Part shown: piece by piece, positions 1 through 64,000 of the stretch
Layout of the letters: every line of letters begins with the position of its first letter
Numbering within the stretch: position 1 is the stretch's first letter
NCBI GenBank assembly: GCA_022446885.1
Contig: JAKVBU010000007.1
Coordinates: forward strand, 109,181-173,180
DNA length: 64,000 nucleotides
DNA from: Phycisphaerales bacterium
Lineage (GTDB): Bacteria; Planctomycetota; Phycisphaerae; Phycisphaerales; SM1A02
Direction of reading: 5' to 3'
Translations under genes and position numbers: made by a program
Notes under the pieces: generated by a model
What the model saw: the letters and a program-made list of their open reading frames with translations, nothing else
Databases searched by the model: none
Told to the model about the DNA's origin: nothing

Positions 1-8
1 CGATGCTG

Positions 9-1088
9 TCAAGTGGCATCCACGATGACGACCTCTGTCGGGTCGATCGAGTAGAGGCCGGCTTCTCCAGGCTGAATCAGGCCGCTACTTCGCGTCACCG
101 ATGCTTGCAGCCCCAGCCCCTCAGGACCAGCCAGTTGCAAGCCGATGCGTTCGCCGAGGAAGACCGACTGGGTGCACTTCAGATGCACTGTGTTGGGGCC
201 GGGTTTGCTCAGGCCAGACCCTGTAGCGGGCAACAGCGACTCTGGCCGGATTGAACACATCACCTCACCGGTAGGGGTGCCGGAGCCACTCCAGATGCCC
301 GCTGTTAGTGGCCCAAGCGGCGTCTGAATTCGAACGCCGCCCTCGCAAGGCCCCTCAATTTGCCCGCTGATGAGGTTGGTGTCGCCCAGAAACTCGGCCG
401 CAAACCGGGTTCCAGGCTTGGAATAGAGTTCTTCGGGCGGTGCGCATTGCACCACGGAGCCGTCCCTGAGCAGGGCAATTCGATCCGCCATGGAGAGCGC
501 TTCATCCTGATCATGGGTGACGTAGATCCCGGTCAGATCCGCCTCTTTGCAGATTCGACGAATCTGGGCCCGCATGCTCTGGCGAAGTCGGGCGTCGAGA
601 TTGGACAGCGGCTCATCGAGCAGCAGCACTCGGGGCCGCACGACTAGCGCCCGGGCCAATGCAACCCGCTGTTGCTGGCCGCCAGAGAGGGCATTGGGCC
701 GTCTATGGGCCAACTCATCCAGTTCAACCGTGGCCAAGGCCTCGTCCACACGTGCATCGAGGGACTGTTTGTCCACCTTCTGGATCTTCAGCCCGTAGGC
801 CACGTTCTCACGCACAGTCATGTGTGGCCAGAGCGCGTAGGACTGGAACACCATCGCCATGCCACGGCGGCTTGGCGGCTGCCGGGTCACGTCGGATCCC
901 GCGACCAGGATTCGCCCTGCAGTTGGCTCGACAAAGCCCGCGATCATCCGCAGCAGGGTGGTCTTTCCGCAGCCAGATGGGCCAAGCAGAAAGAACAACT
1001 CTCCGGATTCGATCTCAAGATCGATGGCATCGACCGCAGTCACGGTGTCGAAGCGCTTGGTCAGTTGTTCAACTTCCACCTTGCTCAT
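9..1088 (-). CDS. ABC importer ATP-binding subunit (PotA/CysA/FbpC type)
   Basis: Cytoplasmic ATPase of a binding-protein-dependent importer, 359 residues and full length. Walker A GPSGCGKTT is at residues 36-44, the Q-loop in MVFQSY near 82, signature LSGGQQQR at 134-141 and Walker B VLLLDEP at 154-160. The last 110 residues form a TOBE-like regulatory half, as in iron, spermidine and sulfate importers. The ATG has no Shine-Dalgarno motif; TATCGT ends 7 nt before it, so the message may be leaderless. Permease and binding-protein genes are not in the window and could lie beyond its left edge, towards which this gene points. The substrate cannot be read from this subunit alone. Confidence 0.9.
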   Translation of the reverse strand: MSKVEVEQLTKRFDTVTAVDAIDLEIESGELFFLLGPSGCGKTTLLRMIAGFVEPTAGRILVAGSDVTRQPPSRRGMAMVFQSYALWPHMTVRENVAYGLKIQKVDKQSLDARVDEALATVELDELAHRRPNALSGGQQQRVALARALVVRPRVLLLDEPLSNLDARLRQSMRAQIRRICKEADLTGIYVTHDQDEALSMADRIALLRDGSVVQCAPPEELYSKPGTRFAAEFLGDTNLISGQIEGPCEGGVRIQTPLGPLTAGIWSGSGTPTGEVMCSIRPESLLPATGSGLSKPGPNTVHLKCTQSVFLGERIGLQLAGPEGLGLQASVTRSSGLIQPGEAGLYSIDPTEVVIVDAT

Positions 1089-1163
1089 GGCCGAAACGAT
1101 ATCAGGCCCATGTCCTGGGAGCTGTGATGATCCCGGGTAGGATGCCCCTCAGGGAGCACCTTG

Positions 1164-1538
1164 TTGCCAGAGCAGCCCACCAATCTCACCAGCGTCGCAC
1201 AGATTCACACCGCGCAGCGCATTGAGTCGCTTCGGCGCTGGCGTGTTCGCCCGCCGCGGCACACCGATGCGGGATCGATCGTCTCGAAGATCGCAGATCA
1301 AGCCCGGCGAGCGCAGCGAGAAGTAGGGGGGTTCGCTGAAGCATGGCAGGCCTGCGTTGATCCTGAAATCGCTCGGCAGGTCTCCATCGCGTCGTTCCGT
1401 GGCGGCGTCGCAACCCTCGCCACGCGAAACGCATCGCTGCGTTGGGTCATCGATCGCGAATTGCGAGGTGGGCTGCTGGCTCAATTGCGACAAGCGTGCC
1501 CCGTCGCCATCACCGCAGTGCGAGTGAAGAGCGGCTGA
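1164..1538 (+). CDS. DciA-like DUF721 protein, putative DnaB helicase loader
   Basis: Small protein of 124 residues resembling the DciA (DUF721) family, which loads or assists the replicative helicase DnaB in bacteria without DnaC. The second half has the family pattern: a Trp (FAEAWQACV), a glycine-marked strand with hydrophobic alternation (FRGGVATLAT), then a basic amphipathic segment (ELRGGLLAQLRQ). The start is TTG: AGGGAG at 1151-1156 is 7 nt before the TTG at 1164 and only 4 nt before another TTG at 1161, so I chose 1164. No ATG is available after the upstream stop. The gene is alone on its strand. Family assignment rests on pattern only; without a profile search it remains probable. 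Confidence 0.65.
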   Translation: MPEQPTNLTSVAQIHTAQRIESLRRWRVRPPRHTDAGSIVSKIADQARRAQREVGGFAEAWQACVDPEIARQVSIASFRGGVATLATRNASLRWVIDRELRGGLLAQLRQACPVAITAVRVKSG

Positions 1539-1781
1539 TCGAAGGCAACTTCTGTCTGGCCCTCCTTGGCACTACCGCACGACTCAACCGAGCGGTGCGG
1601 GCGGATCAGGGGTGCGCCGCTCTTCCGCTCTGCAGGAGGCACAGTCAGATGGACCAACGAGCACGCAGCAGCATCAGCACTACTGCGGTGAATACGCACG
1701 CTACATCAGCCAAAGTGCCGCAACCAAGAACCTGATCACTCAGGCGCTACCGGCGATTGTTCAGCCAGTGACTTCAACAAC

Positions 1782-2162
1782 TCAGCACAGGCTGGGCGCC
1801 GCCCGTGGCCGTCCGTCTGAACCGAGACATGCCAAGAGTGTTCTTCCAGTAGCGAGCACTTCACCATCGCGCTTCAGTTCGTAGGTGTGTTCAATCTTGA
1901 CGGGGCCGGGTCGAACCAGCCGGGTGATCAATTGGAGCTGGTCGTCGTATCGCACAGGTTGCTTGTACGACACTTCCAACTTCACCACGACCAGAAAGAT
2001 GCCCTCGGCCTCAAGCGAGCGGTAGTTCCCACCGCAAGCTCTGAGCAACTCAGTGCGACCCATTTCGAACCAGACAGCATGCGCGGAGTGGTGTGCCACA
2101 CCCATGGGATCACATTCGCAATAGCGCACTCGCAGATCCAGACAGTGCTCGCCTTGGCTCAT
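1782..2162 (-). CDS. YbgC-type hot-dog acyl-CoA thioesterase
   Basis: Hot-dog fold thioesterase of 126 residues, the usual length for YbgC/4-hydroxybenzoyl-CoA thioesterase proteins, hydrolysing short acyl-CoA or acyl-ACP in the cytoplasm. RYCECDPMGVAHHSAH at residues 13-28 matches the family signature, with Asp18 as the expected catalytic acid, followed by WFEMGR. It begins 9 bp after the mnmE stop and is the last gene of the leftward run metallophosphoesterase-yidC-mnmE-ybgC, so it is probably co-transcribed. In proteobacteria ybgC heads the tol-pal operon; no tol gene is present here. The 243 bp downstream (1539-1781) hold no convincing gene. Confidence 0.88.
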   Translation of the reverse strand: MSQGEHCLDLRVRYCECDPMGVAHHSAHAVWFEMGRTELLRACGGNYRSLEAEGIFLVVVKLEVSYKQPVRYDDQLQLITRLVRPGPVKIEHTYELKRDGEVLATGRTLLACLGSDGRPRAAPSLC

Positions 2163-2171
2163 GAGCGGAGC

Positions 2172-3455
2172 CTACTTGCCCACGCAGAATGATGCGAACA
2201 CGACACCCAACACATCGTCGGGCGGAATGTCATCGCTCATTGCGCCAAGACGATCCAGCGCCTCCCGCAACACCATCGCCACAACCTCCGGCGCCGCTGA
2301 AGCCGACTCGACCGCGTCGCCATGGATCAGCTCCGACCCCTCCGCAAACAGCACATCGACTCCGGCGAGATCCGCTGCTTGCCTTGCAGACAGTGCTGCA
2401 GCGCCCGCCCATCGGCGGGCGCCCAGAAGCGACTGCTCCATAGCTTCTCTGAGCGCATCAATCCCCATGCCAGTGTGCGCGGAAACCGCAAGACCACTCA
2501 ACGGGCCATCCGCGAGGTCGGCCTTGGTTTGAACTGTGAGGCCGTCCGCCGACTCAAGTGTGCTTTGTGGCCAGGGAACACACCACACAGTCAGATCAAC
2601 ATCGTGATCAAGCGGCGTGGAGCCATCGCGCCCCGGCGTGTCGGCGAGGCGGATTCGCATCCCGCCGGGCAAGAGGAGCGTCTCGATGAGTTCATCCCGA
2701 GTGGTGTGGGCCTGGGCCATCGTGACCGATCGGGTTCGACCCAGCAGCGTGTTGAACAATGTTGACTTGCCGGCGCTAGGGGCGCCACGCAGCCGCACGA
2801 GAGGGGCAGCGTCGTCGTCAAGGCGACCACCTGCAGCACCCTGCAACGCTCTTATCGCTGTTCGCACTGTCTCAATACCACGCTGCAATTCACCTACTGG
2901 TGCAATCACCACGTCTTCTTCGTCGGTGAAGTCAATGCCGGCCTCCACGAGCGCCAGTAAGTCCCGACATCGAATCGCCACTTCTGCAATGGAAGCATGT
3001 ACTGCACCATGGGCAGCCCTGTCGGCAGCGTCAAGCGCGTCATCCGTCTCGGCATGAACACGAGCCATCAAAGACTCTGCCTGCGCAAACGTCACCTGCC
3101 CAGCACTCCAGGCTCGGCGAGTGAATTCTCCCGGCGGGGCAAGCACTGTCGCCAGCCCCAGTTGTCGCCCGCGATCAATCAACTGCTGCACGACTTGCTG
3201 CAACAGCAGTGGGTTTCCCGGCAGAATGAGCTCGGCGACATCTTCGCTGGTGTATGAGTGGGGGCCGGGCATCCACAGCACTGTGCAGGGCAAATCAAGT
3301 TCATTCAATTGCAGGCGAGTTGCTATTGCGCCTCGACCCCGGGGCAACGTCGCGATGCCAGACAGTAGTTCCGCTGTGTCCTCACCACTCAGGCGCACGA
3401 TGCCCAGATCACCGGTTCCCGGCGGTGTGCCAACAGCGACGATTGTGGTGGACAC
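2172..3455 (-). CDS. mnmE: tRNA uridine-34 modification GTPase MnmE, divergent G domain
   Basis: MnmE works with MnmG to add aminomethyl groups to U34 of certain tRNAs. The 427-residue protein (family about 450) has the folate-binding N-domain (TPPGTGDLGIVRLSG near residues 10-24), a helical domain and the C-terminal CVGK with the conserved Cys at the third residue from the GK end. The inserted G domain is unusual: P-loop GAPSAGKST at 224-232 has Ser where MnmE has the potassium-binding Asn; TTRD at 251-254 is kept; G3 is DTPGR at 272-276, and the roughly 25 residues of switch II that normally follow are missing; G4 is TKAD at 310 rather than NKxD. GTG start, no Shine-Dalgarno, 12 bp after yidC. 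No mnmG in the window. Confidence 0.93.
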   Translation of the reverse strand: MSTTIVAVGTPPGTGDLGIVRLSGEDTAELLSGIATLPRGRGAIATRLQLNELDLPCTVLWMPGPHSYTSEDVAELILPGNPLLLQQVVQQLIDRGRQLGLATVLAPPGEFTRRAWSAGQVTFAQAESLMARVHAETDDALDAADRAAHGAVHASIAEVAIRCRDLLALVEAGIDFTDEEDVVIAPVGELQRGIETVRTAIRALQGAAGGRLDDDAAPLVRLRGAPSAGKSTLFNTLLGRTRSVTMAQAHTTRDELIETLLLPGGMRIRLADTPGRDGSTPLDHDVDLTVWCVPWPQSTLESADGLTVQTKADLADGPLSGLAVSAHTGMGIDALREAMEQSLLGARRWAGAAALSARQAADLAGVDVLFAEGSELIHGDAVESASAAPEVVAMVLREALDRLGAMSDDIPPDDVLGVVFASFCVGK

Positions 3456-3467
3456 GATCGCCGACCG

Positions 3468-5810
3468 CTACTTGCGCTTCTTGAATGTGCGATCCGGCCC
3501 GCGACGCTTGCGGTCGGCGTCTTTTTTGCGCCGCTCCAGCATCTTCTGATAGGCCCGAGATTGTGCGTCCTTGCCGCCACGACTCGAAGCCCCAGCTGTC
3601 GCCGGCGTCAAGGTGTCAAAGTCCATTGCGTCAACCTTGCGGCGAATGAACCGGCTCTCCGCAATACCGATGCAAGAGGACGTGATGATGTAGAGCAACA
3701 GACCCGACGGGGCGCTGTAGAGCATGACCGGGAACAACACCACCATCATGATCCGCATGATCTTCTGCTGCGTCTCTTGCTCTGGAGTCATCGACGCCGA
3801 CTTGGGCGTGAGGTACTTCTGCTGCACCCAGAAGATGGCGCCCAGCAGGAAGGGCAGAAGATTGATGCCACTGACGTCGAAGATGACCACCTTGAAGGGC
3901 TTGTCGAAGGTCCAGAAGCAGTGATCGGGCTGGGCCAGGTCGGCAAGGAAGGGCCAACCCGCGAACAGTTGGAAGAACCCGTAAAACGCCGGCTCCTGCC
4001 TCAGATCAAACGCGAAGTACAGCGCCGCCCAGAGTGCGATCCAGATGGGCGTCTGCAGGAAAAGCGGCAGGCAGCCCAGCATCTGCAGCGGGTTCACCCC
4101 GTGCTCGCGGAACAGCCGCATCTGTTCTTCCTGCATCTTCTTGCGGTCGCCCGCGTACTTCTTCTGGATCTTGTCCATCTCGGGCTTCAGCTTGGTCATC
4201 TTCTTGCTGAAGATCTGCATGCCCATCTGACTGCGCTTTGTGATCGGATGCAGCAAGGTGCGCACGCACAACACGAGCAGAATGATCGACACGCCCCAGT
4301 CGAACACAACCCAGTGGTCGAAGAAGGTCAGAATCTGCACCAGCAGAACGGCAAGCCACTGGAAGGTGCAGCAGGCGCAGAAGTCCGACATGCGATAGAG
4401 CACAAGCCCGCCCAGCCGCAGTGTGTCATAGGGCGCCGTGTCTTCCAGCAGTTCTCTTTTGAGCGGCCCGGCAAATGCCGAAAGCGACGTGTCGAGCGTG
4501 TCACCTGACTCCAGCGTGTGTGTCGGGCTATACAGCACCGTTACGACTTGAGATGCGCCGTCAACTTCGGCAAACACGCGAGTGATGCGTTCGACATCGC
4601 CTTCCATCGACAGGTGTTCGCCGCCCTTGGAGACGTCGGTCGGATACACGACGAAGCCGAAGTAACGACTCGACGAGCCGAACCAAGACAGATTCCACCC
4701 TTCTTCCTGAGCGGTGGGATTCGGCCAGAGTGTTGACGTTGCATCCTCGTCCACGGCCTCGGAGAACTCGACCTTCAAAGCGCCGTCGGTAATGACGCCT
4801 GCAAGCCGATTGGGATCTTCATCCTTGTCCAGCAGATAGCCAAAGCGGAATCGACGCCGATCCATGTACGAGCCGGGATCAAGTGACAAGCCCGGTGGGC
4901 CGATCTGGCTCCACGAAATCTCCAGAGGATCGGATGTGTGGCTCTTGAGTTCCTGCTCGAACCGCAAGCTCCACCCATCAAGCGTGAATCCCCGATGAAT
5001 CTCGAGCACCAGCTCGCCGTCGCCGTTCTCAACCTCGGCTGTGAAACGGCCCGGGCCCGTCGGTGCCCAGAAGGCTTCGTGTTGCAGATTCAGTTCGACG
5101 CCGTTGATCGAGATGGACCGAGCAGCGAGAATCGGGTACCTGAAGAAGTGCCCATTACCTGCTGGCAACAGTTGCTCTTGTGCCAGCACATAGCGCAGAT
5201 CGTCTTCAGGTAGCGGGGGAGGCGAGGCATCTTGGCTCTTGACAGCCCGCCAATGTGCGGCCGCCTGACGCCGAGCAGCTGCCGTCGTCCAGATGTCGCT
5301 GAACACAATCTGCGAGATGCCACCACCCACAGGCGTGAAGAACACCTGCATGTGCTGGGTCTCTGGATCATCGAAGGAACCGATCGATGGAAGTGGGGCA
5401 GGCGGGTCAGCGACCGCAATCTGACGTACCCGCAAACCGTCAATCGAACCTGTGTCTGGTGGAGCATCCTCGGCAGTGGGCTTCGAATCAGCTTCGCGTG
5501 CTGCTTCGCGTGCTGCTTCGGGTGCTGCTTCGGGTGCTGCTTCGGGTGCTGCTTCGGGAGCAGCAGCCGTCTCAGTTTGCTCCGGATCCGATCCAGCTGC
5601 GTCTTGGCCAGGCGCTTCAGTTGAAGCGGGGGTCTCCGACGGGGTCTCACCGATAACGTCGTCGCGGGTGCGCTTTTCCTGAGTGGGCGCCGTGATGACA
5701 AGCGTCAGCACCAGGCCGAGCACCCCGGCCAGCACGAACGGCAGCCATGTTCGACGACGACGCGCCGCTACGGCGTCGGGATCCTGTCTACCTTGGCCCG
5801 CTGCTGCCAT
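3468..5810 (-). CDS. yidC: Membrane protein insertase YidC
   Basis: Inner-membrane insertase of 780 residues that folds and inserts membrane proteins alone or with SecYEG. An N-terminal membrane anchor (about 21-40) is followed by an Ala/Glu/Pro-rich linker made of EAAP repeats (about 85-108), a periplasmic beta-sandwich domain (about 120-465) and the conserved five-helix YidC/Oxa1 core (about 475-745) with the cytoplasmic hairpin rich in Lys and Glu and the stretch NPLQMLGCLPLFLQTPIWIA. The tail is strongly basic (ends FKKRK), as expected for ribosome contact. It is longer than E. coli YidC (548) because of linker and periplasmic domain. yidC next to mnmE is common, but rnpA and rpmH, its usual upstream partners, are replaced by a phosphoesterase gene. 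Confidence 0.95.
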   Translation of the reverse strand: MAAAGQGRQDPDAVAARRRRTWLPFVLAGVLGLVLTLVITAPTQEKRTRDDVIGETPSETPASTEAPGQDAAGSDPEQTETAAAPEAAPEAAPEAAPEAAREAAREADSKPTAEDAPPDTGSIDGLRVRQIAVADPPAPLPSIGSFDDPETQHMQVFFTPVGGGISQIVFSDIWTTAAARRQAAAHWRAVKSQDASPPPLPEDDLRYVLAQEQLLPAGNGHFFRYPILAARSISINGVELNLQHEAFWAPTGPGRFTAEVENGDGELVLEIHRGFTLDGWSLRFEQELKSHTSDPLEISWSQIGPPGLSLDPGSYMDRRRFRFGYLLDKDEDPNRLAGVITDGALKVEFSEAVDEDATSTLWPNPTAQEEGWNLSWFGSSSRYFGFVVYPTDVSKGGEHLSMEGDVERITRVFAEVDGASQVVTVLYSPTHTLESGDTLDTSLSAFAGPLKRELLEDTAPYDTLRLGGLVLYRMSDFCACCTFQWLAVLLVQILTFFDHWVVFDWGVSIILLVLCVRTLLHPITKRSQMGMQIFSKKMTKLKPEMDKIQKKYAGDRKKMQEEQMRLFREHGVNPLQMLGCLPLFLQTPIWIALWAALYFAFDLRQEPAFYGFFQLFAGWPFLADLAQPDHCFWTFDKPFKVVIFDVSGINLLPFLLGAIFWVQQKYLTPKSASMTPEQETQQKIMRIMMVVLFPVMLYSAPSGLLLYIITSSCIGIAESRFIRRKVDAMDFDTLTPATAGASSRGGKDAQSRAYQKMLERRKKDADRKRRGPDRTFKKRK
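5491..5558 (-). repeat. 12-bp tandem repeat in yidC coding for EAA(P/R)
   Basis: About five and a half copies of a 12-bp unit (plus strand GCTGCTTCGGGT or its GCGT variant) encode EAAP/EAAR units in the linker between the YidC anchor and its periplasmic domain. Copies are nearly identical, so length variation between strains by slippage is likely. The reading frame is kept by the 12-bp period. Confidence 0.9.
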
Positions 5811-5818
5811 GGAGCGAC

Positions 5819-6583
5819 TCAGCGTCCTTCCAGAAGTCGATCACCGAGCCAGTTGGTCAATTCCGGCACGGCGTGAATCTTGCGAACCACCGACTCGACG
5901 TCGTATTCGACTCGATGGAAGTCAACGTGCCCTGCTTCTTCATCGAGCACCGCGTAGCTGGCTCTTGGGTCAAGATCACGAGGCTGCCCGACACTGCCGG
6001 GGTTGATGATGCATCGGCCCTCATCCTCAAGCTTCCATCTTCCGTCCAGATCGCTCGGTGGGTAGAAGTCTGGTTCGTCGGTGAAGACGCCCGGTACATG
6101 TGTGTGACCGACCAGGCAATAGCGTGTCACTCGCTCGAACACCTGCCGCATCTTCACAGGTGAGTTCACGGCGTCTTCAGGGAAGATGTACTCATTGATG
6201 GGGCGGCGTGGCGAACCATGCACACAAAGGAAGTCGCCAAAGGCCGATCGCACTCGAAGGTGACCGAGAAACTCCCACCGGCGAGCCGCCGCCTTGGGAT
6301 CTGTCTCCAACTCAAACTGGGCTCGAGTCCAATAGGCCGCTTGTTCTGCTGCCGCATTGAAGTTGGTCGGCTCGTAGAGGGCGCCGTAATCGTGATTGCC
6401 CATCAGGGCCCACTCGCAACGCTCCGCAATGATCTCGGCGCAGGCGACGGGGTCCGGCCCGTAGCCGAGAATGTCACCAAGGCAGATGATTCGATCGACC
6501 GATCGCTCGCTATCGATCTCGTCGAGAACCACCTGAAGGGCCTCGAGATTGCCATGTACATCGCTGATGAGTGCCGTACGCAC
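5819..6583 (-). CDS. Calcineurin-like metallophosphoesterase
   Basis: Cytoplasmic two-metal phosphoesterase of 254 residues. Motifs appear in family order: SDVHGN near residue 7, CLGDILGYG near 34, GNHD near 61, a His in VHGSPRRP near 127, and GHTH near 158, so all metal ligands are present. The sequence resembles the YfcE/diadenosine tetraphosphatase-like group; the substrate (nucleotide or phosphoprotein) cannot be decided. GTG start with GGGAG 6 nt upstream. It heads the leftward run into yidC, whose start lies 8 bp after this stop, so the two are probably co-transcribed although no functional link is known to me. Confidence 0.88.
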   Translation of the reverse strand: MRTALISDVHGNLEALQVVLDEIDSERSVDRIICLGDILGYGPDPVACAEIIAERCEWALMGNHDYGALYEPTNFNAAAEQAAYWTRAQFELETDPKAAARRWEFLGHLRVRSAFGDFLCVHGSPRRPINEYIFPEDAVNSPVKMRQVFERVTRYCLVGHTHVPGVFTDEPDFYPPSDLDGRWKLEDEGRCIINPGSVGQPRDLDPRASYAVLDEEAGHVDFHRVEYDVESVVRKIHAVPELTNWLGDRLLEGR

Positions 6584-6888
6584 GGAGGGCTCCCGGGAGA
6601 CGTTGGGAAGGGGGCCAAGGGTATCGAGCCCGCCGCCGCAGCGTCAATGCAACGGGGCTTGGAAGGCTGCAGAAGCCTGTCCCCGATGCAGGCTGGCCTG
6701 ATGGCCACGACAGAGACCCTCAACCTCCTGTCATTACACACTTTGCATGACTTGGATCACGTCCGCCGCCTGCCACCCACAGGTTATCCACAATCTCATG
6801 CCTCCCCCGTGGATGACCCTGCGGCAAGCCGTCAATACAATGCCGCCCCAATTGCCCCGGAGCGGGGCCTTCCAGGAGCACGAACGAG
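6584..6888. other. Divergent intergenic region with one perfect DnaA box
   Basis: 305 bp between the divergent phosphoesterase and dihydrolipoyl dehydrogenase genes. It carries no gene I can support. TTATCCACA at 6784-6792 is a perfect consensus DnaA box. TACAAT at 6836-6841 is a plausible -10 for the rightward gene, with only a weak TGACCC at a -35 position. Only one perfect DnaA box was seen, and no AT-rich unwinding stretch, so I do not call an origin. Confidence 0.5.
6784..6792 (+). promoter_or_regulatory. Single consensus DnaA box (TTATCCACA)
   Basis: Nine-base exact match to TTATNCACA in a non-coding, divergent promoter region, about 50 bp upstream of a possible -10 for the lpd gene. 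It could let DnaA regulate lpd or the phosphoesterase-yidC-mnmE run, or titrate DnaA. A chance occurrence is also possible. Confidence 0.4.
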
Positions 6889-8364
6889 GTGTCCAGTGAC
6901 AAGCATTTCGACCTCATGGTGATCGGCAGTGGCCCTGGTGGCTACGTCGGCGCCATCCGAGCCGCCCAGATGGGCATGAAGACCGCCATCGTCGAGCGTA
7001 ATCGCCTTGGCGGCGTTTGCCTCAACTGGGGCTGCATCCCCAGCAAGGCCCTGCTCCACACAGCCGAACTCTGGTCTGAGTCAGTGACCTACGGCTCGAA
7101 GTGGGGGATCGAGTTCGATGGGGTGAAGCAGAATTGGGACGCCGTCATTGCCCACTCGCGAGGCAGCGCTGATCGCCTGAACAAGGGCGTCGGGTTTCTG
7201 ATGAAGAAGAACGGTGTGAAGACCTTCGAAGGGCATGCTCGCATCATGTCCGGCAGAAAGGGTGACACGCCCTGTGCAATCGACATCCTGAGCGCTGATG
7301 ACGATTACTACAACGGTGGCGGCGGAGACGTGACTGATCAGATCACGGCCACGAACATCGTGATTGCCACCGGTGCCAAACCTCGCGACCTTCCCTTTGC
7401 CCGATTCGATCACGAAGTCATCATCAGTTCACAGGATGCAATGGTGCTTCCCAAGCGGCCTGAGCGAATGGTCGTCATCGGCAGCGGCGCCATCGGCATG
7501 GAGTTCGCCTACTTCTACAACGCCATGGGCACCAAGGTCACGGTGATCGAGATGGTCGATCGCATCCTGCCTGTGGAAGACCAAGAAGTTTCACGCGAGG
7601 CCAAGAAGCTCTTCACCAAGCAAGGCATCGAGTTCCGAACGGGTTGGGCAACAAGCAATGTTGAGCGCAAAGGCGACGGGGCAGTTGTCACGGCGCATCA
7701 GGCAGACGATGAGTCCAAGCAGGAGTCATTCGAGTGCGACGTCGTGCTTGTCGCGGTGGGGGTGGCTGGTCGCTGCGATGGGCTCACCGGCCCCGGGGTC
7801 GAGCTCAAGATGAAGCGTGATCTCATCGACGTGCCCCATGCCGATGTTGAAGAGCCCACCTATGAGACCAGCGTGCCGGGCGTGTACGCAATTGGCGACA
7901 TCATCGGCCCGCCAGCGCTTGCTCACGTCGCAGCCGAAGAGGCCGTGACTTGTGTCGAACGCATCGGCGGCCATCACACGCTTGGCGTTGACTACAAAGC
8001 CGTTCCCGGCTGTACCTACACGAATCCCCAAGTCGCCTCGGTCGGCATGACTGAAGCAGCAGCCCGTGAAGCTGGCCATGAAGTCCAGATCGGCAAGTTC
8101 AACTACGCCGCACTGGGCAAGGCTGTGGCCGTTGGTGCTACAGAAGGTTTCGTGAAGATCGTCGCAAGCAAACCCTACGGCGAGATTCTCGGAGCCCACA
8201 TCATCGGACAAGATGCCTCCGAGTTGATCCACGAGTTCTGCTTGGCAATCCGACTCGAAGCCACCGCCGAAGACATCATTTCGACGATGCACGCCCACCC
8301 CACACTTGCAGAGTCAATTCACGAAGCGGCCCTTGGTGTGGAAGGCCGGGTCATCAACTCCTGA
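6889..8364 (+). CDS. lpdA: Dihydrolipoyl dehydrogenase (E3)
   Basis: FAD-dependent oxidoreductase of 491 residues that reoxidises dihydrolipoamide of 2-oxoacid dehydrogenase or glycine cleavage complexes using NAD+. FAD-binding GSGPGGYVGA near residue 13, redox pair CLNWGC (Cys44-Cys49), NAD-binding GSGAIGMEFA near 202, FAD motif AIGDI near 335, and the C-terminal HAHPTLAES whose His is the catalytic base. GTG start with AGGAG 10 nt upstream. An M16 peptidase follows after 10 bp. No E1 or E2 gene is near, so the enzyme probably serves several complexes; lipB, which supplies lipoyl groups, is in the same window. Confidence 0.95.
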   Translation: MSSDKHFDLMVIGSGPGGYVGAIRAAQMGMKTAIVERNRLGGVCLNWGCIPSKALLHTAELWSESVTYGSKWGIEFDGVKQNWDAVIAHSRGSADRLNKGVGFLMKKNGVKTFEGHARIMSGRKGDTPCAIDILSADDDYYNGGGGDVTDQITATNIVIATGAKPRDLPFARFDHEVIISSQDAMVLPKRPERMVVIGSGAIGMEFAYFYNAMGTKVTVIEMVDRILPVEDQEVSREAKKLFTKQGIEFRTGWATSNVERKGDGAVVTAHQADDESKQESFECDVVLVAVGVAGRCDGLTGPGVELKMKRDLIDVPHADVEEPTYETSVPGVYAIGDIIGPPALAHVAAEEAVTCVERIGGHHTLGVDYKAVPGCTYTNPQVASVGMTEAAAREAGHEVQIGKFNYAALGKAVAVGATEGFVKIVASKPYGEILGAHIIGQDASELIHEFCLAIRLEATAEDIISTMHAHPTLAESIHEAALGVEGRVINS

Positions 8365-8374
8365 GAGGCCGGCG

Positions 8375-9604
8375 ATGTCCGTCGAGACCCGCGAACACAA
8401 ACTGGACAACGGGCTACGGATTGTCGCCGAAGTCGATCCATCTGCCGCATCAGCAGCGGCCGGGTTCTTTGTGCGCACCGGCGCACGAGACGAAGAGCCT
8501 CGGCACATGGGCATCAGCCACTTTCTGGAGCACATGGTGTTCCGAGGCACCGAGGGGCTCGACGGTGAGGCTATCGATCGGGCCTTCGAGTCTCTGGGCG
8601 CCAGTCACAACGCCTGGACCAGCGCCGAGGTCACAGCCTTTCACGGCCATGCACTTGCCGAGTCGCTGCCGGAGATGCTCGACCTTCTGGCCCGGATCAT
8701 GCGGCCGACCCTAGATGATGACGATCTCCACGATGAGCGCGGGGTGATTCTGGAAGAGATCGCCATGTACGAAGACCAGCCCTTCTGGCGGCTTTGGGAG
8801 GCGGTCACGGAGGCCTACTACGGCGGGCACGCCATGGGCCATCGCGTGCTGGGCACCAACGAAACGGTGCAGGCCATTTCGCCGCAGGACATGCGCAATT
8901 GGCATGAAGCTCGATACGGCAGTGACTGCATCACACTGTCCCTTGCCGGCAGGCTCGACTTCGACTCAGTTGTCAGCCGCATGGAAGACTCGATCGGTCA
9001 CTGGACGCCTACCGGCGCCGACCGCGACTGGGGCAAGCTGGAACATCGAGCCCACGAACTGACACTGACATCGGATCGCACAGCACAGGCGTACCTGATC
9101 GGCTGCGCTCCAGCCCCGCCACTTGCAGATGACCGGCGACACGCAGCCGCAGTATTGGCATGGCTGGCCGGTCGCGGTGACGGCAGCGCACTGCACTGGG
9201 CGCTGGTTGACACGGGGATTGCCGAAGACGCTCGTCTGGAATACGAAGGCCACGACCGCAGCGGCATGTTCGCGGCTTGGAGCGTGTGCGACCCCGGACG
9301 CATCGCTGAAGTCGAGTCCACCATTCGCGACGTCGTCACGAAGGTTGCCGACAACGTCAGTGATGAAGATCTGAAGCGAGCCCGTTCAATGATCGCCACC
9401 GCGGTCACGGTGCATGGCGAGTTGCCGGCGGGCCGAATGCAGCGGCTTGGTCGGCGGCTCGCAACGTGCGGCGATGTGCTTCCGCTTGAAGAGGAACTTG
9501 CCCGTGTCGAGGCGGTGACCCGCGATGACCTTCGCGCCATCTGCGACGAATACCCACCCGAACCAATCGTGACGGGGCGCCTCGTTCCCGAAACCAACGG
9601 CTAG
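8375..9604 (+). CDS. M16 family zinc peptidase (insulinase-like)
   Basis: Single-domain M16 peptidase of 409 residues, the size of the processing peptidase/PqqF-like half-clam members. The inverted zinc motif HFLEH is at residues 49-53 and the third ligand region ERGVILEEIAMYEDQP is near 122-137. No signal peptide is visible, so it is probably cytoplasmic. M16 half-subunits often act as pairs of an active and an inactive chain; no second copy is in the window, so a homodimer is likely. I chose the ATG 10 bp after the lpd stop because homology begins with TREHKLDNGLRIV. It meets the convergent HDOD-GGDEF gene with no spacer. Confidence 0.88.
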   Translation: MSVETREHKLDNGLRIVAEVDPSAASAAAGFFVRTGARDEEPRHMGISHFLEHMVFRGTEGLDGEAIDRAFESLGASHNAWTSAEVTAFHGHALAESLPEMLDLLARIMRPTLDDDDLHDERGVILEEIAMYEDQPFWRLWEAVTEAYYGGHAMGHRVLGTNETVQAISPQDMRNWHEARYGSDCITLSLAGRLDFDSVVSRMEDSIGHWTPTGADRDWGKLEHRAHELTLTSDRTAQAYLIGCAPAPPLADDRRHAAAVLAWLAGRGDGSALHWALVDTGIAEDARLEYEGHDRSGMFAAWSVCDPGRIAEVESTIRDVVTKVADNVSDEDLKRARSMIATAVTVHGELPAGRMQRLGRRLATCGDVLPLEEELARVEAVTRDDLRAICDEYPPEPIVTGRLVPETNG

Positions 9605-11092
9605 TCAGGCAGCACGATTGGAGGAGGCAGCAGCCACCTCGACACGATTGCCGCCGCTTCGTTTGGCCACATACATCGCTTCGTCAGCCATGCAAACGAG
9701 CCGGTGAACAGCCCGTCCCTCAAGCTCATCTGATCCAAGCGCGGCGCATCCGATGCTCAGTGTCACCGCGAGATCCTCATCGCCACACCGACGACCGGCT
9801 TGCTGGGCACCGCGCCTCATCTGGTCAGCGACCATGGCCGCGCCTGCCAGATCGCGGCCTGGCATGATCACGACGAATTCGTCGCCACCGAAACGACACA
9901 CAGTCGCATCCTCTCCAGCTGCGGCGCTGATGGAAGATGCGAGGCGTCGAAGCACATCGTCACCTGTTGCATGACCCAGTTGATCGTTGACCGGCTTGAG
10001 TCCGTCAACGTCAATGAACGCCACGGCAAGTGGCCTGCATGTACGAGCGCAGTGATCGCGGCATCGAGGCAACTCTCGTTCCAACAGGCTGCGAGTTCCG
10101 ACGCCGGTCAAAGTGTCGCGATGAGCACGCTCGGCGAGATCCCGATTCCGGCGTTCAAGTTCCCTGTTGCGCCGTCCCATTCGTGCTTGCTGCCGAACCC
10201 ACTGTTCCTCAGCACGCATCAAGAGACGTTCGACATCGGGTGTCTCGCCTGACTCGATCCTGAGTTCGGCCAGCATTGAACCGGCCTCGTTGGCTACCTG
10301 TCGCACGAGATCCTCGGTGCCAGCTGCACCCAGAGCGAACCACTCGTCGGCCCGTCGCCTGAATGACTGCATGGAGAGTTCAGGTTGACCGCCAAGCAAG
10401 ACCGAAGCCAAGGTGCCCCCCAGATCAAGCACACGGCACTCGACGTGAAACTCAGTAGCTGCATCTGCGTCGTGGTGATGCCCGATCGCAGCAATCATCT
10501 CGTCGGAGAGACACCAACGCCGCGCCAATTGTGCGCCCACCTCTACATGATCGAAACCAAACGCCTCTCGCTCTCGCGACGCCAGTGAGTGATGGTCGTC
10601 GGCGGTAGCGCCCAATAGTCTTGCGTAGGCACGGCCGAATCGCTGGCACATCGCCAGCACGCCCGCGTCCTGCAGCAATCCGGCCGCGTGAGCTTGCGCC
10701 TCATTCCAGACCCCGGTGGCACGGGCTATAGCCCCTGCTGAAACCGCCACGTGGATCGACCAGCGACGGAACGCCGCTTCGTCCAGATCCGGTGTGTGTG
10801 CATTGAGGCCCTCCGCGAGCATCGATCCCAAGGCCAGCGACGTGACTGCTCCAGTTCCCAGTCGATCGACTGCTTCATGAACTGAACCGCAGGGCTCCGA
10901 GTCGGCGGCCCCGGCAGCTCGAAGTACTGTCGAAGTCAGGGCATGGTCAAGCCCGACAATTCGAGCCACTGTTGCCGGATCCACCGCCTCGTCGGCGGTG
11001 ACATCCACCAACCAGGCTGCAACGGCTGGCATGGTGGCCAATCGTGCACCCACTGCGGTGGAACGTGCCGTGACGGCTTGATCGTGACTCAA
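9605..11092 (-). CDS. HDOD-GGDEF protein, putative diguanylate cyclase
   Basis: Signalling protein of 495 residues. The N-terminal half (about 15-265) fits an HDOD domain: a helical repeat around DHALTSTVLRAAG and a later HHHD. A short coiled segment (about 295-320) leads to a GGDEF domain with intact catalytic FGGDEF near residue 400 and substrate loop GLKPVNDQLGHATGD, so it should make cyclic di-GMP. The RxxD inhibitory site five residues before GGDEF is absent (GEDA there), so product inhibition through that site is not expected. The start is decided by AGGAGG at 11100-11105, 7 nt from a TTG; a GTG ten codons earlier has no ribosome site. The 154 bp to recO contain nothing recognisable. 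Confidence 0.88.
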   Translation of the reverse strand: MSHDQAVTARSTAVGARLATMPAVAAWLVDVTADEAVDPATVARIVGLDHALTSTVLRAAGAADSEPCGSVHEAVDRLGTGAVTSLALGSMLAEGLNAHTPDLDEAAFRRWSIHVAVSAGAIARATGVWNEAQAHAAGLLQDAGVLAMCQRFGRAYARLLGATADDHHSLASREREAFGFDHVEVGAQLARRWCLSDEMIAAIGHHHDADAATEFHVECRVLDLGGTLASVLLGGQPELSMQSFRRRADEWFALGAAGTEDLVRQVANEAGSMLAELRIESGETPDVERLLMRAEEQWVRQQARMGRRNRELERRNRDLAERAHRDTLTGVGTRSLLERELPRCRDHCARTCRPLAVAFIDVDGLKPVNDQLGHATGDDVLRRLASSISAAAGEDATVCRFGGDEFVVIMPGRDLAGAAMVADQMRRGAQQAGRRCGDEDLAVTLSIGCAALGSDELEGRAVHRLVCMADEAMYVAKRSGGNRVEVAAASSNRAA

Positions 11093-11245
11093 CGGTGTGC
11101 CTCCTGACGGGCGCCAAGGCACCCGCCGAGCGAGGCATCGGCACCCCGCCAGCCGATGTTGAGTCGGCGGTGCTTCAGGGCCTCGTTTTCACGCAATTCT
11201 GAACGAGTCGCGGGCCAGAGCGGCGTCCAATAACCCAATCAGCGC

Positions 11246-11986
11246 TCAAGGCCGCGGCAGATCTGGGTACAGCCAGGCAAGCGCCGGCGTTTCGTCACCG
11301 ATGAGCCCGCGGGCGCAGGCCGCCAGCAGACGAGCACATCTGCGGCAGTCCTCAGGCTCCAGCATGGCTGGATCGGTGCCTTGGGCCAGCGTTCCCAGCG
11401 CCCGAACGGTGGAGGCTCGAACCCGCAGATCGCCCGGGCCCGGGTCCACCGACAACCCGCCATCACGCACGGAGAAGTGAAACAGCCCAGCTGACTCGGA
11501 CAGGGGCGTTCCACGACGTACGTCGCGGCTGAATTCGGGCCGATGTCCGACAGCCTCAAGCAGCGCCCATTGCCAAGTCACCATGGCCGCATCTGCGTCT
11601 TTGGACTCACTCAGTGCGTCAAACAGATCACGCAGTGCGTCGTACACCTCAGGGTGTGGATCGTGCTCTGCCACCATCCGACCAACCATGTCAATCGCCC
11701 AGGTGGCGTGCTGCAGTGCCGAGAGGTTCTGACGAATCGGCCACCAAACCTGTTCGACATGCCACTCGGTGAGCGTCGCAAGGTCTCGCCCAGCCTTGGT
11801 GATGAATCCCACGTGCCCGGCGGTGAGCGGCTCAAACCCGCCGCCGAAACTCCCATTAGGCCGCATCGCCCCCTTGGCCAGACCTCGAACCGGGCCATGC
11901 TCACGCGTCAGCAACAACACGGTCTGGGAAGTCTCGGAGAACTCCCATCGCCGCATGACGATCGCATCATCGGTGATCCGAGGCAT
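11246..11986 (-). CDS. recO: DNA repair protein RecO
   Basis: RecO (246 residues, normal length) loads RecA on SSB-coated single strands with RecR in the RecF pathway. The N-terminal OB-fold pattern is clear: DDAIVMRRWEFSETSQTVLL, then TREHGPVRGLAKGAMR and a glycine-rich turn (SFGGGFEPLT). The C-terminal helical part lacks the four-Cys zinc site of many RecO proteins; only a Cys pair in EDCRRCARLLAAC remains. ATG start, AGGG only 1 nt away, and TACGCT 6 nt upstream, so a leaderless start is possible. It diverges from parA with 56 bp between starts. Confidence 0.85.
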   Translation of the reverse strand: MPRITDDAIVMRRWEFSETSQTVLLLTREHGPVRGLAKGAMRPNGSFGGGFEPLTAGHVGFITKAGRDLATLTEWHVEQVWWPIRQNLSALQHATWAIDMVGRMVAEHDPHPEVYDALRDLFDALSESKDADAAMVTWQWALLEAVGHRPEFSRDVRRGTPLSESAGLFHFSVRDGGLSVDPGPGDLRVRASTVRALGTLAQGTDPAMLEPEDCRRCARLLAACARGLIGDETPALAWLYPDLPRP

Positions 11987-12042
11987 GCCCTGAGCGTACC
12001 CATGTCGATCACGCTCCGCTCGGGAGCAAGTACCATCACCTC

Positions 12043-12903
12043 ATGCGGACCGTCTCTGTCATCAATCAGAAGGGTGGTGTGGGCAAAACCACGACAACCG
12101 TCAATCTCGGCGCCGCCATGGCCCGCGCAGGTTGCCGCACTTGCCTGATCGACCTCGACCCACAGGCACATCTGTCACTACATTTGGGCATTCGGGCCGG
12201 TGAAGACACGCTCACCGCCTACGACCTGCTGCTCGACCCATCAGTGGACGCTGCCTCCGCATTGGTGCAAGTTGAACCCAATCTCACGGTGCTTCCGGCG
12301 GAAACGGATCTGGCCGCACTGGAGTCCGATCTGGCATCCCAGAGCGATCGCCATGTGCGTCTGCGACAGGTCTTTGAGCAGTTCACCGACTTCGATGTGA
12401 TCATGCTCGACTGCCCGCCCAGCCTCGGCGTGCTGACCTTGAACGCACTGGCCGCTTCGCACGAGGTGTTGGTGCCCCTGCAGGCGCACTTCCTTGCACT
12501 TCAAGGCGTGGGCAAGCTGTTGGAAACGGTGGGCATGGTTGGCCGCGGTGTGAACCCCTCGCTACAGGTCGGTGCGATCGCACTATGCATGCACGAGAGC
12601 CACACGACATTGGCCCGTGAAGTCGTGGACGATCTACGCTCGTTTCTGGAGAACGCTCGCGACAAGGATGTGCCCTGGTCGAATTGCCGGCTGCTGGATC
12701 CACCGATCCGCCGCAATGTGAAACTCGCCGAGGCCCCTTCATTCGGGCAGTCCATCTTCGCCTACGACGCTGCATGCAACGGCGCTGTGGACTACCAGCG
12801 ACTGGCCATGTCGGTACTCGCCATGTGGGCGCTGCGCCCAGCCGAAGACACAACCGTCGCCGCCGAGTCGGACGCCACTGATGTCACCGGCACCGACAAC
12901 TGA
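12043..12903 (+). CDS. parA: ParA/Soj-family partition ATPase
   Basis: Deviant-Walker ATPase of 286 residues. KGGVGKTTTTVNLG at residues 10-23 holds the signature Lys of the deviant Walker A, LIDLDPQAH near 38-46 is the A' box, and VIMLDCPPSLG near 119 is Walker B. It should dimerise on ATP, bind DNA and position chromosome or other cargo. No parB gene and no obvious parS cluster lie nearby, so this may be an orphan ParA. TACCAT ends 6 nt before the ATG with no Shine-Dalgarno, consistent with a leaderless mRNA. It leads an overlapping operon with vanZ-like, murJ and a kinase, pointing to a cell-envelope or division role. Confidence 0.9.
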   Translation: MRTVSVINQKGGVGKTTTTVNLGAAMARAGCRTCLIDLDPQAHLSLHLGIRAGEDTLTAYDLLLDPSVDAASALVQVEPNLTVLPAETDLAALESDLASQSDRHVRLRQVFEQFTDFDVIMLDCPPSLGVLTLNALAASHEVLVPLQAHFLALQGVGKLLETVGMVGRGVNPSLQVGAIALCMHESHTTLAREVVDDLRSFLENARDKDVPWSNCRLLDPPIRRNVKLAEAPSFGQSIFAYDAACNGAVDYQRLAMSVLAMWALRPAEDTTVAAESDATDVTGTDN

Positions 12904-13705
12904 GTTTCGCCATTGGCGCTGGGCGTTCGTTCTGACGTTCATCTTCGTCACGGTATTGACCCACTTGCCTCGCGCAGATGTAGGGGACCCAACCCACGCT
13001 CCGCCCGACAAACTGATTCACCTGCTGGCATTCGGCACGATCGCACTGTTGTTGGTGCGTTGTCGGTGGATGCCATGGCCCGCGGCGGTCACTCTGTTGT
13101 CGATCTGGATTCCGTTTGACGAGTGGACACAAGGGCTCGTGAGTCCATCGCGCTTCTTCGAGTGGAATGACATCATCAGCGGGTGGATCGGCGTTGGAAT
13201 TGTGGGGGTGCTGGCCGACGCCATGCGTCCACCACAGTCTGAAACTGGCCGCAACGGTCAAGCACTTCTCTCGGGCGCACTGGACAGCCTCACCGCAACC
13301 CCTCGCGGTGGCCTGCTGCCGGTGCTCATTGGAGCGAGTGTCTTCTTTGCCACGGCCATCTCGGTCTATGTCGTGATTTGGATCGGTCTGCACAAGTCCG
13401 AGGCTGACATCGCAACGCTCCTTGCGATTGGCGCAGGTTGCGGCGTAACTGCCGGCATGATGCTCAGGCAATGGCGCAGGCTCAACTTGCCTCGCCTGCC
13501 GTTGATTCCATTGAAGTTGTGGGCGGCCGCACTCTTGGCCATGGTCGCTCTGGTTGTCATGGGCGCGATGTCAGCGCAGAGCGATCTGCAACAGATCAGC
13601 GCTCCAGCGGCGCTCTTCCTTGCGGCCTTGATTGTGGCAAGAGGCGCAAGAAGGTCTTTCGTTCGAGCGTGTGAGTTGGCTGGAGACACCAACGGCAATG
13701 TCTGA
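12881..13705 (+). CDS. VanZ-like integral membrane protein
   Basis: Membrane protein of 274 residues. The first 110 residues fit the VanZ-like family: a helix (WAFVLTFIFVTVLTHLP), the PPDKLIHLLAFG loop, two more helices and an acidic IPFDEWTQG turn before a final helix. A second half (about 145-255) adds four further predicted helices without recognisable homology. VanZ family proteins are linked to glycopeptide tolerance or envelope processes but their reaction is unknown. It overlaps parA by 23 bp and murJ by 8 bp, so translation is likely coupled. Function here is inferred only from its position between a ParA and the lipid II flippase. Confidence 0.75.
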   Translation: MSPAPTTEFRHWRWAFVLTFIFVTVLTHLPRADVGDPTHAPPDKLIHLLAFGTIALLLVRCRWMPWPAAVTLLSIWIPFDEWTQGLVSPSRFFEWNDIISGWIGVGIVGVLADAMRPPQSETGRNGQALLSGALDSLTATPRGGLLPVLIGASVFFATAISVYVVIWIGLHKSEADIATLLAIGAGCGVTAGMMLRQWRRLNLPRLPLIPLKLWAAALLAMVALVVMGAMSAQSDLQQISAPAALFLAALIVARGARRSFVRACELAGDTNGNV

Positions 13706-15320
13706 CGGACTCGAACGCAACACGAGAACCGTGATGTCGCTGACGATGGTCAGTCGGTTCTCCGGGCTTGTGCGTGAGGGCGTCTTGAGCCGCCTGTTCG
13801 GCACGGATGCCGTATTGGGCGCCTTCTACTTCGCGTTCCTCATTCCGAACCTGTTCCGGCGGCTGTTTGGTGAAGGTGCACTGGCCGCCGCCTTCCTGCC
13901 CGAGTATCAGCGGCTGCTGGATGAAGATCCTCAGCGGGCACGTGCAATGGCCGGCCTCACGGCAGGGGGGCTGCTTGCGGGGCTTGGTGCACTGGTCGTT
14001 GTCGCCGAGTGCGTTCTGCTGCTCGTGACCGCCTTGCCGGGCACGCCCGGACCGGCGCTCTGGCTCACCATGATCATGCTGCCCTTCGCCCCGCTCATTT
14101 GCGGAGTCGCGCTGTTGGGCGCCATGCTTCAGGTGCATGGCCGGTTCGGCCCCACTGCAGCTGCCCCCGTCATTCTGAATGTCTGTCTGGCCGGAGCCGC
14201 AGGTCTGGGTTGGTGGTTGATTGCACCCGATGACGATCGCGGTCAACTGATGGTGGCCGCTGGCATGGCTGGTTCCGTCGTGTTGGCGGGATTGCTTCAG
14301 GCCGCATGGTCCATGTTCGCGTTGAGGCGCCTCACGAGACTGACCCTCGATCGATCAGGCCTTGAAGGCGTCCGGCGCGTGCTGAGGCGCATGGGGCCGA
14401 TGCTGCTGGGCCTCGGCGTGCTGCAGGTCAACACACTGCTTGACGGGCTCATCGCCAGTTGGCCGGTGCTGTCGCAGTCGGACACCGTCTTTGGCATGGC
14501 CTACCCGCTTGATGACCACGCGATGAGCACGATTACATTCGCGCAGCGCCTCTACCACTTCCCACTTGGCGTGTTCGGCATCGCAGTGGCAACGGCTATC
14601 TATCCACTCCTCTCGTCGCGCGCGGCCGATGAGGGTGCGTTCGGCGAGACAATCCGTCGAGGGCTGCGCCTCGTTGTATTCATCGGCCTTCCAGCGGGCA
14701 TCGGGCTGCTGCTCGTGCGGCGCGAGCTGACCGCCGTGCTTTTGGAGGGAGGCAACTTTGGCGCTTCCGATACTGACCGTGTGGCATTTGTCCTTGCTGG
14801 ATACGCCACGAGCATCTGGGCGTACTCGGCGGTGCAGGTACTCACCCGCGGTTTCTATGCGCTTGGGAAACTGAAGACTCCGGTGCGGGTGGCTGCATCA
14901 ACTGTTGCGCTCAATCTGGTACTGAATCTCATTCTGATCTGGACACCACTGCGAGAAGCCGGGCTCGCTTGGAGCACGGCGATCTGCGCCACGATTCAGG
15001 CCGTCGTGCTGTGGATATTGCTGCATCGGCACAACGGCCAGACATGGCGGCAGGATCTGGCTGCCTCGATGGGCAAGAGCGTGATCGCCACAGGTGTCAT
15101 GGCCGGGGCGGTGTTGCTCGTCGCTCTGGCGATCGGGCATGGGGACTCATTCGCTGGGTGGCTCTGGCGGCTATCCCTACTTGTGGGGATTGGTGGCAGC
15201 GTGCACGTGCTCATGGCCATTGCAATGGGCATGCCGGAATTGCACTGGGCGCTGGGCCGCACAATCGGTGACACTACATCCGAGGCAGACAGATCGCAGA
15301 CACCGGATGACGATGCATGA
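13698..15320 (+). CDS. murJ: Lipid II flippase MurJ (MviN)
   Basis: Multi-helix (about 14 TM) flippase of the MOP superfamily, 540 residues, moving lipid II across the inner membrane for peptidoglycan synthesis. The N-terminus shows the family hallmark SRFSGLVREGVLSRLFG followed by GAFYFAFLIPNLFRRLFGEG and FLPEYQ; the conserved Arg and Glu of the central cavity are kept. The start ATG overlaps the vanZ-like stop by 8 bp, with GGAG 12 nt upstream; a longer frame exists but lies inside the previous gene. Its stop overlaps the kinase start (ATGA). The gene supports a real peptidoglycan pathway in this organism, together with pbpC in the window. Confidence 0.93.
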   Translation: MSDGLERNTRTVMSLTMVSRFSGLVREGVLSRLFGTDAVLGAFYFAFLIPNLFRRLFGEGALAAAFLPEYQRLLDEDPQRARAMAGLTAGGLLAGLGALVVVAECVLLLVTALPGTPGPALWLTMIMLPFAPLICGVALLGAMLQVHGRFGPTAAAPVILNVCLAGAAGLGWWLIAPDDDRGQLMVAAGMAGSVVLAGLLQAAWSMFALRRLTRLTLDRSGLEGVRRVLRRMGPMLLGLGVLQVNTLLDGLIASWPVLSQSDTVFGMAYPLDDHAMSTITFAQRLYHFPLGVFGIAVATAIYPLLSSRAADEGAFGETIRRGLRLVVFIGLPAGIGLLLVRRELTAVLLEGGNFGASDTDRVAFVLAGYATSIWAYSAVQVLTRGFYALGKLKTPVRVAASTVALNLVLNLILIWTPLREAGLAWSTAICATIQAVVLWILLHRHNGQTWRQDLAASMGKSVIATGVMAGAVLLVALAIGHGDSFAGWLWRLSLLVGIGGSVHVLMAIAMGMPELHWALGRTIGDTTSEADRSQTPDDDA

Positions 15321-17974
15321 GTGACACGGACCCGCCCATTCCAGAAGAAGAAGAAGATGCGACCAGAACGCTGGATGTAGGCGCCCTTCCACGGACAGCG
15401 GCGATCACGGGCACCGAAGCAGGTGGCCGCATGGCCAAGGTCATCAAGGAGCGGCCCGAGCGAGCCGGGCCCTTTCGGATTGAAGGAGACGCTCCACTGG
15501 GCGCCGGCGGGTTCGGCGCGGTCTGGCTGGGGATTCGTGATGATGGCGCCTTCACGCAGAAGGTGGCTGTCAAGGTGCTGTCAAGGGACTCGACGAACGA
15601 CCAGCTGGTCGCTCGATTCGAACTCGAACGCCAGGTCATGGCGTCGATCGAACATCCGAACATTGCCCGGATCATCGACGGAGGAACACTTGATGACGGC
15701 CGGCCGTGGCTGGCAATGGAGTTCATCGAGAACGGCACATCCATCACCAGTTGGTGTGACCGCCGCAAGTTGAGCATCACGGATCGACTGAAGTTGTTTC
15801 AGAAGGTGTGTGATGCCATAGAGCACGTGCACCGGAACGGGTTCATTCACCGAGATATCAAGCCTGACAATGTGCTGGTCGCGGCTAACGGTGAGCCCAA
15901 GGTGCTCGATTTCGGGATTGCCCGAATTGTCAATGTCGAGTCCAGCGCCTTCGGACAGCGCATCTCAGAAACCGGATTCACGGCGATGACGCCGGTGTAT
16001 GCAAGCCCGGAACAGATTCGTTGCGAGCCCATCACCACTGTCAGCGATGTGTACGCCTTGGGCATCCTGCTCTATGAGATGCTCTCAGGGCATCTTCCCT
16101 TCGAGCAAGTGATGGCCAACAGGGGCAATCTGTTCATGGCCAAGGAAGAGTCAACGCCTGAGGCGCCCAGTTCCGTGGTCTCGCTCACGGCGCCCGAGAC
16201 GACACCGATGTCCGAGATCCGCCGCCCTGATCGAGTCACCCGTACACGATCCACAACAACAGGGCGACTTCGCAAGCGGCTCGTTGGCGATCTGGATTGC
16301 ATCACGCTCAAAGCACTCGCCACAGAGCCGGAAGATCGGTATGCATCGGCCGCTGAGCTAAGCCGTGACATCAATAATCACTTTGAGGGCTTCCCTATCG
16401 AAGCAGCCCCCTTCCGCGCCGGATACAGATTCGGAAAGTGGCTCAATCGCAATCGGACACTTGTTGCGCTTGCAGCAACTGTCGCGATAGCCCTCACGCT
16501 GGCAGGCATCGCTCTTGCTTTCGTGGCGGCCGCAGATGCCCAGCGAGCCAGAGCCGAAACCGCCGAAGCGATCACGCAGGTCGAGTCGGAGCGCCGGGCA
16601 GCAGCTGAACAGCGAGAAGCCGCACTGCACGACCTCGAGCAGGAACTCGCGGAGATGGCCAGCGCCAACGTGATTGGCGCCTTACGTGAGGCGGGCCGGA
16701 TTGATGGTGCCCAGCGAATTCTGGAATCCACCCTCACCCGAATCGTGGCGCTGCGGCAGTCTGCCCCTGACAACTTCGCCTTGCAGGTCATGGAAGCTCG
16801 CGTTCGGCAGGAGATGGCCCGCACATTCTTCAGCCGTCGCAACCCCAGCCTCGAAGACCCAGAGGGATTCCTCCAGCACTGGACCAGATCGTCGGCCCTT
16901 GCTGATGCGCTCCTTCAAGAGGACGCTTCCAATGCCGACGCCCTGTTGATCGCCGCCCGGCTGATGCGTGACCGCGGTGATCTCGACTTCTACGCAGACC
17001 CACCGCGCCTTGATGAAGCGCAGCAGCGCTATGAGCTGGGGATGACGCATCTGGTTGCGCTCAAGGGCGTCGAAGGTGACCCATTCACCATCAAGTCTGA
17101 AGAGTCGATGTTGTTGACCAAACTTGGCGACATCGCTCAGCAGCAAGGGCGTGATGAAGAGGCATCCCAGTTTCGGCGTGATGTGCTGGCCCTTGAGCGA
17201 GCACTTCGCGACGAACACGATGCACCCGAGACGAGGCGAAATCTCGCCATCGCTCTCGGGCGTGTCGCCAGCGACGCGTTGAGACGCGAACGACCGGGCG
17301 AGGCCAGAGACTACTTCGAACGCTCATTCGAACTGCGACAGCGGATCGCCGACGAACTGCCTCAGGAGCGGCGTGCCATGCGCGATCTTGCCAACGGCCA
17401 CGAGTGGATGGGGCAGATGTTGCGAGATCGCGATCCCGATCGCGCCCGAGCCCACTACGCTCAATACTTTGACCTTATTCGAACGCTGGCATGGATGCAG
17501 CCAATGGATGAGCGTGCGTTCAAGGATGCCGTCACCGCCCACGGTCGCCTGCTTCGGCTGTACCAACTACACCCGGAGAAAGACACCGCGGACTACCGCC
17601 GCGCGCTTTTGGACTACCGCCAGCAGTTGTTCCTGCCTCGGTTGGCCTGTCTGCCCGATGATCGGGCCCGATGGATGGTGCTGCGTAACACATGGCTATT
17701 GGCGCAAGTAGCGCAAGACACAGCCCAACTGGACATGATCTTGGCACAAGCATCCAATGTGCTAGAGACACTCAGAAGCAGCCCCCTCGACGATCCAACT
17801 CAGATCCGGGATCTGGTCAGAGTGCATCTGGCGCTGGCCCGACATGCTGCCCCCCTGCAACAAGAATCCCACCTGAGAGCCGCTCAAGCTGCACTGGACA
17901 GTTCTCCAGACCGCCTGAAAGGGCATCGCTTGGTCAAACCTCTTCAGGGCGAGATCGACGCCCTGTCTGAATAG
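15317..17974 (+). CDS. Membrane Ser/Thr protein kinase with TPR-like C-terminal region
   Basis: Hanks-type kinase of 885 residues. Gly loop GAGGFGAVW at about 61, ATP Lys in VAVKVL near 84, HRDIKPDN near 177 and DFGIARI near 197 are all intact; activation loop and APE-like region (PVYASPEQ) follow, so it should be active. One membrane helix at about 383-405 is followed by a coiled-coil (Ala/Glu/Arg-rich, 405-445) and a helical repeat region to the end resembling TPRs, presumably periplasmic. This layout (kinase-TM-TPR) is frequent in planctomycetes. Its ATG overlaps the murJ stop, so the kinase may regulate envelope growth; that is inference from position. A weak hairpin and a T-run follow. 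Confidence 0.9.
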   Translation: MSDTDPPIPEEEEDATRTLDVGALPRTAAITGTEAGGRMAKVIKERPERAGPFRIEGDAPLGAGGFGAVWLGIRDDGAFTQKVAVKVLSRDSTNDQLVARFELERQVMASIEHPNIARIIDGGTLDDGRPWLAMEFIENGTSITSWCDRRKLSITDRLKLFQKVCDAIEHVHRNGFIHRDIKPDNVLVAANGEPKVLDFGIARIVNVESSAFGQRISETGFTAMTPVYASPEQIRCEPITTVSDVYALGILLYEMLSGHLPFEQVMANRGNLFMAKEESTPEAPSSVVSLTAPETTPMSEIRRPDRVTRTRSTTTGRLRKRLVGDLDCITLKALATEPEDRYASAAELSRDINNHFEGFPIEAAPFRAGYRFGKWLNRNRTLVALAATVAIALTLAGIALAFVAAADAQRARAETAEAITQVESERRAAAEQREAALHDLEQELAEMASANVIGALREAGRIDGAQRILESTLTRIVALRQSAPDNFALQVMEARVRQEMARTFFSRRNPSLEDPEGFLQHWTRSSALADALLQEDASNADALLIAARLMRDRGDLDFYADPPRLDEAQQRYELGMTHLVALKGVEGDPFTIKSEESMLLTKLGDIAQQQGRDEEASQFRRDVLALERALRDEHDAPETRRNLAIALGRVASDALRRERPGEARDYFERSFELRQRIADELPQERRAMRDLANGHEWMGQMLRDRDPDRARAHYAQYFDLIRTLAWMQPMDERAFKDAVTAHGRLLRLYQLHPEKDTADYRRALLDYRQQLFLPRLACLPDDRARWMVLRNTWLLAQVAQDTAQLDMILAQASNVLETLRSSPLDDPTQIRDLVRVHLALARHAAPLQQESHLRAAQAALDSSPDRLKGHRLVKPLQGEIDALSE

Positions 17975-18005
17975 GGGTGAAAACCCCCCACGGTCCCATT
18001 TTTTT
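17974..18005 (+). terminator. Weak possible terminator after the kinase gene
   Basis: GGGG-TGAAAA-CCCC directly after the kinase stop, with a run of seven T at 17999-18005, but 11 nt separate stem and T-run, which is longer than in a standard intrinsic terminator. CATACT about 25 nt further could be the -10 of the next gene. Confidence 0.35.
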
Positions 18006-18088
18006 CTTCAACTTCGGCGGACCCTCCGGCATACTCAATTGTGATTGCGCAGGCTGCATTGACCATTGTGCCTGCAAGGGAGGAAGAG

Positions 18089-21000
18089 ATGACTTCGACG
18101 CTCACCATCTGGGTGGTTTCGTTTGCTGGAATGTTGACTACAGCAGCAACAGCTGGCAGTGGAGTGCCATCGAATCCCTTGGACAATCCACCGGGGTACA
18201 CCGACTCTGGACATCTTGGAGCTTCGCTCGCAGTTTCCGGGCAGTGGGCGGTTGCAGGCGCCCCTATTAATAACAACGGTGACGGTAGTGTCTTCCTCTG
18301 GCAGCGAGACTCATCGTTCGCTTCCCAGTGGGCTTACCACAGTGAATTGTCGAACCTAGGAGGAGATGGGGGGATGTTCGGCACGTCCGTCGACATCGAT
18401 GGAGACTGGATCGCCGTCGGCACGCCGGACTACATCGATCCCGATCAAGGTCGAACCGGCGCTGTGATGATGTACGAGTTGCAGGACGACAACACCTGGA
18501 CGCGGCAACAAACACTTCAACCTAAATTTTCAAGCCTCCACATTGGTGAGTTCGGAAGTGATGTGTCATTGCACCTGCCGTGGCTCGTCGTGGGTATTCC
18601 CAACGCAGACTTTCCCGGTGCAACTGAGGGTGGCTGTGCGGCGCTGTTTCGGTGGAATGGCTCTGAGTGGGCCAATGTGAACTACATCATTCCCCCTTGG
18701 GATCTCACCCCAGGCGCCCAGTTTGGGCACTCCGTTGCAGTGACCGAAGGTGCCATAGCGATCGGCGCCCCCTACCAGAACACTACTGCCGGCGATCCCA
18801 ATGGTGGCCAGGTCTTCCTCTTGGACCAAGACGGTTGGTATGTGGACGATTATCAGAGCACGACTTCCAGCGGCTACTTAGGCATCTCGCTCGATGCTGA
18901 CGGTGGGTGGATTGCGGCAGGGCACCCGGGCGACAACGCCGTAGAGCTCTTCCGCGACAGTTCCTATGAAGACTCACTCGTGGCCGGCGGTGTCACAAAC
19001 ACCGGCTGGTCAGTGGCCATCAGCGCCTCCGACTCGGGAACGCCCATGAATGTCGCCGGTTCCTCTCCAAGCAATAGTGACATCACCAGCGGGGGGCATG
19101 TCCGCGTCTGGACTAGGAACGAAGCCGACGCGACTTGGGACGATCAGTGGCTTGTTCCTCTGCAGGAAACACCGGTTCTGTTCGGAACGGCTGTCGCACT
19201 TCATAAGGCATCAATCTTGGCGGGCGATCCCTACACGGGCGACTACAGCCAGGGTACTGCTTGGGCAAGCATGCTCAACAGCACGTCGTGGATCGGCCCC
19301 TCGGGAGGCAACTGGACCACGACGACGAACTGGACTACAGGCGTTCCTGCACCAGGCGTGAGCGCGATGCTCGCAGTCGGGGAGGGTCCCGAAGTTCAGA
19401 TCGTCGTGGACGACTCGCCTCAGTTCGACGCCATCCGGGCTGGCACCGGAACAGTTGTGTTGTCAATGGACGGGATGGGTATGCAACTCGACGGCGATGG
19501 TGTCTCGGCGATGACTGTCGGGCCCCCGGAAGGCTCGGGCTCGACAGAGCTCCAATTCGTCGGCGGAGTAATCGATGCCCTTTCGTCGATTCACATCGGC
19601 ACGGGTGATGCGCCGGCCACGATGCTCCTTGACGGCAGTTACATGGCCGTAGACGGCGATGTGGAACTCGGTGAAGCTGGAACCTATTCCGCCCGGCTGG
19701 ACGGCTCCTCACAATTGTTCAGTTCTGGAACCGCAACCATGTCCGGCGGCCTGACGCTGCTTCCTACTGTTGACTTCTCGCCAATTGAGGGAGAGAGTTT
19801 TATGGTGGTCGATGCGGCCGCAATTCCGGATCCGTTCGCCATGGCTGTCGTACCTTCTGTTCCGGACCACCGACTAGTTATCGACTACTCCAGTGGCACG
19901 AGCGTCGAGGCGATCGTAGAGCTCTATGAAGACGCAGCGGTGCCGACGGAAGGTGGAGGCGACTCAACTTCGGTACCTCCAAACGATATTCACGCTGCTG
20001 ACCTCACCGGCAATGGACGAGCTGAGTTGATCTTGAGCCTCCCAGCGGCGCCTGGTGGTGCCGGGTTTGTCCGCATAGTCGAGTTCAATGATGCCGGCGC
20101 GGTGGTCTCAACAACCGACATCGGCACGAGCGGTGCCTCGCCCAATGCACTTGACACAGCTGATCTCACCAATGATGGGCTGCCTGAGATTCTCGTGACC
20201 GAAGGCGCAGAGACTTTGGGCATGATCACCAACTCAGATGGTGACACGAACAACATGCAGTATCAGACCGTGTACACATGGGCCGGCGCTGATCTCACCG
20301 ATGTGGTGGCGATTGACTGGGACGGTACAGCCTCGCTTGTAAGCGGGGGACCCGGTGCCGTCGTTATCAGTGCTACCGGTTCCATCAGGGCCATGAAGAA
20401 CGACGGGGCGGGCGGACTTTCACCCCGACCAGACGTCCCTATCGGCGAAGATCCTGACGATGGTGATCCGGCCAACACCGAAGAGCCCAAGAAGGGGCTG
20501 GTGGGCGTCGGTGACGCCGAAGAGCTCATCGTGACAGTCCGTGGCTCGCAAGAGATCGTGGTATTGGGCACTTTGGACGGGTTCAACCTCGAAGTGCAAC
20601 AGCGTCACAATATCGGCTGTCGACCCTCCGGCTTAACCGTGGGTGACTTTAACAACGACACATGGGATGACGTGCTTGTAACGGGTGAGAGTGGCGGCGC
20701 GCTGCGACTGTTGTTGGGCACCGAGTCCTCAGGTCTATCCGATGCAATCGCACTGCCTGTGATCCCGGCTGCACTCGATGCTGTTGCAATCGACGCTAAT
20801 GACGATGGATTGCTCGATGTGGCCGTCGTAGTTGATGACGGCCTCAACACGGGCATCGGCCTGCTCCGAAACGACATGGATGTCGATGGCAATCTCGTCT
20901 TCACCTGGCGAACGCCTGACGAGATGGGCCTTCTAGGCGTCACGCAGATTGGCAGCGGGGATCTCGATGGAAATGGTGTCAATGACCTTGTCACGGGCGG

Positions 21001-21784
21001 AGCCGGGACCGCGGGTTTGCGAAATCTGGGATGCCCTCCCGGTGAGATCCTCGACTGCTTCGGCAATTGTGCCCCAGAGGATTGGCTTGGTGACGGCGTA
21101 TGTGATGATGGCAAATATGAGTGGAACGGCGTCCCGATCTACTTCAATTGCAGCGAGTTCAATTGCGACGACGGGGACTGTCTTGACTGTGTTGACACAG
21201 GCGCGTGCTGCTTCCTCTCAGGTGCGTGCATCGACGACCTGCCGGCGGACCTTTGCATGATGAAAGGTGGAACATGGGCTGGCGAGGGCACCTTCTGCAA
21301 TGACGTGGACTGCAACAAAGTTACATCAGGGGCCTGCTGCGTCGACGAATCGACCTGCACCGAGACTGACAGCCTAACTTGCAATGATATAGGTGGATCG
21401 TTCAATGGCGGACTTACGTGCGCCGAGGTTGACTGCTCTGGCGGTGGAGGCGGTGTTGATGGTGGTGCCTGCTGTGTCGACGATCTGTGCAGTCAGGTCG
21501 ACTCGATGGAAGACTGCTCCGGGACCTACTATGAAGGCGAACCCTGCGGGCTGCTCACCTGCACCATGACAGGCATGGGCGCGGTGGGCATCTTCTTCGA
21601 TCCCTCAGCCGACCCCGGTGGACCATGCCCGGGCGACTTCGACGAGAACGGCGACATCAATGTTGACGACCTACTCAGCCTCATCGGAGACTGGGGTGGA
21701 TCCGCATCAGATCTCAACGATGACGGCACCGTCAACATCGACGATCTCCTGATTCTGCTGGCCGCTTGGGGCCCTTGCGACTGA
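18089..21784 (+). CDS. Large exported FG-GAP-like protein with LNR, GACC repeats and dockerin-like tail
   Basis: Exported protein of 1231 residues. A signal peptide (helix TIWVVSFAGMLTTAATA) is followed by beta-propeller-type repeats of the FG-GAP/integrin kind (GxxVAxxG.WxxVGxP pattern) to about residue 400, a beta-helix-like part ('W..GGNWTTTTNW'), a second propeller with Asp-rich DxNxDGxxD loops (about 630-985), one LNR-like Cys motif (about 995-1045), three 'GACC' Cys-rich repeats and a final duplicated EF-hand/dockerin-like segment ending AAWGPCD. GGGAGGAAG 3-8 nt before the ATG decides this start over an upstream one. Calcium binding and outer-surface location are likely. The same C-terminal module ends the sugar dehydrogenase at 42-43.5 kb. 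Substrate or adhesion role unknown. Confidence 0.85.
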   Translation: MTSTLTIWVVSFAGMLTTAATAGSGVPSNPLDNPPGYTDSGHLGASLAVSGQWAVAGAPINNNGDGSVFLWQRDSSFASQWAYHSELSNLGGDGGMFGTSVDIDGDWIAVGTPDYIDPDQGRTGAVMMYELQDDNTWTRQQTLQPKFSSLHIGEFGSDVSLHLPWLVVGIPNADFPGATEGGCAALFRWNGSEWANVNYIIPPWDLTPGAQFGHSVAVTEGAIAIGAPYQNTTAGDPNGGQVFLLDQDGWYVDDYQSTTSSGYLGISLDADGGWIAAGHPGDNAVELFRDSSYEDSLVAGGVTNTGWSVAISASDSGTPMNVAGSSPSNSDITSGGHVRVWTRNEADATWDDQWLVPLQETPVLFGTAVALHKASILAGDPYTGDYSQGTAWASMLNSTSWIGPSGGNWTTTTNWTTGVPAPGVSAMLAVGEGPEVQIVVDDSPQFDAIRAGTGTVVLSMDGMGMQLDGDGVSAMTVGPPEGSGSTELQFVGGVIDALSSIHIGTGDAPATMLLDGSYMAVDGDVELGEAGTYSARLDGSSQLFSSGTATMSGGLTLLPTVDFSPIEGESFMVVDAAAIPDPFAMAVVPSVPDHRLVIDYSSGTSVEAIVELYEDAAVPTEGGGDSTSVPPNDIHAADLTGNGRAELILSLPAAPGGAGFVRIVEFNDAGAVVSTTDIGTSGASPNALDTADLTNDGLPEILVTEGAETLGMITNSDGDTNNMQYQTVYTWAGADLTDVVAIDWDGTASLVSGGPGAVVISATGSIRAMKNDGAGGLSPRPDVPIGEDPDDGDPANTEEPKKGLVGVGDAEELIVTVRGSQEIVVLGTLDGFNLEVQQRHNIGCRPSGLTVGDFNNDTWDDVLVTGESGGALRLLLGTESSGLSDAIALPVIPAALDAVAIDANDDGLLDVAVVVDDGLNTGIGLLRNDMDVDGNLVFTWRTPDEMGLLGVTQIGSGDLDGNGVNDLVTGGAGTAGLRNLGCPPGEILDCFGNCAPEDWLGDGVCDDGKYEWNGVPIYFNCSEFNCDDGDCLDCVDTGACCFLSGACIDDLPADLCMMKGGTWAGEGTFCNDVDCNKVTSGACCVDESTCTETDSLTCNDIGGSFNGGLTCAEVDCSGGGGGVDGGACCVDDLCSQVDSMEDCSGTYYEGEPCGLLTCTMTGMGAVGIFFDPSADPGGPCPGDFDENGDINVDDLLSLIGDWGGSASDLNDDGTVNIDDLLILLAAWGPCD

Positions 21785-21808
21785 TCAGGCCCCCCGGTCA
21801 GATTTTTT
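21781..21808 (+). terminator. Rho-independent terminator after the exported protein
   Basis: CTGATC pairs with GGTCAG (one G-U) around a C-rich loop and is followed immediately by ATTTTTTC. An alternative stem GGGGCC/GGCCCC with the end of the gene also precedes the same T-run. Confidence 0.65.
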
Positions 21809-21883
21809 CATAACTCGGCGCGCGCCGCCTTGGTTGGCGTCTCTCTGTGTTGGTGGCAGGGCATGGCCACCCAACTCCTGAGA

Positions 21884-21959
21884 GGACGCCTAGTGTGCAG
21901 GCGTCCACAAGACTGGCACGCACCCCGGTGGACGGGCATCCACCGGGGTGCCGTCTTGT
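21884..21959. other. Two adjacent strong hairpins, possible terminator for mqnE
   Basis: GGACGCC-9 nt-GGCGTCC at 21884-21906 is followed by a very stable hairpin: GCACCCCGGTGGA at 21920-21932 pairs perfectly with 21939-21951 around CGGGCA, extended by ACAAGAC/GTCTTGT at 21907-21913 and 21953-21959. It lies 13 bp beyond the mqnE stop. No T-run follows on either strand, so it may be a 3' end stabiliser or a Rho-type end. A separate 12-bp perfect palindrome CGGCGCGCGCCG is at 21816-21827. Confidence 0.5.
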
Positions 21960-21972
21960 CCAAAGGGGGTGA

Positions 21973-23265
21973 TCAGATGCTCCAGGTCTCGCCGGCCCGC
22001 GTCACCGGCCTGTACAGCGTGTCTCGTTCCACCGGCTCCAGTCCGGCCTCACGAATCGCCCGGTGCAGGCCCACTACGGAAGTTTCCTGATGCGTGCCCG
22101 CCCCTTCGACCTTGGTGATGTCGTACCAGACCACCGTGCCGTCGATGTCGTCAGCACCCGCGCTCTGGAGCATGATCTGTGCCATGGGCAAGGTCTGCAT
22201 GATCCAAAACGCTTTGACATGCGGCACGTTGTCGAACATCAATCGGGCGACAGCGATCGTCCGGAGGTTCTCGATGCCGGTGGGGCCGTGCAATGCCTCC
22301 AACTGCGAGTCATCGGGCACGAAGGGAAGTGGAATAGCGCACTGATACCAGCCCGTGTCACATGTCTCCGAGGTGGGCAGTCGCCTCTGAGGGTACATCT
22401 CATCGGGGCCGGTCAGAACCACCGCTGGACTGGTTGAGCCATCATGGCGATCTGCATCAGGTGTGTTGATGTCGCTTGCGTTGGCCCACTGCAGCAATGT
22501 GTCATCTTGCTGCTGGCGCAGCAGCATGAAGTGATTGACGCGCTCCGCAGGCGATTCCACATGGCCATAGAGCATGGTGGCATTGGTGTGCAGCCCTAGT
22601 TCATGGGCCGCCTGATGAACATCCATCCACGCACCGTGCCGAATCTTGCCCTTGAAAGCCTCATCGTGCACACGGTCATCGAACACTTCGGCGCCGCCAC
22701 CGGGCAGTGACCCGAGCCCGGCATCACGGAGATCGCTCAGCACGGCCCGAATTCCGTCGATGCCATCACGGCCTCGCCCCGAGATGCGGGCAAGGTGCAC
22801 GATCTCAACTGCAGTGAATGCCTTCAGGTGCAGACGAGGCGCTTCTTCACGAATGGCGCGAAGCATGTCGGTGTAGTAGTCAAACTTCAGCCAGGGGTGC
22901 AGCCCACCAACAATGTGCATCTCCGTGGCGCCAGATGCCACGGCCTGCCGAGCTTCCTCGCGGATCTCATCTGTCGTGCGTTCATATGCCCCGTCGTCGC
23001 CTTTCTTGCGATGAAAGGCGCAGAAGGTGCACGACAGCGCACAGATGTTCGAGTAGTTCAGGTGTCGATTGACGTTGTAGTAGGCCCGGTCACCGTGCAT
23101 ACGACGCCTGACCAGATCCGCCATGGCGCACACGGACCAGATGTCTTCGGTGGCGAAAAGTGCCTCACCATCGGCGCGATCAAGCCGCACGCCCGCCTCC
23201 ACCTTCTCACGGATTGAGGCCAGTGAGGGGTCGCATGGCGCAGCAGTCGTGTCACACCTGATCAT
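21973..23265 (-). CDS. mqnE: Aminodeoxyfutalosine synthase MqnE
   Basis: Radical SAM enzyme of the futalosine pathway to menaquinone: joins the product of MqnA with the radical from SAM to give aminodeoxyfutalosine. The [4Fe-4S] motif CALSCTFCAF (Cx3Cx2C) is near residue 83, followed by the MqnE-specific stretch ATEMHIVGGLHPWLKFDYY and LKAFTAVEI. At 430 residues it is about 40-50 longer than usual. A longer in-frame extension upstream lacks homology and codon bias, so I chose the ATG at 23265; TACAAT lies 7 nt before it and no Shine-Dalgarno is present, suggesting leaderless expression. MqnA, C and D are not in the window. Confidence 0.9.
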   Translation of the reverse strand: MIRCDTTAAPCDPSLASIREKVEAGVRLDRADGEALFATEDIWSVCAMADLVRRRMHGDRAYYNVNRHLNYSNICALSCTFCAFHRKKGDDGAYERTTDEIREEARQAVASGATEMHIVGGLHPWLKFDYYTDMLRAIREEAPRLHLKAFTAVEIVHLARISGRGRDGIDGIRAVLSDLRDAGLGSLPGGGAEVFDDRVHDEAFKGKIRHGAWMDVHQAAHELGLHTNATMLYGHVESPAERVNHFMLLRQQQDDTLLQWANASDINTPDADRHDGSTSPAVVLTGPDEMYPQRRLPTSETCDTGWYQCAIPLPFVPDDSQLEALHGPTGIENLRTIAVARLMFDNVPHVKAFWIMQTLPMAQIMLQSAGADDIDGTVVWYDITKVEGAGTHQETSVVGLHRAIREAGLEPVERDTLYRPVTRAGETWSI

Positions 23266-23745
23266 CCCGCCGATTGTAGACCACGCGACTCTTATCGGAC
23301 GAGTTCGGATCGTGCGGCATGAATCCCGCGGTACATGGTCGATGTGCGCCTTTGGCCGAATGCAACTCAGGAACGGGTCGATCCTCCTCAACAGCCCCCA
23401 TGTACCGCCAGCAAGACAACCTGACGCCCATGCGACGTGCTGCAATGGCCTTTCCAGCCCAGCAGTCTCGGCAGGCATCGGATGATTGGCGGCGGATGAC
23501 AGGTCGCAGGCTGGATGAGGATCGCCGGATCGACGCGCTCGCCCGACGGCTGAACTGTCTGGGCTATTTCGACGAGACGCCCGGCCCCCGCGCAGCCTGA
23601 CGTGGGCTGAAACCTGAATGCTCCCAAACGCGAACCGGCGGCAAGCCCGCGCATATGGCTGAGTGAGCCCGGTGGTCTCCACTTCTTCTGTGCCTCTATC
23701 GGGTTCACACTTGCGAGTGATGGCAACCTCTGCCACCGTTCAGGC
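23266..23745. other. Divergent gap between mqnE and mobA-like genes
   Basis: 480 bp. Apart from the possible small gene at 23400-23600 I see no structure of note. TACAAT on the minus strand just before the mqnE ATG is a probable -10. No riboswitch or repeat was recognised. Confidence 0.5.
23400..23600 (+). CDS. Small basic hypothetical protein
   Basis: Unrecognised 66-residue reading frame, rich in Arg, Asp and Gln, with a helical charged core (DDWRRMTGRRLDEDRRID) and a hydrophobic end (LNCLGYFDETP). Codon choice follows the GC-rich third-position bias of neighbours, unlike the overlapping frames. No ribosome site precedes the ATG; an internal ATG at codon 11 is an alternative. It sits in the 480-bp gap between the mqnE and mobA starts, which otherwise shows no gene. 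Support is only codon bias and composition. Confidence 0.35.
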   Translation: MYRQQDNLTPMRRAAMAFPAQQSRQASDDWRRMTGRRLDEDRRIDALARRLNCLGYFDETPGPRAA

Positions 23746-24300
23746 ATGACATTTGGAGTCGCGATCCTGGTTGGCGGCGCCTCGAGGCGCATGGGAACAC
23801 CCAAGCAACACGCGAAGTTGCCCGATGGCACCTCGCTTGGCCAGAGAGTGATGCAGCTGGCAACTGGCGTCTCCGATCTCGTGGTTGCATGCGGGCCCGC
23901 TGGCGCACTCACCGGCGTTGAGGCGCTCCCAGATCTAGCGGTGCATGCAGGGTTGGGACCGCTGGCCGGAATTGAGACGGTGCTCATGAGCAACAGAGCA
24001 GATCGCTGGCTCGTTCTTCCCTGCGACATGCCCTGGCTCCAACAGTCGCAGTTGGCGTCCATGCGTGATTACGAATCTGAAGGGTGCGTCATGCTTGAGG
24101 GCTGCGGGCCACTGCCGCTACGGATCGACACGTCTGCACTTGGGCAGGTTCAGGAGGCTCTTGAACAGCGTCGCCTTGCTCTAAAGCACCTTCCGTGCGT
24201 ACGCGCCGCCGCCTGTTTGCCGGTGCCCGATGCCAGCACGATTCGCGATGCTGATCGCCCGGGCGACCTCATGGGTCGATCGTCGCGACCACGCCCTTGA
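23746..24300 (+). CDS. mobA: MobA-like molybdenum cofactor guanylyltransferase
   Basis: Nucleotidyltransferase of 184 residues with the family N-terminus LVGGASRRMGTPKQ at 8-21 (nucleotide loop) and LPCDMPWL near 90 (metal-binding Asp). It should transfer GMP or CMP to molybdopterin, making the dinucleotide cofactor. It is convergent with, and overlaps by 32 bp, a gene for a molybdopterin oxidoreductase, which supports the cofactor role over other nucleotidyltransferases (for example MocA-like). No clear ribosome site before the ATG. Confidence 0.8.
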   Translation: MTFGVAILVGGASRRMGTPKQHAKLPDGTSLGQRVMQLATGVSDLVVACGPAGALTGVEALPDLAVHAGLGPLAGIETVLMSNRADRWLVLPCDMPWLQQSQLASMRDYESEGCVMLEGCGPLPLRIDTSALGQVQEALEQRRLALKHLPCVRAAACLPVPDASTIRDADRPGDLMGRSSRPRP

Positions 24301-26449
24301 ACGCCGGCGTTCGACTCAGTGGATCACTCGTTCGCGGAACCAGCACATTGGCCTCGGGGTAGTACATGGCGGCGTTACCCGGCGGCAAATCGTATCTCCG
24401 AGCCACTACGGTCAACTCGCCGGTTTGGGTGCGCACCGTCACCTGCTGGTCTTCTGCAATCTCCATCTGCCGCATGTCGTCTGCGTTGAGCAAGATGACG
24501 TCTCGCCGCTCCTGCCCTCGATAAAAGTCGTGCGTCTCGTAGACCACGGTGTTGAACTGGCCTTCGCTGCGAATCGTTGCGATGCGCACCTGCCGCTCTC
24601 CCAGAGGCGTGGGCTCCGCCGCCTCGACCGGATGCACCCTGCACCGCCCGGACGCCGTGGGAAACTTCTCATCGTGAAAGGTGCGATGCTCAATCTGAAA
24701 CTCAGCCCGCGACGCCCCGATGTTCGACACCGGCTCGTACCCTGGCACGACAGAACCCAGCAGCGTTCGAATCTCATCGTGGTCGCCCAGCACGTCCCAG
24801 TTGATCGGCGCCGTTTCACCCATCAGCCTTGACCCCAAGCTGGCGATGATCTCGGTTTCAGCCCGTGGGCCATCATGCCTTGGCTTGCCACCGTCACTCA
24901 GTCGCACGTAATTGAACATGCTCTCCTGTGTGGTCGACTGTGGCTCTTCATCACGAGCGAGCACCGGGAACACAATCATCTCCCGTCCGCGCCCCCACGC
25001 ATGCCCCGTGTTGAATGTGGTGGACAACTGGATGACAGTCCCAATGCGTTGCAGCGCCTCGGCCGCAAAAGTCGCATCGGGATTTGACCCATGCAGATTG
25101 CCGCCCAACAGAACAGCAACATCCATCTCGCCGCGATGTGCCGCCTCCATGCACCCCATCGTGTCGAGGCCCTTGGATTGGGGCAACTCGATGCCTGTTG
25201 ACGTCTGCAGTGCCTCAAAGAAGGCGTCCTTGAGTTTGGGCACAACGCCCACACTCCCAATCCCCTGAACATTGCTGTGCCCGCGAAGTGGAAGGAGCCC
25301 CGCGCCCTTGCGGCCAAGCATGCCCCGTGCGATGGCAGCATTTGCGATCAAACGCACTGTGTCTACCCCGTGTGCGTGATGCGTCACACCCATCGCCCAG
25401 GCGAAGATGGTGCCCTTGCTGGCGGCATACAGCTGCGCCAGTTGCTCGATCGTCTCTCGATCAACGCCTGATCGCTCGATCGTGTCCCAACTGGTCGCCC
25501 TGACAACTTCTTCGAATTCGTCCCACCCTTCGGTGGCTCGGTCGATGAAAGCACGGTCGATCGCACCTTGTTCGATCACAGCCTTGACCAAACCGGTCAA
25601 CATCAAAGCGTCGCCACCGAGCGAAGGCTGAATGTAGAGATCCGCAATCCGGGTCGCCCGCAACATGCTGCGCACGTCGCTTGGCACCTTGAACCGCTCC
25701 AGGCCACGTTCCCGCAGCGTATTGACAACCACAACCTTGCCGCCGTTGCGCTTCACCTGCATGAGGTGCTTCATGAACCGGGGGTGATTCGATGCGGGAT
25801 TCGCCCCGATCAACACGACAAGATCGCACGCATCAAGATCTGGCAAATCAACCGTCGCCGTTCCCGAGCCCGTGACACTGGCGAGCCCCACGCCTGACGC
25901 CTGATGGCAGTAGTAGGAGCAGTTGTTGATGTTGTTGGTGCCCAGCATGCGGGCCATCAACTGCAACAGGAAGCCTGCTTCGTTCGAGGATCGGCCACTG
26001 AAGTAGTAGAAACTTCGCTCGGGGCTGGTTCGATCAATCGCCGCCACGGCCTTGTCGATCGCTTCATCCCATGACACAGGACGCAACTTGTCATTCAGCC
26101 CGCCGGCATACAGCGGCGTGGTGATTCGACCAAGATGTTCCAACTCACGAGGCGTGAGCCCTTGCATCCGCTCAAATGTCAACTGAGCGAGGACGTCTTC
26201 AGGCACTGCTCCCTGCAGATCCGCCGCCATGGCCTGCACCGACTTCTTGCAGACCTCTGGAAACTGGCCTGCCTCATCAACCATGCCCCCACGCTGACCA
26301 CCCATGCCCAGCGCGCAGGTCTTGCAGGCGTTACGGCTGCGCAGCGCCTTCCACATGCGGCGCAATCCACCGGCAGCACGCGCTTGTTTGAGCGTGTAAA
26401 AGATGGCCGGCCAGCCACCACCGTGTGCAGGAATCTTCCGGCGTGCCAT
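24269..26449 (-). CDS. FdhF/YdeP-family molybdopterin oxidoreductase
   Basis: Molybdopterin-dependent oxidoreductase of 726 residues, similar to formate dehydrogenase alpha-type YdeP proteins. N-terminal Cys group ACKTCALGMGG (about 44-54) and a later VCKKS could hold an iron-sulfur site; SYYCHQASGVGL near 170 places a Cys as the likely Mo ligand (no selenocysteine codon); cofactor-binding segments include VLIGANPASNHPRFM and the C-terminal molydopterin dinucleotide domain. YdeP relatives affect acid resistance, but the true substrate of the family is not established. ATG at 26449 starts the conserved region; an upstream in-frame ATG lies beyond a terminator hairpin. No electron-transfer subunit is adjacent. 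Confidence 0.85.
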   Translation of the reverse strand: MARRKIPAHGGGWPAIFYTLKQARAAGGLRRMWKALRSRNACKTCALGMGGQRGGMVDEAGQFPEVCKKSVQAMAADLQGAVPEDVLAQLTFERMQGLTPRELEHLGRITTPLYAGGLNDKLRPVSWDEAIDKAVAAIDRTSPERSFYYFSGRSSNEAGFLLQLMARMLGTNNINNCSYYCHQASGVGLASVTGSGTATVDLPDLDACDLVVLIGANPASNHPRFMKHLMQVKRNGGKVVVVNTLRERGLERFKVPSDVRSMLRATRIADLYIQPSLGGDALMLTGLVKAVIEQGAIDRAFIDRATEGWDEFEEVVRATSWDTIERSGVDRETIEQLAQLYAASKGTIFAWAMGVTHHAHGVDTVRLIANAAIARGMLGRKGAGLLPLRGHSNVQGIGSVGVVPKLKDAFFEALQTSTGIELPQSKGLDTMGCMEAAHRGEMDVAVLLGGNLHGSNPDATFAAEALQRIGTVIQLSTTFNTGHAWGRGREMIVFPVLARDEEPQSTTQESMFNYVRLSDGGKPRHDGPRAETEIIASLGSRLMGETAPINWDVLGDHDEIRTLLGSVVPGYEPVSNIGASRAEFQIEHRTFHDEKFPTASGRCRVHPVEAAEPTPLGERQVRIATIRSEGQFNTVVYETHDFYRGQERRDVILLNADDMRQMEIAEDQQVTVRTQTGELTVVARRYDLPPGNAAMYYPEANVLVPRTSDPLSRTPAFKGVVATIDP

Positions 26450-26479
26450 ATGGCCGCACAGTACAGATGCGGCGAGATG

Positions 26480-26510
26480 AAAAAAACCGACGGCCGACTC
26501 GCGTCGGCCG
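26480..26510 (-). terminator. Strong intrinsic terminator upstream of the YdeP gene
   Basis: CGGCCGAC at 26491-26498 pairs perfectly with GTCGGCCG at 26503-26510 around a 4-nt loop; on the minus strand a run of seven T follows four nt later (A-run at 26480-26486). It acts on leftward transcripts coming from the carboxyltransferase/peptide region. Confidence 0.85.
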
Positions 26511-26520
26511 CCGTGTTGAT

Positions 26521-26598
26521 TCATGCGAAAGGGAGTACGACCAGTCGTCCGCTCCCGTCGGTGGACGGTTCAGTGGTGTACGTCCTGCATGTCTTCAC
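26521..26598 (-). CDS. Possible 25-residue peptide before the terminator
   Basis: GTG-started frame of 25 codons (begins MKTCRTYTTEPSTDG, ends LPFA) that stops 10 bp before the terminator stem. It overlaps the end of the 13-codon frame that has the perfect ribosome site; its own distance to AGGAGG is about 19 nt, too long for normal initiation. Could be the remainder of a frameshifted longer gene. Unrecognised. Confidence 0.2.
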   Translation of the reverse strand: MKTCRTYTTEPSTDGSGRLVVLPFA

Positions 26599-26611
26599 GA
26601 ATTTGGATCAC
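26570..26611 (-). CDS. Possible 13-residue peptide with perfect Shine-Dalgarno
   Basis: GTG start preceded by AGGAGG with a 6-nt spacer; the site extends to AGGAGGTGATCC, full complementarity to the 3' end of 16S rRNA. The frame encodes MIQIREDMQDVHH and stops. The ribosome site is by far the strongest in the window, which is hard to explain unless something is translated here: a leader peptide, a ribosome-holding site, or a small gene broken by a frameshift. Confidence 0.3.
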   Translation of the reverse strand: MIQIREDMQDVHH

Positions 26612-26798
26612 GGATCACCTCCTCGGCATCAGGCCCCTTCCAGTTCAGCCGTCGCTGCTCGTGACGCAGCCGCCAAACTCCTTTCCCTTCGGCGTCCCGA
26701 AGGCTCGACCGCCGGCCATTGGGGCCAGACGATGGTGGGGGGCGGCGAATGCCACAGGGCCTGTTGCAGACAAGCGCCGCTCGGCCCCACCACTGCAA
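26595..26798 (-). CDS. Possible small protein (67 codons), unrecognised
   Basis: The second half (VWRLRHEQRRLNWKGPD) is basic, has neighbour-like codon use and ends just after the perfect Shine-Dalgarno of the next short frame. The first half is Pro/Arg-rich and less convincing, and the start is not preceded by a ribosome site. Low support; recorded because no other gene explains this gap. Confidence 0.2.
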   Translation of the reverse strand: MQWWGRAALVCNRPCGIRRPPPSSGPNGRRSSLRDAEGKGVWRLRHEQRRLNWKGPDAEEVIRDPNS

Positions 26799-26846
26799 AG
26801 TGCATCGGACGAGTCGATCGAGGCGGTCCAGAAAATGATCAGTGTT

Positions 26847-28472
26847 TCAGGTCTGCAACACGCCGGTGCGATACTCGCCTTCGATCGGGAAGGTCGACGC
26901 GATCTGTAGTGCGTCCATGAGTTCGTCGCGGGTGCGGTGCGGTTCGATCAGGCGATCCACCCAACCACGGGCGGCACCGTATCGAATGTCCTGCTGCTCG
27001 CTGTACGACGCCGTGATCGCCTGCAGTAGCGCATCTCGCTCTTCTTCGTCGATCTCTTCGCCCCGCCTCTTGCGCGCTGCCAAGTCGATCTGCAGCAGCG
27101 TGTTGGCAGCCGATGCCGCCCCCATCACGGCGCAGCGGCTCCCAGGCCAAGCCAGCGTCAGGAACGGATCGAATGCCCGTCCGCACATGGCGTAGTTGCC
27201 CGCCCCGTATGAACCGCCTGTGATCAGTGAGATCTTCGGCACGATGCAGTTGCTCATGGCGTTCACCATCTTTGCGCCACTGCGAATGATGCCTTCCTGC
27301 TCAGAGTCGCGCCCCACCATGAAGCCGGTCGTGTCGTGCACGAACACAATGGGAATGCGCTTCTGGTTGCAGTCCATGATGAATCGAGCCGCCTTGTCGG
27401 CGCTTTCGACGTAGATCACCGCCGGCATGTTTGCGCTCTTCGACGGCCCGGCCTTACCACCAGGCATGACGCGTTGTGTCATCTCTCGCTGATTGGCGAC
27501 GATTCCACAGGGCCGCCCGCCGATGCGGGCATACCCACACACGATCGAACCGCCGAATTCCGCCCGGTACTCGTTCCAAGATCCACCATCGACAACGCAC
27601 TTCAAGAGCTCGTTGACGTCGTACTGCTTGGCGGGATCATGCGAGAAGACCTCATAGATGTCACTGATGCCCCTGTCTGGTGGGGCGGACTCAACCGGCG
27701 GCCCTTGCACCGGCTCGGTGCGCATGTCTGAGAGCACCAGGTCGCGCAGACGCTTGAGGCAGTGCTCGTCATCAGGCTCCCTGAAGTCCACCGTGCCCGA
27801 GACGGAGGCGTGCATCTGGGCTCCACCAAGCGACTCACTGTCAACATCCTGACCGATGGCCGCCTTGACCAACGCCGGGCCAGCCAGATACAGGCCACTG
27901 CCTTCGGTCATCAACAGCGTGTCGCAGAGCACCGGCAGGTATCCACCACCGGCGACGCAGTTACCCATGATCGCCGCCATCTGGGGGATGCCATCGGCAC
28001 TGATGACGGCGTTGTTGCGGAAGATCCGACCGAAGTCGTCGGTGTCGGGAAACACATCCTCCTGCAGTGGCAGAAAGACTCCAGCTGAATCGACCAGGTA
28101 CAGCAAGGGAAGCCGTGCTCGGCGAGCGATTTCCTGCGCCCGGATGATCTTCTTGCAGGTCATCGGAAAGAACGCGCCGGCCTTCACCGTCGCGTCGTTG
28201 GCGATCACCATGCAGACTCGCCCCTGCACCACAGTGATCGCGGTCACGACACCTGCGCCAGGAGCACCGCCCCACTCTTCGTACATGCCCCATGCGGCAA
28301 ACAAGCCCAGTTCGAACAGCCAAGTGTCGGCGTCCTTGAGCCGATCGATGCGTTCGCGAGCGGTCAGGCGACCGTTTCGGTGCTGTCGCTCGATTCCACG
28401 CTCACCGCCACCGAGGCGAATGGTCTCGGCCTGTTCAATGAATTCGGTGGTAGCCCTCTGAAGATCGCTCAT
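26847..28472 (-). CDS. Acyl-CoA carboxylase, carboxyltransferase subunit
   Basis: Carboxyltransferase of 541 residues from the propionyl/methylcrotonyl-CoA carboxylase family: it moves CO2 from biotin to an acyl-CoA. N-half shows RLTARERIDRLKD and SAGVFLPLQEDVFPD; C-half shows FVHDTTGFMVGRDSEQEG and GGSYGAGNYAMCGRAFDP, glycine pairs forming the oxyanion holes. The VFLP/Q pattern and length favour the methylcrotonyl type over AccD. No biotin carboxylase or biotin carrier is adjacent, so partners are encoded elsewhere. Its ATG shares one base with the lipB stop (TGATG), so translation is coupled to lipB. Confidence 0.88.
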   Translation of the reverse strand: MSDLQRATTEFIEQAETIRLGGGERGIERQHRNGRLTARERIDRLKDADTWLFELGLFAAWGMYEEWGGAPGAGVVTAITVVQGRVCMVIANDATVKAGAFFPMTCKKIIRAQEIARRARLPLLYLVDSAGVFLPLQEDVFPDTDDFGRIFRNNAVISADGIPQMAAIMGNCVAGGGYLPVLCDTLLMTEGSGLYLAGPALVKAAIGQDVDSESLGGAQMHASVSGTVDFREPDDEHCLKRLRDLVLSDMRTEPVQGPPVESAPPDRGISDIYEVFSHDPAKQYDVNELLKCVVDGGSWNEYRAEFGGSIVCGYARIGGRPCGIVANQREMTQRVMPGGKAGPSKSANMPAVIYVESADKAARFIMDCNQKRIPIVFVHDTTGFMVGRDSEQEGIIRSGAKMVNAMSNCIVPKISLITGGSYGAGNYAMCGRAFDPFLTLAWPGSRCAVMGAASAANTLLQIDLAARKRRGEEIDEEERDALLQAITASYSEQQDIRYGAARGWVDRLIEPHRTRDELMDALQIASTFPIEGEYRTGVLQT

Positions 28473-29173
28473 CAGGCCTGTGATTCTACCGCTCGCATGG
28501 CCAGTTCCGCCCTGGCACACAGAATGTCCGCAAGGCGGGCCTTGACCGCATCGAAGTTCGGTGGATCGCCCAACTCCTGCGCCATGCTCGTGACGGCTCG
28601 ACCATGCAGCCCACAAGGCACGATGACCTCGAAAGCCTCGAGATCCGGGGCCACGTTCAAGGCCAGTCCATGCATCGACACCCACCTCGACACACGCACG
28701 CCCATGGCGGCGATCTTGCGAGCCCCCGATCCGTGAGGCACCCAGACACCGGTGGCCGATTCGTCTCGTTGCCCCGTGATGCCAAACTCGCCAAGCAGTT
28801 CGATGACCGTGCCTTCCAGCCATCGCATGTACTCGTGCAATCGCAGCCCGAGCCGATTCAGATCGAGAATGGGGTAGGCCACCAGCTGGCCCGGACCATG
28901 CCAGGTGACATCGCCGCCCCGATCAGTCTGTTCCAACTCGATGCCACGGGCGGCGAGGGCCTCGGCATCCAGCAGCACATGGCCCGCCGCCTCAGGCCGA
29001 CGGGTCACCGTGACCACTGGGGGATCGTGCTCAACCAGCAGGAGCACCTGCCGACCCCCGGCACCGCGGTCCGCGATGACCTCCTGCTGCAGGTCACGCT
29101 GCAATTGGAGCGCATCGGCCCATCGCATGGCGCCCAGATCCCTGACTTCAATGGTCGTGCTCGAGGGTTCCAA
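28472..29173 (-). CDS. lipB: Octanoyl-[ACP]:protein octanoyltransferase LipB
   Basis: LipB moves octanoate from acyl carrier protein onto lipoyl domains (first step of lipoate assembly; LipA follows). 233 residues, with the family motifs RGGDVTWHGPGQLVAYPI (about 73-90), ATGVWVPHGSGARKIAAMGV with the catalytic Lys, and VPCGLHGRAVTSM with the catalytic Cys. The best start is a TTG at 29173; no ATG precedes the homology. TATCAT ends 8 nt before it. It serves the E2 partners of dihydrolipoyl dehydrogenase encoded at 6.9 kb. lpxA diverges from it only 27 bp away. Confidence 0.92.
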   Translation of the reverse strand: MEPSSTTIEVRDLGAMRWADALQLQRDLQQEVIADRGAGGRQVLLLVEHDPPVVTVTRRPEAAGHVLLDAEALAARGIELEQTDRGGDVTWHGPGQLVAYPILDLNRLGLRLHEYMRWLEGTVIELLGEFGITGQRDESATGVWVPHGSGARKIAAMGVRVSRWVSMHGLALNVAPDLEAFEVIVPCGLHGRAVTSMAQELGDPPNFDAVKARLADILCARAELAMRAVESQA

Positions 29174-29200
29174 GACCGTCGATGATAGGATCCGCGACCG
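29174..29200. promoter_or_regulatory. Compact bidirectional promoter between lipB and lpxA
   Basis: Only 27 bp separate the two start codons. TATCAT on the minus strand (29182-29187) sits 8 nt before the lipB TTG, and TAGGAT on the plus strand (29186-29191) sits 9 nt before the lpxA ATG; the two -10-like hexamers overlap. If used, both mRNAs would be leaderless or nearly so, and their -35 regions would lie inside the opposing gene. Confidence 0.4.
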
Positions 29201-30022
29201 ATGGCGGACATCCACGACACCGCGATCCTCACCGGCGACGTCCAACTCGCAGACGACGTGGTTGTCGGCCCCGGCTGCATCTTCGACGGCACCGTCGGCC
29301 CCGTCGTGGTGGGCGGAGGCTGCCGCTTTGTGGCCCGCACCTACGTCACCGGACCGACCACCATCGGCACCGGCAACACGATCTGGCCTGGCGCGAGCCT
29401 CGGCACACCCCCTCAAGATGTCAACTACGACCCTTTCAAAGCGGGGTCCGGTCTCATCATCGGCAACGACAACGTCTTTCGCGAGTGCGCCACCGTGCAC
29501 CGTGGCAAGACCGAAGCGCCCACCCGCATCGGTGACGGCAACTACTTCATGACCAGCGCCCATGTCGGGCACGACAGCCAGGTGGGCAATGGCGTTGTCA
29601 TGGCCACAGGGGCAATGCTGGGCGGGCACACGATCATCGAAGACAAGGTGATTCTGGGCGGGGCCTCGACGATTCACCAGTTCGTGCGCATCAGTCGAGG
29701 CTGCATGGTTGCCGGCCTGTCTGGCAGCACCTGTGATGTACCACCCTGGTGCATGGTGACGAGCGTCAACCGCATCACCACCCAGAATGTGGTGGGCCTT
29801 CGTCGCAGCGAATTGTCTGAAGATGAAGTCAAGTCGCACCGCGATGTCTTCAAGATCATGTACCGAAGTTCCAAGACGGTGCCGGACATCAAGGCCACAC
29901 TGCAAGCCATGGCCGACGAAGGCGATGGTGTCGCCGGTGAGTACGTCGCCTTCTTCAATGCAAGTACGAGGCCCCTGTGCCCCGGCCCCAATCGAAGCGG
30001 CCCTCGCCGCTCGGGGCGCTGA
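29201..30022 (+). CDS. lpxA: UDP-N-acetylglucosamine acyltransferase LpxA
   Basis: First enzyme of lipid A synthesis: transfers a 3-hydroxyacyl chain from ACP to UDP-GlcNAc. 273 residues with left-handed beta-helix hexapeptide repeats (IxxGxx pattern from residue 8 to about 190), SAHVGHDSQVGN containing the catalytic His (about residue 124), and the helical C-terminal domain (LRRSELSEDEV...). The Pro/Arg-rich last 15 residues are extra. Only 27 bp from lipB; the next gene starts 1 bp after its stop. LpxC, LpxD and FabZ are not adjacent. Shows that the organism makes lipid A. Confidence 0.93.
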   Translation: MADIHDTAILTGDVQLADDVVVGPGCIFDGTVGPVVVGGGCRFVARTYVTGPTTIGTGNTIWPGASLGTPPQDVNYDPFKAGSGLIIGNDNVFRECATVHRGKTEAPTRIGDGNYFMTSAHVGHDSQVGNGVVMATGAMLGGHTIIEDKVILGGASTIHQFVRISRGCMVAGLSGSTCDVPPWCMVTSVNRITTQNVVGLRRSELSEDEVKSHRDVFKIMYRSSKTVPDIKATLQAMADEGDGVAGEYVAFFNASTRPLCPGPNRSGPRRSGR

Positions 30023-30023
30023 C

Positions 30024-30806
30024 ATGCAGGGGTTGCAGTTGATCGTGATCGGCTCGGGATCAGCAGGCAATGCAACGCTGCTGCATCTCAACGGCGAAAC
30101 GCTGCTCATCGACGCGGGCCTCTCACCACGCCGAACACACCGGGCCTGCCGTGATCTTGGATGGCCAGCCCCCTCACACATCCTGCTTACGCACCCAGAC
30201 TCCGACCATCTGTACCGAACCTGGTCCACCTTCACGAATCGGGGCGACGTCACGTTGCACATGCACCAGCACCATGTTCCGTGGGCGAGGGCTGCCGGGT
30301 TTGAGATGCACGGCATCCGCACGTTCGAAGACACCTGCCAAGTCGCTGGCGTCATGGCCCAAGTGCATCTGGCGGCGCACGATGACCACGGCACCTGTGC
30401 ATTCGTGATGACGGTGGATGGGGTGCGCATCGGGTGGGCGACCGATCTTGGTGCAGTACCCCAGTCGCTCCTGCAGGCCTTCGCCGATGTCGATCTACTC
30501 GCCATTGAGAGCAATTACGACCGAGCCATGCAGGAAGCCTCTGATCGGCCCGAGTTCCTGAAGGCACGAATCATGGGCGGCAATGGCCACCTCTCAAACC
30601 GACAGGCACTGGATGCCGTCTGCACGATTGCGCAGACCGCCCCCTTGGAACAGATCATCCTGCTGCACCTGTCACGCCAGTGCAATTGCCCCAACCGCAT
30701 CAACGCCCTGTGGCAAGATCATGCGCCACATCTGGCTGACCGCTTGCTCGTAACTCATCAGCACGAGTGGACGCGTGTTCGCGGCCTCAGTGCTGTGGCC
30801 AACTGA
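30024..30806 (+). CDS. YycJ/VicX-like metallo-beta-lactamase-fold protein
   Basis: MBL-fold protein of 260 residues with the YycJ-type opening IGSGSAGNATLL and LLIDAGLSPR. The metal motif HxHxDH is HPDSDH at residues 57-62: first His, Asp and last His are present but the second His is Asp. A later NGHLSNRQA region matches the family's second His pair and HLS ends the core. YycJ relatives are nucleases linked to cell-wall regulation or mismatch repair. Starts 1 bp after lpxA and overlaps the convergent unknown gene by 20 bp. Activity with an altered metal site is uncertain. Confidence 0.8.
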   Translation: MQGLQLIVIGSGSAGNATLLHLNGETLLIDAGLSPRRTHRACRDLGWPAPSHILLTHPDSDHLYRTWSTFTNRGDVTLHMHQHHVPWARAAGFEMHGIRTFEDTCQVAGVMAQVHLAAHDDHGTCAFVMTVDGVRIGWATDLGAVPQSLLQAFADVDLLAIESNYDRAMQEASDRPEFLKARIMGGNGHLSNRQALDAVCTIAQTAPLEQIILLHLSRQCNCPNRINALWQDHAPHLADRLLVTHQHEWTRVRGLSAVAN

Positions 30807-31530
30807 GAACCACACCCGCCCCCGGCGTCATCGCGCCCACCCAGCCCTCGACTGGATCGGGCAACTCGAATCGAGCCCCGCCCAACACACGAGGGGCAAG
30901 TAGTGGCGTCGCATCCTCGGGCCCGTCCACGTCGGCGTTCAGCACCAGATCACGTGCCCAGCGGCCATCGGTATCGAGCACCCGCCACACCTGCACCCCC
31001 GCATTGAGCGGCTGCGCCCGAAGGCCCGGCACGAAATGGCTCAGCATGGGTTCTTGACGATCAACCCACCAGCCCACGGGGGTTCCCGGCAGCAAGACCG
31101 TGCCTGCCAGAGCCAGCAGCAGCGTGCCCTCATCACTGCTCGCTGGCACACCCTTGGGCAGCGCTGGTACCTGCAAGGGGCCTTCCCCCTCCCAGATCAA
31201 CGTCCAACAGAACGTCAGGTGAAGATCTGACAATGCGTCTTGGGCCGCCTGCCGAGCCTCAAGCAAGACCCCCGGAACTTGACTGAACTGACCCTCAACG
31301 GCCTCATCCACCCGATGCAACATGGCTCGAGCGAGATCCAGTGCGCCCGCCCGCTCCTTCAATGGCAGACCCGGCACCTCCGGCAGCGCCTGCGAGAGCG
31401 CCTGGCACGTGATCAAGTGCGGCAATGCCTGCTGCAAGGGCCCATCATCAACCTGATCGATAGCTCGAGCCATGCGAGCCATGTCTGTCCAATGGGCCAG
31501 CAGGGCCGTCCACGTGGTGATGTGGGCCAT
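30787..31530 (-). CDS. Conserved-looking hypothetical protein
   Basis: Unrecognised protein of 247 residues, no signal peptide or membrane helix. The N-terminal half is helical and Leu/Ala-rich (about 1-100); the C-terminal half is beta-like with several Trp residues (VGWWVDRQEP, VQVWRVLDTDGRWARD). Composition and codon bias are those of a real gene. A longer frame begins 39 nt earlier but AHITTWTALLAHW after the ATG at 31530 is the better start. It is a single gene between divergent ftsK and convergent YycJ-like gene; no functional hint from context. Confidence 0.65.
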   Translation of the reverse strand: MAHITTWTALLAHWTDMARMARAIDQVDDGPLQQALPHLITCQALSQALPEVPGLPLKERAGALDLARAMLHRVDEAVEGQFSQVPGVLLEARQAAQDALSDLHLTFCWTLIWEGEGPLQVPALPKGVPASSDEGTLLLALAGTVLLPGTPVGWWVDRQEPMLSHFVPGLRAQPLNAGVQVWRVLDTDGRWARDLVLNADVDGPEDATPLLAPRVLGGARFELPDPVEGWVGAMTPGAGVVLSWPQH

Positions 31531-31711
31531 GTGCCGGAGTTTACGTGGCCGCCCCTGCCCGGAATCCACCGAAACAGCCCCCGAAGTGACCTCAAGGGCC
31601 CCTGAGCGTGCTCTGAACCCTTCAACTCATCCCTAGGGAAGGTTCATATTGACCTCCAAATGCCCCTGATGAGCTCAGAACAGGGCTAGTTGCTGGCCCT
31701 GAGACAGTCTG

Positions 31712-34231
31712 ATGTCCGATGTATCTCCCGCCATGGCCGTTTCTTCCGCTGCTCGATCGTCAGGTTCCATCGACTCCAATGGGTCTCTCAAGTGGGCCAT
31801 TGGCCTGCTGCTGGCAGGCGCATGGATCTTCGCCGCCATTTCGATGGTCTCCTTCAACTGGGCCGACTGGCCCTCGCATGCAGTGGCCGTGCACAACACG
31901 CCGACGGCCAACCTCGGAGGGGCCATGGGCGCCCTGCTGGCCTACTGGTCGTACCACTTGGTCGGCCTTGGGGCCTGGATCGTGCTCATCGCACTGGGCG
32001 CCTGGCTGGTGCTGGAGTTCATGGGCCGCTCGCCGGGCCACTGCACGCTCCGCATGGTCGGCCTCCTGCTGGCCGCGGTGTCCTTCTCAACCCTGCACGC
32101 CCTTGTGCTACCAACGAGCCTCGGCATGGCGCCAAGCCCCGGCGGCATCGTCGGGCACGCGATCGCGGGCGCACTCGTGCCGGCCATGGGCATGTTGGGG
32201 TCCGTCATGGTGGTGCTTGCCCTGCTGCTGGCAGGGCTCACAGTGGCCGCCGACGAACTCATGCTCGCTCTTCCAGGCGCACTCTGGCGTGGTGCCAAAG
32301 CGACCGCTGCCCGCACGCCTCGGCCCAAGCGTGGGCTGCTCAAGCGTCTGTCACTGCGGCCTGAACATGCCCCCCGCACCCCTCGGAAGCCCCTCGACGT
32401 GGTTGAAGTCGATGACGAGGTCGAGCCGGAAGACGAGTGGGAAGACGAGTGGGAAGACGAGGAGGAAGAAGAGGAAGAGGATGAAGAAGCGTGGGACGAG
32501 GTGGAGGATGAGTGGGAAGAGGAGGAAGACGAAGAAGCAGCGCCTGAACCCAAGCCACGCAAGAAGTTCACCCGTGCCCAATTGCGGGAGAAGATCGCAA
32601 GTATCCCCGGCAAGTTCTTTGGGGGCGCCACTGAAGAAGCCAAGGACGAAGATCTCCAGCGCGAGACGTGGGAGGGATACGAATTCCCCACGGTTGAAGT
32701 ACTCGAGTCGCCGGAAACCGACTTCTCCGAGAAGGTCGAGGAGATGGTCCGCGAGCAGGCCCAGATTCTGGAAGAGACGCTCAACACATACGACATCGAA
32801 GCAGATGTCACCGGCATTGAGTCCGGGCCAACGGTCACGCTCTACTCAGTACGGCTCGCGCCGGGCACTCGAGTGTCGCGAATCAAGAGCATTGATCAGG
32901 ACATTGCCCGTGAATTGGGTGCGCAGAACATTCGCATCGTGCCCAACACCGCCGGCCGCACGAGTGTGGGCATCGAGGTACCCAACCCGACCCGCGAAAA
33001 AGTGCGCCTCAAGGAACTCATCAGTTCGGGCGCTGCCAAAGACATGGTGCTTCCCATGTTCCTGGGCAAGGACGCCAGCGGTGAGCCGCTCGTGGAAGAC
33101 CTCACCCGCATGCCACACATGCTGGTATCGGGCACAACTGGGTCGGGCAAGAGTGTCTGCATCAACACAATCATCATGTCGTGGCTCTTCCTCAAGCGGC
33201 CCGATGAGGTGAAGTTGATTCTCGTCGATCCCAAGATGGTCGAACTCAAGATGTTCGCCGACATCCCGCATCTGGCCTGCCCGGTCGTGACCGAAATGAA
33301 CCGCGCTGCGGCGATTCTCGAATGGGCCGTTCGGAAGATGGAAGAGCGATACGCCCTGCTGGCAGAGGCCGGCGTGCGCGACATCCGCTCCTACAACGAC
33401 CTCACCAACGACGAGCGTATCGAGATCTTCGAGCCCGAAAACGATGTGGAAGAAGCACGCATTCTCGCCAAGCTGCCCTACATCGTGTTTGTCATCGATG
33501 AACTGGCCGACCTCATGATGACCAACAAGGAGGTCGAGCAGTCGATCGTCCGCATTGCCCAGAAAGCACGGGCTGTTGGCATCCACCTGATTTTGGCCAC
33601 GCAGCGGCCCTCAGCGCAGGTCGTCACCGGCTTGATCAAGTCGAACATGCCCTGCCGCATGAGCTTCAAGGTGTCCAGCGGTATGGACAGCCGCATCGTG
33701 CTCGACACGAAGGGCGCCGAATTGCTGCTGGGGCACGGCGACATGATGCTCGTCACACCGCAGAAGCCCAATGTTCGACGCGCTCAAGGCACGCTCGTTG
33801 ATGATCGGGAGACCCGCAGCGTCGTGCGATTCCTCAAGGATGTCGCCAAGCCCAATTTCGAACAGTCGTTGATCCGAATCAAGCAGGGCGGCGACGGTGA
33901 GATGGGCGGTAAGGCCGTCGAACGCGACCCGCTCTTCGATCAGGCAGTTGAGATCCTCATCGAGACCGGACGTGGCAGCGTCTCACTGCTGCAGCGACGC
34001 ATGAGCATTGGCTATAGCCGTGCGTCACGGCTGGTGGACCAGATGGGTACGGCCGGCATTCTCAGCGATCACAAGGGGTCGGTCGCCCGCGAAGTGCTCA
34101 TCACTCAAGAAGAGTGGGAAGAGATGAAGGCCATGGAGGCTGAGGGTGACGCTGGCGACCTGACCTACGAGGAAGACCCCGACGGCCTCGACGCTGTACC
34201 GGATGAGTACGAAGACGAGTACGCGGCCTGA
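31712..34231 (+). CDS. ftsK: DNA translocase FtsK/SpoIIIE
   Basis: Septal DNA pump of 839 residues that clears chromosome from the division site and aids dimer resolution. Four membrane helices lie at about 27-185. A short, extremely acidic linker (about 230-275, nearly all Glu/Asp with Trp) replaces the long Pro/Gln linker of E. coli. The motor follows: alpha domain, Walker A GTTGSGKSV near 475, Walker B FVIDELADLM near 592, then the gamma winged helix (about 750-810, RRMSIGYSRASRLVDQM) that reads KOPS-type sites. No Shine-Dalgarno is visible before the ATG. It ends 76 bp from the convergent dnaN stop. Confidence 0.95.
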   Translation: MSDVSPAMAVSSAARSSGSIDSNGSLKWAIGLLLAGAWIFAAISMVSFNWADWPSHAVAVHNTPTANLGGAMGALLAYWSYHLVGLGAWIVLIALGAWLVLEFMGRSPGHCTLRMVGLLLAAVSFSTLHALVLPTSLGMAPSPGGIVGHAIAGALVPAMGMLGSVMVVLALLLAGLTVAADELMLALPGALWRGAKATAARTPRPKRGLLKRLSLRPEHAPRTPRKPLDVVEVDDEVEPEDEWEDEWEDEEEEEEEDEEAWDEVEDEWEEEEDEEAAPEPKPRKKFTRAQLREKIASIPGKFFGGATEEAKDEDLQRETWEGYEFPTVEVLESPETDFSEKVEEMVREQAQILEETLNTYDIEADVTGIESGPTVTLYSVRLAPGTRVSRIKSIDQDIARELGAQNIRIVPNTAGRTSVGIEVPNPTREKVRLKELISSGAAKDMVLPMFLGKDASGEPLVEDLTRMPHMLVSGTTGSGKSVCINTIIMSWLFLKRPDEVKLILVDPKMVELKMFADIPHLACPVVTEMNRAAAILEWAVRKMEERYALLAEAGVRDIRSYNDLTNDERIEIFEPENDVEEARILAKLPYIVFVIDELADLMMTNKEVEQSIVRIAQKARAVGIHLILATQRPSAQVVTGLIKSNMPCRMSFKVSSGMDSRIVLDTKGAELLLGHGDMMLVTPQKPNVRRAQGTLVDDRETRSVVRFLKDVAKPNFEQSLIRIKQGGDGEMGGKAVERDPLFDQAVEILIETGRGSVSLLQRRMSIGYSRASRLVDQMGTAGILSDHKGSVAREVLITQEEWEEMKAMEAEGDAGDLTYEEDPDGLDAVPDEYEDEYAA

Positions 34232-34247
34232 GCGCCGCACACGGCGC
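34232..34247. terminator. Hairpin between convergent ftsK and dnaN
   Basis: GCGCCG-CACA-CGGCGC immediately after the ftsK stop. No T-run on either strand; likely a 3' end hairpin rather than a classic intrinsic terminator. Confidence 0.35.
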
Positions 34248-34307
34248 AGCACAACATTGCCGCGGCATGGCAGCCATTGACGTGCGTACTTTCTGTGGCT
34301 CAGCGAC

Positions 34308-35423
34308 TCAGACGGTCACGGGCATCAGCACGTAGGTGAAGTCGCGGCCTGCACGGATCAGGCCCGGCTTGTTCGAAGCCTTGAGTTCGAACGTGACGTC
34401 GTCTTCGTCAACCACCTTGAGGGCGTCGGCGATGTAGCTGGGGTTGAACCCGATCTCCATCGCGTCGCCCTCGTAGCCCTTGACCTCGATGGTCACCTCG
34501 GCCTCGCCCATCTCGGGGGCGTGGCTCTTGAGGGTGAGCGTCTGTGAGTCGAAGTGCATCCGAACACTGCGAGACTCCTCCGTCGTCAACAGAGAGGCGC
34601 GGCGGATGGCGCTTCGGAGCACCTCGCGATCGCAGACCAGTTTCTTGTCCTGCTCCTTGGGGATGACATCCTCAAAGGGCGGGAAGCGGCCTTCCACCAG
34701 CGAACTCACCAGCGTGGCGGGAGCGGCCGGGCAATCAAAGTGGAATGCGATTCGGCTGTCGCCAACTGAAATGCGGACGGTCACAGACGGATCACGCGTC
34801 AGTTTTCGCAGCAGCCCGAGGGCCTTGGCCGGAATGATGCAACTCTTTTCGCCAGCGGCGCCGTCGCAATCGGCCACGGCAAGTGCCAGACGGCGTCCAT
34901 CGGTTGCCACCATGCGAAGCCGCTTGCCTTCTCGGTGATACAGCACGCCGTTGATGGCGTACCGGGTGTGTTCGGCGGCAGCGGCGAACAGGCTGCGGGC
35001 CACGGTCGAGGCAAGTGTGCCCGACGCCATGGAGCAATCGACCGCGTCGTCGTCGAACTGGGCCTCCGGCGGGGCCTCCTTGGGATCAAAGCCGAACACC
35101 TTGAATCTGGCGTCGTCACCTCGAATGTGCAGGGCGTGGCCCTCAGCCTCAAGCGTGACGGTCGGGTCCGTGCACTCACGCACGATCTGGGTGAGCTTGT
35201 CGGCGGGCACCAGTACCTCGCCCTGGGCATCCACCTCGACTCGGTCCAAATCAAGCACCATGGCCGTTTCGCCGTCGGTCGCGGCCAGCCGAAGCCGCCC
35301 GTCACCGGCCGACAACTTGACGCAGGTCAGCACAGGAGAGGGGGTCCGAGACGCCACAACGCTGCCTGCGGTATTCAGGGCCTCGGCCAATGCGGCCTGA
35401 TCGCAGATCACCTTCAACGCCAT
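34308..35423 (-). CDS. dnaN: DNA polymerase III beta sliding clamp
   Basis: Ring-shaped processivity clamp, 371 residues, three similar domains; dimer encircles DNA and binds polymerase and repair partners through a hydrophobic pocket. Recognised by TDGRRLALA near 175, the FPPFEDVIP segment and the C-terminal FTYVLMPVTV. ATG start with GGAGG 9 nt upstream. dnaA, recF and gyrB, the usual neighbours, are absent; dnaN is instead between ftsK (convergent) and transketolase (divergent, 124 bp between starts). Confidence 0.96.
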   Translation of the reverse strand: MALKVICDQAALAEALNTAGSVVASRTPSPVLTCVKLSAGDGRLRLAATDGETAMVLDLDRVEVDAQGEVLVPADKLTQIVRECTDPTVTLEAEGHALHIRGDDARFKVFGFDPKEAPPEAQFDDDAVDCSMASGTLASTVARSLFAAAAEHTRYAINGVLYHREGKRLRMVATDGRRLALAVADCDGAAGEKSCIIPAKALGLLRKLTRDPSVTVRISVGDSRIAFHFDCPAAPATLVSSLVEGRFPPFEDVIPKEQDKKLVCDREVLRSAIRRASLLTTEESRSVRMHFDSQTLTLKSHAPEMGEAEVTIEVKGYEGDAMEIGFNPSYIADALKVVDEDDVTFELKASNKPGLIRAGRDFTYVLMPVTV

Positions 35424-35547
35424 GGACTCAACCTCCGTCTCCTAGGGTCGTCTGAGTGTACCATCGTCATCTTGTGCATCTGTCGGGGCTGCCCCCCGCT
35501 CGCCATCACCGCCGAATCGGGCCTCAGGCCCGGGAGAATGCCCTTCG

Positions 35548-37512
35548 ATGTCCTTTGAAGCCGCCGTCCACGCCAAGGCCATCCGTCTCAACACCCTCTC
35601 ACTCCAGATGACCGCAGATGCGGGGAGCGGTCACCCTACGACCTGCATGAGTCTGGGGCACATCACCACCGTGCTGATGTACCACGCCATGCGATGGGTT
35701 CCCGAAGATCCCGGGCTGAACACGGCCGATCGGCTCGTGTTGTCTGAAGGGCATGCCGTTCCAATTGTGTACGCGGCATTCATCGATCTGGGCGCCATGG
35801 TTGGCAAACCTGGTGAGATGCGACCGGCAACGCTCGAAGACGTAGACGGCTTCCGCGCTACAGATTCACCTCTCGATGGGCACCCCAATCCCCGAGAAGG
35901 CTTCGAGTTCTTCGACGCCGCGACCGGTTCATTGGGGCAAGGGCTCTCCGTTGCGGTGGGCCTCGGCCTTGCCGCCAAGGGCGACGAGATCGATCAGCGC
36001 ATCTTCTGCGTCATCGGCGATGGAGAGTCGCGTGAAGGTCAGATCTGGGAAGCCGTAGACAGCCTCGTCGAATTGAATGTCTGCAACGTGCTGCCGATCT
36101 TCAACTGCAACGGTCTTGGGCAGGCTGCCGCAGTGAGCGACCAGCAGTCTCCCGAGCGCATTGCCGCCAAACTTGAAGCCTACGGTGTGCGACCTGTCGT
36201 GATCGACGGGCACGATCCCGCTGCCATCGCTGAGGCAATCTCGCAATTCACCGACGGGTGCGATACACCCATGGCCATCGTCGCCCGCACCGTGAAGGGT
36301 TGGGGCGTCAAGTCGATGCAGGGTGCTGGCTGGCACGGAAAGCCCGCCACCGGCGACAAGCTCGAAGCCGCGCTGCAGGAACTGGCCGCAACAGGCGCCG
36401 GCCTGACATCATCACTGGCCGGTAGTGAGTTGGCGATCTATCCACCAACAACCACACAGCGACCTGAGCCGGCCGTGTCGGATGTTCCGACGTTCCGTGA
36501 GGCAATGGCTGCCATTGACCAGGCAACCGTGCTGCAAGTGGGGCGTCTGGCAACTCGCAAGGCGTTTGGCGTTGCACTGCGAACGCTGGGCCGACACGAC
36601 GGACGGGTTTGGACGGTAGACGCCGATGTGCAGAACTCGACGTTCACCGACGCATTTGCCACGAGCAGCGACACGGCTGATCGATTCGTTGAATGCAAGA
36701 TCGCCGAGCAGAACATGTTCTCGCTCGGGGCTGGAATATCCGCCGCTGGCAAGAACGTCTTTGCCGCCTCATTTGGCAAGTTCATTACTCGCGGGTACGA
36801 CCAGATCGAGATGGCCATGAACTCGGGCGCTAATCTGAAGATCGTCGGTTCGCACTGTGGAATCTCACTGGCCGCCGATGGCCCCAGTCAGATGGCGCTG
36901 CCCGACGTGGCATGGTTCCGCTCACTGGGTTCAACTCGCGACCACAACGGAAACCCTGGTTGCTGGGTGCTTCAGCCCGCCGACGCATGGGCTGCCTACG
37001 GACTGACCATGGAGATGGGCGACTACGAAGGCATGTGCTACATGCGTGTGTTCCGCCCCGAAGTTGAGTTCCTCTACGACGAGAACACCACGTTCGAGTT
37101 CGGTGGCATGGAGATGCTCACCGAAGGCCGTGATCTTCTGATCGTGTCAGCCGGATACATGCTGCACGAGTGCAACAAGGCCCTCGACTCGCTCGATCGG
37201 ATGGGCATCGACGCTTCACTGCTCGATCTCTACTCGCTTCCCTTCGACGAAGACCGCCTGCTGGACTACGCCAATGACAATGGTGGAAACGTGCTGGTGG
37301 TGGAAGACAACTACGGCGGCGGCCTGTTCTCGGCCGTATCCGAGGCCTGCGTCAAGGCGGGTGACGCCTTCACGATCGAGCCCATGCACGTGACGCGCAT
37401 TCCCAAGTCGTCTCGCAATGCCGACTCGGTGCTGGAACAGTGCGGCATGGACCACGCCTCGATCAGCGCCCGCGCAGCATCCATGTTGGGCATCGCGGCG
37501 CATGCCCACTGA
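35548..37512 (+). CDS. tkt: Transketolase
   Basis: Thiamine-diphosphate enzyme moving two-carbon ketol units in the pentose phosphate pathway, 654 residues. The N-terminal half has GSGHPTTCMSLGH (substrate/ThDP His), GSLGQGLSVAVG and the cofactor motif GDGESREGQIWEA near residue 158; the central pyrimidine-binding domain carries ECKIAEQNMFSLGAG with the catalytic Glu; the C-terminal domain is complete. The pattern resembles the shorter animal/archaeal-like branch rather than E. coli TktA. GGGAG lies 11 nt before the ATG, and GAGAAT 8 nt before could be a -10. Its stop overlaps the next gene by 11 bp. Confidence 0.94.
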   Translation: MSFEAAVHAKAIRLNTLSLQMTADAGSGHPTTCMSLGHITTVLMYHAMRWVPEDPGLNTADRLVLSEGHAVPIVYAAFIDLGAMVGKPGEMRPATLEDVDGFRATDSPLDGHPNPREGFEFFDAATGSLGQGLSVAVGLGLAAKGDEIDQRIFCVIGDGESREGQIWEAVDSLVELNVCNVLPIFNCNGLGQAAAVSDQQSPERIAAKLEAYGVRPVVIDGHDPAAIAEAISQFTDGCDTPMAIVARTVKGWGVKSMQGAGWHGKPATGDKLEAALQELAATGAGLTSSLAGSELAIYPPTTTQRPEPAVSDVPTFREAMAAIDQATVLQVGRLATRKAFGVALRTLGRHDGRVWTVDADVQNSTFTDAFATSSDTADRFVECKIAEQNMFSLGAGISAAGKNVFAASFGKFITRGYDQIEMAMNSGANLKIVGSHCGISLAADGPSQMALPDVAWFRSLGSTRDHNGNPGCWVLQPADAWAAYGLTMEMGDYEGMCYMRVFRPEVEFLYDENTTFEFGGMEMLTEGRDLLIVSAGYMLHECNKALDSLDRMGIDASLLDLYSLPFDEDRLLDYANDNGGNVLVVEDNYGGGLFSAVSEACVKAGDAFTIEPMHVTRIPKSSRNADSVLEQCGMDHASISARAASMLGIAAHAH

Positions 37513-38497
37513 GCTGACACGGGTCGCGATCATCTCTCTGCTGCTGGGCGCATGTGCTGCGCCACAGGAGGCGCCACCTCAGCCGACGGGGCCTTCCGAG
37601 GCCGAACTGGCCGAGCGAGCGATCCGTATGCACGACGCCTCCAGCTCGCTGGAGCGTGGCGAGTATCAGGAAGCGGTCGTGCTCTTTCAAGAAGTGCTCG
37701 ATGTCGAGCCAGAGTCGGTCCCGGCGTGGATCGGCTTGGGCGATGCCCATGCAGGACTGGAGGAGTGGATTGCCGCCGAGCCCTCGTATGCCACAGCCGC
37801 CAAGCTGGATCCGGGCAGCTACGACGCTCAATTGGGCCATGGCACATCACTGCAGATCCTGGAGCGATTCAGTGACGCAGTGGGGGCGTTTCACCGGGCG
37901 CTGGTCATTCGACCCAGAAGTGAAGATGCGGCGCTGGGCTTGACCACCACCTATCTGCAGATGGGTGAGCCCGATCTGGCCCTGCCCTTTGCCAAGCGTG
38001 CTGTCTCGCTGGACGATGCCAACGGGCTCGGGTGGGTTGCATTCGGCGCTGCATTGGAAGGATCAGGTGATCAGGAAGCTGCGTTGCGTGCGTATCTCTC
38101 CGCTGCAGAGCGGATGCCACCGTCGCCTCAGTTGCTGCGGAACATTCTCTACAGCTATGTCCGGCTGAAGCACTACAGGCAGGTCATCGGAACAGCCCGC
38201 AGCCTTGAGTCGCTGGAAGGCCCATCGCCTGATGCACTTGAGCGATCTGGTTGGGCATGGTTCAAGTTGGGAGAGTACGACCGAAGCGCAGCCGCCTATC
38301 GCCGCTCGACCAATGTAGACCCCGGTTGGTGGAGGGCATGGAACGGCCTCGGCGTGACTGCACTCAATCGATGGCTGCTCTCGGGTCGAACCGACATCAA
38401 CGCCCGCGAAGAGGCATCCAACGCGTTGCGGCGCTCGCTGCAACTCAACAAGAAGCAGACCAAGGTGGTCGATCTCGTCAGTCGATACGGCCTTTGA
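37502..38497 (+). CDS. TPR-repeat lipoprotein
   Basis: Probable lipoprotein of 331 residues: hydrophobic leader with lipobox LLGAC (Cys18). At least six TPR-like units follow between about residues 45 and 315, with typical Ala/Gly and Trp-Gly-Leu-Gly pairs (AWIGLGDAHAGLEEW, LGWVAFGAALEGSGD, ARSLES...WAWFKLGEYDRSAAAY). It should act as a protein-binding scaffold at a membrane in the periplasm. Start ATG overlaps the end of tkt by 11 bp, so translation is coupled, though a functional link with transketolase is not evident. Confidence 0.85.
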   Translation: MPTELTRVAIISLLLGACAAPQEAPPQPTGPSEAELAERAIRMHDASSSLERGEYQEAVVLFQEVLDVEPESVPAWIGLGDAHAGLEEWIAAEPSYATAAKLDPGSYDAQLGHGTSLQILERFSDAVGAFHRALVIRPRSEDAALGLTTTYLQMGEPDLALPFAKRAVSLDDANGLGWVAFGAALEGSGDQEAALRAYLSAAERMPPSPQLLRNILYSYVRLKHYRQVIGTARSLESLEGPSPDALERSGWAWFKLGEYDRSAAAYRRSTNVDPGWWRAWNGLGVTALNRWLLSGRTDINAREEASNALRRSLQLNKKQTKVVDLVSRYGL

Positions 38498-38530
38498 CCT
38501 CACTGATACCTGTGACAGCAGGAGACGCCA

Positions 38531-38881
38531 ATGCCAAATCCAGCACTACTTGAGGTGTTTGAGTCCCCAACCGATACGACCTTTCTCATCGAGCACATCG
38601 CTGAGGAGTTCACATCGGTATGCCCAAAGACCGGCCACCCCGACTTTGGCGTTGTCACGGTTCGGTTCCAGCCCGATGCGACCTGCGTCGAGCTCAAGAG
38701 CCTGAAGCTCTATCTGCACTCGTTCCGAAACGAAGGCATCTTCTATGAGGCCGTCACCAACCGGATTCGAGATGACCTCGTCACCTGCATGTCACCGCGA
38801 TGGCTTGAGGTAGTCACCGACTGGCGTGGTCGCGGGGGCATCCGATCACGCATCACTGCGGATCACGGCACTCGCGCCTGA
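38531..38881 (+). CDS. queF: preQ0 reductase QueF
   Basis: NADPH-dependent 7-cyano-7-deazaguanine reductase making preQ1 for queuosine in tRNA. 116 residues, the short (B. subtilis-like) unimodular form. SVCPKTGHPDFG holds the nucleophile Cys31 and Asp38; ELKSLKLYLHSFRNEGIFYE at 54-73 is the family signature. AGGAG is 7 nt before the ATG. It is preceded by the TPR lipoprotein with 33 bp and followed by a bidirectional terminator. Other queuosine genes are not in the window. Confidence 0.93.
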   Translation: MPNPALLEVFESPTDTTFLIEHIAEEFTSVCPKTGHPDFGVVTVRFQPDATCVELKSLKLYLHSFRNEGIFYEAVTNRIRDDLVTCMSPRWLEVVTDWRGRGGIRSRITADHGTRA

Positions 38882-38908
38882 TCAGGCTGCGGCGCACGAT
38901 CTGGTCAA

Positions 38909-38960
38909 GCAAGAGCGCATGAACAGGGGCCCGCAATCGGGCCCCTGCGCATGGTCTTGC
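38909..38960. terminator. Bidirectional terminator between queF and redoxin
   Basis: CAGGGGCCCG at 38924-38933 pairs perfectly with CGGGCCCCTG at 38938-38947 (loop CAAT), extended outward by GCAAGA/TCTTGC at 38909-38914 and 38955-38960. It stands between two convergent genes. T-tracts are weak. Confidence 0.65.
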
Positions 38961-38972
38961 GTTCACTCGTGG

Positions 38973-39617
38973 TCAGTTGTATTTGACGCCGCAGCCCCAA
39001 GGCCGCGTCTGCGCGGGTTCAACTGGTTCCCCGGCCTTCATCTTGTTGATGGCATTGATGACGAAGTTGTCGTCTTTGTCACCCTTCTTCACCTGACGCT
39101 CGCCGAATGCACCGGCGTACATCAACTTGCCGTCGGGGCCGATGACAAACATGTGCGGGGTTGTCTTGGCACCGTATGCCTTGCCGACCTTCCCGTCGTG
39201 GTCAATGAGAATCGGTTGCTTGATGCCAAACTCATCTCGAGCAGCCTTGTTCTCCTTGATGACCGTTTCCTTGTCGCGATTGGCGCTGGAGTCGATCAGG
39301 AGATAGATGATCTCGGGCTGGGCCTTCTTGGCCTCACTCACGAGGTTCTTCACTCGGCCGGTGGCATGTACGGATCGCGGCGACTTCTTGCCACTCCAAG
39401 GGCAACCGGCGTTGAACCACTCGAGCACGACAACCTTGCCGGTGTAGTCGGACAGATTGTGCGTCTTTCCGTCAATGTCTGTCAGGGTGAATGCCGGAGC
39501 GGCTTTGCCCACAGCGGCGCCTGCCTTTGCTGGCGGAGGTGGGTTCAGGCGTGGCTGGGCAGCTGCGGCGCTCGCAATCACGAGCGCAGCCCCCCAGGCG
39601 AAAAAGTGCTTGATCAT
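38973..39617 (-). CDS. Exported AhpC/TSA-type redoxin
   Basis: Secreted thioredoxin-fold protein of 214 residues: signal peptide MIKHFFAWGAALVIASAAAA, then VGKAAPAFTLTDIDGKTH and the active-site stretch EWFNAGCPWSGK. The second Cys of a CxxC is Ser, so the mechanism is that of a one-Cys or partner-resolved peroxiredoxin; a distal Cys in RPWGCGVKYN may resolve it. DSSANRD and TTPHMFVIGPDGKLMYAG complete the fold. AGGAG lies 8 nt before the ATG. The start overlaps the stop of the DsbD-N gene (ATGA), so both form a periplasmic redox operon. Confidence 0.87.
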   Translation of the reverse strand: MIKHFFAWGAALVIASAAAAQPRLNPPPPAKAGAAVGKAAPAFTLTDIDGKTHNLSDYTGKVVVLEWFNAGCPWSGKKSPRSVHATGRVKNLVSEAKKAQPEIIYLLIDSSANRDKETVIKENKAARDEFGIKQPILIDHDGKVGKAYGAKTTPHMFVIGPDGKLMYAGAFGERQVKKGDKDDNFVINAINKMKAGEPVEPAQTRPWGCGVKYN

Positions 39618-40450
39618 TTGTGATCTCCTTCCTTGTGCGGCGATGGTACCGCGATGGTCTGATTGATCGTCCAGCATGGGTCAGCGGTGGTTCGACCCTC
39701 CGTCAGCAGGCCTTGAACAGCAGGTGGTCGCCCCATCGAGTCTCCTCGACGGTGGTGATACGGCACGACGAGCTTGAATCGTCCCCCGTTGACCGAGAGG
39801 CTCTGCTTGCCGTACTCCATGCCTGGCACATGACGTGCGATGAACTCCACCTGCTGACCTGCGCTGCCTAGTGGCCCTTCAATCGTCATGGCAGCGTCGT
39901 TGATGTGGATCTGCGTGTCCGGGCGTTTGGCCAGCGGACGGGGCATGGACATGCCGACCATCCATGTGGCGACGGTGCGTGACGCCCCCGAATCACGGCC
40001 GATGCGCAGCCGTTCGACCTGCTCGGCTCCACCCAGATAGCAGGCCTTGCGACAGATGAGCCAATCGGCTTTGACTGCTATGTCGAGAATGGACCCGGGC
40101 TCTACATCGGCTGACACCTGCAGTGGCACCAACGCGAGCGCCTGACCTTCGTAGCCGATCAAGGTGCCGGCTGGATCAGTGATTCGCTTGGGGCGCGACC
40201 AGATGGGCACGCCCGCTGTGACGCCCGGCGGTGTGGTGATGTCGAGCGTGGTGGGTGTGCCAGCTTCGCCAGGATCGATCCAATAGATGTGCCAGCCCTT
40301 GGGAATTATCAGACGAACCGCGATCTGCGTCTTGCCACCGGGCGGGGCGCTATGGGAAAACAATGCCGATTGCATCTGGACCTTCGGCCGAGGGGGATCA
40401 TCGGCCAGAGGCTGGCAGCACATCATGATGGCGGCGACAAACGCGATCAC
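39614..40450 (-). CDS. DsbD N-terminal-domain-like exported protein
   Basis: Exported protein of 278 residues resembling the isolated periplasmic N-terminal domain of DsbD/ScsB (thiol-disulfide carrier): GWHIYWIDPGEAGTPT near 55-70 and DWLICRKACYLGG near 132 with the Cx3C-type pair. The transmembrane and thioredoxin parts of DsbD are missing, so its electron donor must be another protein; the redoxin translated from the overlapping ATGA is the obvious partner. GTG start decided by AGGAGG 7 nt upstream. Signal peptide IAFVAAIMMCCQPLA. It diverges from the rhodanese-like lipoprotein gene. Confidence 0.8.
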   Translation of the reverse strand: MIAFVAAIMMCCQPLADDPPRPKVQMQSALFSHSAPPGGKTQIAVRLIIPKGWHIYWIDPGEAGTPTTLDITTPPGVTAGVPIWSRPKRITDPAGTLIGYEGQALALVPLQVSADVEPGSILDIAVKADWLICRKACYLGGAEQVERLRIGRDSGASRTVATWMVGMSMPRPLAKRPDTQIHINDAAMTIEGPLGSAGQQVEFIARHVPGMEYGKQSLSVNGGRFKLVVPYHHRRGDSMGRPPAVQGLLTEGRTTADPCWTINQTIAVPSPHKEGDHK

Positions 40451-40513
40451 ACTCTTTCCTCCTCGCGGCGATCGCGTCGAGTCTACACTGCGCCTCGGAT
40501 CAGGAGGATCTCC

Positions 40514-41011
40514 ATGCATCGGATGCTGCTGCTGACACTAGTCCTGACAGGCTGTGGCAAGACTTGGAGCGACAAGGATCTGGTCTTCGTCAATGTGGAT
40601 GAAGCCAACGCCCTCATCGCTCGGGAAGACGGCACGTGGCTGAAAGCCGCGAAGCCCAATGCATGGCTGGATGCCCGCAACCCAGATACATACCGACTGG
40701 GGCACATCCCCGGCGCCTTGAACCTGCCGCTGCGGAATGTCGATACGCAGTGGACGCGGCTGGAAGATCATGGCTCAGTGGTTGTTTATGCCGGTACGTT
40801 CAACGACCCAATCGCTGATGCCATGTCCAAGGCGTTGCTGGAGAAGGGCATCACGCATGTCTACACCCTCAGCGGTGGTTGGAAGGCGTGGATGGAGGCT
40901 GGCGGCGAGGTTGAGCGGGGGCCTGACCCGGATCTCATCACCGACGAGACAATCGAGGCCAGACGTGTGCGCAAGCGCGCCGAGCGATCGGGCCAGCCGC
41001 CACGTCGATGA
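40514..41011 (+). CDS. Rhodanese-like lipoprotein lacking the catalytic Cys
   Basis: Lipoprotein of 165 residues: short leader with lipobox LTGC (Cys14), then one rhodanese domain (WLDARNPDTYRLGHIPGALN near 51-70; LSGGWKAWMEAGG near the end). The active-site Cys position reads VVVYAGTFND, with Ala93, so sulfur transfer is not possible by the usual mechanism and the domain is probably a binding module. AGGAGG is 6 nt before the ATG. The next gene, an MBL-fold hydrolase, starts inside its stop (ATGA). Rhodanese-MBL pairs often handle persulfides, which this one may only sense or scaffold. Confidence 0.85.
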   Translation: MHRMLLLTLVLTGCGKTWSDKDLVFVNVDEANALIAREDGTWLKAAKPNAWLDARNPDTYRLGHIPGALNLPLRNVDTQWTRLEDHGSVVVYAGTFNDPIADAMSKALLEKGITHVYTLSGGWKAWMEAGGEVERGPDPDLITDETIEARRVRKRAERSGQPPRR

Positions 41012-41904
41012 CATCGATTCATGAAGTAGACCTGATGCACGGTGGTGTACCTGGGGCGATCTCTGCGTGGGTCGTTCGGGCACCAGATGGTGACGTCCTC
41101 ATTGAGAGTGGCCCGGCGTCAACCTTGGATGCGTTGCAGAGCGGGCTTGCATCAATGGGCATCGAGCCCATGTCGCTCAAGGCGCTGTTGTTGACGCACA
41201 TCCATCTCGACCACGGAGGTGGCGCATGGTGGTTCGCCAAGCAAGGCGTGCCGGTGTACGTACACCCCAAAGGCGCAGGACACCTGCTCGACCCGTCGAA
41301 ACTGAATCGATCGGCGCGGCGGATCTTCGGCGAGCGCTTTGATGGTCTTTGGGGCGAGTTGCAACCGTGTCCCGAGGGCACGGTGCACGCGGTTGATGAT
41401 GGTGAGATTGTGCACGCCGGAGGGCTGCGGTTTTGCGCCGTGCAAACACAGGGCCATGCTGACCATCACCATGCTTGGCACCTGCTTGACGATGGTGGTC
41501 AGGATTGCTTTGTAGGTGATGCAGCTGCCATGCGGCTGCCTGGCACCCACTGGATCACGATTCCCATGCCGCCTCCGGAGTTTCGCCCGGAGGCCTGGGC
41601 CCGCACCATCGATCGTCTGGAGGCTGGACCTTGGACGCGCCTGCACCTGACCCACTGCGGCACCGTCACTGACATCAAGGGGCATCTGGAGCAGTTGCGT
41701 ACGTCGATGCGGGCCCAGGTCGATTGGTTGGCGGCGTCCAGCAGCATGGAGGCGTCTGAGCGGCGGGGGGCATATCGCGACATGTTGCGGGCAGACTCGA
41801 TTCGACATGACGTGCCCGAATCGCTCTTCAACTGTCATGTCAGCCGTGGGCTGCTCGACATGAACCTCGCAGGGGTGGACCGGGCGTTTGGAAGGGCGCT
41901 TTGA
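41008..41904 (+). CDS. MBL-fold metallohydrolase
   Basis: Metallo-beta-lactamase-fold protein of 298 residues with an intact metal motif LLTHIHLDHGGG, a third His in TQGHADHHHAWH and a later Asp in CFVGDAAAM, so it should bind two metals. The C-terminal 90 residues are helical. The sequence resembles RNase Z-unlike, glyoxalase II-like family members of unknown substrate. No signal peptide is visible, whereas its operon partner is a lipoprotein. Starts by ATGA overlap with the rhodanese-like gene. Confidence 0.85.
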   Translation: MTSIHEVDLMHGGVPGAISAWVVRAPDGDVLIESGPASTLDALQSGLASMGIEPMSLKALLLTHIHLDHGGGAWWFAKQGVPVYVHPKGAGHLLDPSKLNRSARRIFGERFDGLWGELQPCPEGTVHAVDDGEIVHAGGLRFCAVQTQGHADHHHAWHLLDDGGQDCFVGDAAAMRLPGTHWITIPMPPPEFRPEAWARTIDRLEAGPWTRLHLTHCGTVTDIKGHLEQLRTSMRAQVDWLAASSSMEASERRGAYRDMLRADSIRHDVPESLFNCHVSRGLLDMNLAGVDRAFGRAL

Positions 41905-41999
41905 GGGCCAATCCGGGCGGATTCAGGATCCAATCTTGCCCCGTAGGCGTACCTGCCCTAGGTTGGAGGGTCCGGTCTGCCGGAACTGTGGGAGAGCAA

Positions 42000-42019
42000 G
42001 CGATTCCTGCGCGAATCGC
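42000..42019 (+). other. Hairpin in the 5' region of the sugar dehydrogenase gene
   Basis: GCGATTC-CTGCGC-GAATCGC, a 7-bp perfect stem ending 5 nt before the GAGGAG ribosome site of the next gene. Could influence translation or mRNA stability; nothing else is recognisable in 41905-42036. Confidence 0.35.
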
Positions 42020-42036
42020 CCGTCGAGGAGATGTCC

Positions 42037-43494
42037 ATGCACCTGATGAAAGCCCTGATTTTCGCCGCTGGCACGACCTGTGCCTTTTCAGCCCCTGCCA
42101 TGGGCCAGATACAACTGGTTTCCGAGCGGGTGGCCAGTGGGCTGGCTCGCCCTGTGCAGGTGGTTGCGGCTCCCGGTGACACCGATCGGCTGTTCATCGT
42201 GGAGCAGCGAAGTGGCAGCACAGGCCGCATTCGCATTCTGAATCTGAACACCGGCACTGTGAACAGCACGCCGTTTCTGAGCCAGACAGTGAGTACCGGA
42301 TCAGAGCAGGGGCTGCTGGGCTTGGCCTTCCATCCCGACTACCAGAGCAACGGCCACTTCTTCATCAACTACACGGCGTCGAACTCTGACACGATCATCA
42401 AGCGGTTCACCGTTTCGAGCAATCCTGACGTGGCCGACAGTGGTTCCGGCGTCACCGTCATGACGATCGACCAACCTTACTCCAACCACAACGGTGGCTG
42501 GCTTGGATTCAGCCCGGTGGACGGCATGCTGTACATCGCCACTGGCGACGGTGGTAGTGGTGGCGATCCGGGCAACCGCGCACAGGACATCACGAACCAA
42601 TTGCTGGGCAAGATGCTTCGGATCGACGTCGATTCTCTGCCCTACACCAACCCCGCCGACAACCCCTATGTGGGTGTCACCGGCGACGATGAAATTTGGT
42701 CGTATGGCCACCGCAACGCATGGCGGTGTGCATTTGACCCCGTCAATGGTGACCTCTGGATGGCTGATGTAGGCCAGAACGCATGGGAAGAGATCAACGT
42801 GGCGGCAGCCGGGGCTGACGCTGGCGCGAATTACGGCTGGCGTTGCTACGAGGGTGACCACACGTACAACACAAGTGGTTGCCCAAGTGCCAGCACCATG
42901 GAGTTCCCGATTCATGAGTACAGCCACGGTGGTTCGCCCTACCGGTGCTCGATCACTGGCGGTGAGGTGTATCGGGGCAACGCCATGCCTGTGCTGCACG
43001 GCACCTACTTCTTTGCCGACTACTGCTCCAACCAGATTTGGACGTTGGTGCGAGATGGCAACTCGGTCAACGTGACCGACGTCACGGATGACCTGGAGCC
43101 CGATGGCAGCCCGTCGATTGGGTCGCCCAGCGGGTTCGGGGTTGATGGCAACGGTGAGATGTACATCTGTGACTTGGGCGGCGAGGTCTTCAAGATCCTG
43201 CCCGGCGCACCGGAAGGTGCCTGCTGCGTGAACAACACGTACTGCATCTACATCGCCGAAGACAACTGCACGACCGGCGGCGGCGACTATCAGGGCGACT
43301 TCATCGCCTGTGTGGATGTTGACTGCACTGCTGGCTGTGAAGGTGACTGCACCGACGACAGCTACGTGGATGTGAATGACCTGCTGCAGTTGCTCGCCGA
43401 CTGGGGCACCGACTCCGCCTGTGACTTCAACGATGACGGCGAAGCTGCTGTGGAGGACATTCTGGTGCTTCTGGCTGCATGGGGCCCCTGCTGA
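42037..43494 (+). CDS. Exported PQQ-type sugar/sorbosone dehydrogenase with dockerin-like tail
   Basis: Exported protein of 485 residues: signal peptide (LMKALIFAAGTTCAFSAPAMG), a six-bladed propeller of the glucose/sorbosone dehydrogenase family (GLARPVQVVAAPGDTDRLF; NHNGGWLGFSP with LYIATGDGG; DEIWSYGHRNAWR; QNAWEEINV), then a 'GACC' Cys-rich repeat and a duplicated EF-hand/dockerin-like segment ending LLAAWGPC. Members oxidise sugars with PQQ, but cofactor use here is not proven. GAGGAG favours the second ATG (6-nt spacing) over an ATG that touches it. The tail is shared with the 1231-residue protein at 18 kb, suggesting a common cell-surface sorting or assembly route. A strong terminator follows. 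Confidence 0.88.
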   Translation: MHLMKALIFAAGTTCAFSAPAMGQIQLVSERVASGLARPVQVVAAPGDTDRLFIVEQRSGSTGRIRILNLNTGTVNSTPFLSQTVSTGSEQGLLGLAFHPDYQSNGHFFINYTASNSDTIIKRFTVSSNPDVADSGSGVTVMTIDQPYSNHNGGWLGFSPVDGMLYIATGDGGSGGDPGNRAQDITNQLLGKMLRIDVDSLPYTNPADNPYVGVTGDDEIWSYGHRNAWRCAFDPVNGDLWMADVGQNAWEEINVAAAGADAGANYGWRCYEGDHTYNTSGCPSASTMEFPIHEYSHGGSPYRCSITGGEVYRGNAMPVLHGTYFFADYCSNQIWTLVRDGNSVNVTDVTDDLEPDGSPSIGSPSGFGVDGNGEMYICDLGGEVFKILPGAPEGACCVNNTYCIYIAEDNCTTGGGDYQGDFIACVDVDCTAGCEGDCTDDSYVDVNDLLQLLADWGTDSACDFNDDGEAAVEDILVLLAAWGPC

Positions 43495-43537
43495 TTCCTG
43501 TTCAGCGAAGGCGCTCTTCTGAGTGATCTGAGATTTG

Positions 43538-43578
43538 ACAGCGGCCGCCTTTATCGGCGGCCGCTGTTCTTTCTATTG
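43538..43578 (+). terminator. Strong intrinsic terminator after the sugar dehydrogenase
   Basis: Perfect 12-bp stem ACAGCGGCCGCC (43538-43549) and its complement (43556-43567) around TTTATC, followed by TCTTTCTATT. The CGGCCGCC core recurs in the hairpin downstream of the tRNA. Confidence 0.9.
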
Positions 43579-43967
43579 GTGATGTTGCGGGGGCTTGGGC
43601 TGTCTGGGCGCAGGCGGGCGAGGAGAAGCGTTTGGGGGCGTTTGCCCTCGGCGTGGATTGCCGTGGCGATTCTGAAGTTGGTGTGTGATCTGAGTCGCCT
43701 GTGGATCCTGACCGGGGCGCAGGTGGGCCTGCGCCGCGCCGCCACCGCACCCTTCGTTGGACGTTGGGTGTCACTGTCGATCAGGTAGGACGTGGCTGTG
43801 ATGTCCTGGTTAGGGGGAGACTCATGCTGCTGATGGCCTTTAAGTCAATCTTGCCCAACCTTAAGGGCCCCTGGGCAGAACAATCTTGATGGGCAACTGC
43901 CAGGTGCCCCAACGGAAGCGGCCGCCTGATGGGCGGCCGTTCGATCAAATCAGATTGGGCAGTCAAA
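43579..43967. other. Gene-free stretch before tRNA-Ile
   Basis: 389 bp without a supportable gene. It contains GCGCAGG-TGGG-CCTGCGC around 43719-43736, GGGCCCCTGGGC-like inverted bits near 43867, and the hairpin at 43917-43941. Short frames here have no homology or ribosome sites. Confidence 0.5.
43917..43941 (-). terminator. Hairpin downstream of tRNA-Ile
   Basis: CGGCCGCC (43919-43926) pairs with GGCGGCCG (43932-43939), extended by a G-U and an A-T pair. It lies 27 nt beyond the tRNA 3' end in the direction of transcription. The T-run is poor, so it may be a processing or Rho-independent-like end. Confidence 0.5.
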
Positions 43968-44041
<74 letters not shown>

Positions 44042-44186
44042 GGACCGGGCAGCATAGCGGGGCCTCGGCCTCGATGCCATGGCCGTGCCGTCCATCGGCG
44101 GGCGCCCTACAATGCGTGGCTCGGCCCGGCTCGAAACCCGGGCCCCTCCTGCAGCAATCTACCCCTCACAGGAAGCAGTTTCTCAC

Positions 44187-45137
44187 ATGCCTAGAGCGAA
44201 GATCAGTGTCATTGGTGCCGGAAATGTTGGCGCAACCTGTGCCCATTGGGCGGCCGCCAAGGAGCTTGGCGACATCGTTCTAGTGGACATTCCTGACAAG
44301 ATCGGGGTGGCGCAGGGCAAGGCGCTCGACCTGGCTTGTTGTGGTCCGACAGAGCGGTTCGATGCCTCAATCATCGGCACGAGCGACTATGCCGACGTTG
44401 CAGGAAGTGATGTGGTGATCGTCACGGCGGGGTTGCCCCGAAAGCCGGGCATGAGCCGCGATGATCTCATTGCGACCAACGTCAAGATTGTGCGGAGCGT
44501 GAGTGAGCAGATCGCCACACATGCCCCCGATGCAACCGTGATTCTGGTGTCCAATCCCCTGGACGCGATGGTGTACACCGCTTGGAAGACGACGGGGTTT
44601 GCAACGAATCGGATTGTTGGTCAGGCCGGTTGCCTTGATGTAGCCCGGTTCCGGACATTCATCGCCTGGGAAATTGGTTGCAGCGTTGAGGATGTCACTG
44701 CTCTGTTGATGGGTGGCCACGGTGACGACATGGTGCCACTGCCGCGCTACACGAGTGTGCACGGCATCCCGGTCTCGCAACTGCTGTCTGAAGAGACAAT
44801 CACGGCCTGCGTCGAGCGGGCCAAGGTCGGTGGTGGTGAGGTTGTAAAACTCATGGGCACCAGTGCCTATTACGCCCCCGCCAGCGGGAGTGTCCAGATG
44901 GCAGAGGCCATCATCAAGGACAAGAAGCGGATCCTGCCCTGTGCGGCATACTGCGACAGCGAGTACGGGGTTGGCGGATATTTTGTGGGTGTGCCCTGCG
45001 TGCTCGGATCAGGTGGTGTGGAGAAGGTGATCGAGATCGATCTGGACGCCTCGGAGCAGGCGCTGATGGATGAGTCGGTCTGCCATGTGAAGGATCTGGT
45101 GGGAACGGTAAGAGAGACCTTCCCAGACCTCGCCTAA
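44187..45137 (+). CDS. mdh: Malate dehydrogenase (LDH-like type)
   Basis: NAD-dependent malate dehydrogenase of the TCA cycle, 316 residues. GAGNVGATCA near residue 9 binds NAD; TAGLPRKPGMSRDDL has the Arg pair that selects dicarboxylates, marking malate rather than lactate; SNPLDAM and MGGHGDDMVPL with the catalytic His are intact. A longer frame starts upstream but homology begins at PRAKISVIGAGNV. AGGAA is 14 nt before the ATG, farther than usual. The gene ends 9 bp before the 100-bp inverted-repeat element. Confidence 0.95.
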   Translation: MPRAKISVIGAGNVGATCAHWAAAKELGDIVLVDIPDKIGVAQGKALDLACCGPTERFDASIIGTSDYADVAGSDVVIVTAGLPRKPGMSRDDLIATNVKIVRSVSEQIATHAPDATVILVSNPLDAMVYTAWKTTGFATNRIVGQAGCLDVARFRTFIAWEIGCSVEDVTALLMGGHGDDMVPLPRYTSVHGIPVSQLLSEETITACVERAKVGGGEVVKLMGTSAYYAPASGSVQMAEAIIKDKKRILPCAAYCDSEYGVGGYFVGVPCVLGSGGVEKVIEIDLDASEQALMDESVCHVKDLVGTVRETFPDLA

Positions 45138-45146
45138 AACAAACAC

Positions 45147-45246
45147 TGACCCGTCGGGTGATTTATCTTCGCTAATAGCAACATGTTATGGCGGGCGTCG
45201 CGCGTAACCTGTTGTGGCTACAGCAGATAAATGACCCGACGGGTCA
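45147..45246. repeat. 100-bp inverted-repeat element with palindromic ends
   Basis: Terminal 22-bp arms 45147-45168 and 45225-45246 are inverted copies with one mismatch, and the outer 15 bp of each arm (TGACCCGACGGGTCA on the right, one base off on the left) is itself a palindrome. Inside, 45171-45188 and 45205-45224 are also imperfectly complementary, so nearly all of the element can fold into one long hairpin. Flanking ACAC/GTGT extends the pairing. It occupies most of the mdh to small-gene gap. Possible identities: paired operator for a dimeric regulator, structured RNA, or a MITE-like element. Confidence 0.85.
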
Positions 45247-45262
45247 AGTGTGTCCCGGGAAG

Positions 45263-45268
45263 TATTGT
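45263..45268 (+). promoter_or_regulatory. Possible -10 (TATTGT) of the small-protein/MOSC operon
   Basis: TATTGT ends 6 nt before the ATG at 45275, and no Shine-Dalgarno fits, which suggests a leaderless start. The matching -35 window (about 45240-45245) falls within the right-hand palindrome of the inverted repeat, so a protein bound there would block RNA polymerase. Confidence 0.35.
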
Positions 45269-45274
45269 TGGGGC

Positions 45275-45424
45275 ATGCACGATCGCCCCGGCGAACTCCT
45301 GTCCGACGAGGCCTTGGACGCCCTCGATGCCGCAGCCCTGGAAGGCGCATCCATTCCTTCAGACGAAGATCGAGCCTGGCTCACCGAGAACCTCAACACC
45401 CTGCACGAGAGACTCCAACAGTGA
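45275..45424 (+). CDS. Small acidic protein coupled to the MOSC gene
   Basis: Unrecognised 49-residue acidic protein (many Asp/Glu, Leu and Ala; core LSDEALDALDAAALEG and WLTENLNTLHERLQQ), likely all helical and soluble. No ribosome site; possible leaderless start. The stop overlaps the GTG of the MOSC gene (GTGA), so its translation would deliver ribosomes to that gene. Acidic helical miniproteins of this kind can be regulators or chaperones, but nothing specific can be said. An upstream in-frame extension would run into the inverted repeat and is unlikely. Confidence 0.55.
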   Translation: MHDRPGELLSDEALDALDAAALEGASIPSDEDRAWLTENLNTLHERLQQ

Positions 45425-45888
45425 CCTCCGGAACCTTGCTTGAAATCTGGACTTCACCCTCCAGCGGGGCCGACATGGTCGGCCATGACTCGATCGAAGC
45501 CACCGCCGATCTGGGCCTCACAGGCGACCGCTACGCCGCCGGCCATGGGAGCTACTCTAAACCGGGCCTGCACCCAGACCGACAACTCACGCTGATTGAG
45601 CAGGAACAACTCGATTGGCTGCATGACACACATGGCATCTCGATGTCAGGGGCCGACTCCCGCCGGAATCTGCTCGTCCGGGGCATCGCACTCAATGATC
45701 TCGTGGGCAAGCGAATTCGAATCGGCGACATCGAGGTGGAGGGAATTCGCTTGTGCCAGCCCTGCAAGCCACTGTCCGAGGTGCTCGGCTTCGATTTCGT
45801 TCATCTGATGCTCAACCGAAGCGGTCTCAACTGCCGGGTTGTTTCAGGCGGCACGATTCAGGTCGGTGATCAGGTCGACGCCATCTGA
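45421..45888 (+). CDS. MOSC-domain protein
   Basis: MOSC domain protein of 155 residues, a beta-barrel family with a conserved Cys that carries sulfur to or from molybdenum cofactor-type substrates (mARC, MoCo sulfurase C-terminus, YiiM). The family signature is seen in LGLTGDRYA near 30, RRNLLVRGIALNDLVGKRIRIG near 85-106, and the Cys pair IRLCQPCKPL near 112-121. GTG start overlaps the small upstream gene. Molybdenum-related genes elsewhere in the window (mobA-like, YdeP-like) make a MoCo link reasonable but not shown. Confidence 0.85.
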   Translation: MTSGTLLEIWTSPSSGADMVGHDSIEATADLGLTGDRYAAGHGSYSKPGLHPDRQLTLIEQEQLDWLHDTHGISMSGADSRRNLLVRGIALNDLVGKRIRIGDIEVEGIRLCQPCKPLSEVLGFDFVHLMLNRSGLNCRVVSGGTIQVGDQVDAI

Positions 45889-46065
45889 TCTCATCCCCCG
45901 ACAGAACTTTCTTTTGCACCGATCGTCCACCGGTCGATGAAATGACACACTCGCTCCTCGGCTTCAGAATTAGACTCGGTCTGATCACTGGCCACTGAGG
46001 GCTCCGACAACTCATGCCGCACTCGCCCCTGGGGCGGGATCGGCTCGCACCCACTTCAGGAACAC

Positions 46066-49000
46066 ATGCCCATGCATGATGCGCCCAAGGTTCGACTCTG
46101 GATCGCCGCACTGCTCGTCACAGTGGCCAATGTCTCGCTCTGGCTCTTCTTCTCGGGGAGCGACCCTGATCAAGTCCGAATACAGCATGTCTCCACCGCC
46201 GAGTCGTTCGACAAGACGGGCCGATTGGAGATTCAATTCGACCGGGATGTCATCAAGCCCGAACAACAGTCGGTCGCAATCGAACCACCGCCAATCACAT
46301 TCGCCCCACCCATCGATGGCGTCTGGACAGCACAAACCGCCGACACCATCGTGTTCGAACCCACTGAGCGGCCAGCCCCTGGTCGCGTCTACGCAGTCAA
46401 TCTCGAGGCAGAGCATGCCCTTCTGAGGCGATTCGATGTAGACACAGCCCCCCTCATCGATCTGGCAATTCGGCCTCTGAAGGTGAAGGGCGTGCACCTT
46501 CGCAGCGCGGAACCGCTCCCGGCAGAAGAGGGGCCCACACTTCGACGAGCCACGATCGACGTCACATTCAATCAGCCGGTGGACAGCGCCGATTGTGCGC
46601 AACATGTCCGGTTCGAATCCCGAGGCGATGTGCACCAACCGCTCTGGACTACCACTGGCGTACATGACGTGCACACCTGCACCATTGACGCTGTCAGTGG
46701 AGCCCGCATTCATGTTTCCGCCAGCCCCGAATTGACCGGGCATGGCGGGACCCTTGCCTTGGACAAGCCCCATCAGGCTCGCATCGACATCCCGGTTGGC
46801 CTCATGCCGCTACGGGTCTATACCGACGAGTTCCGGTGGCAACCAGATCAGGCCCGCGTCGGCATCAAGTTCAGCCAACAACTGGACCCTGCCCAAAGTG
46901 TGCCGTCGGTCTCCGTCACTCCAGACATCGGCCCGACCACAGTCCGAATGGGCGGTGCCTGGATTCACGTGGGCGGGGCATTCAAACAGGGCCGCTCATA
47001 CACCCTCTCGATCGACCCACCCCTGCTGTCTACCAGCGGTGACGTGCTGCCTGCGCCGGTCAAGTTGACCGCCACCATCGCGCCCCCTCGGCCACGGCTT
47101 CGATTCGCCCGCCGCATCGGCCGATTGGGAACGAAGGGCGCATTTGAACTCGACCTGCAGCATGTGGGCATCAAGCGAGCGACCATCAAAATTCACAGAC
47201 TGCTCCCACGCCACATCCCCACCTATCTCTCCGGAGTCATGAGTGACTATGAAGTGCCCCATCTGGGTGAACTTGTCACCGAGACCGAATTCGACCTCCC
47301 AGAAGGCGGACTCAATCCGGATGCGCCTCCTGCGGCGCTGTCGCTCGATGGGCTGATCGATCGAACCCCGGGTGTCTATCACATCTCGATCTCCGACACG
47401 CGAACGCGTTGGACAGGTGATCGGCTGTTGCTGCTCGTCGGTGACAGTTCGATCGACCTACAGACGCACGCCGACGGCATGCTCGCTTGGGTCACCGACA
47501 CCTCGACAGGGCAGGGCATCCCGGGCGCCCAAGTCAAGGTGTACAGCCGCAACAGGCGTGACATCGAGGTGGTGTTGACCGACGAACACGGCATTGCACA
47601 TCTGAATTCAAAGTCAGGTGAAGCAGATCTGGTCACGGCTGTTTCCGGTGACGACCTGATCTTCATCGAGCCTTCAAAGGCAGCCGCGATCGAAGACCGA
47701 GCACTGGCCGGGGCGCCCTGGCAGGGCCCGCTGGATGTCGCCCTCTATGCCGACCGAGGCGTGCATCGTCCAGGTGAGCCGGTACATCTGACCGGAGTGG
47801 TACGCACACGAGCAGGAGACATGCCCGGCGCCCTGCCGCTGGAAGTGCGATTCACACGGCCCGACAACAAACTGATCCTCGAGCAGGTCGTCATGACAGA
47901 CCCTCTCCAGAGTGTTCTGCACATTGACCTCCCGACCCAAAGCGACGACATGACTGGCAACTGGCGAGCCAGTGTTCATCTCGCTGGAGACGACGAGCCG
48001 CTGGCATCGCTCACCTGTCCGATCATGCCGGTTTTGCCGGTTCGGCTCACGGTGGATGCCACGCCCCATGAACAAGATGGCGAAACGCGACTCGTGGACA
48101 TCGCCTCGTCCTATCTCCACGGTGCACCCGCTGCAGGTCTTCCAGCATCGGTCAAGGCCACGTTTACACCCCAAAGGCACACAGACGATCGATGGCCCGA
48201 CTTCACATTTGAAGATCCACCGGAGATCTCCGCCCAAAGGAAGCTGGTCAAGGGCACGCTCGACGCCCAGGGCACGACGCAATTGACTGTCACATCACCA
48301 AAGCAGGCGGGCTCATGGCGAACCGAACTGGAAGCGTCTGTACTGGAATTGGGTGGGCGAGCCACAACTCGATGGACTCGCGTGGACACCGACACAGCCA
48401 CGGCGCATTTGGGCGTCCGTCTGCCCGGCGGCAAACTGCATCGGCCCGACAATCAGGTCGAAGTTGAGGCGATCGTCATTGATCGCGATGGAGCGCCCAC
48501 CATCGATGGGGGCATTACCGCTGAATTGCACCAGATTGAGAACGAGTGGCAACTCGTCAAAGACAAGCAAGGACATCGATCCTGGCGGTCTATTGAGATC
48601 GCTACACCCGTGCAGAACGCCAACATCACACTGGAGGCAGATCTCGACCGCTGGAAGACGGCCGTCGGTCCGCTGCCCACAGGGACCTATCGCCTCACAC
48701 TCCACCGCCCTGAACATCGACTGACGGCATCTGTGCCACTGCACGTTGCTGGCTCTGGAGCGAGCGGTCGCATTTCGGCGCTCCGCCCAGATCGCTTGGA
48801 GTTGGTTCCGGAACACGAGCAGGTATTGCCCGGTATGGAAACCTCCGTGCTGATTCGATCGCCCTTCGCTGGATTGGCGCTCGTGACAGTTGAGACCGAT
48901 GCCATCGTGTCGACCGCGCTCCACCCGATCGAGGGCGACGGCGGGCGAATCCCCCTGACCATTCCGGAGGACGTGCGAGACACATGCTTCGTAGGTGCCA

Positions 49001-51396
49001 CGCTCATCCGCCCGCTCGATCATGAACGAGAATCCTGGCTTCCCCTTCGAGCCCGCGGCGCGACTCGGCTCCGTGTCGATCGCTCTCGCCACATCCTGCC
49101 GGCCACCGTAACGTCGATCGACAAGGCGCAGCCGGGAGACATCATCGAAGTGAACGTGTCAGTTCCCCCAGCCGAGATTGCCAATTCCACCTCCCCTCAG
49201 GTGCACTTGTGGGCTGTCGAGGAAGGCGCCCTGCTCCTGACCGACTACACGGTGCCCGATCTGCTGGGCACGTTCCTGCAAGACCGGAGACGAGTCGTCG
49301 AATCGGCCAGCACGATGGGCGATCTTCTGCCCGACTACGCCCGGCCCGAGACGACCGACCGCATCGGCGCCGACGTTGCTCGGCGGTTCCGATCTCCCGT
49401 TCCCATTCGGCAGCGAGACATCAACGTTCTGTGGCATGAGGTTCGGCAGCTTGAGGACGATGGCACGGTGCAGTTCGATCTTCAGATGCCCGATCTTGAC
49501 GGCGCCATGCGAGTCATGGCGGTCGTGATCGACGAAGATCGATTCGGCCGCGCCGAACATCTTGTGGGGGTGGCTGCGCCCTTGAGCATCACGGCTGCAC
49601 TGCCTCGAGCAGCCGCACCCGGCGATGCAATGACAATTCCCCTGACGGTGCACAACCGGACAGCCGAACCACTCACTGTTGATCTGACATTGCACTGTGA
49701 TGATCAACTCAACGGCGGCGTCACGCCTGAATCGGTGCAGGTGCCACCGCACGCACAAGCGAGTGCCATCTTGAAACTCACAGCCCATGAGCTGGGGCAA
49801 GGTTCGGTCCGCCTCGATGGGCGAGCGGCCTCGGGCCTGAGCGCCAAGTTGACGCATGACCTCACGGTTCGACCGCCTCACGGACGGGATCGTGAGACGC
49901 GATACCTCTTGGCCGACCCCGGGCAGCGCATCGAAATCGAGCGACGGCGAGATCTGGATGCACTCAATGGCCGCGTTGAACTTCTGATCGGCGGTGTCCC
50001 CGGGGTGGATCTGGCCCCAGTGCTCGATGGGCTCATCGACTACCCATGGGGCTGCGCCGAGCAGACCGGTTCGCGTTTGCAGGGGCTGCTGGCAGCAAGC
50101 CAATTGCCCGCCACGATCACAGGGCACGATCCGGAGACCATCCGGCACATTGCCAGATCTTGTCTTGATCGACTGTGGCACATGCAGCGGGCCGACGGCG
50201 GCATGCCCTATTGGAGCGGCGGACGCTCGGACGCATGGCTCACCCATCGCACGGCGCTACTGGCGCTCATGGCTCGTTCGCAAGATGTCGATCCGCCTGA
50301 TCACTTCATTGATGACTTGTTGAAGTGGACGAGAGACAAGGCCCGCTCAGACCATGCTGCTGGGCGACGCTCGCAGGCTGCCATGGCATGCCGAGTGCTG
50401 GCGCGGGCAGGTGAGTGTGATGAAGCGTTGTTGAAGTCTCTGGCAGGATCAGCAGATACCCTCAATCCCACTGATCTTGCACATCTCGCCGACGCTGCCG
50501 CGACACATGGCGATCTGGAACTGGCGAATTCACTGCTCTCAAACGTGCATGCGCACTCAACGATCGATCCCTCGGGTCGATTCCGGTCAAGATCCGCGAC
50601 GCTGGCGATCATCCTTGAAGTGCTTCTCGCCAACGACATCGATCACCCTGAGTTGATTGAGTTTGTGCGCCAATTGCAGGAGTCCCGCAATGGGAAGGCA
50701 TGGCACACCACGTTCGAGAACGCAGCGGCACTCGCCGCCATGTCACATTGGGTTCAGCGGCAGCAACCTTCGGGCACAGCACAGGGACAGTTGCACATCG
50801 CCGGACGGACGGTTGAATTCGATGGCAACGAACCTACTCGCGTGTCTTTCGATATCGAGGATGTCTCTGAGCTGCCTGAGCAACTCGTCTCCACAGGCGA
50901 TGGGCCGGTGACAGTCGTCTTGACCTCCTCCGGCGTGCCCTCTTCTCAGCAGGCAAGCGACCCAATCGACGGCGTGATCAGCGTTGAGCGCACTTGGCTG
51001 AGTGCGACGGGTGAACCGTTGGATCCGAGCACCCCGGTTCAGGCTGGTGATCTGATCACGGTAGACCTGCAACTGGAGGCTCGACCGGGCCGGCGATGGA
51101 CAGACGTTGCGCTCGTGGATGTCCTTCCAGGTGGCATGGAGTTCGAATTGCCTTCACTCGCCACCAGCGCCGGCAAAGACGATGTCAAGCTCGCCGATGT
51201 TGATCGTGTGGAGTTTCGAGATGACAGGCTGGTGGCGTTCCTGACAGTCGATGACACCCCACGGCGCGTGCGCTACGTGATGCGAGCGGTTGTTCCCGGT
51301 GATTGGGCGCTTCCTGCAACTGATGCGCTGGCCATGTACGACCCCGAAGGTCATGGGCGATCTGCTTCCGGACGATGCCGGATCGAACTGCCATGA
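46066..51396 (+). CDS. Bacterial alpha-2-macroglobulin
   Basis: Periplasmic protease trap of 1776 residues. An N-terminal hydrophobic helix (about 8-30) acts as anchor or signal; unlike E. coli YfhM there is no lipobox. Macroglobulin beta-domains fill about 45-1000 (bait-region-like area around 480-560 with VALYADRGVHRPGEPVHLTG), and the thioester domain carries the intact motif GCAEQ near residue 1330 within an alpha-helical thioester domain; a C-terminal receptor-like domain ends the protein. The thioester can bind attacking proteases covalently. The first ATG has AGGAA only 3 nt away; the ATG two codons later (46072) has 9 nt and may be the true start. ATGA overlap with pbpC. Confidence 0.93.
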   Translation: MPMHDAPKVRLWIAALLVTVANVSLWLFFSGSDPDQVRIQHVSTAESFDKTGRLEIQFDRDVIKPEQQSVAIEPPPITFAPPIDGVWTAQTADTIVFEPTERPAPGRVYAVNLEAEHALLRRFDVDTAPLIDLAIRPLKVKGVHLRSAEPLPAEEGPTLRRATIDVTFNQPVDSADCAQHVRFESRGDVHQPLWTTTGVHDVHTCTIDAVSGARIHVSASPELTGHGGTLALDKPHQARIDIPVGLMPLRVYTDEFRWQPDQARVGIKFSQQLDPAQSVPSVSVTPDIGPTTVRMGGAWIHVGGAFKQGRSYTLSIDPPLLSTSGDVLPAPVKLTATIAPPRPRLRFARRIGRLGTKGAFELDLQHVGIKRATIKIHRLLPRHIPTYLSGVMSDYEVPHLGELVTETEFDLPEGGLNPDAPPAALSLDGLIDRTPGVYHISISDTRTRWTGDRLLLLVGDSSIDLQTHADGMLAWVTDTSTGQGIPGAQVKVYSRNRRDIEVVLTDEHGIAHLNSKSGEADLVTAVSGDDLIFIEPSKAAAIEDRALAGAPWQGPLDVALYADRGVHRPGEPVHLTGVVRTRAGDMPGALPLEVRFTRPDNKLILEQVVMTDPLQSVLHIDLPTQSDDMTGNWRASVHLAGDDEPLASLTCPIMPVLPVRLTVDATPHEQDGETRLVDIASSYLHGAPAAGLPASVKATFTPQRHTDDRWPDFTFEDPPEISAQRKLVKGTLDAQGTTQLTVTSPKQAGSWRTELEASVLELGGRATTRWTRVDTDTATAHLGVRLPGGKLHRPDNQVEVEAIVIDRDGAPTIDGGITAELHQIENEWQLVKDKQGHRSWRSIEIATPVQNANITLEADLDRWKTAVGPLPTGTYRLTLHRPEHRLTASVPLHVAGSGASGRISALRPDRLELVPEHEQVLPGMETSVLIRSPFAGLALVTVETDAIVSTALHPIEGDGGRIPLTIPEDVRDTCFVGATLIRPLDHERESWLPLRARGATRLRVDRSRHILPATVTSIDKAQPGDIIEVNVSVPPAEIANSTSPQVHLWAVEEGALLLTDYTVPDLLGTFLQDRRRVVESASTMGDLLPDYARPETTDRIGADVARRFRSPVPIRQRDINVLWHEVRQLEDDGTVQFDLQMPDLDGAMRVMAVVIDEDRFGRAEHLVGVAAPLSITAALPRAAAPGDAMTIPLTVHNRTAEPLTVDLTLHCDDQLNGGVTPESVQVPPHAQASAILKLTAHELGQGSVRLDGRAASGLSAKLTHDLTVRPPHGRDRETRYLLADPGQRIEIERRRDLDALNGRVELLIGGVPGVDLAPVLDGLIDYPWGCAEQTGSRLQGLLAASQLPATITGHDPETIRHIARSCLDRLWHMQRADGGMPYWSGGRSDAWLTHRTALLALMARSQDVDPPDHFIDDLLKWTRDKARSDHAAGRRSQAAMACRVLARAGECDEALLKSLAGSADTLNPTDLAHLADAAATHGDLELANSLLSNVHAHSTIDPSGRFRSRSATLAIILEVLLANDIDHPELIEFVRQLQESRNGKAWHTTFENAAALAAMSHWVQRQQPSGTAQGQLHIAGRTVEFDGNEPTRVSFDIEDVSELPEQLVSTGDGPVTVVLTSSGVPSSQQASDPIDGVISVERTWLSATGEPLDPSTPVQAGDLITVDLQLEARPGRRWTDVALVDVLPGGMEFELPSLATSAGKDDVKLADVDRVEFRDDRLVAFLTVDDTPRRVRYVMRAVVPGDWALPATDALAMYDPEGHGRSASGRCRIELP

Positions 51397-53399
51397 AACT
51401 GCCTCTTCCATCCAGACGGCTCGTGAAGCGCACGTGCATCGTGGCCGTGACGGTGATGGTCATGTGCGCTGGAGCATTCGCCGTCCTCTGGATGACATGC
51501 CCTCTTCCGGAAGGCATGCTCTCACCTGGGCCGCATGGGTCGCTTGTCCTTGACAGGGAAGATGGTGTGCTGCTCGATGTCACTGGAGCCGATCAGATGA
51601 GGCGTCTTCCGGTGCCGCTCTCCGACATGGGCCCATGGATCCCACTCGCTTTGATCGCAGCCGAGGATGCCCGGTTTCACGCTCATCTGGGCATCGACCC
51701 CGTCGCGGTCGTCAGTGCGTCGCTGGACAATCTCGCTTCAGGGCGAGTGGTTCGCGGCGCCAGCACAATCACGATGCAGGTGGCCGGCATGAAGCTCGGG
51801 CACCCACGCACGTTCAGAGGCAAGGCGATCGAGGGCTTCAGAGCGCTCCAGATAGAGGCCGCCCACGACAAGAACGAGATCCTGGAGGCATGGCTGAACA
51901 TGGCGCCCTTTGGCGCCAATATCACCGGTATTGAAGCTGCTGCCCGGGCGTGGCTTGGCAAACCTGCGGCCCACTGTTCCCTGTCGGAGGCGGCCCTGCT
52001 TGTCGGGCTTCCCAAGTCGCCCGAACGACTGCGACCTGACCGTCACCCGGAGGCCGCCATGGAGCGGCGTGATGCCGTACTCGAGCGGATGCTCCAGACC
52101 AAGGTGATTACGGGTGAGCAATACAAGGCTGCGATTGCCCAGCAACCACTGCTGCAAGATGCCTCCACCGGATCAAACCAATCGCACGCTGGTTGGATGG
52201 CCAAGTACAAGGGCGCCGGCACCATTGAGCAAACGAACATCGACCCGCACCTGCAGGAGGCGGCCGAGACGATCGTGCATCGTCACTCAGATCTGCTTCC
52301 AGATGGCATCGACGTCGCCCTGCTGTTGGTGGAGCTCGACAACGGGGCTGTGCGAGCACTCGTGGGATCAAGCGACCCACTTGATCCTCTCGATGGCCAG
52401 ATCAACGGCGTCTCACGTCAACGCTCACCCGGATCCGCCCTCAAGCCATTCGTCTATGCCGCCGCCTTTGAGCAGAGGCGACTGTCGCCCGATTCCCTCG
52501 TGCTGGATGCGCCAATCGACATTGAGGGTTGGAGACCTCGCAACATCGACCGAGTTTGGTTGGGCGAAATGACCACCCGAGATGCACTGAGGCAGTCTCG
52601 AAACGCACCGGCACTTCGAGTCGGGCAGGAACTGGGCCTAGGGCACATCACGGCGCTCCTGCGCCGCTGTGGCATGGACTTGCCATTGGACTCAACCCGA
52701 AAGGCGGGCCTATCGATTGTCGTAGGCGGCGTCGAATGCACGCCGTGGTCACTGGCCGAGGCGTACGCCACCATCGCCCGCGGCGGTGTGCACATGCCTT
52801 TGCGACTCCTTCGTGATGCGCCCGTGTTGCGGCAGCGAGCAATTGGGCAGGACACCTGTACAGCGATAGAGGCCTGCCTGAGCCCGGACCCAACCGAAGC
52901 TTCGGCGCTTCTGCCGTTCATGGCAGCCAAGACTGGCACGAGTAGTGGTCATCGCGATGCGCTCGCTGCGGGCTGGAACGCGTCGTGGGCCGCCGTCGTG
53001 TGGGTAGGGCGATTCGACGGGGGCTCCGACCCCGTGCTCTTGGGCGCCGATGCAGCGCTCCCAATCCTGCAAGACCTGCTGCATCACCCGTCACTGGCCA
53101 CCGAGCGACCACACCGCCCGATGGCGCAGTGGGCAGTGGCGAGGCCCGTCGGAAGAACAGTGGCACGACGCACAGAGATCATCGAGCCTCGCAACGGCGA
53201 CGTGATTCTCGCCACCAACAACCAGGCTCGGATCACGCCCGTTCTGGAAAGCGCAGGTGCCCACGCCACCTTGTTTCTGAACGGCGCCCCTGTGGCAGCA
53301 AGCACGCTGCAACTGGAGCCGGGGCAGCACGAGTTGCGCCTAGTCGAGCAAGGATCGCAGCCGGCGGTTGTTCAGTTCACGGTCGAGCGCGACCGATGA
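51393..53399 (+). CDS. pbpC: Penicillin-binding protein 1C
   Basis: Bifunctional peptidoglycan synthase of 668 residues, anchored by one N-terminal helix (about 12-32). Glycosyltransferase (GT51) motif EDARFHAHLGID near 91 and RGASTITMQ near 125; transpeptidase triad SPGSALKP near 345, SRNAP near 408 and KTGTSSG near 513; C-terminal PBP1C-specific beta domain (about 590-668). It overlaps the alpha-2-macroglobulin gene by ATGA, the same pairing as E. coli yfhM-pbpC, where the trap is thought to guard the periplasm when the envelope is breached and the synthase repairs it. It ends 7 bp from the convergent gapA. Confidence 0.94.
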   Translation: MKLPLPSRRLVKRTCIVAVTVMVMCAGAFAVLWMTCPLPEGMLSPGPHGSLVLDREDGVLLDVTGADQMRRLPVPLSDMGPWIPLALIAAEDARFHAHLGIDPVAVVSASLDNLASGRVVRGASTITMQVAGMKLGHPRTFRGKAIEGFRALQIEAAHDKNEILEAWLNMAPFGANITGIEAAARAWLGKPAAHCSLSEAALLVGLPKSPERLRPDRHPEAAMERRDAVLERMLQTKVITGEQYKAAIAQQPLLQDASTGSNQSHAGWMAKYKGAGTIEQTNIDPHLQEAAETIVHRHSDLLPDGIDVALLLVELDNGAVRALVGSSDPLDPLDGQINGVSRQRSPGSALKPFVYAAAFEQRRLSPDSLVLDAPIDIEGWRPRNIDRVWLGEMTTRDALRQSRNAPALRVGQELGLGHITALLRRCGMDLPLDSTRKAGLSIVVGGVECTPWSLAEAYATIARGGVHMPLRLLRDAPVLRQRAIGQDTCTAIEACLSPDPTEASALLPFMAAKTGTSSGHRDALAAGWNASWAAVVWVGRFDGGSDPVLLGADAALPILQDLLHHPSLATERPHRPMAQWAVARPVGRTVARRTEIIEPRNGDVILATNNQARITPVLESAGAHATLFLNGAPVAASTLQLEPGQHELRLVEQGSQPAVVQFTVERDR

Positions 53400-53406
53400 T
53401 CCCGCC

Positions 53407-54420
53407 TCAGTCCTTTGAGGCCATCATTGAGAGCATGTCCAGACAACGGTTCGAGTAACCAACCTCGTTGTCGTACCAGGACACGATCTTGAAGAAGTTG
53501 TCATTGAGCTCGATACCCGCACCAGCGTCGTAGATGCTGCTGTGACGATCGCCGATGAAGTCGCTGCTGACGACCGGATCTTCGGTGTAGCCCAGCACGC
53601 CCTGCATCGGCCCATCGGCGGCAGCCTTCATCGCTGCATTGATGTCGGCGAGATTCGTCGCCTTGGACGTCTTGAACGTGAGGTCTACGACAGAGACATC
53701 CGCGGTGGGCACACGGAACGCCATGCCGGTGAGTTTGCCCTGCACCTGTGGCAGGCACAAAGCAACCGCCTTGGCGGCGCCCGTGCTGGCTGGAATAATG
53801 TTCTGATAGGCGTTTCGACCACCACGAAGATCTTTGTGGCTGGGGCCATCCTGCGTCGGCTGTGTGGCCGTTGCCGCGTGGATGGTGCTCATCAGGCCTT
53901 CTTCAAGTCCGAAGGAGTCCAGAATCACTTTTGTAACCGGGGCAAGGCAGTTGGTCGTGCACGATGCGTTTGAAACAACGCGGTGATTCGCCGGATCGTA
54001 TGCGTCGCAATTCACCTTGTAGACGAATGTCGGAATCTCATCGGGCGATTTTGTCGGAGCCGAAATCAGCACCCGCTTTGCGCCGGCATCAAGATGCTTG
54101 CTCGCACCGTCGGCTGTGGTAAAGAGCCCAGTCGACTCGACGACATAATCGACGCCCAAGTCTCCCCAGCCGAGGCTGGCTGGATCACGTTCGCTCAGGC
54201 ATTTCGTTGAGTGGGCATCGCACACCAACTTGTCATCTTCGGCCCGAACAACATGGTCGAATCGGCCGTGCATCGTGTCGTATGTGACGAGGTAGGCGAG
54301 GTTCTCCGCAGGAACAAGATCGTTGATGGCCACAACCTCGAATCCACCACGGCGAACCGCCTCGCGGTAGACAAGTCGACCGATGCGTCCGAACCCGTTG
54401 ATGCCGATACGAATGGCCAT
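53407..54420 (-). CDS. gapA: Glyceraldehyde-3-phosphate dehydrogenase
   Basis: Glycolytic NAD-dependent dehydrogenase, 337 residues. INGFGRIGR near residue 7 binds [15 protein letters not shown] near 150 holds the catalytic Cys, and the C-terminal [12 protein letters not shown] is standard. GGAG is 7 nt before the ATG; an in-frame ATG four codons upstream is less likely. It follows the PduO-type gene by 63 bp on the same strand and is convergent with pbpC. pgk is not adjacent. Confidence 0.96.
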
Positions 54421-54483
54421 GGCTGGCTCCAATTCTGAATCTGTGTGAGAGGAGAAGACGGAGATTGTACCTCTGCCGGCGAC

Positions 54484-55050
54484 TCAACCTTGTTGCCAGG
54501 GCACGTCCGGGCGGCCGGCAAGACGATTGGCCGCCCGAGCCATGGCGAAGAGGAGATCGCTGCAGCGGTTGATCCACTTCAGGGCGGCATCAGACACGCC
54601 ATCGAGGGACTGCCCCCGCAATGTGATCATCGACCGCTCACAGGTACGAGCCGCCGTTCGGGCCAGATGGAGGCGAGCCGCCAGCTCGGTGCCGCCGGGC
54701 AGAATGAAACCCGTGAGCGGCGCGTTGGCCTCGTCAAACTCGTCGATTCGCCCTTCCAGCAGGCTGACGTGCGCTTCGGTCAGCCGCTCCACCTTGCCCT
54801 CATGAGGCCCCCCCGGTTCGGTCGCGAGATCTGCCCCCAGATCCAGGCAGCCACGCTGCAGATCGAGCAGTGTGTCGTGCAGTGCGTCGGTGTCGTCTGT
54901 GATGGCTGCTGCTGCGAGGCCGATGTGGGCATTGAGGGCATCGGCATCTCCATAGGCCCGGACTCGTGGGTGATCCTTGGGCACCCGACCTCCGCCAAAG
55001 AGCCCTGTTGTGCCATCATCACCGGTGCCCGTGTACAGACGCATATGCAC
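54484..55050 (-). CDS. PduO-type cob(I)alamin adenosyltransferase
   Basis: Makes adenosylcobalamin from cob(I)alamin and ATP. 188 residues, normal for PduO/MMAB. The ATP motif YTGTGDDGTTGLFGG at about 5-20, YGDADALNAHIG near 33, and C-terminal RTCERSMITL and LKWINRCSDLLFAMARAAN match the family. No Shine-Dalgarno; TATCCT lies 6 nt before the second ATG (55044), which gives MRLYTG and may be the real start. The cofactor-using mutase is not in the window, but a carboxyltransferase of the propionyl/methylcrotonyl family is, as in propionate metabolism. Confidence 0.92.
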   Translation of the reverse strand: MHMRLYTGTGDDGTTGLFGGGRVPKDHPRVRAYGDADALNAHIGLAAAAITDDTDALHDTLLDLQRGCLDLGADLATEPGGPHEGKVERLTEAHVSLLEGRIDEFDEANAPLTGFILPGGTELAARLHLARTAARTCERSMITLRGQSLDGVSDAALKWINRCSDLLFAMARAANRLAGRPDVPWQQG

Positions 55051-55136
55051 AGGATAACGGGGCCCTCAGGCATCCCGGGGCGGTGGCTGAGACCACAGGT
55101 GCTCCTTTGACAACTCCAACTGCCACCTGAGCAGCC

Positions 55137-55163
55137 CAACACAAGATGTTCACATCGGTGTTG
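55137..55163 (-). terminator. Hairpin between atpG and the adenosyltransferase gene
   Basis: CAACAC and GATGT pair with ACATC and GTGTTG across a 2-nt loop with small bulges. It lies about 40 bp after the atpG stop. A second palindrome, GAGCTC-AGAA-GAGCTC at 55188-55203, overlaps that stop. Neither has a clear T-run. Confidence 0.4.
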
Positions 55164-55201
55164 CCTGGCTTCGAGAGATGCTCAAAGGAGCTCAGAAGAG
55201 C

Positions 55202-56077
55202 TCACTCCAGCGCAGCAGCACCTGAAATCACTTCCATCAGCTCGGTCGTGATCATGCCCTGTCGGGCGCGGTTGAAGTCGCGCTTCAGGGTGCGGCCGAA
55301 CTCCTTGGCGTTCTCGGTCGCAGCCTTCATGGCGATCATCCGCATGACGTGCTCGGCCACCGCGGCCTCGTTGAACAACTGGAACAGGAGCGTCCGCACC
55401 GTGGTTGGCAGCAATTCATCCAGCAGTTCACCGGCCGAGGGCGTGAACTCGTACACCGGCTCAGCCTCACCCGACTTTGCCTTCGGGGCATCTTCGCCCT
55501 CGGGCATGGCCAGAGGCAGGAGCTGTGTGACTTCGGCAGCCTGCCGCGACGTGCTGTAGTAGCGCATCGAGCAGACCTTGATCGCATCGAACTCGCCCGA
55601 CATGTACCGCTCGAGGTACTTGTTGGCGATCGCTTCAACGTCTTCGTAGGCGGGCGTGTCGCCGATGGCGTGCTGCTGAAGCACTTCAATCTTCTGAAAG
55701 CGGAAGAAGCCCATGCCCTTCTTGCCCGCCACCTCAATGCCGGTATCAACATCGTCACGCCGCGTCTCACCAAGCGCCAGTCGCAGCACATTCGCGTTGT
55801 AGGCGCCGCACAGACCGCGGTCTGAAGCGATGACCAACAGCAGTTCCTTGCCCGTCTTTTCGACCGGGCCGTCGATCAGGATCGAGCTGTACTCCTCGGC
55901 CTTCGTGGCGACCTGACGAACCATCTCGTCGATCATGCCGGCGTAGGGCTTGGAAGCGCTTGCGCGCTGTCCTGCTGCAGTGAACTTCGCCGTGGCGATC
56001 ATCTGCATCGTCTTGGTGATGCGGGCGATCGTTCCGACCGCGCCGATGCGCTTCTTGATTTCGCGGATCTGGGCCAT
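55202..56077 (-). CDS. atpG: ATP synthase gamma subunit
   Basis: Central rotor shaft of F1 ATP synthase, 291 residues. N-terminal REIKKRIGAVGTIARITKTMQMIATAKF and C-terminal MKAATENAKEFGRTLKRDFNRARQGMITTELMEVISGAAA regions (cited in part) form the coiled-coil shaft; SDRGLCGAYNANVLR near 85 is the gamma signature. It is alone: no atpA, atpD, atpH or atpC lies on either side, although these normally share an operon. TAGAAT ends 10 nt before the ATG with no Shine-Dalgarno. Insert with acidic residues around 205-220 (PEGEDAPKAKSGEAEP) is an extra loop. Confidence 0.95.
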   Translation of the reverse strand: MAQIREIKKRIGAVGTIARITKTMQMIATAKFTAAGQRASASKPYAGMIDEMVRQVATKAEEYSSILIDGPVEKTGKELLLVIASDRGLCGAYNANVLRLALGETRRDDVDTGIEVAGKKGMGFFRFQKIEVLQQHAIGDTPAYEDVEAIANKYLERYMSGEFDAIKVCSMRYYSTSRQAAEVTQLLPLAMPEGEDAPKAKSGEAEPVYEFTPSAGELLDELLPTTVRTLLFQLFNEAAVAEHVMRMIAMKAATENAKEFGRTLKRDFNRARQGMITTELMEVISGAAALE

Positions 56078-56128
56078 GGGACCGGGGATTCTAGCGATTC
56101 TTCGCCTGTTCCTCCACTCCTTGACGGC

Positions 56129-56956
56129 TCAGGAAGAGCAGATCAGGCCATCCCAAGCGAGTCCCATGCCTGAGGGGAGATCGGCCTCCACGGTGGCATG
56201 ATCAACCTCGTGTCCCATGTGCACGAACCACGTCTGACCGGCTCCAATGTGCTCAGCCAGAGCCGTGGCAGCATCCAGATGCAGATGGGTCTCGTGGGGT
56301 CGCTCCCGCAGCATGTCAAGAAAGAGGGTCCGCAGGCCAGAAAGGGCGTCCATCGAGACATCGGGCACGCTTGACACATCGGTACACCATGCCAGCGGCA
56401 GGGGCCCCTCAGACCTGCCATCTGCAGCCTCGAATCGGAATCCCAGAATCGGCAGGGCCCCGTGCATCAGCCGGATGGGTGTGATTTTCAGCCCCCAGCG
56501 TTCAATGGGTACGCCCGGCTCCAGCGGCTGCAGGTCCAGCCGGGCAACGAATGAGGGGTTGATGTTGGACTCGGGCTCGAAGATGTGGCCGAATACCCGC
56601 CTGAGGTGCGTCTGCACCCGCGCTTCTGCCCACACATCGAGGCGGGCCTTCTGCACGGCATTGAACCGCCGGAGTTCATCCAGCCCGAACACATGGTCAA
56701 CGTGGTTGTGCGTCACCAGAACACCGTCGCAGCGGTCAATGCCGGCCCGAAGCACCTGTTGACGCAGATCAGGCCCGGCGTCGATCAGCAGCACGCGATC
56801 GACACCATCGGGGTCTTCCCAGCAGATTGCGGCAGCGGTGCGAAGTCGGGTGTTTCGTGGGTCATCAGATGTGCACACATCGCATGAGCAGCCAATGGCG
56901 GGCACACCCGCTGACGTGCCTGAACCAAGCACTGTGCAGGTGAGGTCTTTGATCAT
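56129..56956 (-). CDS. PhnP-like MBL-fold phosphodiesterase
   Basis: MBL-fold hydrolase of 275 residues. Opening GSGTSAGVPAIGCSCDVC with DPRN and R is the PhnP/cyclic phosphodiesterase type; Cys residues there may bind a structural zinc. THNHVDHVFGLDELRRF near 86 is an intact HxHxDH motif; later His in MGHEVDH completes the site. PhnP members cleave ribosyl 1,2-cyclic phosphate, but relatives act on other substrates and no phn genes are near. Its ATG overlaps the ThiE stop by 4 bp; atpG follows after 51 bp. Confidence 0.85.
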   Translation of the reverse strand: MIKDLTCTVLGSGTSAGVPAIGCSCDVCTSDDPRNTRLRTAAAICWEDPDGVDRVLLIDAGPDLRQQVLRAGIDRCDGVLVTHNHVDHVFGLDELRRFNAVQKARLDVWAEARVQTHLRRVFGHIFEPESNINPSFVARLDLQPLEPGVPIERWGLKITPIRLMHGALPILGFRFEAADGRSEGPLPLAWCTDVSSVPDVSMDALSGLRTLFLDMLRERPHETHLHLDAATALAEHIGAGQTWFVHMGHEVDHATVEADLPSGMGLAWDGLICSS

Positions 56957-57993
56957 CCTGCCGGCACCGGGTCCAGCAGGTGGCGAATCGAGCGAGCAGT
57001 AGCCTCGGGATCTTCGGCGCTGCAGATTGCCCCGCCCACGGCGACACCTTGACCGCCCGCCACAACCACCTGCCCGGCGTTGGTGGGGTCAATCCCGCCA
57101 ATGGCAAGATGCGGCACGTCGCCCACAGCCTTCAGCGTCTGGGCGACTCGCTCTGGCCCGGCTGGGTCGAGGTCTGCCCGAGTGGACGATGTGAAGATCG
57201 GCCCGATACCGATGTAACTGGCACCGTTTGCCAGAGCTGCCTTGGCCTCGTCAACGCCATGCGTGCTCACCCCGATCAGGCGTCCTTGGCCAATGACGCG
57301 GCGAGCCTGCTCCACGGTGCAGTCGTCCTGCCCCAAGTGCACACCGTCGGCCCCGGAGGCGGCGGCGACATCTGGCCTGTCGTTGATGATCGCCGCTACA
57401 CCCAAGTCGTGGGCTCTCTCGACGACCTCGGCGGCGTGGTCAAAGAGCCGGCGGCCCTGCAGGTGCTTCTCTCGCACCTGCACGCAGTCGATGCCTCCTG
57501 CAACCGCCTGCTCGAGCAGCGATCTCCAGTCGCCGCGACATTGGTCCACTGTCAGCAGCAGGCACAGTCGCCACTGAGCCTGTGACGCGCATGCCAACCT
57601 GATCTGCACCCTGCCTGCGAGTTCGGTCGCCTGATACCGAAGGGCTTCGAGCTGGGGGGCCGCCAATGGGGCCGCGACCTTCGCCGCTTCTTCCAATGAA
57701 CGCAGGCCCTCTCGAACTCGCCCGGCTGCTGCTGTCGCCATCTGGGCAGCATTGGCTCGCTCAAACTCCTGTGATGTCTGAGCGTCTTTGCCCGTGTCGC
57801 CGGCCACATCTCGAGCTGCCAGCAGGCGAGCCTCGCTCCATCCACTGGCGATGATGTCCCGAAGATCGTGCCGCAGCCTCTTGAGATCGCGGGTCGATCC
57901 TGCATCGTCGAGCACGAATCGAGCGAGGTCTTCGATCGTGCGCAGCCCTTCCGCGACACGATTGCGGCAAGCATCCACCAGTCGGTCAAGCAT
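56953..57993 (-). CDS. thiE: ThiD2-ThiE fusion, thiamine-phosphate synthase
   Basis: Protein of 346 residues with two parts. The first 140 residues fit the ThiD2 domain seen ahead of ThiE in some bacteria (RLVDACRNRVAEGLRTIEDLARF, cited in part). The second (about 150-346) is thiamine-phosphate synthase, a TIM barrel: LLTVDQC, VQVREKHL, INDRPDVAAASGADGVHLGQDD, IGVSTHG, GPIFTSSTR and LAIGGIDPTNA. It joins the pyrimidine and thiazole halves of thiamine. ThDP is used by transketolase in this window. The start was chosen because GAGGG is 5 nt before this ATG; another ATG six codons upstream is possible. No TPP riboswitch was recognised. Confidence 0.88.
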   Translation of the reverse strand: MLDRLVDACRNRVAEGLRTIEDLARFVLDDAGSTRDLKRLRHDLRDIIASGWSEARLLAARDVAGDTGKDAQTSQEFERANAAQMATAAAGRVREGLRSLEEAAKVAAPLAAPQLEALRYQATELAGRVQIRLACASQAQWRLCLLLTVDQCRGDWRSLLEQAVAGGIDCVQVREKHLQGRRLFDHAAEVVERAHDLGVAAIINDRPDVAAASGADGVHLGQDDCTVEQARRVIGQGRLIGVSTHGVDEAKAALANGASYIGIGPIFTSSTRADLDPAGPERVAQTLKAVGDVPHLAIGGIDPTNAGQVVVAGGQGVAVGGAICSAEDPEATARSIRHLLDPVPAG

Positions 57994-58060
57994 GTGGCCC
58001 TCGAGAGACATCTCGTCAGCGTATATCCTCCGGGGCCAACACGAGCCAAGGAGCCTGATC

Positions 58061-59536
58061 GTGTACCGAACCATTCGCACCGGATCCCCTCGCCGCGCCA
58101 CCATCATCGCAGCCGTGGGGGTGTCGCCCTCAGGTCTACCCAGAGGGCTGGGATCGCTCGATGCCTCTGTAGATGGCGCGTTGGCTTCGGCGCTGGTGCG
58201 GCCTGGGTTCACCGGCAAGCGAGGCCAGATCGCGTTCGGTGACGAGAGCGGCGTGCTCATTGGTCTGGGCGACCTGGACACCCTCACCACCGATCATCTG
58301 CGGGACATTGGCGGCAAACTGGTGAAGAAGCTCAAGGGGGCCGGCATCGATGGCGTCCAAGTCGAGATTGCACGCAGCATTCCCAAGGGCGTGCTTGATG
58401 CCGAGTCAGCCGGGCAAGCACTTGCAGAGGGCATGGTTCTGGGGAATTGGCGGATGGAGGCCTATCGGGGTCGTGCAGCGCAAGGCGAGGCCGCCAGTGG
58501 GTCACTCACGATTGGCGCCTCTGACGCTGCCGTCCGGGGCGGCCTGCGGCGGGGCATATTGCTGGGTGAGGCAGCCAATGCTGCCAGACGAATTGGCGCC
58601 ACACCCCCAAACGTGGCCAATCCACCCTGGATCGCCAAGCAGGCTCGGGCTCTGGCACGATCGACCAAACTCGCCTGCAAGGTGATCTCCGCAGCCGAAC
58701 TCAAGAAGCAGGGCATGGGGGGCATCACGGCGGTGGGGCAGGGGTCAGACAGTCCGCCGTGCATGGTCGTTGTCGAACACAAGCCGCCGCGTGCCCGCGC
58801 GGGTGTGCATCTGGTGCTGGTTGGCAAGACCATCACGTACGACACGGGCGGGTACTCGCTGAAGGTGTCAAACGGCATGAAGGGGATGAAGTACGACCTC
58901 TGCGGCGGCGCTGCGGTATTGGGCGCCATGCAGGCCCTCGATGCGCTGAAGGTGCCGGTGCGTGTCACCGCCGTGCTGGCCTGCGCCGAGAACATGGTGT
59001 CAGGTGGGGCCTACCGACCCGATGACATCATCACGATGTACAACGGCGTCACGGTAGAAGTCACCAACACCGATGCTGAAGGCCGGCTCGTGATGGCCGA
59101 CGCCCTTGCCTGGTCATGCCGAAAGCTCAAGCCCACCCACATCATGGACGCCGCCACCCTGACTGGCGGTGTGGTTGTAGCCCTCGGTGAGTGGTGCGCA
59201 GGGCTCTGGTGCGAAGATGACGCCTTCCGTGGCGTGCTGGAAGATGCAGGGGAGTCAACCGGCGAGCGATTGTGGAGACTCCCCCTATGGACCGAACACC
59301 GCGACTTCATGCGGTCACGTCATGCTGACATTTGGAACAGTGGCCCGCGGCGAAGCGCCCACCCGATTCAAGGGGCTGCGTTCTTGAGCTATTTTGTCGA
59401 TGAAGACGTGCCATGGGCCCATGTGGATCTCGCCGGTCCTGCCACGACCGACTCGGCCACCAGCACCTGTGCCGTAGGCCCAACTGGCTTCGGCACTCGC
59501 CTCATGACGGAGGCGGCTGCTCGTCTGGCCCGATGA
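58061..59536 (+). CDS. pepA: Leucyl aminopeptidase (M17)
   Basis: Cytosolic zinc aminopeptidase of 491 residues. The M17 metal region reads VGKTITYDTGGYSLK, with the Lys and Asp of the site, then GMKYDLCGGAA, and the signature NTDAEGRL with the catalytic Arg near residue 345. The N-terminal 170 residues are a divergent macro-like domain. GTG start with AGGAG 7 nt upstream. Divergent from thiE with 67 bp between starts. Its last 35 bp are overlapped by the convergent arginine phosphatase gene. Confidence 0.93.
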   Translation: MYRTIRTGSPRRATIIAAVGVSPSGLPRGLGSLDASVDGALASALVRPGFTGKRGQIAFGDESGVLIGLGDLDTLTTDHLRDIGGKLVKKLKGAGIDGVQVEIARSIPKGVLDAESAGQALAEGMVLGNWRMEAYRGRAAQGEAASGSLTIGASDAAVRGGLRRGILLGEAANAARRIGATPPNVANPPWIAKQARALARSTKLACKVISAAELKKQGMGGITAVGQGSDSPPCMVVVEHKPPRARAGVHLVLVGKTITYDTGGYSLKVSNGMKGMKYDLCGGAAVLGAMQALDALKVPVRVTAVLACAENMVSGGAYRPDDIITMYNGVTVEVTNTDAEGRLVMADALAWSCRKLKPTHIMDAATLTGGVVVALGEWCAGLWCEDDAFRGVLEDAGESTGERLWRLPLWTEHRDFMRSRHADIWNSGPRRSAHPIQGAAFLSYFVDEDVPWAHVDLAGPATTDSATSTCAVGPTGFGTRLMTEAAARLAR

Positions 59537-59963
59537 GTTGATCCAGCCGCTCAGGAATGAGCTGTTGTAGATGAGCCGCCAGATCGTCATAGACCGCCTG
59601 GCCCTGTCCGATGGGGTCATCCACATCGCCGGAGGGGTCGAGCAACTCGATGTGCTCGGCCCCCGAGCCCTCGCCGGCGATTCGTCGGGCAGCACTCATG
59701 TGACTGCGGGTCATGCAGAACACGGCATCGGCACCCTCGACCATCTCGCGAGTAAGGGCCTTGGACTGGCCGTCGAAGTCGATCCCCATCGCGTTCAGGG
59801 CTGTCAGCGTCTCGGGAGAGGTAGGCATGCCATCGACGGCAGCGACCCCTGCCGAAGCGACGAACATGTCCAATTCGCTCGAGCGGACATGTGCCTGAGC
59901 GATGCCCTCAGCCATTGGGCTTCGACAGGTGTTGCCGGTACAGACAAAGATCACGGTATGCAC
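59502..59963 (-). CDS. Low-molecular-weight protein arginine phosphatase (YwlE type)
   Basis: LMW-PTP fold phosphatase of 153 residues. The P-loop VCTGNTCRS puts the nucleophile Cys8 and Arg14; the pocket residue before the second Cys is Thr12, as in B. subtilis YwlE where this Thr selects phospho-arginine, while tyrosine-specific members have Ile there. The general acid lies in LLDPSGDVDDP near 108. GTG start; the homologous region begins at HTVIFVCTGN. No McsB-type arginine kinase is in the window. The 3' end overlaps pepA by 35 bp. Confidence 0.87.
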   Translation of the reverse strand: MHTVIFVCTGNTCRSPMAEGIAQAHVRSSELDMFVASAGVAAVDGMPTSPETLTALNAMGIDFDGQSKALTREMVEGADAVFCMTRSHMSAARRIAGEGSGAEHIELLDPSGDVDDPIGQGQAVYDDLAAHLQQLIPERLDQLIGPDEQPPPS

Positions 59964-60025
59964 GCCACGCTCTCCAGGGCTGGAACCGGCAGGATCATAT
60001 GAGGCTGGGGGGCCATGCACCTTGC

Positions 60026-60652
60026 ATGAACGGCCCGTATACGTTTGAATCTCCAAAGATCCAACTGGAGCGATTTGTTTTGGACTTCATCAAGGCGGAC
60101 GAGATCCGCAATCTGTTGCACGACTATGGCATCGTGCAGGACAACCCAGACGACGACCACGTCTACCTTCGCATGCAAGGTGGCGAGACTGTGCAGCACC
60201 TTTCCGTATCAGTGGATGGTGTAGACGAGGGTGCGCCCCAAGGCGCCGAGTCGGTCAGTACGACCGAAGCGGATCTCCCATCCATCGTCGAGCATCTGCT
60301 GAACAAGTTGCATCACAACCAGATGGTTCTGGTTCCGGTAGGTAAGTGGCGCAGCGTGTTCGACATCGTTGCGTTCTCGCTCGCAGAGAACGAAGAGTGG
60401 CAGCGCATCGACGCAGCCGCATCGGTTGAACTCAACAGCCGCGACCCATTGCTGGCAGACGCAGGCGACCTGCACGTGCTGGAAGAGTTGTTCAAGGCAC
60501 TCCTGAGAGATTCAGATACCCCCGACCAAGGTCTGATACTCATCACCGTCGGCGTTCCCGTGTTGATGGAGGTAGTTCCCGGCAAAGGCTTGCGGATGAG
60601 TTTCGGCAACGAAGCGATCGCTGCAGAAGTCAGGGAGATTTGTGCGGCCTGA
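60026..60652 (+). CDS. Hypothetical protein, first gene of the lptB cluster
   Basis: Unrecognised soluble protein of 208 residues. N-terminal IQLERFVLDFIKADEIRNLL is helical; the rest alternates acidic turns and beta strands (VSVDGVDEG, MVLVPVGKWRSVFD, LILITVGVPVLMEVVPG). No signal peptide, membrane helix, Cys or repeat. A GTG/ATG nine codons earlier is an alternative start; no good ribosome site at either. Codon bias is normal. It starts the rightward series of three unknown genes ahead of lptB, 19 bp before the next. Confidence 0.6.
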   Translation: MNGPYTFESPKIQLERFVLDFIKADEIRNLLHDYGIVQDNPDDDHVYLRMQGGETVQHLSVSVDGVDEGAPQGAESVSTTEADLPSIVEHLLNKLHHNQMVLVPVGKWRSVFDIVAFSLAENEEWQRIDAAASVELNSRDPLLADAGDLHVLEELFKALLRDSDTPDQGLILITVGVPVLMEVVPGKGLRMSFGNEAIAAEVREICAA

Positions 60653-60671
60653 GGGCGCACACTGACACACC

Positions 60672-61325
60672 ATGGGGCGCTCGACGCAACGACCGAAGGC
60701 GATTCAGGATCTCCTCAAGCGTGGCTCCGCCGCGCTGAAAAAGGAGGATTGGTTTCAGGCAGAGGAGTTGCTCTCCAAGGCCACGGGCATGTTGCGATCC
60801 CGAATGGAGTGGGGATGTCTGGCTGACACGATTGAGCAACTGCACACGGCTCGCAAGGGCCGTCGCAAAGCGGCGTTGGCCAGCCGATCTGCGATTCGAA
60901 TCATCGAAGAGGATCCCGGCGACAAGCCCGATATTGAGCGAGGCCGAGTGCTGTTTCAGCCGCCGATGGTCGGAGCAGACGCTCGCCGGTACGGCCTCGA
61001 AGCTCGAGCGCAGGAAGTCGCCGTTGCAGTCATCTGCCGTGAACCCACGACCCAGTTGGGCGAGATCCCGGTGGTTGCAATCGCTCCGGGGGCCACGGTG
61101 CGGGTGAAGATCGATCCTCCCAAGAGCGAGTCCAAGCCCTCTGCCGCCTGGTTCCGATCAGCGATCGACGCACTGGGGCAGGAGGCGGTGGCCATGGATC
61201 AGATCGATCTGGAGACCCCCAAGCGGGTGGACCGGCTGTTGGCACTCATCGACGCCGTCCCTGATTCTGTTGCGCCACATGAGCGCTTGGTTGAAGTCTG
61301 CCGGGAAGCCGCCGACCACGCCTGA
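60672..61325 (+). CDS. Hypothetical protein with TPR-like N-terminus
   Basis: Unrecognised protein of 217 residues, basic N-terminus (MGRSTQRPKAIQDLLKRG) followed by helices with a TPR-like signature (ALKKEDWFQAEELLSKATGML, cited in part) and a beta-rich middle (VAVICREPTTQLGEIPVVAIAPG). A C-terminal helical region ends the protein. No signal or membrane segment. It lies 19 bp after one unknown gene and 15 bp before another, suggesting one transcript. Role unknown. Confidence 0.6.
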   Translation: MGRSTQRPKAIQDLLKRGSAALKKEDWFQAEELLSKATGMLRSRMEWGCLADTIEQLHTARKGRRKAALASRSAIRIIEEDPGDKPDIERGRVLFQPPMVGADARRYGLEARAQEVAVAVICREPTTQLGEIPVVAIAPGATVRVKIDPPKSESKPSAAWFRSAIDALGQEAVAMDQIDLETPKRVDRLLALIDAVPDSVAPHERLVEVCREAADHA

Positions 61326-61340
61326 GGCCAAGGGCGTAGC

Positions 61341-62354
61341 ATGCCCACCATGGACAACACCACTTCCTCGGAACTGACCGTCAAGGTTGGATCTGGATTC
61401 CTCATTCGGTCGGCCCTGATCGCCGTCCTGTGCCTGGTGCTTGGCCTTTGGGGGATCTGGGACTACGTCGTCGCAATTCCCAACCAGGCCTTGCAATACC
61501 AACGTGCTGAGGTTGCGCGCCAGTTCAACAGGGCTGTCGAGCCGATTCTGAACGGCTCGACCAAGACGATTTCGAAAGAAACGGCGCAGGGCCTGCGCGA
61601 TGCAATCATCAGCGACTTGACCATTGATCGCGATGCGTCTCTAGCCCAAGAGGTAGCCGGCCTGCACACGGTGGCCAAAGACGCTGGCAATGGAGACACC
61701 GAGCCGTCACTGAGTGAGCTGGGCCGCCTGGTCGCCATGGCCGTGCAGCGTCGAGCCTCAGATACCTCTCCCAAGACGCCCGCTGACACCTCCACCACGG
61801 CCTGGTTGAAAGCTGTTGGCGCGATGGCGGCGATCACGCTCACACCCACAAATGTGGATGGCTCTCCGCACGAGGCGTTGGGAGCACTGCACAACGAGTC
61901 AGAGTCCGCATTGAAGTCGTGGGGAGACGTGCAGCCTCCCTCCAAGTACGACCGACCCATTCAGTGGCTGTTCATTCTGTGCCTCCCATTCGTGCCTTGG
62001 TATGCATGGACCGCCCTCGTCGCCATGCGCCGCACCTATCGGCTGGACGCTGAGGGCACACTGCACATGCCCGAAGGCTCGTGGATTTCACATGACATCG
62101 CAGACATCGACATGAGCCGGTGGATGGCGAAGTCAAAGGCCTGGGTTGTGCATGAAGACGGCACTCGTGTGCTGCTCGACGACTACGTGTTCAAGGGCCT
62201 GCACCGGATCGTCGGCCGGCTTGCTGCCCAGCGTCATCCTGATGACTGGACCGACGAAGCAAGGCCCGTCAAGCGAGCCAAGGCTTCGGCCCCAGACAGT
62301 GAGGTGCCGGTCACCGGCGATACTGAGTCGCCTGATGACGAGGCCACCGGCTGA
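61341..62354 (+). CDS. Hypothetical inner-membrane protein, two-helix
   Basis: Unrecognised membrane protein of 337 residues with two hydrophobic helices: SALIAVLCLVLGLWGIWDYV (about 24-43) and IQWLFILCLPFVPWYAWTALV (about 208-228), leaving a roughly 160-residue periplasmic domain between them and a cytoplasmic C-terminal half containing a conserved-looking beta part (EGTLHMPEGSWISHDIADIDMS) that may be a PH-like fold. Located 6 bp before lptB, so it is probably part of the same transcript and may assist LPS transport or another export step. Not similar to LptC or LptF/G as far as I can see. Confidence 0.65.
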   Translation: MPTMDNTTSSELTVKVGSGFLIRSALIAVLCLVLGLWGIWDYVVAIPNQALQYQRAEVARQFNRAVEPILNGSTKTISKETAQGLRDAIISDLTIDRDASLAQEVAGLHTVAKDAGNGDTEPSLSELGRLVAMAVQRRASDTSPKTPADTSTTAWLKAVGAMAAITLTPTNVDGSPHEALGALHNESESALKSWGDVQPPSKYDRPIQWLFILCLPFVPWYAWTALVAMRRTYRLDAEGTLHMPEGSWISHDIADIDMSRWMAKSKAWVVHEDGTRVLLDDYVFKGLHRIVGRLAAQRHPDDWTDEARPVKRAKASAPDSEVPVTGDTESPDDEATG

Positions 62355-62360
62355 TTCGGC

Positions 62361-63098
62361 ATGGCGCTGCTTGAAGTGCGCAATCTCGTGAAGTCATACA
62401 ACGGCCGCAGAGTGGTCGATGAGGTTTCATTCGATGTCAATGCGGGCGAAATCGTGGGGCTGCTGGGCCGCAACGGCGCGGGCAAGACCACATCCTTCCG
62501 CATAGCGATCGGCATGATCACGCCCGAAGGTGGATCGGTGCACTTCGACGGTGTAGATGTCACATTCGAACCCATGTACCGGCATGCTCGACGGGGGATG
62601 GGCTACTTGAGCCAGGAGCCCAGCGTCTTTGGGCGACTCAGTGTTCGCGACAATCTGATGGCGATTCTCGAGACTCGCCCGATTGATGATGCCGCACGTC
62701 GACGTCGCTGTGACGAACTGCTGAAGCAATTCGGGCTGGAGCACAAGTCGTCAGAGAAGGCCCGTACATGCAGCGGCGGTGAACGAAGGCGACTTGAGAT
62801 CGCACGTGCCATGATCACCGAGCCAGCTCTGATGCTGCTTGATGAGCCCTTCGCCGCAGTTGACCCACACACGGTTGAAGAACTTCAGGATCAGGTTCGG
62901 GCACTCACCGAGCGGGGCATCAGCGTGCTGGTAACAGACCACAACGTGCAGCAAACGCTGCGTATCTGTGATCGGGCGTACATCATTCACCATGGCCGCA
63001 ATCTTAAAGACGGCGACCCACGAACGATCATCAACGATCCCGATGTACGAGATGCGTATCTGGCCAGTACCTTCAAAGGCGATGAATTCGATGCCTGA
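62361..63098 (+). CDS. lptB: LPS export ABC ATPase LptB
   Basis: ATPase of the LptB2FG complex that drives lipopolysaccharide from the inner membrane to the Lpt bridge. 245 residues, normal length. Walker A GRNGAGKTT at about 36-44, Q-loop YLSQEPSVF near 87, signature CSGGERRRLEIARA near 135, Walker B LMLLDEPFAAVDP near 155, and the LptB-typical end ISVLVTDHNVQQTLRICDRAYI. The DHNVxxTL motif separates LptB from amino-acid ABC ATPases. LptA, C, F and G genes are not adjacent. The next gene overlaps by 8 bp. Confidence 0.92.
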   Translation: MALLEVRNLVKSYNGRRVVDEVSFDVNAGEIVGLLGRNGAGKTTSFRIAIGMITPEGGSVHFDGVDVTFEPMYRHARRGMGYLSQEPSVFGRLSVRDNLMAILETRPIDDAARRRRCDELLKQFGLEHKSSEKARTCSGGERRRLEIARAMITEPALMLLDEPFAAVDPHTVEELQDQVRALTERGISVLVTDHNVQQTLRICDRAYIIHHGRNLKDGDPRTIINDPDVRDAYLASTFKGDEFDA

Positions 63099-63528
63099 AC
63101 GATTGCTGGCCTTCTTGATCCTCTGCTCGAGCATGTTGCTGCTGCCCGGGTGTGTTCGACGATCGCTTGAGATCTCCTCCAGCCCGGAAGGCGCCTTGGT
63201 CTGGGTCAATGGCCGAGAGGTTGGCCGCACCCCGGTCACGGTGGACTTCATGCACTACGGCACGTACGACCTCATGATCAAGAAGCGAGGGTGGGAGCCC
63301 ATCATCGACAAGCGATCAGCACCCATTCCGATTGCGGACCTGCCCGGGCTGGATCTAGCCGTGGAGATTCTCCCGGTGGATGCCCACCATGTCGTGCAGT
63401 GGCATATTGAGATGGAACCCCGCGATGAGTCTCACGGAGGCCTGCTCAACAGGGCCAACACGCTTCGTGGCGAGTTGGAGGGGGGCGATGCCGCCGATTC
63501 TGGAAAGGCGCTCGACGAATCGCCCTGA
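63091..63528 (+). CDS. PEGA-domain lipoprotein
   Basis: Lipoprotein of 145 residues: leader with lipobox LLPGC (Cys21), then a PEGA domain (LEISSSPEGALVWVNGREVG, GRTPVTVDFMHYGTYDLMIKK cited in part) that usually binds peptidoglycan-associated or surface partners, and an acidic tail. The start overlaps lptB by 8 bp; AAAGG is about 10 nt upstream. An ATG three codons earlier is possible. Its coupling to lptB suggests an outer-membrane role, which is inference. Confidence 0.82.
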   Translation: MPERLLAFLILCSSMLLLPGCVRRSLEISSSPEGALVWVNGREVGRTPVTVDFMHYGTYDLMIKKRGWEPIIDKRSAPIPIADLPGLDLAVEILPVDAHHVVQWHIEMEPRDESHGGLLNRANTLRGELEGGDAADSGKALDESP

Positions 63529-63582
63529 ATTCGTAGGCTTTGGGGGGGCGTTGGGAAATTCTGGTTCGACCGGAGTCACGCC

Positions 63583-64000
63583 ATGCTTGAAACGATCCTG
63601 CTCACATCCGTTCTGACACTTGCCGAAGATGCCGACGCATCTGCCCAGCAGACGCAACGCGACCAGCGGGCTGTCGCCATTCATCGACTTGAACAAGAGG
63701 GAATCGACCCGACAACGCCTCGCCGTGAACTGCATCAGGCGTTGGTTGATCGCGAGGTTGAGGTGCGGGCGATGCGCAGTCGTCTCGCCGACATGGAGAT
63801 TCAGCTCGCCCAGCTGCAGGCGCAACTGACCGAGATGCAAACCTTCGTGCTGGACCATGATCGATATGGAACAGACTTCTCCCAGTACCAACAGGTACGT
63901 GAAGACGCCCGCAAAGAAGTGAGGCGGCGGGAGGCGCTTGAGCGACAGGCACGACGCGAACTTGCCAGGCAGCAGCAGGAAGAAGCCCGTGCCAAGCAGG
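63583..64000 (+). CDS. Coiled-coil exported protein, truncated by window end
   Basis: Partial gene: 139 codons read to the window end with no stop. A short leader (LETILLTSVLTLAEDADA) precedes a long coiled coil rich in Glu, Gln, Arg and Leu (DREVEVRAMRSRLADMEIQL and following, about 40-90; a second block from about 100 onward). GGAG is 8 nt before the ATG. Probable periplasmic scaffold-like protein following the PEGA lipoprotein with 54 bp. Full length and domains cannot be judged. Confidence 0.7.
   Translation, partial: MLETILLTSVLTLAEDADASAQQTQRDQRAVAIHRLEQEGIDPTTPRRELHQALVDREVEVRAMRSRLADMEIQLAQLQAQLTEMQTFVLDHDRYGTDFSQYQQVREDARKEVRRREALERQARRELARQQQEEARAKQ

Follow-up and report, generated by a model that had tools for sequence, protein, structure and literature searches.

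The locus lies within a 64,000-nucleotide stretch of DNA (the whole stretch that was analysed, hereafter the window) from the draft genome of a Phycisphaerales bacterium (G000; 2,867,813 bases (2.87 Mb) in 108 contigs, 97% complete and 2.8% contaminated). A 100-bp nested inverted-repeat element is situated between the malate dehydrogenase gene mdh and a small open frame that is followed by a MOSC-domain gene (Table 1). Family searches with the 49-codon frame gave no match. Further downstream, positions 46066-51396 form a 1776-codon open frame, which, to judge from its appearance, presumably encodes an alpha-2-macroglobulin-type protein.

Table 1. Features of the element and of the genes next to it (window positions)
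Feature	Position	Strand	Basis or remark
Whole element, two inverted palindromes and spacer	45147..45246	.	sequence, fold, copies, simulation
Left end palindrome TGACCCGTCGGGTGA, one mismatch	45147..45161	.	
Left conserved foot TTTATCT beside palindrome	45162..45168	+	other strand read from inside is TAAA
Left inner dyad motif CAAC...TTAT	45179..45189	+	
Right inner dyad motif GTAAC...GTTG	45204..45214	+	
Right conserved foot AGATAAA	45225..45231	+	
Right end palindrome TGACCCGACGGGTCA	45232..45246	.	
Malate dehydrogenase gene mdh	44187..45137	+	stop codon ends 9 nt before element; context
49-codon small open frame 3' of element	45275..45424	+	context
MOSC-domain gene	45421..45888	+	PF03473, 52.3 bits; context

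The position and total length that an earlier note on this DNA had assigned to the element proved right, as did its description of inverted 22-bp ends (the left end differs from the reverse complement of the right at 1 of 22 positions) and of a 15-bp palindrome in each end, both of which were located. These two are the only sites in the window that match the palindrome at up to two mismatches; as many matches were obtained in 6 of 100 shuffles, so the palindrome motif is by itself not improbable. The 22-bp inverted repeat (at most one mismatch, span 60-200 bp) has a single occurrence in the window, namely this element, and the same criterion gave none in 30 Markov-simulated 64-kb windows. A pair of 42-nt arms, 79% complementary, stretches across the element, and the RNA fold of the region (-68.5 kcal/mol, z -7.1) was equalled by none of 200 shuffles, while the DNA fold of the 100 bp alone had a z of -7.9. 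Two inverted palindromic units, a spacer and the capacity to form one hairpin are thus combined in 100 bp, as in a REPIN.

The claimed overlap of the element with the expected -35 region of the next operon could not be upheld, since no sigma-70-like site was found in 44900-45500, with the reservation that the promoters of this phylum may differ. A scan for promoters and terminators near the element gave nothing on the plus (mdh) strand and, on the minus strand, a single weak match resembling a terminator, inside the right palindrome. When the window was compared with Rfam, the gathering score was reached by one tRNA only and the element had no match; a plasmid search and one exact viral-contig pattern did not match it either.

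The genome search for both arms that the earlier note had recommended recovered five 100-bp copies at unrelated places in G000, located on contigs C76 (the window element), C13, C65 (two copies) and C98. Their ends follow the form GACCCGTCGGGTCATTTATCT ... AGATAAATGACCCGACGGGTC with few changes, and their cores vary from copy to copy; a recurrent feature is a short inner dyad (CA...TTA / TAA...TG). At up to three mismatches, the end pattern had 17 matches in this genome, all within the five copies, compared with 7 for a backwards control pattern. Based on mechanical open frames, each of the five copies begins 9 or 12 nt past the stop of the frame reading into it; the element is therefore repeated in the genome and lies outside genes, which is a further property of REPINs. 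Inspection by eye of the sequence on either side of each copy revealed no target-site duplication, the classical mark of a MITE.

One of the copies (C65:275732-275831) is found 54 bp upstream of an intact 226-codon Y1 transposase gene (C65:275886-276563, outside the window), so that a RAYT-type gene is present in the same genome, as expected for a REPIN. The protein matched PF01797 with 50.8 bits (cut-off 23) and the NCBIfam family NF047646 (REP_Tyr_transpos) with 65 bits (E 6.7e-18), which is below the cut-off of 80. The top match in PDB for a profile of 23 relatives was E. coli TnpAREP 4er8 (E 1e-8), and the same structure, a RAYT bound to a REP hairpin, was the best Foldseek match of the predicted model (mean pLDDT 85; E 2.7e-8; TM 0.71 on target). 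N58, H59, H61 and Y121 were invariant across the 23 relatives, and the protein is predicted to have the Y1 fold with the HUH motif and the single catalytic tyrosine that characterize RAYT/TnpAREP proteins. The element accompanies this gene on one side only; at L004:2257-2335, the RAYT frame overlaps the 3' end of its convergent neighbour by ~79 bases, and a downstream element copy is absent. A second RAYT-like gene in G000 (C51:2449-2817), broken by one internal TGA, is 35% identical to the intact one, and no nested repeat was found around it.

A similar arrangement was detected in a genome of the sister genus (G063), which contains at least 15 copies whose palindrome differs from that of G000. 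Its RAYT is 50% identical to that of G000 and 100% identical to a RAYT on JASMLR010000003.1 (Phycisphaerales MAG Arabian9_MAG_45). In both genomes the RAYT gene has the same neighbours, named by sequence as a putative RND-type transporter and a putative prolyl-oligopeptidase-like gene, and in G063 an element copy is present on each side of it. The palindrome is uniform within each genome: all 10 ends of the G000 copies read CCCGTCGGGT, whereas the same columns read ACCGCCGGTC in all 30 ends of G063. The TTTA foot beside the palindromes is common to the two genomes, with 2 changes in 160 letters (columns 16, 17 and 19 constant in 40 of 40 ends and column 18 in 38 of 40). In 9 of the 15 G063 copies, a TGA at bases 2-4 of one end provides the stop codon of a mechanical frame of at least 80 codons, and in 7 of these 9 the closed frame has at least 280 codons. 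At L046:2358-2457 of this genome, the first bases of the element serve as the stop of the oligopeptidase-like gene and the other end holds the stop of the RAYT gene. In addition, two elements stand nearly in tandem at G063:C44:181439-181644 (L050), with ~4-5 bases between them.

Among 34 RAYT-like loci, 31 had flanks long enough for an inverted-repeat test, and a perfect inverted 16-mer was shared between the flanks in 22 of these, including G063 and not G000; in shuffled flanks, the best inverted 16-mer had 2-5 mismatches. Many of the inverted-flank cores resemble GG[GT]GTC[AG]G. Flanks made of inverted repeats unrelated to GTAG REPs, which define TIRYT genes, are present in G063 and one-sided in G000. 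The two closest RAYT relatives after G063 (46% and 44% identity), at L081:1303-2285 and L082:1114-2073, have palindrome dimers of other sequence in both flanks (AAACTCACC...GGTGAGTTT; AATTGACTC...GAGTCAATT). Another relative, at L088:1162-2034, has 86-bp inverted units on each side with AAAAAGGGGTCGGGAG ends, the units themselves not being palindromic.

With a covariance model, the element was detected in 8 out of 151 family genomes, and a wider model found the same 8 among 400 genomes of the order (2 of 163 genera); within its own genus, the element was matched in one of three genomes. Both runs used stricter filters and scored 27 and 10 candidates per genome, respectively, and copy numbers are therefore lower bounds.

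Absence could also be observed at related sites. One related mdh-MOSC junction was found, on a second contig of the same assembly (C38), and the element is absent there: the gene order is the same and the spacer measures 44 nt, compared with 137 nt in the window (start codons chosen by eye), with 91% identity in mdh and 92.7% in the MOSC region. This contig (locus L078) carries a second mdh-small frame-MOSC stretch, about 92% identical, and represents either a contaminating strain or a duplicate. In G036 and G065, no element is found behind mdh, and the next gene there is different. The slot behind the C13 gene is filled in G063; it is empty in G036, in G100 and in as much of G120 as could be read. 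One decayed element and no RAYT were found at the RAYT locus of G120 and at that of G144, and the locus in G065 has neither. In a rigid arm test, these two remnants, which were recognised by eye and alignment and are not part of the 17 copies considered below, had mismatches at 9 of 14 (G120, a 98-base stretch) and 4 of 14 (G144) positions. Core similarity did not single out common descent of the two shared slots, the same-orientation comparisons ranking 35 of 150 for the C13 slot and 23 of 150 for the RAYT locus on its transporter side; the longest exact run among the 150 core comparisons, 14 nt, occurred in the C13-slot pair.

A search for Y1 genes in ten genomes detected them in three (G000, G063 and G129), the G129 gene being distant and without such flanks. 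The six relatives in which no cognate transposase was detected have fewer recognised copies, the arms of which are mostly decayed. Arms paired at 18.85 of 20 positions in 20 copies from G000 and G063, versus 14.8 of 20 in 17 copies from these six relatives (Mann-Whitney p 8e-7, for copies that are not independent and share phylogeny, in genomes some of which are incomplete). One of the 17, on C147 of G129, has an arm score of 8, perhaps through a shifted register; in G111, where no gene was detected, the arms of the only copy pair at 19 of 20. Better-paired arms where the cognate gene is present fit maintenance by the transposase, within the limits set by incomplete drafts.

Conservation of the hairpin was further analyzed in 16 of 26 elements, picked to align without gaps. 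The proposed hairpin had 89.6% of cells paired and 72 cells changed on both sides, compared with 31-44% and 4-17, respectively, when it was slid by 1-3 columns. Three of five covariation measures were never reached by shuffles, whereas the other two, double-change pairs (41/500) and pair types (245/500), were within the shuffle range. Within one genome, pairing is as good between halves taken from different elements as between the halves of a single element; much of the covariation signal is therefore one palindrome change between genomes. When each genome is taken by itself, covariation is seen in the inner dyad at columns 36 and 39 (p 0.013 and 0.003, 50 columns tested; p 0.0097 for columns 36-39 together). 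Selection of an RNA structure along the full length was considered and rejected, as columns 23-31 matched at 65 of 180 letters versus 74.3 expected (p 0.95). Since columns 36 and 39 covary and columns 23-31 do not, it is the length and the dyad that are kept and not most of the spacer letters, as described for REPIN spacers (PMC3116915).

The earlier note had left three options side by side, namely a double operator, a structured RNA and a MITE-like mobile unit. A double-stranded protein site, either a double operator or a chromosome-organising site whose palindromes are bound by a dimeric regulator and whose copies form a small regulon, would account for short dyad palindromes at a fixed spacing and for halves that match across elements as well as within one. 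It is nevertheless very unlikely, because the copies come after stop codons rather than before starts, the promoter scan nearby found none, copies flank both sides of a Y1 transposase gene, and the element occurs in only 8 of 400 genomes of the order; as an operator of this particular operon it is not supported, because the copies follow unrelated genes and it is not conserved at the locus, the related mdh-MOSC junction being empty. A 3'-terminal mRNA element that acts as a terminator, a stabiliser or a ribosome-stalling hairpin and is selected via the upstream gene appears similarly improbable. The very stable RNA fold and the uniform distance of 9 or 12 nt from the stop of the frame reading in are what such an element would be expected to display, and E. 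coli REPs at most 15 nt from a stop have been reported to stall ribosomes (part of PMC12306157, citing its reference 17). However, the mdh strand is without a terminator-like site, the element is missing behind mdh in C38, G036 and G065, Rfam contains no match, and the linkage to a transposase gene would be left unexplained; an RNA conserved ahead of this operon is not supported either, in view of copies that follow unrelated genes and of the lack of conservation here, with the hairpin capacity still being kept between copies.

The mobile-unit option is the one that withstood the comparison, in view of the five unrelated sites, the copy beside the transposase gene, the copies on both sides of that gene in G063 and the absence at the related junction. 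A classical MITE, that is, a deletion derivative of an insertion sequence with a DDE transposase, would likewise be small and non-coding, with inverted ends and several copies, but the gene next to the copies belongs to the Y1/HUH type and the flanks lack a visible target-site duplication, which makes this form of mobile unit extremely unlikely. Copies at unrelated sites, linkage to a transposase and absence at a related junction indicate a REPIN-like repeat and not an operator or RNA of this operon. The element at 45147-45246 is thus very probably a REPIN-like non-autonomous repeat, with the RAYT-type Y1 transposase of the same genome as its likely enzyme.

How such a repeat may work can be outlined from its anatomy and from the linked gene. 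In single-stranded DNA, probably at the replication fork, each palindrome would form a hairpin, or the whole element one long hairpin; the transposase would bind hairpin and foot, cut with its tyrosine, and in this way spread or renew copies, of which those that persist would sit close behind stop codons. In such positions, the hairpin formed in RNA may as a side effect influence the transcript of the preceding gene, in this case mdh; such an effect is possible because ribosome stalling has been reported for REPs no more than 15 nt from the stop codon (part of PMC12306157). A more far-reaching and rather unlikely proposal is that a RAYT subtype reported to be without REPs maintains a REPIN population by a code of its own (a TAAA foot plus palindrome, not GT[AG]G) and that, as the transposase diverges, all resident copies switch palindrome together, those in gene-end slots shared by the two genera included, so that the enzyme would rewrite resident ends and not only insert new ones.

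These findings add uncultured Phycisphaerales to the known range of repeat-RAYT partnerships, together with a transposase type from which REPs were said to be missing. The two genera, whose palindromes differ and whose transposases are half identical, provide a natural pair for swaps of the recognition code. The REPIN-like identity also accounts for a striking structure at mdh for which an operator or a riboswitch might otherwise be proposed. None of the titles and abstract openings listed by the literature searches names this repeat family.

Partnerships of the REPIN-RAYT type are known in other bacteria. The present element has in common with REPINs, as far as part of the original description goes (Bertels and Rainey 2011, PMC3116915), two inverted palindromic units, conserved spacer length and hairpin capacity, a RAYT link and an extragenic position, but it differs from them in lacking the GTAG/GTGG foot, in having 5 to at least 15 copies where REPINs number hundreds, and in the subtype of its transposase. 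It would work as a REPIN does and does not belong to the GTAG REPs: more than 100 REPs per genome are usual, according to part of PMC2817692, compared with 5 in G000 and at least 15 in G063, and the ends in both genomes have a TAAA foot in place of the canonical 5' GT[AG]G. In parts of a survey that reports GTAG and CGTC REPs from Planctomycetes (Di Nocera et al. 2013, PMC3733652), such REPs are described near gene 3' ends, with termini that often give a stop codon, as here in G063, and as dimers with spacers of 20-100 bp; the difference is that neither tag is present at the foot here, CGTC being found inside the G000 palindrome and not in that of G063. TnpAREP 4er8 is the top match of the linked protein by profile and by fold, at 18% identity; the differences are an extra C-terminal part and a partner repeat without GTAG.

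The G000 transposase resembles the TIR-flanked RAYTs (TIRYT). In the same parts of PMC3733652, TIRYT genes, or TIRtrons, are RAYT-like Y1 genes with non-GTAG inverted-repeat flanks, some of them self-complementary, and TIR repeats form in places moderately abundant families organised as dimers. From its length, Y---NP motif and tail, set against the table in PMC6006769, the protein would belong to subclass 2.1, the home of most TIRYTs, which part of that paper reports to be without REP-like sequences. Unlike those of TIRYTs, the flanking unit here is itself a double palindrome, 100 bp long and with a dyad inside, and the consensus sequence GGGGWSAS (part of PMC3733652) does not occur as such in the element ends, whereas the flank cores of the relatives, similar to GG[GT]GTC[AG]G, are close to the TIR consensus given there.
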